Virus record (IMG/VR): IMGVR_UViG_3300042691_013622
Location: 1 to 33,849 of that record
Strand: one strand, 5' to 3'
Source of the DNA: a virus
Length of the DNA stretch: 33,849 nucleotides
Made by a program: the position numbers and the translations under genes. This document shows positions 1-33,849 of the stretch, one piece after another. Each line of letters opens with the position of its first letter. The first letter of the stretch is position 1. Under the pieces are notes generated by a model. The model did not search any database. It saw only the letters and a list, made by a program, of their open reading frames with translations, and was not told the origin of the DNA.

Positions 1-52
1 ATAGGTCGTTTTCTTTTGTGAATACGCCTGGTGATACTAATTTCTCTGCCAT
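1..52 (-). CDS. gp18: Tail sheath protein gp18, N-terminal fragment (runs off the left edge)
   Basis: The ATG at 52-50 opens a frame that stays open to the window edge and reads MAEKLVSPGVFTKENDL. This matches the start of T4-family contractile tail sheath proteins, where the SPGV..xEND segment near the N-terminus is characteristic. The sheath surrounds the tail tube and contracts to drive injection. Only 17 codons are visible. The upstream leader is AT-rich, has no Shine-Dalgarno (SD) sequence and carries a TATATTTATA motif 36 nt before the ATG. A sheath gene directly after the fibre/adhesin cassette fits late tail morphogenesis. Identification rests on the N-terminal signature alone. Confidence 0.82.
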   Translation of the reverse strand, partial: MAEKLVSPGVFTKENDL

Positions 53-88
53 TTTATATAGTTAATTTTAAAAATTTACAATTCTCAA

Positions 89-98
89 TATAAATATA
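89..98 (-). promoter_or_regulatory. Candidate late promoter for the tail sheath gene
   Basis: The sense (minus) strand reads TATATTTATA, 36 nt before the sheath ATG, inside the 68-nt gap 53-120. The same motif in the same orientation precedes eight other genes in this window. No -35 element is obvious. Confidence 0.5.
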
Positions 99-120
99 AT
101 TTTTTATTTCAAAACAACAA

Positions 121-1878
121 TTATGGTCTATATGTTGGTTGAAAATAATCGTATACTTGTTGAACTTCTGCGGTTGATAATACTCTGTTGTAGAATAATA
201 CAGGACCTAATTGGCATTTTGCATAATTATCAGCTCTTCCTAATTTTATGTCATAACTTGTTGTTGCTGCGAATGCCGAAACCGTTCCTGTTCCCACACT
301 ACTTCTATTTAAATAGTATGTAATACCGGCTGCAGCCGATACGGTTACTGCTACCATATGCCATGTATTTAATGCTGGTGCGGTAAATGTTTGAACGGAA
401 TTTGAAACTGTTCCTCTTGCTGTTGCGAAATGAAAACCATCCCAGTTATTAGCCCCACTACTATATAAATAAAAATTGTAATCTCTATCTGCACCTTCTT
501 TAGAAAAAAGTCCACCGTAAGTTGCATTTTGTGCAGTTGTTTGTCTAACCCATGCAATAAATGTGATTGCCGATGTATCAAATTGTGTTATTCCACCATT
601 GATATTTGAATTACGGTCTTTAAACCAATAAGTACCTGAACCATCAAGAGTCCAATATTTATCAATTCTCGAAGCACCGGCGTTATATGCAGGTGATGTT
701 CCACTATATCCCGCACTATTAGAAACACCAGAAGGTCTTACACCTGTATTATATCCTGAAAGGTCTAACCAATCGGTTGTAGGTGTACCTGTTGATGGTA
801 ATGTTTGTGATGGGAAGGAATATGCTTTAGATGGGTCTAAATACATTCTCAAACCAGATGAAGGTACAAATGGTTGTGCCGTTGTTCCTTTATTATGTGA
901 TATTGTTTTGTTTGCCAAATAAACGTCAGCGTTTTCTACATTAATAGTTACGATTTCAATATCTGCTTCCACAATAGAAATATCATAAACTTCTACTTCT
1001 GATAATCCGTTTATTTCATCATATGTTACAATTAAATCACCTATAAGAACATCTTCAACATTTTTGAAATGATATTTTTCAATTTCAGAATCCCAAACAT
1101 AAACTGGATGGGTACCTGTTGCTTTTATTATTCCATTATTTATATCAAAATATCCACTTGCAAAGTTGAAAACTAAATCTTGTACTTGAACTTCTTGGTA
1201 TGATCCTGATATACTTTCTTGCATAAAGAATCTCCAAGGAACATCTGAACTTTCTGGATCTAAATCTTCATCAGGTAATCCAACAGGAACCCATGCTTTG
1301 ATTGAATCACCAACTACTAAATCTTCAACATTTATTTCAGTTCCATCCGCTTTTGTTACTTTTGTTCCAAATAATAAACAGAAGTCTGGTTGGTTGATAG
1401 TATTATAAACATCCACTGCGTATAATGTTTTTGTAGATGTTGAATTATATCCTGTTGCTGCTAAATTAAATCCATCTGCGTATTTCATTGATAAAATTGC
1501 AGATGCCTCTGAATATGTTGATGAATTTATTGCTGCTGGTGTTATCGGGAAAGATGGTGATGCTCCTAAAGTTGGAGAACCTACTGAAAAGTTTGCATTA
1601 TTAAATGATACATCGTAGTTAGCTGATACGCTTCCAACTCTTGCACCATGCTTAGAACCGGCTGAACCGAATGTAAATGTTGCAGTTTCTTGTGTACTTT
1701 CTACAATATATGTATAGGTTGGTAAATTTACAGTTACCGAATCTATAGCAAAATCACCAATAGAAGCTTGAGTTCCTGCTGTTGCGTTCATAGCATTTAA
1801 TGAAACTTGCTGACTGGTTCTAGTCGAACCCTGCGTTGCTCTATATAAATTTCCTAAAGATAAATTGGTTTTTGCCAT
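121..1878 (-). CDS. Tail adhesin with internal intein-like Hint domain and C-terminal LamG domain
   Basis: 585 aa. Residues 1-166 are a Ser/Thr/Asn-rich beta-type N-terminal part, probably the virion-attachment side. Residues 167-329 are a Hint (intein-like) domain: it opens at Cys167 (CLLFGTKV), has a block-B motif TGTH at 254-257 and a second IGD turn near 279-281, and ends SHN at 327-329. The next residue is Lys330. Residues about 340-585 resemble a LamG/concanavalin-like jelly roll: GLRMYLDPS near 342, TFIAWVRQ near 439, WHMVAV near 506, LGPVLFYNR near 557, and a closing helix with EVQQVYDYF. LamG folds usually bind glycans, so this is a plausible receptor-binding protein. It lies between a glycosyltransferase gene and the sheath gene. 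Splicing or cleavage is inferred from the conserved residues; the LamG call rests on fold-like motifs. Confidence 0.8.
   Translation of the reverse strand: MAKTNLSLGNLYRATQGSTRTSQQVSLNAMNATAGTQASIGDFAIDSVTVNLPTYTYIVESTQETATFTFGSAGSKHGARVGSVSANYDVSFNNANFSVGSPTLGASPSFPITPAAINSSTYSEASAILSMKYADGFNLAATGYNSTSTKTLYAVDVYNTINQPDFCLLFGTKVTKADGTEINVEDLVVGDSIKAWVPVGLPDEDLDPESSDVPWRFFMQESISGSYQEVQVQDLVFNFASGYFDINNGIIKATGTHPVYVWDSEIEKYHFKNVEDVLIGDLIVTYDEINGLSEVEVYDISIVEADIEIVTINVENADVYLANKTISHNKGTTAQPFVPSSGLRMYLDPSKAYSFPSQTLPSTGTPTTDWLDLSGYNTGVRPSGVSNSAGYSGTSPAYNAGASRIDKYWTLDGSGTYWFKDRNSNINGGITQFDTSAITFIAWVRQTTAQNATYGGLFSKEGADRDYNFYLYSSGANNWDGFHFATARGTVSNSVQTFTAPALNTWHMVAVTVSAAAGITYYLNRSSVGTGTVSAFAATTSYDIKLGRADNYAKCQLGPVLFYNRVLSTAEVQQVYDYFQPTYRP
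892..1380 (-). other. Hint / bacterial intein-like (BIL-type) domain inside the adhesin
   Basis: It covers residues C167 to N329 of the adhesin, 163 aa, with no room for a homing endonuclease. The Hint hallmarks are present in order: N-terminal Cys followed by a glycine turn and a DG hairpin, a V-V-G-D turn, block B TxxH (T254, H257), and a C-terminal block ending His328-Asn329. The residue after Asn is Lys, not Cys/Ser/Thr. That is unlike standard inteins but matches A-type bacterial intein-like domains, which can cleave or splice without a +1 nucleophile. Confidence 0.8.
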
Positions 1879-1888
1879 TTAATTTTGA

Positions 1889-2887
1889 TTATAATCTATT
1901 ATAAATATTTAAAAGTTTTTCTTTCCACTCTTCTTTATTTGAAAAGTATCTATTCATCCAATTTTTAAGTTTTTCAAATTCTGTTTTACGGGTTTCATAA
2001 TCATCGTTACAAATCGTTTCGTAGGTCTTTTTAAATGTTTCCTCGTCAATCGCTTTGTATTTATAATCAAGTGGAACGTGCCATTTTTCATGTAGTATTG
2101 GAAGTTTCCCCCAATCCACTGCTTCAAAAATTCCGTATCCGAATGGTTCAAATTCAAAGCAAGAATGAGATATTCCCCAATCAAGTCCGTAGAACCTTTC
2201 TTTATGTTTGTAATCAAATTTGTAAACTTTTGATTTTTCGAATCTGTATCCATATTTTTTTCTGTAATATTTGTTAAAGGTTTCTGAATTTGTAAATATG
2301 ATAGAATCCAATCCATCAATATATTCTACATTTTTTCTACCTTCTGCTCTTGCCGCAAATCCTATTTTTAGATTATCTTTTAATTCCAATTTTTGTGAAA
2401 ATTCGTAATAATTGGAAATATGATGTAAATTTTCTGTTTGATAAGGAAAGTGATATAATCCTACCCAAATTTTATTTTTAATTTTATCAATTAATTCACT
2501 TTCATATTCCCAATTACCATACCAGTGAAGATATTCATCTTTTTGTTGTTGTGCAATTAATGATACTTTTGTTAAGTTGTGAAAAACGATTGAATCAATC
2601 TTTTCCAAATTTTGATGTATAGCTCTGGTTGGAGTGTAATGACCATGTAATATATGTATTCTCCTTGCACCATCTAATATTTTTATAATCTCATCTTCGT
2701 TAGTTTCCCAAATATGGTCTATATCAATTGGAAATTCTTCGTAATTATCTGGTTTTTTTCTATGGAAAAGTAGAAGTGGCTTCACTTCTAAATGAGGTGC
2801 CACTTCTTTTATCCATTCTGTTACCCATATATCTGCACCGCTATTAAACCATGGTCCTCCTGCGGTTGTGTAATAAACATCATACAT
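1889..2887 (-). CDS. GT-B type glycosyltransferase
   Basis: 332 aa. The N-terminal half has a Rossmann-like start and ILHGHYTP at 79-86. The C-terminal half has the GT4-like strand IGFAARAEGRKN (175-186) and the donor-binding signature EPFGYGIFEA (247-256), followed by a G-KLPI turn. This E-x-FG-x-x-x-x-E arrangement is typical of retaining GT-B enzymes using nucleotide sugars. It probably acts in the host cytoplasm. The acceptor is unknown: a virion fibre, given its place between two adhesin genes, or a host surface glycan. Its start follows the upstream fibre stop by 4 nt and its stop is 10 nt before the adhesin start, so it is co-transcribed with them. No SD is seen. Confidence 0.75.
   Translation of the reverse strand: MYDVYYTTAGGPWFNSGADIWVTEWIKEVAPHLEVKPLLLFHRKKPDNYEEFPIDIDHIWETNEDEIIKILDGARRIHILHGHYTPTRAIHQNLEKIDSIVFHNLTKVSLIAQQQKDEYLHWYGNWEYESELIDKIKNKIWVGLYHFPYQTENLHHISNYYEFSQKLELKDNLKIGFAARAEGRKNVEYIDGLDSIIFTNSETFNKYYRKKYGYRFEKSKVYKFDYKHKERFYGLDWGISHSCFEFEPFGYGIFEAVDWGKLPILHEKWHVPLDYKYKAIDEETFKKTYETICNDDYETRKTEFEKLKNWMNRYFSNKEEWKEKLLNIYNRL
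1900..1909 (-). promoter_or_regulatory. Candidate promoter for the Hint/LamG adhesin
   Basis: Sense strand AATATTTATA, 21 nt before the adhesin ATG at 1878. It lies inside the last codons of the glycosyltransferase gene. It is one base off the shared TATATTTATA motif, with the same orientation as the other copies. Confidence 0.4.
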
Positions 2888-2891
2888 TAAA

Positions 2892-5800
2892 TTATAACCC
2901 TTTTTGTTTCTTTAAATTTTCTATTTCTAAAGTTAATTTGTGTATTTGAGATTGTTGTTCTTTAATTGCTTCAACTAATAGACCTGTCATTTTTGAATAA
3001 TCCAATGATAAGAATCCATCTTCTCTTTCTTTTACTACTTCTGGTAAAACTTCCTGAACTTCTTGTGCAATCAAACCTGTTTTTGGTGTTGATTTTGTTA
3101 CTTCATTTACATCATCATTCCATTCCCAAGTCACACCATTCAATTTAGATACTTTTTGTAAAGCATTTGGAATAATTTGAATATTGTTCTTATGTCTTTT
3201 ATCCGAAGTATAGTATGCAGTAATATCACCGGTTGCTGTAATTGAACCATTAATTGTTAAACCTGCAAATGTAGGTGATGAAGTTGTTAATACCGCTTGG
3301 TTTATATATGTTCCAAATCCCGATGTTGATGCTATTGCAATTTGTGCTGAACCTGTTACAACCGTTCCAATTGCTGTTCTAATTGTTTCTGCAGTTACAC
3401 TACTACCTAAAGAAGTAGACTGTCCTGCAATTGTAATTGCCGAATTAGAAAGTTTTGCATTTGATATTGAACCGGCTAACATTGCATCTGTTACACCAAG
3501 ATTCGCAATTGAAATTGTTCTTGTTGTAGAAATATCACCACCACCTGTTAAACCAGAACCTGCTGTTATTGAAACTGCGGTATGGTCGATGTGTCTATTT
3601 GCTGAATATCCAGTTGTGGAATCATGCGATACTTGTGATGAACCACTAAATACACCAACAACATTTAATCTTGTCAATATACCACTTGCATAGTTTGTTG
3701 TAGCGGTTAAATCTATTTGAGATGAACCTGTTACAACTGTTCCAATTGCAGTTCTAATTGTTTCCGCAGTTACTGAACTACCCAATGCAGTTGATTGACC
3801 TGCTATTGTTATAGATGAGTTTGTTAATTTTGCATTTGAAATAGAACCGGCTAACATTGAATCAGTAACTCCACCGGTTGCGATGGATAATGTTCTTGTT
3901 GCAGAAATATCACCACCACCACTTAATCCACTTCCTGCCGTAATTGATACTGCAGTGTGGTCAATATGTCTATTTGCAGAATATCCGGTAGTTGAATCAT
4001 GTGATATTTGTGATGAACCCGATACTAATGTTGTACCTGTTGCGTAGAATGTACCATTTACTACGGAATTTGAACCTAATGTAATTAAAGTACCAGTATC
4101 GGTAATGTTTGAATCATTAAGATGTTCTTTACCACTTCCTTTTGGAACTCTATTGTTTGTAAGATATATTTCAGTACCTAAATTATCATAAGTTTCTGGA
4201 CCTAATACAAAGTGAGATGATGTTACATTTAACCCATTTCCTTTGTGTACGAAAATAAATTCATCATGTAATGAATCATATAAGAATGAACCAGAACTTC
4301 CTGCAGAGCCTGAATCATATATTGCAAGCCCACCAAATCTTAATGATGGATTATTTACATTTAATTGAATGATATTATCACCAATATCCAAACGAGATGA
4401 ACTAATGTTTTGAATTGATGATGAACCAGCAACAATTAAGTCAGCCGATATAAATAGAGAACCTGTAATCGTTTGATTTCCTACAAATGTATTTGCTGAA
4501 TCTATTCGTGCAAATGAACCACTCAAAGAACCCAATGTACTCCATTTTGTATCATTAGATGCAGTATATGCATTCAGTGATGCGGTACTTTCTTCTAATC
4601 TACTTAACTTATTACTTTGATTAGTGTTTGTTGTATCGTTTGAAGCAGTATATGTGTTCAATGATGCCAACATACCAACAACTTGTGCAGAACCCGAAAC
4701 TACCCCTCCATATAAATTAGCGGAAATACTTCCACCGTTTATTATCATATCAACATTTGATGTATCAGATGATGCGGAAATTATATTTGCTGAAATTCCA
4801 CTTAACCCTGTAAAGTTTATTTGAGATGAACCCGTTACAACCGTTCCAATTGCTGTTCTAATTGTTTCAGCAGTTATAGTTCCACCCAATGCAGTTGATT
4901 GTCCTGCTATTGTAATTGAAGAATTTGTTAAAGATGAATTACCAATATTAGAAAGTGTGTTTGAAGCTCCACTTATTGTTTTATTACTTAAAGTTACAGA
5001 TGCTGTTGCAAATGATCCTGTATATAATTCTAAATTAAGTGTTTCACCTTCTAATGCAGTTAATCTACTTATAGCACTTCCACTTGCAGTTGATAATTGG
5101 TCTAATCTACTATTTTGCGTATTATTTGTAGTAGTATTAGATGCAGTATATGCATTTATATCCGTAATATGCCCATTAACAGATGCAGTATATGTTTGTA
5201 ATGTGCTTGCTTTAGTTTCTAAATTTGTTATAGAAGTTTTTGCAGAACCACTCCATGTATTAACATCTGCAATATGTCCTAATGTGGATGCACTAAATGA
5301 ATTTAAACTTGCAGTTGATTCTTGTATTCTTGAAACTTGTGCTGCCATAGAAGCAGTTAAAGTTTGAAGAGTAGCATTTTTAGTTTCTAGTGATGCTGTA
5401 TATGTTCCTAAAGTAGTTGCTTTAGATTCTAAAGTTGTAATTCTTGTATTTTGAGAACCACTATCTGTTGATAATTGGTCTAATCTACTATTTTGTGTAT
5501 TATTAGTTGTATCGTTTGATGCAGTATATGTGTTTAATGCTGCTAAAATTCCAACAACTTGTGCCGAACTTGATACAACCGTTTCTACATTTAATTTTTC
5601 TTTAATCGTTGTATTGATTGAAGATGTAAATGAGTTAATATTTGAAATAGAAATATTGCTACTTCCTGATGTAGATTCTAAATTGTTTAATCTATTAACA
5701 CTTGCTGTATAAAACGATGCAAATGTGTTATCATTGGTAGTATCTACTGAATTAATTAAACTTACAATTTCTGCAAATGAGTCTTTATCAGCATCCGATG

Positions 5801-7154
5801 CTAATAAAATTGCATCAACTCTACCTTTTTCTATTAGTATTCTACTATCAACCGATGAACTATATGATGTAAATCCTGTTGTTGCTGATAATGTAACTTG
5901 TGATGACCCACTTATTACAGTTTCTGCATCCAATCTATTTTTAATAGTTGTATTAATTGATGAAGTAAATGAGTTTAAAGAAGTATTACCATTACTTGCA
6001 CTAAATGCATTTAAACTTGCAGTTGACTCTTGTATTCTGCTTATTTGAGATTGTACAGATGCAGTTAAAGTTTGTAAAGTAGAAAATTTAGTATCAACAC
6101 TTGCAGTATAAGTTTGTAATGTACTATCTTTGGTCAATTGAGATGCGCTAAATGCATTTAAACTTGCGGTACTTTCTTCTAGTCTACTTAATCTATTATT
6201 TTGTGTAGTATTTGTAGTATCATTTGATGCGGTATAATTATTTAAATTTGTTAATCTATTATTAACAGATTGAGAATAAGTTGTTACATCTCCTATACCA
6301 TTGATAGAACCACTAAATCCAATAGAAGATGAAACCGAACCGCTGAATACGAATAGGTCACCATACAAATGCGTATGATGTAATCCATTTGCTGATCCTG
6401 AATCTATTCTAAATATTGATAAACCATCACCTTTATGTATTGAAAGATAATCACCATTATAATTTCTTAAATGAAATGAGTTACCCGAAACACTATCTTC
6501 TAATCTCAATTCTGCAATCGATGAACTAATTGTTTGTGGTCCTTTAAATACATTTGAACCGGTGGTTGCATATGAACTTGTCAAATTACCTATTGTGTTC
6601 CATTTTATATTATTAGAACCCGTGTAAGCGTTTAATGAACCCAAAATATCAACAACTTGTGCTGAACCTGAAACTATTCCAGATGGTAAAGATGCTGATA
6701 AATTTATACTACCACTTGCTAACGAACTTGTTGTTACAAGGTTTTCGTTTGTAATTGTATTAACTATATTGCCACTACCATCTACTATTTTAATAGAACC
6801 CGTAGAGATGTATAAATCTCTCCAAATCTTTGTTACAGAACCTAAATCAAATGTATTTGTTACGGAAGGTATTAGTGATGAACTTAAATTTGCGGTTACT
6901 GTTACCGTATCAGATGTATTATCTCCAATTGTAATGTTGCCACCTAAAGTTAAATTACCATCAATTTTTGCATTTCCGGTGATATTTAAAGATGAACCTG
7001 AAATTCCTTGCGATGCTGAATTTATTAAGAGGGTTATATCTCCCGATTCACCACCTATTTGTAATGTTCCTAATGTAGTATTTACATATGGTTCTCCGAA
7101 TGCTAACGAACCTGATTTTTGTGCGGTTGTCCCACGTCTAAATTTAAGTGCCAT
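2892..7154 (-). CDS. Long repetitive tail fibre with C-terminal S74 self-cleaving chaperone
   Basis: 1420 aa. The N-terminus (MALKFRRGTTAQ ... LAFGEPYVNT) follows the basic-RG then GE pattern shared by fibre proteins in this window, probably a baseplate-anchoring domain. The body is Ser/Thr/Asn-rich, with repeats such as YTASNDTTN, RLEESTASLN and VVSGSAQVVG. Their heptad-like spacing suggests a trimeric coiled coil or beta-helix shaft. From about residue 1317 the motif TSDKRHKNNI begins a peptidase S74 / intramolecular chaperone domain, with GLIAQEVQEVLPEVV further on; this family trimerises fibres and then cuts itself off at the S-D motif. A coiled tail ends the protein. It is a likely host-binding side or long tail fibre. 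The receptor specificity cannot be read. Confidence 0.85.
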   Translation of the reverse strand: MALKFRRGTTAQKSGSLAFGEPYVNTTLGTLQIGGESGDITLLINSASQGISGSSLNITGNAKIDGNLTLGGNITIGDNTSDTVTVTANLSSSLIPSVTNTFDLGSVTKIWRDLYISTGSIKIVDGSGNIVNTITNENLVTTSSLASGSINLSASLPSGIVSGSAQVVDILGSLNAYTGSNNIKWNTIGNLTSSYATTGSNVFKGPQTISSSIAELRLEDSVSGNSFHLRNYNGDYLSIHKGDGLSIFRIDSGSANGLHHTHLYGDLFVFSGSVSSSIGFSGSINGIGDVTTYSQSVNNRLTNLNNYTASNDTTNTTQNNRLSRLEESTASLNAFSASQLTKDSTLQTYTASVDTKFSTLQTLTASVQSQISRIQESTASLNAFSASNGNTSLNSFTSSINTTIKNRLDAETVISGSSQVTLSATTGFTSYSSSVDSRILIEKGRVDAILLASDADKDSFAEIVSLINSVDTTNDNTFASFYTASVNRLNNLESTSGSSNISISNINSFTSSINTTIKEKLNVETVVSSSAQVVGILAALNTYTASNDTTNNTQNSRLDQLSTDSGSQNTRITTLESKATTLGTYTASLETKNATLQTLTASMAAQVSRIQESTASLNSFSASTLGHIADVNTWSGSAKTSITNLETKASTLQTYTASVNGHITDINAYTASNTTTNNTQNSRLDQLSTASGSAISRLTALEGETLNLELYTGSFATASVTLSNKTISGASNTLSNIGNSSLTNSSITIAGQSTALGGTITAETIRTAIGTVVTGSSQINFTGLSGISANIISASSDTSNVDMIINGGSISANLYGGVVSGSAQVVGMLASLNTYTASNDTTNTNQSNKLSRLEESTASLNAYTASNDTKWSTLGSLSGSFARIDSANTFVGNQTITGSLFISADLIVAGSSSIQNISSSRLDIGDNIIQLNVNNPSLRFGGLAIYDSGSAGSSGSFLYDSLHDEFIFVHKGNGLNVTSSHFVLGPETYDNLGTEIYLTNNRVPKGSGKEHLNDSNITDTGTLITLGSNSVVNGTFYATGTTLVSGSSQISHDSTTGYSANRHIDHTAVSITAGSGLSGGGDISATRTLSIATGGVTDSMLAGSISNAKLTNSSITIAGQSTALGSSVTAETIRTAIGTVVTGSSQIDLTATTNYASGILTRLNVVGVFSGSSQVSHDSTTGYSANRHIDHTAVSITAGSGLTGGGDISTTRTISIANLGVTDAMLAGSISNAKLSNSAITIAGQSTSLGSSVTAETIRTAIGTVVTGSAQIAIASTSGFGTYINQAVLTTSSPTFAGLTINGSITATGDITAYYTSDKRHKNNIQIIPNALQKVSKLNGVTWEWNDDVNEVTKSTPKTGLIAQEVQEVLPEVVKEREDGFLSLDYSKMTGLLVEAIKEQQSQIHKLTLEIENLKKQKGL

Positions 7155-7193
7155 CTAGTTTACCTTCTTTTTAGTACGTTATTATATAATATT

Positions 7194-7202
7194 TATAAAT
7201 AT
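7194..7202 (-). promoter_or_regulatory. Candidate promoter for the 1420-aa fibre
   Basis: Sense strand ATATTTATA in the 48-nt gap between two fibre genes, 39 nt before the ATG at 7154. A weak SD-like AGAAGG lies about 8 nt before that ATG. Confidence 0.45.
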
Positions 7203-10200
7203 CTATTTGCTTTCCAATTCTTTAACTCTTGCTGATAATTCTTTTATTGCTTCAATTAATACTGGTACTAATTTTACATAATCAACTGCTAAATATCCCG
7301 TTTCTCTTTCGGTTACCACTTCAGGTAACACTGATTGAACTTCTTGCGCAATCACACCCAAATCATGTCCTTTATGAGAATGTATTGTTTCAAATCCTTC
7401 TTTCCAATCATAAGTGTTACCACTAATTGATTCAACTTTTTCTAAAGCGTTTTGGATAGGATTTATGTTTTCTTTTAATCTTTCATCAGAAGAATAATAT
7501 GCTACTATATCACCTGTTGCTCTAATCTCACCACTTACCCCACTTGCCGCAGTTCCAATTCCCAATGACGCAAATTGTGGTGTTGCAGATGTATGTATAT
7601 CTTGTGGTGTAGAAAGTGTGATTGCGGCTGTTTCTGTTCCAGAACCTGCAACCGTTATTTGATTTGTTGTACCCGCAATTGTTGCAACATAGTTACCCGA
7701 TGTATCCGTTCCTAACACAACTGCATTTGCTCCAATAGTTGCAACGCCATTTGATGCAATTGTAATATCACCACTTACACCAGAATATACCTGTGATGAA
7801 CCACTAACTACACCCGTTGGTAATAATGGTGTAACTTGCGCTGCTCCACTAACAATACCGCTAGGTATATTTGATAATCCAATATATGAAACTTGCGATG
7901 AACCACTAACTACTCCTGTTGGTAATAACGGTGTAATTTGAGATGAACTTGAAACTATACCATTACTTATACCACTTAATTGTGTGAAATTAACTTGAGA
8001 TGAACCAGAAACTATTCCTCTTCCTTTAGCTTCATATCCTGCTGCAACTTCTGCTTCTGTAGCGTAAGTTGCATCTAATGATGAAGTAAATGAATTCAAT
8101 GAACTCAATATACCAATAACTTGTGATGAGCCAGATACGGTTCCAATTGGTAATAATGGAATAATTTGAGATGAACCTGAAACTATACCATTTGATATTC
8201 CACTTAATTGAGTAAAGTTTATTTGAGATGAACCTGAAACTATTCCTGCAGGTATATTACTTAATCCTAAATAAGAAACTTGTGATGAACCTGATACGAC
8301 TCCACCTTTTAAATCCGCAGTGATTGAACCACCGGTAATTGTAAAATCAATATTATTAGAATCGGTAGATGCTGAAATTATATTATTAGAAATTCCACTT
8401 AATCCTGTAAAGTTAACTTGAGAAGAACCTGAAACTATACCTCTGCCGGTTGTTTCGTAGCTACCTAATTGACCGGAACCGGATATTACACCCATGCCAT
8501 CTGTCAATACTTTTGCTTCACTATCTTTTTTACCTGCAATCCAAATATCATTTGTTGCATCCCAAAGAAGTGAACCCGATACAGTAGATGCAGCGGTTGC
8601 ATCTTTTACATAAATACCGGCAGTTGCTGCTGAACCTCCGTAATTTAATTCTAATATATTTTCACCAATATTAACTTGTGTAGAGTTAATTTGAGTTGTT
8701 GTTCCTAATACAGATAGGTTACCATTAATAGTTACATCCGTTCCACTTAAACCTATTGCGGTTTTAAGAGATGCAGTATAAGAATTTAATGATGATGTAC
8801 TTTCTTCAATTCTATTTAATCTATTATTTTGATTAGTATTTGTAGTATCATTTGAAGATGTATATGCGTTTATATCTGTTATGTGTCCATTTACACTTGC
8901 AGTATAAGTTTGTAAAGTGGTAGCTTTAGTTTCTAAATTTGTTATAGAAGTTTTTGCAGAACCACTCCATACATTTATATCAGCAACATGTCCATTTAGG
9001 GATGCAGTTGTTAAGTTAATACTTGCAGTTGATTCTTTTAATCTTGCAATTGTATCATTTAAACTTGCAGTATATTGATGTATAGATTGACTAAATGCCT
9101 GTAATGATTGTGTAGCTGAATTTATTGATAATAAAGATGCTTCCAATCCACCAGGACTCAAAATAGTTACGGTATATTCCAATGAATCCAATCTTGTATC
9201 AACTGATGTGGAGAATGGTTGGAATACGGAACCCGTCCATGTATTAAATGATGCAGTTTGTAGATTTAAAGATGCTGTTACTGATTCTAAAGTTGTATCC
9301 TTTTGTTTTTGTGAACCAGTCCATGCATTTATATCTGCAATATGCCCATTTATAGATGATGTGTATAAATTAATATCTGCAACATGTCCATTTATACTTG
9401 CGCTGAATGTGTTTAAACTCGCAGTCGATTCTTCTAATCTACTTAATCTATTATTTTGATTAGTATTAGTTGTATCATTACTTGCAGTATATAAATTTAA
9501 ACTTGCAGTTGATTCTTTTAATCTTGCAATTGTAGAATCTACTGATGCAGTATAAGTTTGTAAAGTAGAAAATTTAGTATCTACTGATGCAGTATAAGTT
9601 TGTAAAGTAGAAAATTTAGTATCTACTGATGCAGTATAAGTTTGTAAAGTAGAATCTTTTCCTTCTTGTGATGCACTAAATTCATTTAATGATGCCGTGC
9701 TTTCTTCGATTCTATTTAATCTATTATTTAAAGATGCTGTATAAGAATATAAAGAAGCTGTTGCATTGTTTAAAGATGCCGTTACAATTTCAATTGTGGA
9801 AAATTTAGTATTTACCGATGCAGTATAGGTTTGTAAAGTAGAATCTTTTCCTTCTTGTGATGCACTAAATGTATTTAATGATTGTAAAATTCCAACAACT
9901 TGTGCGGAACTTGATACAACAGAATCTCCCCCTGCTAAAAGAACTTTACTTTCAGCATCTTTTACACCCGCCTTCCAATAATCCAAAGTAGAATCCCATA
10001 TAATAGAACCAGTTGCCACATTTGGTGCAGTTGGGTCTTTTACATACAATCCACCATTTGCAGCTGCATTACCATTTAACTCTAAAATATTATCACCTAA
10101 TTGAATGGTGGTAGAATTAACTGCGGTAGTTGTTCCTGCTACAGTCAAATTTCCTTGAATTGTTACATTTTGTCCACTTACATCAATTGCCGTTTTTAGA

Positions 10201-11171
10201 GATGCTGTATATGATTCTATTTCACCTAATCTACTACTTGCTGATGCTGTAAATGTATTTAAAGATGCCGTTACAATTGATATTGTTACATCTTTTGAAT
10301 TTTGCGATGCAGTCCATGCATTTATATCCGCAACATGTCCATTTAGGGATGAAGTAAACGTATTATAAGATGATGTTATATTTGATATAATTACATCTTT
10401 TGAATTTTGCGATGCAGTCCATGCATTTATATCCGCAACATGTCCATTTAGGGATGCAGTTGTTAAGTTAATACTTGCAGTTGATTCTTCTAATCTTGTT
10501 AATCTATTATTTTGATTAGTGTTTGTGGTTTCATTTGAAGCAGTGTATGCATTCAAAGAACTTAATATTCCAACAACTTGTGCTGAACCTGAAAAAACTC
10601 CACCATATATGTTTGCAGATATAGAACCATTTGATATAATAATATCCACATTTGCACTATCAGATGATGCAGATACTATGTTTGAACTTATTCCTGCTAA
10701 TCCTGTAAAATTTACTTGAGATGAACCTGAAACTAAACCAGTAGGTAATGCGCTAATTATTTGACTTGATCCAGAAACTACTCCGTTTGTTGCTGCAATC
10801 GCACCTGATATAGATGTTGCATATACATTAGACCAATATGCATCAGTTGAACCAATATTTCTACTACCCTGTGGTATTAAATTAGTTGTAAATACACCCA
10901 AAGATTGGATTGTATCACCTGCTGCACCATCACCCAAAATAATATTACCATCAATTCTGACATTATTTGTAAAATATGCGTTTGATGCAGTTATATTTCC
11001 TGTCAATGCTATATCACCAACAACAGGTGCGTTAAGTGGTAATAAATTATATTTCGTAGAACCACTTCCAAATTGAATAGAACCACTACCTAAATGTAAA
11101 TACAATTCGGCTTCGACTAGTGAGGGACTTGCGTTTGATGAACCTTTTCTTAATGTAAATATAGCTGCCAT
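7203..11171 (-). CDS. Long repetitive tail fibre with C-terminal S74 self-cleaving chaperone (paralogue)
   Basis: 1322 aa, built like the 1420-aa fibre downstream. The N-terminal anchoring segment has a K-G-S start and then SLVEAELYLHLG. The shaft is long and made of recurring TASLN / HVADINAW / RLEESTAS units and VSGSSQV linkers, with two copies of an ILELN...YVKD module. A C-terminal S74 domain starts near residue 1227 with SSDERLKENI and contains GVIAQEVQSVLPEVV. S74 domains fold the trimer and are released autocatalytically. The shaft contains a 42-bp tandem repeat (9538-9654) and an exact 66-bp direct repeat (10286-10351, 10391-10456), so its length could change by recombination. No SD is seen. 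Confidence 0.85.
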   Translation of the reverse strand: MAAIFTLRKGSSNASPSLVEAELYLHLGSGSIQFGSGSTKYNLLPLNAPVVGDIALTGNITASNAYFTNNVRIDGNIILGDGAAGDTIQSLGVFTTNLIPQGSRNIGSTDAYWSNVYATSISGAIAATNGVVSGSSQIISALPTGLVSGSSQVNFTGLAGISSNIVSASSDSANVDIIISNGSISANIYGGVFSGSAQVVGILSSLNAYTASNETTNTNQNNRLTRLEESTASINLTTASLNGHVADINAWTASQNSKDVIISNITSSYNTFTSSLNGHVADINAWTASQNSKDVTISIVTASLNTFTASASSRLGEIESYTASLKTAIDVSGQNVTIQGNLTVAGTTTAVNSTTIQLGDNILELNGNAAANGGLYVKDPTAPNVATGSIIWDSTLDYWKAGVKDAESKVLLAGGDSVVSSSAQVVGILQSLNTFSASQEGKDSTLQTYTASVNTKFSTIEIVTASLNNATASLYSYTASLNNRLNRIEESTASLNEFSASQEGKDSTLQTYTASVDTKFSTLQTYTASVDTKFSTLQTYTASVDSTIARLKESTASLNLYTASNDTTNTNQNNRLSRLEESTASLNTFSASINGHVADINLYTSSINGHIADINAWTGSQKQKDTTLESVTASLNLQTASFNTWTGSVFQPFSTSVDTRLDSLEYTVTILSPGGLEASLLSINSATQSLQAFSQSIHQYTASLNDTIARLKESTASINLTTASLNGHVADINVWSGSAKTSITNLETKATTLQTYTASVNGHITDINAYTSSNDTTNTNQNNRLNRIEESTSSLNSYTASLKTAIGLSGTDVTINGNLSVLGTTTQINSTQVNIGENILELNYGGSAATAGIYVKDATAASTVSGSLLWDATNDIWIAGKKDSEAKVLTDGMGVISGSGQLGSYETTGRGIVSGSSQVNFTGLSGISNNIISASTDSNNIDFTITGGSITADLKGGVVSGSSQVSYLGLSNIPAGIVSGSSQINFTQLSGISNGIVSGSSQIIPLLPIGTVSGSSQVIGILSSLNSFTSSLDATYATEAEVAAGYEAKGRGIVSGSSQVNFTQLSGISNGIVSSSSQITPLLPTGVVSGSSQVSYIGLSNIPSGIVSGAAQVTPLLPTGVVSGSSQVYSGVSGDITIASNGVATIGANAVVLGTDTSGNYVATIAGTTNQITVAGSGTETAAITLSTPQDIHTSATPQFASLGIGTAASGVSGEIRATGDIVAYYSSDERLKENINPIQNALEKVESISGNTYDWKEGFETIHSHKGHDLGVIAQEVQSVLPEVVTERETGYLAVDYVKLVPVLIEAIKELSARVKELESK
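9538..9654 (-). repeat. 42-bp tandem repeat, about 2.8 copies, in a fibre shaft
   Basis: Copies start at 9538, 9580 and 9622. The first two are identical over 42 bp and the third matches for 33 bp. Each unit encodes 14 residues (STLQTYTASVDTKF), two heptads, so the frame and coiled-coil register survive gain or loss of a unit. Confidence 0.9.
10286..10351 (-). repeat. 66-bp exact direct repeat, copy A
   Basis: The 66 bp are identical to 10391-10456. The offset is 105 bp, which is 35 codons, so recombination between the copies would stay in frame. The copies encode the HVADINAWTASQNS-type shaft unit of the 1322-aa fibre. Confidence 0.88.
10391..10456 (-). repeat. 66-bp exact direct repeat, copy B
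   Basis: Second copy of the repeat at 10286-10351, in the same orientation and reading frame of the 1322-aa fibre. Confidence 0.88.
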
Positions 11172-11191
11172 CTAATATTATTTCTGTTTTG

Positions 11192-11200
11192 TATAAATAT
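11192..11200 (-). promoter_or_regulatory. Candidate promoter for the 1322-aa fibre
   Basis: Sense strand ATATTTATA in the 31-nt gap between the 173-aa and 1322-aa genes, 20 nt before the ATG at 11171. Confidence 0.45.
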
Positions 11201-11202
11201 CG

Positions 11203-11724
11203 TTAATAATTAAAATCAAAATCAATTAATCCATTGACTGCAAATTGTAAGAAAAAGTCTGCTATTGAATTATCTAATAAAACATTTCCATCAATTTCAT
11301 TTATTAATGCAGTCTGAGCATTAAATACAATACTAACATTTAAATTTGTTAAACCACTACCATCTCCAACAAAAGCGTTTGCAGTTGCAGTACCTGAAAA
11401 TAATGCATTTGAACCTGTTATATCACCAACTACATCTATATCACCATTACCAACGATATCCGATGTTACATATAATCCACCTTGAATATTGGCATCATTA
11501 TTGACTACCAATTCACCAAATGAACCAGTCTGTGTGATTGAAATTGAACCCGTAGTTATAGTATCGGTTACTACTAAAGATTGAATAGACTCAATCGAAC
11601 CTGAACGTTTTAAGTATACCTTACCATCGTAGGTATTTACTGCAATTTCTCCTAAATTAAGTGAACCCGTATCTGGTACCTTTCCTGGTAACGCAGAACG
11701 TTTCAGTACGATTGTTTGTGACAT
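11203..11724 (-). CDS. Short fibre-type structural protein
   Basis: 173 aa. It starts with the same anchoring pattern as its neighbours (VLKRSALPG ... LNLGEIAVNTYDGKVYLKR), which is common in phage fibre N-termini. A beta-rich stretch follows with short G-S-I / NNDANIQGGLYV type repeats and GDGSGLTNLN, a motif often seen in phage fibre stalks. The tail is hydrophobic and acidic and ends FDFNY. It lacks the long shaft and S74 domain, so it may be an adaptor or a stub to which longer fibres attach. It has its own transcription unit start: a terminator and a promoter candidate lie directly upstream. Confidence 0.7.
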   Translation of the reverse strand: MSQTIVLKRSALPGKVPDTGSLNLGEIAVNTYDGKVYLKRSGSIESIQSLVVTDTITTGSISITQTGSFGELVVNNDANIQGGLYVTSDIVGNGDIDVVGDITGSNALFSGTATANAFVGDGSGLTNLNVSIVFNAQTALINEIDGNVLLDNSIADFFLQFAVNGLIDFDFNY

Positions 11725-11761
11725 ATTTAGTCTATTCTTCTATGATTATATAACAACAAAG

Positions 11762-11775
11762 GTAGTATATACTAC
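11762..11775. promoter_or_regulatory. Perfect 14-bp palindrome, possible operator
   Basis: GTAGTATATACTAC equals its own reverse complement. It lies just downstream of the promoter candidate 11779-11788 in the leader of the 173-aa fibre gene, where a dimeric repressor could block transcription. No regulator is encoded in this window. Confidence 0.3.
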
Positions 11776-11778
11776 TTC

Positions 11779-11788
11779 AATAAATATA
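11779..11788 (-). promoter_or_regulatory. Candidate promoter for the 173-aa fibre gene
   Basis: Sense strand TATATTTATT, one base off the shared motif, 54 nt before the ATG at 11724. It directly follows the terminator at 11796-11823, as expected for the start of a new transcription unit. Confidence 0.5.
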
Positions 11789-11795
11789 CTTTATT

Positions 11796-11823
11796 AAAAT
11801 AAAAAACCCTTCCGAAGAAGGGT
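11796..11823 (-). terminator. Rho-independent terminator with UUCG tetraloop
   Basis: On the minus strand a perfect 7-bp stem (ACCCTTC / GAAGGGT, 11823-11806) closes a TTCG loop and is followed by a run of Ts. The C(UUCG)G tetraloop is an exceptionally stable RNA cap. It lies 23 nt past the stop of the 658-aa fibre gene. Confidence 0.9.
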
Positions 11824-11846
11824 CTTTAATTATTTATTTAATTTTA

Positions 11847-13823
11847 TTAGAATGTACCACCATCTATAACATTACTCATTACAAAATTCGTACCATCCCA
11901 TTGTGCAATATCTCCTGAAGTTGTTGGAGCTGCGATAAAATCAATATTACCAATTGTACTTCTAAATGCCAATCTTTTTGATGAACCAAATCCAGGAACA
12001 TTAACCGATGCGGTTACTGCCGATGCTGAAATTGGTATATTTGCTGTCCATGCATTAGGTGTAGAATCGTATGTAAATGTTGCACCTGCTCCCAAAACTT
12101 CAATTCCGGCACCATTTGCAGTTGCTGCGTTTGTTGAACCACTTGCTAATGATATTAATTTATCTTCTACTACTAATTGAGAAGTGTTTAAAGTAACGGT
12201 ATTACCTTGTACTACTAAATCTCCACCAACTACTACATCTCCAGTTGTTGTTACTTTTGCAAATGTTACTTGATTACCTGTTCCAACACCTTGTATTGTA
12301 CCGGTTCCTTCCAATACATCCAATCTACTATCTACTGATGAACTAAATGATGTTCCAAATGAAGAAGTGAATGATTCAATATTTGTTAATCTACTATTTT
12401 GTGCAGTATTGGTTGTATTATTAGATGCAGTATATGCATTGATATCTAAAATATGACCCTTTACAGATGCTGACCAAGTATTGATATCAGAAATATGACC
12501 TAATGTAGATGAAGTGAATGCATTTACAGATGCGGTTGCTGCAGCTAATTGGTCAACTCTAGTAGAAAGTGCACCACCGCCACCGATTGATGATTCTATT
12601 GCATCTAATCTACTATCAACTGATGTAGATAATGCTAATTCTCTTGCATCGGATGATGAAATTGAAGTTGCAATTGAAGAACTGAAAGTTGAATATCCGG
12701 TTGTATCTGAAATTGTAATTTGAGATGATCCCGAAACTACATCACCTTTTAAGTTTGCAGATATACTACCACCTGTGATAATCATATCAACATTTGCCGT
12801 ATCGGAAGATGCTGAAATAATATTAGCAGATATTCCACTTAATCCAGTAAAGTTAATTTGAGAAGAACCCGATACAACACCATCACTTCCTGCTAAAAGA
12901 ACTTTTATTTCAGAACCTTTAACACCTGCTTTCCAATAATCATTTGTTGAATCCCAAATAAATGAACCCGTTGCGGTGCTTGGTGCAGTTGGGTCTTTTA
13001 CCCATAATCCACCATTTGCCGCACCACTTCCATTCAATTCTAAAATATTATCTCCTAATTGAATTGTAGTTGAATCAACAACGGTTTGTGTTCCTTGAAC
13101 TGTCAAGTTACCAGGAATAGTTACATTACCACTAAAAGTTATATTTGCACCACTTGCAGTGAATGCCTGTTTTAATGATGCTGTATAAGAATTTATATCC
13201 GCAATATGACCGTTTACACTTTGAGTAAATACATTCACCGAAGCGGTTGCTGCGGCTAATTGATTTATTCTTGTAGTTTGTAAATTATTTGTCGTATCAT
13301 TAGATGCAGTATAAGAATTTATATCTGCAATATGTCCGTTTACACTTGCAGATGTAGATTCTAAATTATTTAATCTAATATTAGCACTTGCAGTGAATGC
13401 ATTTAATTGTGTTACTGAACTACCAATATCACCTCCACCACCTAAAGATGCTTCAACCGAATCCAATCTACTATCTACCGATGCGGAGAATACAGAAATG
13501 TTACCTACTAAATTTGGAATATCATTACTACCTTCCCCCAATAAATAAAGGGTAGAACTACCACTTGCATAGTAAGGAACACCTTTAAGCATCCCATTGT
13601 ATGTACCTGCAGAAAATGTATTCGGTGCATTATTACCTATAAGGAATCTATTTACCGCTTGTACTTGTCCATTTTCAGGAACTGCAAATACAATTGATGA
13701 ACCATTATTTACTGTCAGATTACTTGAACCCGATGCAATTACTATCTCACCTTTTGATAGTGAGGCGGTCACTGCTGATAGTGCTTCTAAACTACCACGT
13801 CTGTGTTTAATTATTTGTGCCAT
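11847..13823 (-). CDS. Repetitive tail fibre without S74 domain
   Basis: 658 aa. The N-terminus (IIKHRRGSLEAL ... LSKGEIVIASG) has the anchoring pattern shared with the other fibres. The shaft repeats FSASVDSRLDS, INSYTASNDTTNN and LAAATASVN. It also contains the GNLTVQGTQTVVDST / ILELNGSGAANGG / WVKDPTAPS module found in the 1322-aa fibre, and the ANIISASSDT.NVDMII module found in the 1420-aa fibre. It ends without an S74 chaperone (QWDGTNFVMSNVIDGGTF), so it is either a proximal fibre section or a shorter paralogue. A weak GGAG lies 12 nt before the ATG. Transcription probably starts at 13861-13870 and ends at the UUCG terminator. Confidence 0.8.
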   Translation of the reverse strand: MAQIIKHRRGSLEALSAVTASLSKGEIVIASGSSNLTVNNGSSIVFAVPENGQVQAVNRFLIGNNAPNTFSAGTYNGMLKGVPYYASGSSTLYLLGEGSNDIPNLVGNISVFSASVDSRLDSVEASLGGGGDIGSSVTQLNAFTASANIRLNNLESTSASVNGHIADINSYTASNDTTNNLQTTRINQLAAATASVNVFTQSVNGHIADINSYTASLKQAFTASGANITFSGNVTIPGNLTVQGTQTVVDSTTIQLGDNILELNGSGAANGGLWVKDPTAPSTATGSFIWDSTNDYWKAGVKGSEIKVLLAGSDGVVSGSSQINFTGLSGISANIISASSDTANVDMIITGGSISANLKGDVVSGSSQITISDTTGYSTFSSSIATSISSSDARELALSTSVDSRLDAIESSIGGGGALSTRVDQLAAATASVNAFTSSTLGHISDINTWSASVKGHILDINAYTASNNTTNTAQNSRLTNIESFTSSFGTSFSSSVDSRLDVLEGTGTIQGVGTGNQVTFAKVTTTGDVVVGGDLVVQGNTVTLNTSQLVVEDKLISLASGSTNAATANGAGIEVLGAGATFTYDSTPNAWTANIPISASAVTASVNVPGFGSSKRLAFRSTIGNIDFIAAPTTSGDIAQWDGTNFVMSNVIDGGTF

Positions 13824-13860
13824 TATATAGTTATTCTCCGTTGATTATAGTTATTCAATC

Positions 13861-13870
13861 TATAAATATA
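13861..13870 (-). promoter_or_regulatory. Candidate promoter for the 658-aa fibre
   Basis: Sense strand TATATTTATA, an exact copy of the shared motif, 37 nt before the ATG at 13823 and just after the stop of the 147-aa gene. Confidence 0.5.
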
Positions 13871-13883
13871 AATTTTTTTTCGT

Positions 13884-14327
13884 TTACCATTCTCCCTGGT
13901 CTATTATATTTGATTGTGAACTGCCACTAACATATGGGTCAGATGGTGGAACACTTCCTGTAACTAAATAAATTTGTCCAGGAACCACCGTATCGTTTTC
14001 TCCATCTACACTTCCTGTTAATCCGGTTGCATCTACAACTGCCATTGCACCACTTACAATTAGTGAATAACCATCTGCGTTTTGTGTTGTTATAGTAAGA
14101 TTTTTTATAATAGAACCATCCAATTGAGATGATCCTGATATTACTCCATCTGGTAATACTGCTGCTACATTATTTGTTACTATTTGAACAATAGATGCAG
14201 AAAATGTTGTTTCTATCGATTGAGATACTATATTGTTTACAGATGATGTAAAATCCGTTCCTACGATTGCCGCAGTTGATAAAGCTGATGAGCTTTCTAT
14301 TTGTTTTAATCTTATTAAGTTTGCCAT
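13884..14327 (-). CDS. Small fibre/baseplate-associated structural protein
   Basis: 147 aa, low in charge and rich in Ser, Thr, Val and Ala. It contains DGVISGSSQLDG, matching the VSGSSQ linkers of the long fibres, and opens with a basic MANLIRLKQIESS stretch like other fibre N-termini. Its ATG directly abuts the stop of the upstream 169-aa gene (no gap), which suggests coupled translation. A structural role with the fibres is inferred from composition and neighbours; no specific family was recognised. Confidence 0.6.
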   Translation of the reverse strand: MANLIRLKQIESSSALSTAAIVGTDFTSSVNNIVSQSIETTFSASIVQIVTNNVAAVLPDGVISGSSQLDGSIIKNLTITTQNADGYSLIVSGAMAVVDATGLTGSVDGENDTVVPGQIYLVTGSVPPSDPYVSGSSQSNIIDQGEW

Positions 14328-14837
14328 TTATTTAAATTTTCCTATAACATAAATATCATTCACAGTTACGGAATCATAATCTATGTAATTATCTAATAAA
14401 GTTATAACTACATTATTTCCAATCTCTTTAATAGTATAATGTCCTGGTAAATGTAATCCATAAACCAAAATTTCAAAATTTTCAGGAGATGCTCCTTCGG
14501 TTCCATAATCTAAAGATACATTGTTTATTGTAAGTGTTCCGAATCCTGTATTATCAAACGAATCTATGGTTCGTCTAACAGTTCTACCACTAAATTGTAA
14601 AACTTCATTATAAAACTCTTGTATTTTATTTTTATTATTTACTAATTTAGTTGAATTTGGATTTGGTTTAGTATGCGATTCATATGAAGATGTTGTTGGT
14701 AATTCTACATTTAATAAACTACCCGTTAAATCGATATTCAATGTGGCATCACTTAATGAACCGGATAGGTTATTAAAGTTTATTTTAGGAATAATCCTAT
14801 TTAACTTTCTTGCATTTGAATTAAATTGATTAAGCAT
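14328..14837 (-). CDS. Unknown virion-associated protein
   Basis: 169 aa from the ATG at 14837. A TTG start at 14846 would add three residues, but the ATG overlaps the upstream stop as ATGCTTAA, a typical coupling arrangement. An AGGAG lies 12 nt before the ATG, but it is part of the upstream coding sequence. The protein is predicted to be mostly beta, with a basic N-terminus, IDLTGSLLNVELP near the middle of the first half, and a C-terminal domain with repeated V-T-I-N turns. No family was recognised. Its place between the gp15-like gene and the fibres suggests a tail or baseplate component. Confidence 0.6.
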   Translation of the reverse strand: MLNQFNSNARKLNRIIPKINFNNLSGSLSDATLNIDLTGSLLNVELPTTSSYESHTKPNPNSTKLVNNKNKIQEFYNEVLQFSGRTVRRTIDSFDNTGFGTLTINNVSLDYGTEGASPENFEILVYGLHLPGHYTIKEIGNNVVITLLDNYIDYDSVTVNDIYVIGKFK

Positions 14838-15159
14838 ATTGTTCAATATCTCCTGTTACTTCAATATAATCATCATTATCTAATGTATATTCAAATCTAT
14901 CTTTTATAAATTTTATTATCAACCCATTTGGTCCTTCTTCAACTATATAATCATTTGCTGATATAAAAAGTGTATTAATAATTACTCTTAATCTATCTTG
15001 TGTTGTTCTATATTCTACTTCTCTTAAGATATCTACAAATCTCCAACCCTTAGCTTCCCATATAGAATAAATTGGGTGTTCTAAATCTTTTGGTGTAAGT
15101 TCAGGATCACCCAACTTTCTACTTATTTTTTGAGTTATATCTAAAAGACTTCTTTTCAT
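14830..15159 (-). CDS. Small unknown tail/neck-region protein
   Basis: 109 aa with a basic helical N-terminal half (MKRSLLDITQKISRKLGDPE) and a beta-hairpin-rich C-terminal half that ends DDYIEVTGDIEQYA. Its ATG overlaps the stop of the gp15-like gene by one base (TAATG), so the two are probably translationally coupled and made in related amounts. That supports a role in tail completion or connection, but no family was recognised. Confidence 0.6.
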   Translation of the reverse strand: MKRSLLDITQKISRKLGDPELTPKDLEHPIYSIWEAKGWRFVDILREVEYRTTQDRLRVIINTLFISANDYIVEEGPNGLIIKFIKDRFEYTLDNDDYIEVTGDIEQYA

Positions 15160-16280
15160 TATAAATCTATAAATTTACCAGATATTGTAATTTCATCATT
15201 ACTATCAACCGGCCAACCTAAATTGGCTTCATTAAAATTTATAGTAAGCGAATTAGATGTCATTGATACACCAAAATGTGTAGTTGGATAATATCTTGTA
15301 CTATTAATATATAATTTTAAATCATAAGTATCATCACCAATACTTATACCACTCGTAACAACAGATGTTAGAGCTGCTGGTGTTTTTATACATTTAATTC
15401 CTGTAAATGTTATTGTATTATTTGTAACAGGATTTTGTGATTTTGTATTATTAATAGATAAAAAATCAATAAGGTCTTTATTATCGTAATATGGTGATGG
15501 TGTAGTAAGAAATCCTTCTAATCTACCACTACCACTAGTTAAATCAACTTCAGTTGCGATAACAACTCTTTTTGTTGATAAAGATTTTTTAGTAGTCAAT
15601 TCACCATCAAATTTCTCTGGTAACAAATATGCCTTAACATTTAATGAAAATTCTACTCTATTTATTCTTTCCGTTCCCTCACCTACTTCGTTTATAACAT
15701 TAAATTCACCAACAGATGTTCTAAATTTATATTTATCTTTATCTCCCCAATATGTAGATGTGAAATTAAGGTGTTCAATTACTTCATTTAATTGTTCCGT
15801 ATAGGATGTCCAACACATACAATCGTAATTTACCTCAACGTAATCTGGCATTGTTATTCTATAAATTTCTTGCTTTGGTTTAACTCCACCACCCAATGCT
15901 GTAAATCGGTCATAACGATTATCTTTTGACCATTTTGTTATTGCCGGATAAGAAACATGTCTATTTGGCATTTGCATTGTTTCATCCTTTACAATAGATG
16001 TTCTACGAAGCATCATTAATGGTAATTGTATTTTACCTTTATTATCTCTAAAAACGCCTTGTCGTCTTGCCCCGTTCCACCTTTCAGAATTACCATAGAT
16101 TACAGGTATTTTTACTGCTACTCCTTTTCCATCTTTTAGTGTTGGTAATACGGTATCTTCCAAATAAGATATCATAGCATAGTCTATATCAAAGAGAGTT
16201 ACACTTCTTTTTAAGTCTGCTTTTGTAGATTTTATTTCGGTTCCCCTATTAAGGTCGGGTCTTAATGGATTTACTGACAT
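15159..16280 (-). CDS. gp15: Tail sheath terminator / stabiliser, gp15-like, with extra C-terminal domain
   Basis: 373 aa. The first about 240 residues fit the T4 gp15 pattern: DIDYAMISYLEDTVLPTL, then KIPVIYGNSERWNGAR, then a mixed beta domain with DYVEVNYDCMCWTSYTEQ. gp15 caps the tail tube and sheath and joins tail to head. T4 gp15 is about 270 aa. Here about 110 more residues form a beta-sandwich-like C-terminal domain (TFTGIKCIKTPAAL ... DDTYDLKLYINSTRYYPTTH ... ITISGKFIDL), possibly a surface Ig-like decoration. The gene follows the gp14-like gene by 6 nt. The call rests on the N-terminal pattern and the gene order 13-14-15. Confidence 0.65.
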   Translation of the reverse strand: MSVNPLRPDLNRGTEIKSTKADLKRSVTLFDIDYAMISYLEDTVLPTLKDGKGVAVKIPVIYGNSERWNGARRQGVFRDNKGKIQLPLMMLRRTSIVKDETMQMPNRHVSYPAITKWSKDNRYDRFTALGGGVKPKQEIYRITMPDYVEVNYDCMCWTSYTEQLNEVIEHLNFTSTYWGDKDKYKFRTSVGEFNVINEVGEGTERINRVEFSLNVKAYLLPEKFDGELTTKKSLSTKRVVIATEVDLTSGSGRLEGFLTTPSPYYDNKDLIDFLSINNTKSQNPVTNNTITFTGIKCIKTPAALTSVVTSGISIGDDTYDLKLYINSTRYYPTTHFGVSMTSNSLTINFNEANLGWPVDSNDEITISGKFIDL

Positions 16281-16286
16281 TTATTG

Positions 16287-16757
16287 CTAATTTATTCTTT
16301 CTTCTATATTAAGATTTGATTTTGAAACCATAAAAGTAGAACACACTATGCTCCAATTTCTTCTTTCAGAATCATCTCCCGGTAATCCACCAACAAATTG
16401 AATTTCATTGGTATTATCTATTTCAAAATATGAATCATTAAAATAAATAACATCACCAATTTCAGGATACGCATTCGCATCTCTACAATGCTCTCTATCA
16501 AAACGAAATTCTATATTTTGATTTGTTTCTGGACCAAAACCTTCATATGATATGGTTTCTGGTTCTTTATTAATTAAACAATACAATTGAACACCTCTGT
16601 GCCAAGTTTTGTTCATTGCTTCTCCATAAATGTTTACTTTTGTTTCATTTAAATTTATTTTATATAAAACACAAGTATTTTGAACTACGGTTTCTATCAG
16701 TTCTCTTGCAACATTTCTAAAAAAATCTACATCTCTTCCTACTAAAAACTTTGGCAT
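16287..16757 (-). CDS. gp14: Neck protein, gp14-like
   Basis: 156 aa. The N-terminal helix DFFRNVARELIETVVQNTCV followed by LYKINLNETKVNIYGEA is typical of gp14-type head-completion (neck) proteins of marine T4-like phages. The middle is beta-rich, with FRFDREHCRDANAYPEIGDV and IYFNDSYFEI. gp14 and gp13 close the filled head and make the tail attachment site. T4 gp14 is longer (about 256 aa), but shorter versions are known. It starts one base after the gp13-like gene, so the two genes are coupled. Confidence 0.7.
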   Translation of the reverse strand: MPKFLVGRDVDFFRNVARELIETVVQNTCVLYKINLNETKVNIYGEAMNKTWHRGVQLYCLINKEPETISYEGFGPETNQNIEFRFDREHCRDANAYPEIGDVIYFNDSYFEIDNTNEIQFVGGLPGDDSERRNWSIVCSTFMVSKSNLNIEERIN

Positions 16758-16758
16758 A

Positions 16759-17967
16759 TTATCCTACATATAATTTTAATGGAACTTTTCTTAACATTTC
16801 TTGCTGATGGTCAGATTCATGTGCTTTATTCTCCATCACATTTTTTCTACTTAATTCTTCAAGGTTTTCTCTTAATTGAGTTACCAATGCATCTTTCTCA
16901 ACTTGTGCTTCTGCTCTCAATGCTGCACCATCTAATGAAACTTCACCATCTGGAATTGGAACTGAATTATATTTTTCTCTAATTGCACCTAATAATTCTT
17001 TAGAAAGTGCTAATGTATATTTTCTAATCCATTGTTTACCAACATCATTTATATTTGAATATTGAATAAAATCATATGGTACATCTGAATAATCCGAAAG
17101 AGAATCCGGTTGAATAGTTTGAGAAGCGTGTTCAAACTCATCTCTACTAATATACTCAAACCAAATTTTTGTAGGAGATTCGGTAGTTGGTACAGGAAAT
17201 ATTTCTAATTTATTATTTACTATATTAAATGTATGAGATGACTTACGGATGTGGTCATTAAATTCAATTTGTTGCATTCTCAATACATCCTCATAAATTG
17301 GCATCATTAAAAATTGTGCTGCGGGAGAATAATTACCAAATCCTAATTCTGAAATAAGGTTTAGTGTTCCTTGTGCACCTACTGAATACGGGTCAAAGAA
17401 TCTTGTGATTGCAGGTACTGCTTCATGGAATACTCTCACAACATCAATAGTAGATGATGATGTAGATAATGATGCAGATATTGAAACATTTGTATTCGAA
17501 TCTATTGCTTGCGTCATCAAATCGTAAACTTGAACAGATGATGTTAAATTTACATATGCTTTTTTAATTGATGTATTACCACCAACACCAGCCAATGTTC
17601 CATATTGTTGAGACATGCGGACTACGGTTGGTAAAAAAGAACCATCAACAAGTGTTTGAGAGTAATTATCTCTAGAATTTGCACCTGATTTTGGTTGTCC
17701 TTTTAAAATATCAAGGTTATTACGAAGATTAAATTGATTTACTTGTGCAGAATATTCTGATACTGATTCTTCAAAACATGCAAAAATTTGGTCATTATCC
17801 AATTCAATATTTACAATTGGATATCCTAATCTTTTTGCAACCCATACTGCCGTTTTTGGCGCATCACTTCTAAATTGACTATCGGAATCATAAATTCCAA
17901 AAGGGGTTGAACTACCCGAAATAAAGGATGATGATGTTGAACCAGACCAATAATTGTTATAGGACAT
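16759..17967 (-). CDS. gp13: Neck protein, gp13-like
   Basis: 402 aa. After a Ser-rich N-terminus comes SDAPKTAVWVAKRLGYPIVN and a segment with DDQIFACFEESVSEYSAQVN-like spacing, both typical of gp13 head-completion proteins in T4-like phages. The middle contains YEDVLRMQQIEFNDHIR and the C-terminal third has GKQWIRKYTLALSKELLG, then a charged helix (RAEAQVEKDALVTQLRENLE). It acts at the portal to receive the tail. It heads the 13-14-15 cluster and has an exact promoter-motif copy 28 nt upstream. Confidence 0.72.
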   Translation of the reverse strand: MSYNNYWSGSTSSSFISGSSTPFGIYDSDSQFRSDAPKTAVWVAKRLGYPIVNIELDNDQIFACFEESVSEYSAQVNQFNLRNNLDILKGQPKSGANSRDNYSQTLVDGSFLPTVVRMSQQYGTLAGVGGNTSIKKAYVNLTSSVQVYDLMTQAIDSNTNVSISASLSTSSSTIDVVRVFHEAVPAITRFFDPYSVGAQGTLNLISELGFGNYSPAAQFLMMPIYEDVLRMQQIEFNDHIRKSSHTFNIVNNKLEIFPVPTTESPTKIWFEYISRDEFEHASQTIQPDSLSDYSDVPYDFIQYSNINDVGKQWIRKYTLALSKELLGAIREKYNSVPIPDGEVSLDGAALRAEAQVEKDALVTQLRENLEELSRKNVMENKAHESDHQQEMLRKVPLKLYVG

Positions 17968-17995
17968 TACTTTTTATTTTATAGAGTTATACACC

Positions 17996-18005
17996 TATAA
18001 ATATA
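17996..18005 (-). promoter_or_regulatory. Candidate promoter for the neck gene cluster
   Basis: Sense strand TATATTTATA in the 55-nt gap upstream of the gp13-like gene, 28 nt before its ATG at 17967. Confidence 0.5.
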
Positions 18006-18022
18006 AGAATAAAAAAAGAATG

Positions 18023-19072
18023 TTATCCTATTTGGGTTAATGTTGCAATAACGGATGGAATTGCCGGTCTTGTCGGATTTGATTGAGTGCCCAATGCAAG
18101 TATTTGTCCCGTTGAACCATTACAACTCCACATAATTTCAACATAATCATTTGCACGAATTGGTAACATCCAGTTCCATGCTGCAACACTTCTACCCAAT
18201 TGTCCTGCTGATTTGTTTACATCGACTTGTGTATTTGTATTTGCAACATTACTTCCCGTATAGGCCAACCAAACATCAAATGTAATGTTTGTATTTGCGG
18301 TATTTGTTAATTGTGCAGAGAATTGTAAATTGTATATACCTGTGTTTGCTGGTGTTATTCTACTTCCACTTACAACACTAACTTCATGTGCAAAATCAAT
18401 TGTGTTTAATTTCATAGAATATGCAGTATCTGCACTTCCACTTTGTGTAGTTGTATCACTAAATTGTCCGTAATTGAATAATTTATTTCCTGCTAAATAA
18501 AACTCCGAACCACTTGCTACATTTATATTTCCTTTAACATCCAACGAACCGGTAATTGATTGTGAACCACTTGTGTACATTGAACCCGTCATTGTAATAG
18601 TGTGGTTGTGGAAATTAGTTGAACCACTTACATCAATCGTACCATATAACCAAGTATTACCATATAAATTGTTATTTCCAATTTGAGTTGTTGAACCACT
18701 TACTAAAAATGAACCCGTAATAGTTGAGTTACCAATTGTATTTAATGAACCTGTAATTTTAACTGAACCTGTGAATGTATGATTATCACCATCATCTAAT
18801 CCAAAATTTGTAGATGCGGTATAATGATTTACCGATGATGTTGTTACTAAAAATTGATTCGCAATAATATCACCATTTATAGTAAGATTTCCATCTATTG
18901 TTTGATTTCCAACGAATGTATTTGAAGAAGTTAGAGCTAATTGGTTTACATTAAAGTAACCAAATTCACCATCCGGTTGTTTTGCCATTATAAACGAATC
19001 AGTTCTTCTATTGGATTCATCAATAGAATGTTCATATAATTCGTATGCCTTAAATATAATTTGTGAGTTCAT
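18023..19072 (-). CDS. Fibre-like structural protein with C-terminal jelly-roll-like domain
   Basis: 349 aa. The N-terminal part (MNSQIIFKAYELYEHSIDES) is helical and may bind the neck or capsid. Residues about 55-200 are short repeats of the form G-S-x-x-I-T-G-S-L, suggesting a beta-prism or beta-helix stem. The last about 125 residues (RITPANTGIYNLQFSAQL, then WLAYTGSNVA, then NDYVEIMWSC) resemble C1q/TNF-type jelly rolls seen at fibre tips. Sitting between the major capsid and neck genes, it could be a head or neck fibre rather than a tail fibre. It follows the capsid terminator, so it must have its own promoter, although the shared motif is absent upstream. Confidence 0.68.
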   Translation of the reverse strand: MNSQIIFKAYELYEHSIDESNRRTDSFIMAKQPDGEFGYFNVNQLALTSSNTFVGNQTIDGNLTINGDIIANQFLVTTSSVNHYTASTNFGLDDGDNHTFTGSVKITGSLNTIGNSTITGSFLVSGSTTQIGNNNLYGNTWLYGTIDVSGSTNFHNHTITMTGSMYTSGSQSITGSLDVKGNINVASGSEFYLAGNKLFNYGQFSDTTTQSGSADTAYSMKLNTIDFAHEVSVVSGSRITPANTGIYNLQFSAQLTNTANTNITFDVWLAYTGSNVANTNTQVDVNKSAGQLGRSVAAWNWMLPIRANDYVEIMWSCNGSTGQILALGTQSNPTRPAIPSVIATLTQIG

Positions 19073-19110
19073 AGTACCATCAATATATATGGAGAATTTG
19101 TCATATTAAA

Positions 19111-19146
19111 CAAAAAAAGGGAAAGTATTTCTACTCTCCCTTTTTT
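19111..19146 (-). terminator. Terminator after the major capsid gene (possibly bidirectional)
   Basis: The stem is GGGA then AGTA (one mismatch between), with a TTTC loop and TACT / TCCC on the other arm (19119-19140). It is flanked by seven As on the left and six Ts on the right, so the minus strand reads a stem followed by a T run. It lies 42 nt past the gp23 stop. Confidence 0.85.
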
Positions 19147-19187
19147 CTTTTATTATAAGTCTATTACTTATCTAATCTACTCAAAGA

Positions 19188-20804
19188 TTATAAGCTGTTT
19201 AAACCATCAACGACAATCTTACCGTAGAACTCTGGTCTTACGATTTTCTTAGCGTATCTAGTCATAACACCTCTTCTTGGAGTGAAGTTAGTTGGGTCAT
19301 AAACTAATGGAGTCATAATCAACGGAACATATGGAGCGTAAACAGCACCTGTTTCGAAGAAGTTAGAACCTTTGAAACCTAATAAGATTACGTTCTCAGT
19401 CATATATGGGTTTTTGTAAACATCATATCTGTTAGAGATTGAACCAATATTAGTTACACCTGCTGCAAATTGTAAAGCATCTTTACCTGGGTTTGCAGAG
19501 AATCCGTTCATAGATTCTAAAATTGTAGCTACGTTTGGAGATACAACCAAGAAGTTTGCACCACCTCTCATAGTTAATTGGTGAATCTTGTTAGAAACTT
19601 TTTGTAATTTAATACCTAAAGTTTGATACCAAGTGCTCTTTGTGTAAGCAGAAGCTGCTGCTGCGTTAGAATCGATTTCAAACTTGCTAGTTACAGAGTT
19701 GTAATCGTATCCTACTCTTGCTGACCAATAATCAGTTGTGAATGCATTTTGCTGTAACATCTCAAGGATTTCCAAATCAATCTCTAAAGAGATGTATTCA
19801 GATAACATTTGAGTTAATTCAGCTTCAGCATCTACTGAATGGTAAGCGTTTAAGTCTTGTGCCAATTCTGGAGTCCAGATTGCTTTTAATTTTCTAGTCT
19901 TAGCAACGATTGGTTCAGACTTCAATTCTAATTCAATCTCTGGGATTGGTAAATCAGAACCTCTATCTTCGAAATCACCTCTATCGTAATCGTTAGCTGG
20001 GTTTTTGTGGTAAGTTAATACCTGTGTTGCCAAGTTAGCGTCAGTTGCTGCAGAACCAGAGATAACGAATGATGCAGAACCATTTGTATCAATTGTTGTA
20101 TATTCAGGATATACTGCAGTTGTTGCAGAACCTGAAACTTTGAAAGCTCTAATTGCGTTCCAATCAGAACCTGCTGGTAAACCAACAGTTACTTTGAAGA
20201 TTCTGTGGTTAGCTACTGCAATAGATGCAGATAAAGCTGGGTCAAATCTTACATCAGCTACAGAAGCAGATGCTACTACTGCAGTTACGTTAGCAGTTGT
20301 ATCATTTACTGTGTATCCGAATCTACCTGCTCCGTAAAGACCACCTTCAGTTGCTTGAGTAGAACCCAATTTGTTACCTGCAGGAGATAAATTGTCTTTA
20401 CCGAAAGTACCACCATTACCGAACATAGAAGAACCAGAAGCTGGTCTGTTTACGTCAGTTGCTGTGCCATATTTGAAATCCATATAGAAAATCAAACCTG
20501 ATGGTAAGTTCATTGGTTGTACAGAAACGAATTCTTTAGCTGCGATTGAACCAAAAATTCTTCTTACCAATGGAAGAGCTACACCAGCCCACTCTTCTGA
20601 ACCTGATGAAGTACCAGTTCTAGTAGCTTCGTCAAGTAATTGTTTAGCTTGGTTTTCAAGCATTACTGCCATACCATGCTTTGAAGTTTCAGAACCTACT
20701 CCTTCAAGTAAGCCAGTCTTCTCCCACTTTGCTTTCAAACCTCTAGTTTGCTCAAGCATTACGTTTTGTGGGTTTTTGCCTTGCATAATTTGTTTTAAGT
20801 CCAT
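19188..20804 (-). CDS. gp23: Major capsid protein gp23
   Basis: 538 aa, close to T4 gp23 (521 aa). The N-terminus has LKAKWEKTGLLEGV, a conserved feature of T4-like capsid proteins. LLE at 32-34 fits the (L/I)xE recognition of the prohead protease, so about 34 residues may be removed on maturation. Later segments include EWAGVALPLVRRIFG near 70, VSVQPMNLPSGLIFYMDFKYG, KTRKLKAIWTPELAQDLNAY, and PYMTENVILLGFKG near the C-terminus, all typical of the HK97-fold gp23 family. It directly follows the scaffold gene and is followed by a terminator. The leader is A-rich and has no SD, despite the high expression expected. Confidence 0.95.
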   Translation of the reverse strand: MDLKQIMQGKNPQNVMLEQTRGLKAKWEKTGLLEGVGSETSKHGMAVMLENQAKQLLDEATRTGTSSGSEEWAGVALPLVRRIFGSIAAKEFVSVQPMNLPSGLIFYMDFKYGTATDVNRPASGSSMFGNGGTFGKDNLSPAGNKLGSTQATEGGLYGAGRFGYTVNDTTANVTAVVASASVADVRFDPALSASIAVANHRIFKVTVGLPAGSDWNAIRAFKVSGSATTAVYPEYTTIDTNGSASFVISGSAATDANLATQVLTYHKNPANDYDRGDFEDRGSDLPIPEIELELKSEPIVAKTRKLKAIWTPELAQDLNAYHSVDAEAELTQMLSEYISLEIDLEILEMLQQNAFTTDYWSARVGYDYNSVTSKFEIDSNAAAASAYTKSTWYQTLGIKLQKVSNKIHQLTMRGGANFLVVSPNVATILESMNGFSANPGKDALQFAAGVTNIGSISNRYDVYKNPYMTENVILLGFKGSNFFETGAVYAPYVPLIMTPLVYDPTNFTPRRGVMTRYAKKIVRPEFYGKIVVDGLNSL

Positions 20805-20833
20805 TTTACTTAATTTTAATTATTTTTTGTTAA

Positions 20834-22072
20834 TTATTTAATAATACCTGCTAATTTTCTAAATCTATCTGCGAAATCTGCTGATTCTGCAATTACTTGC
20901 TTAGCTGCTTTTGGTGCAGTTGATTTTACTGCTTTAGAAGCGATTCCTTCAGAAATTGATTTTTTAGTAGATTTGTTAGATGTAGTATATTTGAAATTCT
21001 CTGCTAATGTAGAGTATACCAATTTAACTTCTCTAACTGATTTTGTTCTATCCAAAGTTTCAATCACTTTCACTTTTTGTTCGTTAGTCATGTTGTGTGC
21101 TCTGAATAATTTGTTTGCGAATAACAACTTAGCGTTCAATAAGTTCACTTCGTTGATAGTCTTTTGTAATGATTTGATAGTTTTGTAAGCTTCTTTAAGT
21201 TCTTCTTTTGAATCTTCTTCTTCAGCTTCATCTACTTTCTTGTCATCTTTTTTCATATCATCTTCCATTTCACGAAGAATTTCTTCCAAGTCGATAACTT
21301 CATCAGTTTCTTCTTTTTCTTCTTCTTCGTTAGTTACAACCACTTTAGGGTCTTCACCTTTGTCTGTACCAGCTTCTGAACCATCAGCTAAATTTTCGTT
21401 AGCTTTTTCTTTTTCATCTGCTTCTTCTTCTTCGTACATACCTTCTTCTTCAGAATCTTCTTCACCATTAATTTGGTTTTCCAATTCTCTAATGATTGCT
21501 TCCAAGTCCATGTCATCTCCTTCGGTATCTTCTTCTTCACCGCCGGTTACATCGTACTCTTCACCATCACCTTCTTCTGAATCAAAATTGAATTCATCTT
21601 CTGAACCCATTTCATCATCAGCTTCTGTTGTTGGATTTTCTTCATCATCAGTTCCCATTTCTAATTCTGCTAATCTAGCCTTTAATTGTGCGATTTCGTC
21701 TTGCTTTGCTTTTTCGTCATCACCCATTTCCATACCTTCTTCTTCGTTGATGTCTGCTACTTTTTTGAAATCTGCAACTTGAGCTCCTGGCTCACCTGAT
21801 GCTGTTTTTGTAGAACCACCTTCGAATTCGGTATGTGCGTCTAATTTAGGATTAGAAGTAGAAGAACCAATGTTTGTAGAATCCAATTCCTCGTCTACTT
21901 TTTCTGCATCTTTTTCCTCACCTTCAGCTTCTGCTCTTAACTTTTGAGATAAGATAGATTGAAGTCTTGGAGTAAATGCTTCTTCAAGAGCGAGTTTTGC
22001 ATTTGCTAAAGCAGTTTCTTTTACAGCTTTGGCATCAGCAATTGCTTCTTTCAATAGTTTTGAATTTGCCAT
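20834..22072 (-). CDS. gp22: Prohead core scaffold protein, gp22-like
   Basis: 412 aa from the ATG at 22072. An upstream in-frame ATG at 22123 is rejected because AAGGAG sits 7 nt before the 22072 ATG. The N-terminal helix (MANSKLLKEAIADAKAVKE) is followed by a very acidic central region, roughly residues 60-290, with long Glu/Asp runs. Next comes a coiled segment (LKEAYKTIKSLQKTINEVN) and a Lys/Ala-rich tail ending FADRFRKLAGIIK. This layout, directly before gp23 and after the protease, fits the gp22 core that shapes the prohead and is then degraded. It is the only gene in the window with a strong SD, and it directly follows bS21. Confidence 0.82.
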   Translation of the reverse strand: MANSKLLKEAIADAKAVKETALANAKLALEEAFTPRLQSILSQKLRAEAEGEEKDAEKVDEELDSTNIGSSTSNPKLDAHTEFEGGSTKTASGEPGAQVADFKKVADINEEEGMEMGDDEKAKQDEIAQLKARLAELEMGTDDEENPTTEADDEMGSEDEFNFDSEEGDGEEYDVTGGEEEDTEGDDMDLEAIIRELENQINGEEDSEEEGMYEEEEADEKEKANENLADGSEAGTDKGEDPKVVVTNEEEEKEETDEVIDLEEILREMEDDMKKDDKKVDEAEEEDSKEELKEAYKTIKSLQKTINEVNLLNAKLLFANKLFRAHNMTNEQKVKVIETLDRTKSVREVKLVYSTLAENFKYTTSNKSTKKSISEGIASKAVKSTAPKAAKQVIAESADFADRFRKLAGIIK

Positions 22073-22079
22073 TGTTTTT

Positions 22080-22085
22080 CTCCTT
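22080..22085 (-). promoter_or_regulatory. Strong Shine-Dalgarno site of the scaffold gene
   Basis: AAGGAG on the sense strand, 7 nt before the ATG at 22072, a textbook match to the 16S 3' end. Every other start in the window has at best a weak or poorly spaced match. It fixes the scaffold start. Confidence 0.85.
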
Positions 22086-22185
22086 AAATTTGTTTGTGAA
22101 GTTATTCGGGAAGGAAACTCCAATAGATAATTGTCGGTTGTTCGGTCACACCTTATAGAGAAGGGTATTCATTAACCAACTTAAT

Positions 22186-22211
22186 GATAAAATCCCATAC
22201 AGTAATGGGAT
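22186..22211 (-). terminator. Hairpin between bS21 and scaffold, weak terminator or attenuator
   Basis: A perfect 7-bp stem (ATCCCAT / ATGGGAT) encloses a 6-nt loop, followed on the minus strand by TTTTATC. The U-tract is short, so it may only partly stop transcripts from the bS21 operon. It sits in the 182-nt gap 22073-22254, which also holds the scaffold leader. No copy of the shared promoter motif was seen there. Confidence 0.55.
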
Positions 22212-22254
22212 ATTTGATAATATATATCAACTTTTTATAGAAAACTAAAGAAAA

Positions 22255-22434
22255 TTATAAAAATAGTTTATTTTTTCTTTTAGCTTCTTCTTTTTGTAAA
22301 CGATTTTTAACAGATGGTTTTGTGAAAGTTTGTCTTTCTCGCAACATCTCAATCTGTTTTGAATTTTGAACTTTTCTTTTGTATTCTTTTAATGCTCCTT
22401 CGATGTTTCCACCTTTAACATTTATAATCAACAT
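22255..22434 (-). CDS. rpsU: Phage-encoded ribosomal protein bS21
   Basis: 59 aa. The pattern MLIINVKGGNIEGALKEYKR, then LRERQTFTKPSVKNR, matches bacterial bS21 and most closely the Bacteroidota type (MLII-V.-G-NI--ALK-YKRK ... LR-R--F-KPSV--R). bS21 sits on the 30S platform near the 16S 3' end and the anti-Shine-Dalgarno. The frame is fixed by an in-frame TAA (stop of the upstream gene) 3 nt before the ATG. The length is near that of cellular bS21 (about 64 aa), but the C-terminal part after KPSV is Lys/Arg/Glu-rich, and the Tyr present there in Bacteroidota bS21 is replaced by Arg53. No SD precedes it. It sits between the Dps-like gene and the scaffold. Confidence 0.92.
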   Translation of the reverse strand: MLIINVKGGNIEGALKEYKRKVQNSKQIEMLRERQTFTKPSVKNRLQKEEAKRKNKLFL

Positions 22435-22437
22435 AAC

Positions 22438-22809
22438 TTATTGTAAATTAACTAACTTATATTTAGTATGATATAATAAGGTCACAATCGTATCAATATC
22501 ATTTTGTAACCAACTCATTTGTAATTTTTCTTCTTGTCTTAATTTTGCTACTGCTGCTAATAGTTTATCAAAATATGCAATAATATTTTTAATATCATTA
22601 TTTGTATCTAAACCACTAACTGCTTGTAATTTAATTAAACCATATTGTCCTTGATATGCTTCAACCAATCCATCAACTATCCCACCAATACTATCGTAAT
22701 AATGTCCTAAAGCCTGATGTGCTGATAATGCTCCTACACCCTTAACACCCACATGAAATGAATGCGCTTGAGTTCTACTATGTAATAATAATGATGCTAA
22801 TTGTTCCAT
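22438..22809 (-). CDS. Dps/ferritin-like protein (DUF5856-like)
   Basis: 123 aa, all-helical. Residues 19-50 align with the Dps ferroxidase site: His19, His31, Asp46 and Glu50 have exactly the spacing of E. coli Dps His51, His63, Asp78 and Glu82 (12, 15 and 4 residues apart). Asp67 of Dps corresponds to Gly35 here. The surrounding G-V-G-A-L-x-A-H and YYDSIGGIVDGLVE also fit the family. Dps proteins oxidise and store iron and bind DNA. At 123 aa this one lacks the usual Dps DNA-binding tail. It may protect DNA or simply use the fold structurally in the head. Its ATG overlaps the upstream stop (TAATG) and bS21 follows 3 nt after its stop. Confidence 0.7.
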   Translation of the reverse strand: MEQLASLLLHSRTQAHSFHVGVKGVGALSAHQALGHYYDSIGGIVDGLVEAYQGQYGLIKLQAVSGLDTNNDIKNIIAYFDKLLAAVAKLRQEEKLQMSWLQNDIDTIVTLLYHTKYKLVNLQ

Positions 22810-23243
22810 TATTTCTTTTTAGATTTTTTATTTTCTTGTAATCCTAATCTTTTTTTCATTACTTCTTCTGTAACTTCTGCTATTTCAAAATATCTACCCA
22901 ATACATGTCCCATATCTTCGTAAAGAGCTTCTAATCTTTGTTGTTGTGCTTTTGCTTCTACTGCTTCTTTTTCAAAAGAACCTTGTAACTTTTTAAGTTC
23001 ATTCATATTTCTCTTAATAGTTACTCTATCAAACCAATCACCACCCTCTCTCAAAGTATATTCTTGTGCTGCATCTGCAATACCACCCAAAGTTTCTGCA
23101 ATCTGCATAATATCAGATTTTCTACTCATACCTTCTCTGTGCTGACCATATGTTGATATAATTTCTAAAAAATGTCTTTTTAATTCGGTAGGTAATTGTT
23201 GAAACTCTTCTGTTTCGTTTAATATATCTCTTAACTTTATCAT
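22809..23243 (-). CDS. Small helical head-region protein with leader-like N-terminus
   Basis: 144 aa, mostly helical and charged, with a coiled-coil-like middle (FEKEAVEAKAQQQRLEALYE) and a Lys-rich end. It starts MIKLRDILNE, a short basic/hydrophobic leader ending LNE, which fits the (L/I)xE cleavage rule of T4-type prohead proteases and resembles T4 capsid-targeting sequences. It may be an internal core protein cut during maturation. Its stop overlaps the Dps-like start. No named family was recognised. Confidence 0.65.
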   Translation of the reverse strand: MIKLRDILNETEEFQQLPTELKRHFLEIISTYGQHREGMSRKSDIMQIAETLGGIADAAQEYTLREGGDWFDRVTIKRNMNELKKLQGSFEKEAVEAKAQQQRLEALYEDMGHVLGRYFEIAEVTEEVMKKRLGLQENKKSKKK

Positions 23244-23245
23244 AG

Positions 23246-23497
23246 TTATTTTTTTACTATTTTATTTCTTTTCAATCTTTGAACCGCCTGTTGTAAATCC
23301 GATGGAGTCATTCCCAATGCATCTATTAATTTTGCAATTACATATTGTTCTTTTCTTCTTGGTAAATTATATGATTTAATAACAGAAAGAGCTCTATCTA
23401 AAAATCTTTCAACTTTACCAGGCAAAGCAACATCCATATCTTCTAAATCTTCTTTTTGGATTTCTCTACCAGGTATTAAATTTATTAACTTTGCCAT
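23246..23497 (-). CDS. Small unknown protein of the head-assembly operon
   Basis: 83 aa. It begins MAKLINLIPGREIQKE, a leader-like start similar to that of the 159-aa gene near the terminase, then has a helical body (KVERFLDRALSVIKSYNLPR, VIAKLIDALGMTPSDLQQAV) and a basic end. The helix-turn-helix-like spacing of the second half could indicate nucleic-acid or core binding, but no family was recognised. It lies 1 nt after the protease gene and 2 nt before the next gene, so it is clearly co-expressed with prohead assembly. Confidence 0.65.
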   Translation of the reverse strand: MAKLINLIPGREIQKEDLEDMDVALPGKVERFLDRALSVIKSYNLPRRKEQYVIAKLIDALGMTPSDLQQAVQRLKRNKIVKK

Positions 23498-23498
23498 A

Positions 23499-24089
23499 TT
23501 AGTTTAATTCAATTATAATTTCTCTCATTAAATCTTGTGATTTACACCATTTACCACACTCTTCTGCAACTTTAGCCCATTGCTTTGATTCGTTCATAGG
23601 CGCCATAAATGCACCATGTGTTGATGGGTTTGATACAAAGTCCCATCCAACCAATTCAAAGTCTTCCTGTACCATTACTGTCCCATCTTTTAATTCTTTT
23701 ACCGAACCTAATCCTCTTGATGAAATACCTAAACGAATATTATTTTTTAATAATTCTCTTAATATATTTCCAGATGGAGTTGAAAGAATTTCTACTTTAC
23801 CCATTACATCATCACCATCCCACCAAATTTCTCTGATATTATGTGATACATTTTTTAAATTGATTACAGGAGAATCTGGATGGTCCAATTCACCCAATGC
23901 TCTACGTTCTTTAATTAATTGTTCGTATTTTTGGCATTCTCTTTCAAGGATTTCTTTAGGATATCTCCTATGATTTTGATTTGGAGCGCCTGCTCTTTGA
24001 AGAATTCCTTGAACTAAATATGTTCCGTTTTCTTCTTGAACCATTTTTGCTTCAAACAAATGTGTTTCTATTAATAATCCTTTATTCAT
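23499..24089 (-). CDS. gp21: Prohead core protease gp21 (S77-like)
   Basis: 196 aa, close to T4 gp21 (212 aa). Key motifs are GRRYP-type substrate-groove residues (NHRRYPKEIL, 39-48), the catalytic His in LGELDHP (His70), and the Ser in LGISSRGLGSV (Ser123 or Ser124), then FELVGWDFVSNPS, where the third catalytic residue is expected. This serine protease sits in the prohead core, cuts scaffold and capsid proteins at (L/I)xE sites, and then destroys itself. Its placement just before scaffold and capsid genes is as in T4. The C-terminal segment with three Cys is not obviously part of the catalytic fold. Confidence 0.9.
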   Translation of the reverse strand: MNKGLLIETHLFEAKMVQEENGTYLVQGILQRAGAPNQNHRRYPKEILERECQKYEQLIKERRALGELDHPDSPVINLKNVSHNIREIWWDGDDVMGKVEILSTPSGNILRELLKNNIRLGISSRGLGSVKELKDGTVMVQEDFELVGWDFVSNPSTHGAFMAPMNESKQWAKVAEECGKWCKSQDLMREIIIELN

Positions 24090-24090
24090 T

Positions 24091-24483
24091 TTATTTCAAA
24101 TCTTTTTTTACTTTTTCAACTGCATTACTTCCCAATTCGTTCCAAGATTTTATTAAAATCGTTTTCAATTGGTTTTCTAATTCAGTTTCACTCAATTCAC
24201 CATTTGTACTATCACTCATTTTTGTAATTTGAGTTTTTACATATGGTATATTTACCACTCTATCAGCCGATACACTATTCATTTCTCCACTCTTATCAAC
24301 TATTTTAGATATATCTGCTATTACTGATTTATTTGCGGATATTGAATCTAAAATCTTTTTTACCTTATCTTTATGATTTGATTTTCCAGAAAAATAATTT
24401 ATTCCTTTTCTAGCCAATTCATAAATGTAATAAAAAATAATCTTACCTATGATTATACTAGTCAAAGTTGATAGTATACCCAA
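24091..24483 (-). CDS. Membrane-anchored ORF without ATG, possible -1 frameshift extension of the EF-hand gene
   Basis: 130 aa if read from a TTG at 24483. There is no ATG in frame until about residue 68. The first 30 residues are hydrophobic (LSTLTSIIIGKIIFYYIYEL), a likely transmembrane segment, followed by a basic and then a helical soluble part that ends AVEKVKKDLK. The frame is open upstream through the A-run of the EF-hand gene: a -1 slip at A-AAA-AAG would read on as VNENLA and then this ORF, giving a 239-aa fusion. Alternatives are TTG initiation, or a homopolymer error in the sequence. No family was recognised. It ends 1 nt before the protease start. Confidence 0.5.
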   Translation of the reverse strand: MGILSTLTSIIIGKIIFYYIYELARKGINYFSGKSNHKDKVKKILDSISANKSVIADISKIVDKSGEMNSVSADRVVNIPYVKTQITKMSDSTNGELSETELENQLKTILIKSWNELGSNAVEKVKKDLK

Positions 24484-24497
24484 CGCAAGATTCTCAT

Positions 24498-24809
24498 TTA
24501 CTTTTTTTTTTCGGCAATTTCTTTTTTAGCTCTTAATGCTGCTAAATCGGAACCTTCTATTTCTCCATCTTTATCAACATCAATTTGCTTTTGCTTATCA
24601 GAAAGTTCTTCTGGTAATCCAGTTAATCTACCTTCTGATTTTGCTTTTGCTGCTTTATCAACAGCATTAAAAAATGCCTTCTTTTCAGTATCAGACATAT
24701 CAGGTAAAGCTTTTCCTGTTTTATCTAACATATGTTTAAACATTTGTTGATAATCACTTTCTTCTTTTACTACCTGCTTAATAAGTTCTTTTAATTGATT
24801 TATGTTCAT
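24498..24809 (-). CDS. Small EF-hand protein
   Basis: 103 aa, charged and helical. Residues 77-88 (DVDKDGEIEGSD) form an EF-hand calcium loop: Asp at positions 1, 3 and 5, Gly at 6, Ile at 8 and Asp at 12, where Glu is more usual. The N-terminus MNINQLKELIKQVVKE resembles the leader-like starts of other genes here. It ends with a ten-A run plus G directly before the TAA stop, a slippery site that could extend it into the membrane ORF. Calcium binding is inferred from the loop. Its role in head assembly is suggested only by its place between portal and protease. Confidence 0.65.
   Translation of the reverse strand: MNINQLKELIKQVVKEESDYQQMFKHMLDKTGKALPDMSDTEKKAFFNAVDKAAKAKSEGRLTGLPEELSDKQKQIDVDKDGEIEGSDLAALRAKKEIAEKKK
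24501..24507 (-). other. Slippery heptamer A-AAA-AAG next to a stop codon, candidate -1 frameshift site
   Basis: In the frame of the EF-hand gene the codons are GAA AAA AAA AAG TAA. The heptamer A-AAA-AAG is the type used by dnaX. It is part of a run of ten As (24502-24511). A -1 slip avoids TAA and enters the 24091-24483 frame. No strong downstream stem was found by eye. Confidence 0.45.
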
Positions 24810-24810
24810 A

Positions 24811-25407
24811 TTACTCTGATATTTGTCTAATTTTTTGGTCTAATTTAATTAATCTTTCCTTTATAGCATAAATATTATGATTAGTTCTTTTCCAATAACT
24901 TTTATTATCTACACCACTTTCATTTTTTATTTTACCATACCAATTAAGAAATCTTTCCATTTCTTTTAATTGTTTATTGATATTAGATATACCTCTTCCG
25001 ATTTTAGCCTGTGCGGTTGATTCATCTTTTTTTAATTCTAACCAACGATTTTCATTAACAACACTATATCCAGTTAAATCTGCTTGCTTTTTACCTTTAG
25101 ATTTTTCATCTGATTTTTTAGTAAAAGCATATGGTGAATTATATCCTTGCACATTTGCGGTTGTATTCATTTCATCAATCATTCTTTCTCTAACCATTTT
25201 ACGAATGATTTCTTTAATTTTTTGAATTTCTTCTTCTTTCTTATCGGGTAATCCTTTATGTTTTGTAGATGCAAAATCTTTAGCATCTTTATCACTCATA
25301 GAATCAGCTGCTTTTGCAACTTCTGGAGATGGTGCTCCCATATCGCCTTTTTGTACGGCGTGAACCATTCCCATAAATTTTTGTTGTGCTTTACTTACTG
25401 CTGGCAT
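24811..25407 (-). CDS. DUF3008-type small protein with coiled C-terminal extension
   Basis: 198 aa. Residues 1-55 match the DUF3008 pattern: PAVSKAQQKFMGMVHAVQKG, then SPEVAKAADSMSDKDAKDFA, then STKHKGLP. This small domain occurs in many bacteria and phages and its function is unknown. The remainder has a basic helix (IQKIKEIIRKMVRERMIDE), an NTTANVQGYNSPYAF segment, and a coiled C-terminal region. It starts 17 nt after the 85-aa gene and ends just before the EF-hand gene. A virion or prohead-core role is inferred from position. Confidence 0.65.
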   Translation of the reverse strand: MPAVSKAQQKFMGMVHAVQKGDMGAPSPEVAKAADSMSDKDAKDFASTKHKGLPDKKEEEIQKIKEIIRKMVRERMIDEMNTTANVQGYNSPYAFTKKSDEKSKGKKQADLTGYSVVNENRWLELKKDESTAQAKIGRGISNINKQLKEMERFLNWYGKIKNESGVDNKSYWKRTNHNIYAIKERLIKLDQKIRQISE

Positions 25408-25424
25408 TTTATTCTCTGTTTATA

Positions 25425-25682
25425 TTATGATAATACTGAACCCGTTCCTGCTGATACTCTAATTGCCGTTGGATAACATGGATACACTTCTCCAGGAATT
25501 AAATGTTGTAATTGTAAATCACCACCGCCCTCTACCGTCACACTACCGGATGTTGCCATACCGACATGGGTCATAATACCCCATGCTTTATTATATGAAT
25601 TAGTACTATCATGTGCACCCAACTTTGTCCATGCACTAGATGATGTAAATGTACTAACTTTATAAATTCTTAAATTTGTCAT
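25425..25682 (-). CDS. Small beta-rich structural protein
   Basis: 85 aa, rich in Ser, Gly and Thr, predicted all-beta, with low charge. Segments such as SSAWTKLGAHDSTNSYNKA and GSVTVEGGGDLQLQHLIPGE look like a small virion protein, for example a capsid decoration or tail-tip component. It lies 2 nt downstream of the 291-aa gene. The leader is A-rich. No family was recognised. Confidence 0.6.
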   Translation of the reverse strand: MTNLRIYKVSTFTSSSAWTKLGAHDSTNSYNKAWGIMTHVGMATSGSVTVEGGGDLQLQHLIPGEVYPCYPTAIRVSAGTGSVLS

Positions 25683-25684
25683 TT

Positions 25685-26560
25685 TTATTTATTTATATTA
25701 TTTTTTAATTCTGCTAATAATTCATAAGTCATCATCATAGCTGATAAATGCTGTTCTTTTATTTTTTTGACAGATTTAATTTTCTTTATATTTGAAATTG
25801 TTTCTGCCAATTTGATTTTAGTAACTTTATCGGATATTTTTGAGCCTGTTAGTTTTAAACTTTCTACTAATTTAGTAATTTCATTTGAAACATATTCATT
25901 CAATTTACCCGTATTATTAATATTATTGATGTATTCTCTCAATAATCCCTTTTGTTCCGCAGATAAGTTTTTATATTTGTTATTAAATGATTCTACTAAT
26001 AATTTATAAGATACTGCTCTTAAATCTTCATCTTGCTTTTTATATTCTTCTAAAACAGCATCTTTTATTTTTTGTTCTTTATTTTGAATAGATGTGTTTA
26101 TAATATTTTCTGCTATCGTGAATCTGGATGATACAATATCGGTGGGTTCGTATTGTTCGGTAGTAGATACTACTTCAAATAATTTATAAATAGATGCTAA
26201 CAATTTATAATTTGATACGGGAGATTTAACAAATTCATCAATATTATATTTCTCTCTAATTTCTTTGATTAATTTGTATTTTTCTTTCATTAATTTTTTT
26301 TCATCCAGTCTTTTTCTGGCTTCTAAAATTGTATTAATGAATTGTTCAGCTTTTGATTCTGAATTATATTTTTCGTTTATCAAATATTGATATAATTTCA
26401 ATTCTTTTGATAATTCTCTTTTTGTATTAAAATTTTCTTTTAAAATAGTTTCTGCCATAGATTTGTCAGCTGACATAATCTCTGCCGTAATTTGTCTTAC
26501 AAGCAATTCAAAAATAAATCCTGTATTTTTAAACTTTGAATGTTTTATTTTTTTCATCAA
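25685..26560 (-). CDS. Conserved helical head-assembly protein next to portal
   Basis: 291 aa, almost entirely helical and Lys/Glu-rich. It starts KHSKFKNTGFIFELLVRQIT, a pattern I associate with a conserved protein of marine T4-like phages found next to the portal and protease genes; its function is unknown to me. Long amphipathic helices and the place between portal and protease suggest a prohead core or portal-associated role, like T4 gp67/gp68, but no sequence link to those is visible. The gene has an exact copy of the promoter motif 18 nt upstream. Confidence 0.65.
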   Translation of the reverse strand: MMKKIKHSKFKNTGFIFELLVRQITAEIMSADKSMAETILKENFNTKRELSKELKLYQYLINEKYNSESKAEQFINTILEARKRLDEKKLMKEKYKLIKEIREKYNIDEFVKSPVSNYKLLASIYKLFEVVSTTEQYEPTDIVSSRFTIAENIINTSIQNKEQKIKDAVLEEYKKQDEDLRAVSYKLLVESFNNKYKNLSAEQKGLLREYINNINNTGKLNEYVSNEITKLVESLKLTGSKISDKVTKIKLAETISNIKKIKSVKKIKEQHLSAMMMTYELLAELKNNINK

Positions 26561-26578
26561 TTGATATAATTAATCAGA

Positions 26579-26588
26579 TATAAATATA
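26579..26588 (-). promoter_or_regulatory. Candidate promoter upstream of the 291-aa gene
   Basis: Sense strand TATATTTATA in the 44-nt gap after the portal gene, 18 nt before the ATG at 26560. Confidence 0.5.
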
Positions 26589-26604
26589 TTATTCTATTCG
26601 TTTA

Positions 26605-28344
26605 TTACTCTTTTGTTAAATCCTCTGTCAAAATAGTCTTTTTTCCACCATTCATATCTTTAAATATTTCCAAATATGAATTTTTTCTTGGTTTATATGC
26701 AACAGAGCCTTCTTTTGTTTTAAGAGTTTTTATCCCCAATGGGTCTCTTCCTTCAGGATGGTCATCATGTCCATATCTTACCGGGTCTTTAGGTCTACCA
26801 ACACCATCTTCTTCTAATTCTGCTTTTATTCTTGCAATTTCTTCTTCCACATTAGTTGGTGCATCTGTTCCGGTTTCTTTTGCAGGGTCAACACCTTGAG
26901 TTTCAATTGATGTTAAACGGAATTGTTGTTTAGTATCTTCTAAAACTTGCAATGTCATTTCATCTTGTTCATCTTTAGCCATCTTCATCACTGCTTCATA
27001 CATCCATTCTTTAGAGAACATTTTTGTTTGTTGCATTTGTTGAATTAATGCTACTTTAGATGTATATAGTTCAACTCGTTCTTGTTCATATATTTTAGAT
27101 GGAATGGTTAATTCTAATGTAAATGATGTAAGTTTTTCATCATTAATTCCTTGTGAGTATAAATGTATTATTGCAATTTTTGTTAATTCTGAAACTATAA
27201 TTCTTTGTAATCTTTCAATAGTTTTTGCAAATCTAACATCCATACCTGCTAATGTAGCTTTACCATTTGTTTCTTCTTCATATCCTAAAAATGCTTTTGG
27301 AATTTGAAGAGCAGCTAACATTTTTCCTTTAAGGTAATTGATATCATCAATCATATTATATTCTAATCCCTTAAGAGTATCAATTGAAGTACCACTATCA
27401 TTACCACGAACCGGCATATAGTAATCTTCAATAAGGTTTTGCATATTATATTTTAAATTATATTCACCTGTTCTTTCATCAACGAATGGAACTTTTTTAG
27501 ATGAATTAATAATTTTTTGCATGTAGTTATCAACTTCGTTTGGTGGAATATTACCAACATCTACTTTAAAGATTCTCTTTTCAGGCGCTCTCATCACTCT
27601 ATGAATTAACATAGCATCTTCCATAAGAGATAATTGTTTCCAAACTCTCCTAGCACCCTCAATCATTGATTTACCATAAGGTAGAAAATTTGCATCACCA
27701 TTTAAACGGAAGTGTGCAATTTCATAATTTTCATATTCTTTTTTTGCAGATTGTCCAACTGCATTATATGGATTTTGATATGGTGCGTAAACGAACTTAA
27801 CTCTTTGTGGGTTCTCTAAATCAAATCCCTCAATTCTACTCATTTCATATGTTGAAAGTGGTAATACATTTACAATACCCAATCCTTCTGCCATTTCTAA
27901 TTGTAGATAGAAATCACCATATTTTACTAAATTTCTAGTCCACATCCAAAGGTTGTGTTCTACATTTAGGATATCGTAAAAAAGATTTTCAAGTATTTGT
28001 TTTATATTATCATCTTCATGATGAATTTTTAAAACATTTCCAAATTCATTTTTAGCAGTACACTCATCTGAATATGTATTAAGTGCTGCTGATATGATTG
28101 GGTCCATATCCATAGAATCGTAATCTCTAAAAAGGTCAATACGAACTTGTTGATATGCTAATCCGGATTCAACTCCACCTGCATAATTTGATACTTTTAA
28201 TTTCATAAAACGGTCTACAAGGTTTGTAGTCATTGATTGATACTCATCGGTATCAACTACCTTTATACCTTCAGGTGTTTTACGAATTATGGTATTTGTT
28301 GAAAATAATTTTTGTAACCTACCAAATATACTTTTATCTGCCAT
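26605..28344 (-). CDS. gp20: Portal vertex protein gp20
   Basis: 579 aa (T4 gp20 is 524). It shows the T4-like portal pattern: DPIISAALNTYSDECTAKNE near 80-100, WMWTRNLVKYGDFYLQLEMA, then NVLPLSTYEMSRIEGFD, then APEKRIFKVDVGNIPPNEVD, and YNMIDDINYLKGKMLAALQIPKAFLGYEEE. Twelve copies form the DNA channel that docks the terminase and starts prohead assembly. The C-terminal about 80 residues are acidic, then basic (RPKDPVRYGHDDHPEGRDPL). It starts 49 nt after the DUF5872-like gene. No SD is seen. Confidence 0.92.
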   Translation of the reverse strand: MADKSIFGRLQKLFSTNTIIRKTPEGIKVVDTDEYQSMTTNLVDRFMKLKVSNYAGGVESGLAYQQVRIDLFRDYDSMDMDPIISAALNTYSDECTAKNEFGNVLKIHHEDDNIKQILENLFYDILNVEHNLWMWTRNLVKYGDFYLQLEMAEGLGIVNVLPLSTYEMSRIEGFDLENPQRVKFVYAPYQNPYNAVGQSAKKEYENYEIAHFRLNGDANFLPYGKSMIEGARRVWKQLSLMEDAMLIHRVMRAPEKRIFKVDVGNIPPNEVDNYMQKIINSSKKVPFVDERTGEYNLKYNMQNLIEDYYMPVRGNDSGTSIDTLKGLEYNMIDDINYLKGKMLAALQIPKAFLGYEEETNGKATLAGMDVRFAKTIERLQRIIVSELTKIAIIHLYSQGINDEKLTSFTLELTIPSKIYEQERVELYTSKVALIQQMQQTKMFSKEWMYEAVMKMAKDEQDEMTLQVLEDTKQQFRLTSIETQGVDPAKETGTDAPTNVEEEIARIKAELEEDGVGRPKDPVRYGHDDHPEGRDPLGIKTLKTKEGSVAYKPRKNSYLEIFKDMNGGKKTILTEDLTKE

Positions 28345-28393
28345 TTATATACAATTTTTTTAGAATATACGAAATTTTTTTGGATTCACCAAA

Positions 28394-28873
28394 TTACCAT
28401 TTACGGCAACTCCAATATCTAGCTTTCCATCTTGGACCTGGAGTATCACAATTGTGTCTAGCTCTAAAAGATTTTCTTCTTTCAGGATTAGATTTTTTAA
28501 TTCTCATATTTGGGTCACCAAAGTTTACTTTAACTACATTTCCTTCACCATTCTTAACATAAACTTTAAATTTTTTAACATCACCTTGCATCGGTTTACC
28601 CAATTTAACCGTTCTTCCCTGATATTCTGCTTCATGCATACAAGGACAAGTTGCTTCGTTTAATTCTCTCGTATATTCTCTCATAAACTTAACAAATGAT
28701 TTCATATCATCTTCGTTTACTACATCATATTCTTCCGTATCATCCATTGCTTCTTTAACAGGAACGCAATTTGGAACTTCTTTACCATCTTTCTTTTTAG
28801 TTCCAACCATTTCGTATCCTTTCCAACAAGGATTTTCCATTTCTTTTAATGGAATTAAATCTATAAGTTTCAT
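28394..28873 (-). CDS. DUF5872-like small basic protein with leader-like N-terminus
   Basis: 159 aa. It begins MKLIDLIPLKE, where LKE could be a prohead-protease site, then CWKGYEMVGTKKKDGKEVPN, a Cys-flanked motif seen in many phage head-region proteins. The last about 75 residues (GKPMQGDVKKFKVYVKNG, NPERRKSFRARHNCDTPGPR, RYWSCRKW) match the basic DUF5872 module: strongly positive, Cys/Trp-rich, plausibly DNA-binding. It may be packaged with or bound to the genome. It lies between terminase and portal and has its own promoter-motif copy 22 nt upstream. Confidence 0.7.
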   Translation of the reverse strand: MKLIDLIPLKEMENPCWKGYEMVGTKKKDGKEVPNCVPVKEAMDDTEEYDVVNEDDMKSFVKFMREYTRELNEATCPCMHEAEYQGRTVKLGKPMQGDVKKFKVYVKNGEGNVVKVNFGDPNMRIKKSNPERRKSFRARHNCDTPGPRWKARYWSCRKW

Positions 28874-28895
28874 ATTTTTACTATTAGTTTCATTC

Positions 28896-28905
28896 TATAA
28901 ATATA
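28896..28905 (-). promoter_or_regulatory. Candidate promoter for the DUF5872-like/portal genes
   Basis: Sense strand TATATTTATA in the 35-nt gap after the terminase gene, 22 nt before the ATG at 28873. Confidence 0.5.
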
Positions 28906-28908
28906 AGA

Positions 28909-30516
28909 TTATCCTAATAACCAATGTAAATTCTCTTTTTCACCTCTCCCCATATTCATTTCATATGGATTTTGCTTTATGTGATTTGCAGTATAAACAC
29001 CTTCATGTCTTTTTATCTGTGCAGAACCTAACATTGATTTTGTTAAATCTATACCCTCTTGTTTTAATCTCAATGCAGTATTTCTAACCCATAATCCAAT
29101 ACACAACGCCATTGTCAAATCATCATTATAACCCTTCATAGCTTCGGCTCTACCACTATTCCATATAAATGTAAATAATTCATCAATAAGACGAGATGAA
29201 CGAATTAGAATTTCTTTTTCATTCATATAGGTATCCAATGCAGAAATGATAAGAGGTCTGGTCTTTGTAGTTGTACTAAATCCGGCAACCATTTTCTTTT
29301 CATCTCTATAATATCGGTTATTCATTTGTTTTTCAATATCAATGTATTTTAAATCCTGACTCATATAGAATAGATTTCCATATTGTCTATCTATACATTG
29401 TTGAATTGTTGCCCAACCTACGTTTGAGTTTTCTATTACTAAAAGTGCATTATTATATTCGGTTGCTAAAGCAGTTAAAAAGTTTCCAAAATCTTTTGTA
29501 TCTAATTTACCTTTATATTCTGCAACTTGCGAACAATCTTCAATATCAATTACTTGTGCAGTTGAATAATCCGAACCATCACCTCTGGCAACGTCGGCTA
29601 CAACCATATATTGTCTACTATAATTAGGATGTTCCCATACCCATAAATTACCATCAAACCCTCTTTTTTCAACAGGTTCCATTATATATGTTTCCTTATA
29701 CCACATCAATAATTGTGGGTCAATTACATTATCACCGGAACCGATAAAGTCACAATCACATTCCTGTGCTGCACCTTTATGTCCTAAAATACGAGTTTGT
29801 TCATCTCTCCATGCCTGATTTCTTTCAGGGTGAACTGTCCAATGCAGTTTAATACAATTAAAACCGTTTACACCACTTTCACCGTCTACCCACATTTTAT
29901 GGAACCAGTTTCCGATACCATTTGGTGTAGATAATACGATAGCAGAACCACCCGTTGAAAGGGTTGATTGTGCTGATAACCAAATTTCATCAATATCTCT
30001 AATGAAAGCTGCCTCATCCACAACCAATAGTGATAAGGCTTCAGAACGTCCTGCATCCGGAGAAGATGCGATTGCTTTTACTTGCGAACCATTTTTTAAT
30101 TTAAGAGAAAGTTTATTATCTTCAACGGAACTATTACCACCATCTCTCAACCAAACAGGAAGTAAATCGTGCATTACTCTTACTTTCTCTACAAGATTTT
30201 TTGCTACTGTCACTTTAGTTGCAATAACCAATGCATTGAAATCCTGATTAAATAACATTTTCCAAAGAATAAAACCGGCAGAAAGAGTTGATAAACCCAA
30301 CTGTCTACTTTTAAGAATAATATTAAAACGATTATCTTTAAAATCGGTTAAACATCCTTCCTGGAAAGGATAAAGGTGAAAGGGTATTTTTCCTCTCACC
30401 GGGTGCTGAATTACGCAATATTTTTTCATAAAGTAAATCGGGTCTTGTCCACATTTACGATATTCTTCAGCTATTATCTCTTTAAGTGTTTTCTTTGGTT
30501 GCCCTTGAACACTCAT
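28909..30516 (-). CDS. terL: Terminase large subunit gp17-like (TerL)
   Basis: 535 aa (T4 gp17 is 610). The ATPase domain has Walker A-like SRQLGLST (70-77), Walker B LLVVDEAA (163-170) and coupling motif STP (196-198). The RNase H-fold nuclease has Asp308 in VVADVARGDGSDYS, Glu362 in LLVIENSN, and Asp465/466 in YNDDLTMAL. The motor pumps DNA into the prohead through the portal and cuts the concatemer. Its ATG overlaps the stop of the membrane-protein gene by one base (TAATG). No small terminase subunit was recognised with certainty. Confidence 0.95.
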   Translation of the reverse strand: MSVQGQPKKTLKEIIAEEYRKCGQDPIYFMKKYCVIQHPVRGKIPFHLYPFQEGCLTDFKDNRFNIILKSRQLGLSTLSAGFILWKMLFNQDFNALVIATKVTVAKNLVEKVRVMHDLLPVWLRDGGNSSVEDNKLSLKLKNGSQVKAIASSPDAGRSEALSLLVVDEAAFIRDIDEIWLSAQSTLSTGGSAIVLSTPNGIGNWFHKMWVDGESGVNGFNCIKLHWTVHPERNQAWRDEQTRILGHKGAAQECDCDFIGSGDNVIDPQLLMWYKETYIMEPVEKRGFDGNLWVWEHPNYSRQYMVVADVARGDGSDYSTAQVIDIEDCSQVAEYKGKLDTKDFGNFLTALATEYNNALLVIENSNVGWATIQQCIDRQYGNLFYMSQDLKYIDIEKQMNNRYYRDEKKMVAGFSTTTKTRPLIISALDTYMNEKEILIRSSRLIDELFTFIWNSGRAEAMKGYNDDLTMALCIGLWVRNTALRLKQEGIDLTKSMLGSAQIKRHEGVYTANHIKQNPYEMNMGRGEKENLHWLLG

Positions 30517-31172
30517 TATTTTTTAATTTTAATTTTCCAATATGTTCCGAAGTTTATGAACGGAGAAAGTGAACCATTTGTTCCATCAATTGTTCGATTC
30601 GCAACACCTACACCAAACTGATATAATTTATCTTTTTTGGTTTTTAACATCACTCCTGCACCTACATGAGATACAACATCTGCTTTGTTAAATCCACCAT
30701 TCAAACCATAATATAATTGCGTTCTTGCTGGTTCTTTAACAATCATCAATTCTTTAATTTCTCTTTGTTTAACTTTAGCATCAAATGTTCTACCTAAAAT
30801 TCTATTTTTAGTAATAGTATCTATCAATGCAACCGTTCCTAATGAATCAGGAAGGAATAATGTATCTTTATAAATTACTTTTGAAAGATAATCTTTTAGA
30901 ATTGCTGCACTATCTACATTTACCAATTCTTTAAGAACTAAAGTATCTACATCAATCACCTCATGTATGATATCTTTACCTTGTTTTGTAACGATTTTTG
31001 TTTTTTCTACCTCAATGGTATCAATTTCATGTTTAATAACTTCATACTTTTTACCATCTATTCTAATAGTTCTTCCACCTGGCATTACACCACCTGGATT
31101 AAACCATTGTAATAAAATGTAAATAATCAATGCTGCTATAGCAATGTTTTTAAAATTCAATAATTTTTTCAT
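30516..31172 (-). CDS. Unknown single-pass membrane protein upstream of terminase
   Basis: 218 aa. The N-terminus is basic followed by a hydrophobic segment at about residues 8-24 (FKNIAIAALIIYILLQWF), a likely transmembrane anchor. Next comes a charged region rich in Val, Asp and Lys with helical stretches, then from about residue 165 a beta-hairpin-rich, Gly/Asn-containing C-terminus (LYYGLNGGFNKADVVSHVGA, SPFINFGTYWKIKIKK). A spanin-like or other envelope role is conceivable, but the evidence is only the topology. Its stop overlaps the terminase start. No family was recognised. Confidence 0.6.
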   Translation of the reverse strand: MKKLLNFKNIAIAALIIYILLQWFNPGGVMPGGRTIRIDGKKYEVIKHEIDTIEVEKTKIVTKQGKDIIHEVIDVDTLVLKELVNVDSAAILKDYLSKVIYKDTLFLPDSLGTVALIDTITKNRILGRTFDAKVKQREIKELMIVKEPARTQLYYGLNGGFNKADVVSHVGAGVMLKTKKDKLYQFGVGVANRTIDGTNGSLSPFINFGTYWKIKIKK

Positions 31173-31174
31173 AA

Positions 31175-31846
31175 TTAGTTTTTTATTAATTCTATATAAT
31201 TTAATTCACGTAACTTATCTTCTAATAACCCTTTTCTTTGTAATAACAGTTCTAATGCATCATAAGAACCATCAATATCTTTTTTTAAATCTGCTTTTAC
31301 TTTATCTATATCTATATCCCATTTCCAATTTTCAACATGTCCATTCTCATAAACCATTTGATAATCTGTTGTGATATATTTCAAACTATCTTCCATTTTT
31401 TGTTTATAATCTCTTAACCAACCAATTTTATTACAAGTTATTTTATAATCTTCGTAAAAATTAAAAACACCATCTTTTCTCAATTGTGCCTCAAATTCAA
31501 CATTACATTCTATACAATATCCTGCTCTAACAATTAATTTTTTATCTGCTTTTGTATATGTTGCCGTTTTACAATTTGGATTTTTACAAGTTGTTAATTT
31601 TTTTAGATATTCTCTAACATCATCCATTTGACTAACCTTACTCTTAAATCCTTCCTTTTGTTCCCACTCTTGTCCATCGGCGTCTGTCCATCTTTCACCT
31701 ACTTCTCTTTTAGTAGTATCTTCTACTTTCTCATAACCAAAAACTCTTTGAGTATTATCTTCTCTACCAAATACCGTATCTATAATTTGTTTACGAGATT
31801 TGTGAATGTGTTTATTTTTTTGGTCCCAACTTGTTCTTTTCTGCAT
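31175..31846 (-). CDS. Unknown zinc-ribbon protein upstream of terminase
   Basis: 223 aa. After a basic N-terminus (QKRTSWDQKNKHIHKSRKQ) comes FGREDNTQRVFGYEK, then a zinc-ribbon-like motif: C87-x4-C92 and, 18 residues on, C111-x2-C114. The C-terminal half is helical and charged, with WDIDIDKVKADLKKDIDG and a closing coiled coil. Zinc ribbons near terminase genes often bind DNA, so a small-terminase-like or packaging role is possible but not shown. It lies 2 nt upstream of the membrane-protein gene. Confidence 0.6.
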   Translation of the reverse strand: MQKRTSWDQKNKHIHKSRKQIIDTVFGREDNTQRVFGYEKVEDTTKREVGERWTDADGQEWEQKEGFKSKVSQMDDVREYLKKLTTCKNPNCKTATYTKADKKLIVRAGYCIECNVEFEAQLRKDGVFNFYEDYKITCNKIGWLRDYKQKMEDSLKYITTDYQMVYENGHVENWKWDIDIDKVKADLKKDIDGSYDALELLLQRKGLLEDKLRELNYIELIKN

Positions 31847-31858
31847 AACTGTTTAATT

Positions 31859-33849
31859 TTAATAAAATAATCCTAATATTTGGTTAAGTGGTGCGAATGT
31901 TCCTGTAAGTTTATAGGTTTTTCCATTATAGAAAAATACTATACCTTCGGATGCAACAATTCTATCTATACCACCCAATTGATTTAATCTTTTTAATTCC
32001 TGTTTTAATTTTTGTATCTTTGTGGTATCACCACTTCCTCTAACATCCGATGCTACTGATTTAAATTTATTTTTAATAGCTCTAATTGCTTTTTCAGGAT
32101 GAACAGTCAATACTGAACTTACAAAATCCAAAACATCCGCACCTACACCTAAAAATATTTCTTCAAAAGCTTTCATATTATCTTTCTGTTGTTTTGGAAT
32201 ATTTACTTTATCATTATCCATTGACCACTTTTGTAATTCTGGGTTTGATATTGTATTTAAACGAAAACTTTTATCACCAAATGCCCATCTTCTTATCAAT
32301 GCTTCTTTTGTTAATTTATCAACTTTTACAGGAGCTTTTGAATCTATAAAATTTTCCCACCAGCTTTGATGATAAACCGCAACGGTATCACTATCATCCA
32401 AATTAAATTGAGATTGTAATTTTTGAAGTTTAGATAAATATTTACCTTGCTTTGATGATAAATTTTCATCTTTTGGAATGGATGTAATTGGAGGTCCTTG
32501 AATTGTATATTTTGATTGAACATCTGCGTTTACTTGCTTAATCATTCCTGCCAATGTAGATGATGCTCCCTGGTCTGCTCCAATTGCAATTCCCTTTTCA
32601 TCATAACAAGTTGTATTATGAAATACTAAAAGAGCTTGTCCATAAGGAATAACATTTACACTTTGTGGCCAAATCACTTCTAAATTCATAAAACATTTAC
32701 CTTCATTAAATATTTTTTTTCTTTGTGCTTCGGAAAGTGAACTGATTGCCGCTGAAAGGTCTTTCATTGCGTAGTTATATGCATCTGTCAATCCACCTCT
32801 ACCACCAAATTTAGATGCCACACCTTCTATACCCATAGCATTTGCTCCCGCATTTGCAAGGTGTCCTTTATTTCTTGCAGCTATTAATCTGCCATTTTTC
32901 CAACTAATTGCAAGTGCTTGTCCATCTGTTTTTTCTCTTACTACACCCAAATCACCATTTAATGCACCTGTGATTATATTTTTAAGGTCGCCAAATGTTA
33001 AATCCATATCATCAAAAGGATGCGACATGTGTCCATATGCACCACCTTCTAATAAAAGCCCTTCATTTAGATTAGGTTGAATATTTAATTCCTTTTCCAT
33101 TTGGGTTATCTCTTTGTAATCCATATTTCTTAACTCTCTTGCTACTGCATTTGCGTTTGCTGGCATATTTGCTCTACCAAAAAGATATGCATTTATTCTT
33201 TTACGAAAAGTTGCATTTCTGTATAACTTCATTATATTTGCCAAATGAACATCATTACTTCCCATTTCATCTACCTTACGAAATGTGGTTGCTTGCTTTC
33301 CGTTTATTGTTGGCATTCCGTGTGGGTCCTCACCTATATCTTTAACTTGTACTTTTTTGTTTTTAAATTTACCCATCAAAACAGTATCACCCTTATCAAT
33401 ATCTACATTAATATCTTCGTTGTAAATTTGTTTGTTGATTCTACCATATTCTCTCATTAAGATTCCTGCAACAGCGTGTGCCTGATTTTCAATTGGGGAA
33501 CCATCTTTACCATCAGTTTCTGGATTTCTAACCAATCCCATTTCATCTTGCTTTCTATGAACCATCTCATGTGCAAGTGTTCTTAATATATCTGCTGTTA
33601 ATCTACCTTCGGTTGCAACATATATTTCTTTAGTATCAGGATTAAAACCACCTAAACTACTCTTTACTTCTGCAAATTCTCTACCACCTACTAAACTTAT
33701 TTTTGGAGTTTCTTTTAGTTTTAATCTTTGGGTTGCAAACTCCACAAAATGCTGAATTGATTGTTGTTTTGTTTCGGATAGATTTTCTTTTAATAAATCC
33801 GCCGCATCTTGCTTTGGTTTATTTTTTTTATATTCTTCTATTGATTTTA
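31859..33849 (-). CDS. Fused zinc metallopeptidase and nucleotidyltransferase-like protein, 5' end outside window
   Basis: The frame is open to the right edge (at least 34 residues upstream of an internal GTG at 33745), so the true start is not visible. Counting from that GTG, LAHEMVHRKQDEMG (58-71) is an HExxH zinc-peptidase site and ENQAHAVAG (from Glu86) likely supplies the third ligand. From about 235 a second domain begins: REKTDGQALAI (270-280) resembles motif I (K-x-D-G) of DNA/RNA ligases, AARNKGHL the next motif, NLEVIWP (354-360) motif III, and EGIVFFYNGKTYKLTG (600-615) motifs IV and V. The ligase reading is inference. About 240 extra residues separate motifs III and IV. It is upstream of the packaging genes, with unknown role. 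Confidence 0.65.
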   Translation of the reverse strand, partial: KSIEEYKKNKPKQDAADLLKENLSETKQQSIQHFVEFATQRLKLKETPKISLVGGREFAEVKSSLGGFNPDTKEIYVATEGRLTADILRTLAHEMVHRKQDEMGLVRNPETDGKDGSPIENQAHAVAGILMREYGRINKQIYNEDINVDIDKGDTVLMGKFKNKKVQVKDIGEDPHGMPTINGKQATTFRKVDEMGSNDVHLANIMKLYRNATFRKRINAYLFGRANMPANANAVARELRNMDYKEITQMEKELNIQPNLNEGLLLEGGAYGHMSHPFDDMDLTFGDLKNIITGALNGDLGVVREKTDGQALAISWKNGRLIAARNKGHLANAGANAMGIEGVASKFGGRGGLTDAYNYAMKDLSAAISSLSEAQRKKIFNEGKCFMNLEVIWPQSVNVIPYGQALLVFHNTTCYDEKGIAIGADQGASSTLAGMIKQVNADVQSKYTIQGPPITSIPKDENLSSKQGKYLSKLQKLQSQFNLDDSDTVAVYHQSWWENFIDSKAPVKVDKLTKEALIRRWAFGDKSFRLNTISNPELQKWSMDNDKVNIPKQQKDNMKAFEEIFLGVGADVLDFVSSVLTVHPEKAIRAIKNKFKSVASDVRGSGDTTKIQKLKQELKRLNQLGGIDRIVASEGIVFFYNGKTYKLTGTFAPLNQILGLFY

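Follow-up and report, generated by a model that had tools for sequence, protein, structure and literature searches.

A T4-like virus encodes, in its tail module, a 585-amino-acid (aa) adhesin-like protein in which a Hint domain of the A-type bacterial intein-like (BIL) class is fixed between an N-terminal domain and a C-terminal LamG-like lectin part. We consider it probable (about 60%) that this Hint domain processes its own protein, giving a mixture of spliced and cleaved chains; the reaction steps and the product mixture proposed below are drawn by analogy from known A-type BILs.

A Hint domain within a tail-module gene

The window, by which we mean the whole 33,849-nucleotide stretch of DNA analyzed, comes from an IMG/VR-type virus record of 33.8 kb. 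It encodes a Gp23 capsid protein, a T4-type portal, and a large terminase, as in a T4-like virus. Judged by terminase and capsid, its closest relatives in culture are Immutovirus phages of Flavobacterium and the Microcystis phage Mel-JY01 (51 to 54% identity; 54% for TerL and 51% for MCP in Immutovirus). On the minus strand, in the order of transcription, tail fiber genes with S74 chaperone ends are followed by a 332-aa gene, the 585-aa gene, and, last, a tail sheath gene whose start lies about 70 bases beyond the stop codon of the 585-aa gene. A 238-kb relative (L001) has the identical gene order and then runs on into a sheath (phrog_23 match, E = 1.2e-69), a tube, and a baseplate hub match, which places the 585-aa gene in the tail module. 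The features are as follows.

1 to 52, minus strand: start of the tail sheath (gp18-like) gene (MAEKLVSPGVFTKENDL..), truncated where the contig stops; identical to the start of the L001 sheath
121 to 1878, minus strand: adhesin-like gene, 585 aa, with ATG at 1878, stop at 121 to 123, and full-length homologues
124 to 870, minus strand: LamG/ConA-like lectin part, residues 337 to 585, with lectin folds and homologue profile matches; distal residues 430 to 585 are the most variable
886 to 891, minus strand: K330-G331, the +1 and +2 residues, invariant
892 to 897, minus strand: H328-N329, predicted Asn cyclization pair, invariant
892 to 1380, minus strand: Hint domain, C167 to N329, 163 aa, A-type BIL class by profile, model, and alignment
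1108 to 1119, minus strand: block B TGTH, with T254 and H257 both invariant
1378 to 1380, minus strand: C167, predicted N-S acyl shift nucleophile, invariant
1381 to 1398, minus strand: N-flank INQPDF, residues 161 to 166, with N162, D165, and F166 invariant
1399 to 1878, minus strand: N-terminal domain, residues 1 to 160, family specific, presumably attached to the virion
1889 to 2887, minus strand: neighbor gene, 332 aa, no family match; adjoins the adhesin gene in L001 too

The tail-module location and the lectin fold together suggest an adhesin, in which the N-terminal 160 aa would face the virion and the LamG part would bind the host. The protein reads ..NQPDF-C167LLFGTK.. at the N-terminal junction, T254GTH257P in block B, and ..ISH328N329-K330GTTAQP at the C-terminal junction, with codons at 1380 to 1378 for C167 and at 894 to 892 for N329. 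The first-pass annotation had placed a 163-aa Hint domain with these same catalytic residues at 892 to 1380, and both coordinates and residues proved exact on the translation, as did the 422 aa it expected after splicing (585 − 163).

Pfam by itself was too weak to establish a Hint domain (PF01079, E = 0.077, and PF13403, E = 0.087, on the whole 585-aa protein); neither Pfam nor NCBIfam gave a significant Hint or LamG call on the window's own whole protein, and its single sequence had no significant match in the PDB. The domain was confirmed by a match to phrog_38766 over residues 147 to 335 (E = 2.4e-8), by a profile including relatives that matched the Clostridium BIL 2lwy in the PDB (E = 1.2e-6), by an AF2 model of the isolated domain (pLDDT 78), and by matches to other phage Hint proteins. 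The best PDB structure matches of the model were 6tmm/6y75 (BIL2; E = 1e-7) and 2lwy (BIL; TM 0.74), with the RadA intein 4e2u and hedgehog 1at0 among further matches, and in its predicted fold the domain resembles BIL domains most, and inteins and hedgehog less. Low-confidence linkers lie just outside both junctions in the AF2 model (residues 157 to 165 and 331 to 335). The LamG-like domain reported downstream of the Hint domain also held up: the Laminin_G_3 profile was matched by 25 of 36 homologues (best E = 5.6e-17), with the window's own sequence below threshold, and the C-terminal part matched lectin-type folds. A free-standing Immutovirus gene annotated as a structural protein was matched by the LamG part over 97% of its length; these standalone proteins are similar to it end to end (28% identity) and lie near tail genes, but unlike the window protein, they have neither a Hint domain nor the N-domain. 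Flavobacterium phage immuto carries two such LamG structural genes in tandem, free-standing and without Hint (L081, 5983 to 7348).

Class membership and an invariant active site

As judged from its residues, the domain falls within the definition of A-type BILs. It combines the Hint fold with an N-terminal Cys, a TxxH in block B, and a C-terminal His-Asn; the +1 residue is Lys330 in 151 of 151 sequences, with no Cys, Ser, or Thr; and the host protein is variable and modular rather than a conserved enzyme. Canonical inteins have Cys, Ser, or Thr at +1 and are present sporadically, with empty alleles and often an endonuclease, whereas here the residue is Lys and every intact copy carries the domain. 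Hedgehog (Hog) proteins have a C-terminal Hint plus a sterol-recognition region, whereas this Hint is internal and followed by LamG. Fold, profile, and the invariant +1 residue thus bear out the earlier assignment to the BIL type rather than to classical inteins. The A-type BIL of Clostridium thermocellum (2lwy) shares the Hint fold, Cys1, TxxH, C-terminal HN, a non-nucleophilic +1 residue, and a variable modular host protein. Unlike it, the window domain (18 to 19% identity) is longer at 163 aa, has an invariant Lys-Gly at +1/+2, sits in a phage tail-module adhesin, and is never absent in its family. BIL2 of Tetrahymena BUBL1, the best structural match at 17% identity, belongs to a eukaryotic polyubiquitin locus, unlike the phage tail gene.

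We compared the protein across IMG/VR homologues, which make up a large family in environmental T4-like phages. The order N-domain, Hint, LamG was found in all 356 ORFs from 386 loci, many of which overlap, leaving about 150 distinct; the combination of Hint and LamG singled out by the first-pass annotation is therefore universal in intact family members. C167, T254, H257, H328, N329, K330, and G331 were 100% conserved in 151 distinct sequences. The codons of these residues vary synonymously, including those of H257, H328, N329, and G331, with the exception of C167, which is always TGT; because the codons vary while the residues stay fixed, the constraint acts on the protein. Loss of key residues in all homologues, which the first-pass annotation said would count against its reading, was absent, the five catalytic residues being invariant in about 150 distinct homologues. 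Among 112 representatives below 95% identity, 20% of Hint positions were invariant, and the probability that five randomly picked Hint positions would all be invariant was 2e-4. Purifying selection is not specific to Hint: dN/dS was 0.26 to 0.31 in every domain for which it was computed. The least variable segments were the flanks, residues 141 to 166 and 330 to 339, with an entropy of 0.41 bits versus 1.03 to 1.45 elsewhere outside Hint, which fits a position of both flanks within the active site. Catalytic residues for the N-terminal and C-terminal reactions are both kept, not those of one side alone. In our reading, this alignment pattern probably reflects selection for a functional active site in which both junctions are held; Lys330 could also be a structural residue.

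Lys at +1 is common within the class. A second scan of bacterial genomes, with the tandem phage Hints described below, found 135 domains that were used solely for a tally of this position; by profile, the residue in 73 of them was most often Ser (18), then Lys (11), Asp (10), and Thr (8). An invariant Lys at +1 across a whole family was unseen in the other Hint sets examined. The window's own Hint profile found no relatives in the bacterial genomes scanned.

Searching from the N-domain and LamG patterns, we found no intact Hint-less allele among the roughly 150 distinct homologues. ORFs with only LamG or only the N-domain run off the end of a contig; the exceptions are four broken genes (L133, L225, L255, and L380), which carry a frameshift, a small deletion, or one in-frame TGA; we considered these as split inteins and rejected that reading. 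The TGA in L225 (9305 to 9307) lies six codons ahead of the His-Asn pair in an otherwise intact gene and may reflect a sequencing error, a mutation, or recoding. No homing endonuclease was found in the Hint domain, and 163 aa leaves no room for one. Because neither an intact Hint-less allele nor a homing endonuclease was seen, the domain is a fixed working part and not a mobile intein.

The regions around this fixed part behave as modules. Pairwise identities of the N-domain, Hint, and LamG were weakly correlated (0.13 to 0.24), versus 0.63 for the two halves of Hint, and the sharpest change points, at which exchange is clear, fell at about residues 340 to 440. For example, L137 and L134 are 98% identical through residue 336 and 41% identical beyond it. 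The distal half of LamG is the most variable part of the protein, and as many as two thirds of LamG sites differ between homologues. Block-to-block correlation was also low at both junctions, but those blocks vary little, and we make no claim that exchange occurs precisely at the Hint edges. Host-range modules look like this, with a base that is conserved and a tip that is exchanged; the tip would have a receptor role.

Candidate products and competing explanations

A-type BILs that end in HN and lack a +1 nucleophile are reported to splice, but with cleavage products dominating; they form an N-terminal thioester and undergo Asn cleavage, which releases an amine able to attack that thioester (PMC4031507). 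By analogy, C167, aided by T254 and H257, would attack the F166-C167 peptide bond to form a thioester, and N329, aided by H328, would cyclize to free LamG with Lys330 as its new N terminus. The thioester would be resolved in part by the Lys330 amine, rejoining the N-domain to LamG in a 422-aa protein with the Hint removed, and in part by water or another amine, giving separate chains. The computed masses are 63.2 kDa for the precursor, 35.5 for N-domain plus Hint, 18.2 for Hint, 27.8 for LamG, 45.0 for the spliced protein, and 46.0 for Hint plus LamG, the last two being told apart by mass spectrometry rather than on gels. Each form has its own computed monoisotopic tryptic peptide: TLYAVDVYNTINQPDFCLLFGTK at 2634.30 for the precursor, TLYAVDVYNTINQPDFK at 1999.99 for the alpha-spliced form, and TLYAVDVYNTINQPDF at 1871.89 for the hydrolyzed form. 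An isopeptide branch on Lys330 would appear as KGTTAQPFVPSSGLR joined to the N-part, at 3398.71, uncut after Lys330. Because Hint was never lost in the 356 N-Hint-LamG ORFs, simple excision is a poor reason for its presence, and the product probably lies beyond what a gene without Hint could give, either separate chains or an unusual bond.

A selfish mini-intein that simply splices out would share the fold and motifs, and phage inteins are common. Here, however, Lys stands at +1, there is no endonuclease, none of the roughly 150 distinct homologues is an empty allele, and the site lies in a variable protein rather than a conserved enzyme motif; we give this explanation almost no weight. Retention of an inactive Hint as a structural spacer is very unlikely; related phages do have tandem Hints, some without the first Cys, and decay into scaffolds happens, but here the five catalytic residues are invariant though the LamG parts have diverged so widely, and five Hint positions picked at random would all be invariant with only the 2e-4 chance given above.

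Cleavage without rejoining would cut the chain at N329-K330, and perhaps at F166-C167; LamG would then be its own chain, either shed from the tail or bound to it noncovalently. The invariant HN pair agrees with this, the free-standing Immutovirus gene favors a LamG part that acts as its own chain, and in polymorphic toxins Hint lies directly ahead of a released C-terminal domain (PMC3482391). The window protein resembles these PT-HINT proteins in that its Hint precedes an exchangeable C-terminal domain, but that domain is a lectin rather than a toxin, in a phage protein rather than a secreted bacterial one. Given that the residues for the N-terminal reaction are equally invariant, and that the binding domain would be lost if cleavage came before assembly, no timing signal being known, we regard cleavage alone as unlikely, though not implausible. 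Conjugation, in which the thioester would link the N-domain through Phe166, by an isopeptide or amide bond, to an amine of the Lys330 side chain, another virion protein, or the host surface, draws on BIL2, the nearest fold match, which reportedly couples to a lysine in its C-side partner through an isopeptide bond (PMC8616854). Lys330 is invariant here, versus Lys in 11 of 73 bacterial Hints, and several phage structural proteins end right after Hint in a hedgehog-like layout. The similarity to BIL2 is 17% identity, however, and other Hints have Lys at +1 without known conjugation, so that we find this explanation distinctly improbable and are more skeptical still of the specific claim that the virion-side domain is joined via Phe166 to the Lys330 side-chain amine or an outside amine. 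The preferred reading remains a mixture of spliced and cleaved chains.

The chemistry and the class are already known, and Hint domains in phage structural proteins are already annotated. The first-pass annotation's view of this maturation as unusual is fair for phages, but besides those annotated domains, BILs within a bacterial adhesin have been published (PMC3091684). The open literature searched gave no description of an A-type BIL fixed between the base and the exchangeable lectin of a phage tail protein, and no native role of A-type BILs was found in the literature examined; this family, with its roughly 150 distinct versions and unchanging active site, offers a natural series for reading the product and hence the role. 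If the processing is real, self-catalyzed peptide chemistry would be a way for phages to mature, tether, or shed a host-binding lectin, in addition to the S74-type chaperone domains of the two adjacent fiber genes. If the isopeptide reading is true, the result would be a branched phage adhesin or a covalent host tether, made without ATP by the phage protein alone.

Related phage Hints and neighboring genes

Hint domains recur in phage stalk and fiber proteins, where they are annotated but no explanation was found in the literature searched. The closest named phage relatives are the phrog_38766 virion structural proteins of Alexandravirus and Yoloswagvirus (Erwinia and Dickeya phages; E = 2e-8), which are likewise encoded in virion/tail-fiber operons. 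Unlike the window protein, they have no LamG, and their Hint is C-terminal, after a collagen-like stalk, and precedes a conserved tail of 10 residues whose +1 position is Thr in most. Related phage Hints are often C-terminal, with 1 to 13 residues after HN, and in a 484-kb uncultured phage the Hint protein ends ..FHNKH. Joining of a C-extein looks pointless for such short tails, and these proteins, together with the fixation of Hint in the window family, suggest processing beyond silent excision.

Collagen-stalk virion proteins ending in Hint and a short tail, mostly TDIVAKAEKT-like, were seen in Erwinia, Dickeya, Yersinia, and Alcaligenes phages (L082, 5104 to 6543, and homologues in L083, L084, L387, L389, and L390). 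Relatives of the window phage encode 650- to 770-aa proteins in which two or three Hint-like domains stand in tandem (L328, 37 to 1983; L329, 4 to 2160; L330, 1057 to 3354, minus strand; phrog_21587, function unknown). The first Hint in these lacks its Cys, and one protein ends exactly in ..HNK while the others end in a Vint-type Hint.

The 332-aa protein next to the adhesin (1889 to 2887, minus strand) has no Pfam or PHROG match, and a relative with 36% identity adjoins the Hint protein of the 484-kb phage (L471, 4368 to 5387). It may be a glycosyltransferase. An open-ended protein of at least 662 aa at 31859 to 33847 (minus strand), with no significant family match, has an HEMVH metallopeptidase-like motif near its N terminus. 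The two fiber genes at 2892 to 7154 and 7203 to 11171 (minus strand) encode very long Ser/Thr-rich proteins with endosialidase-type (S74) chaperone ends and repeated SGSSQ/TASxN motifs.
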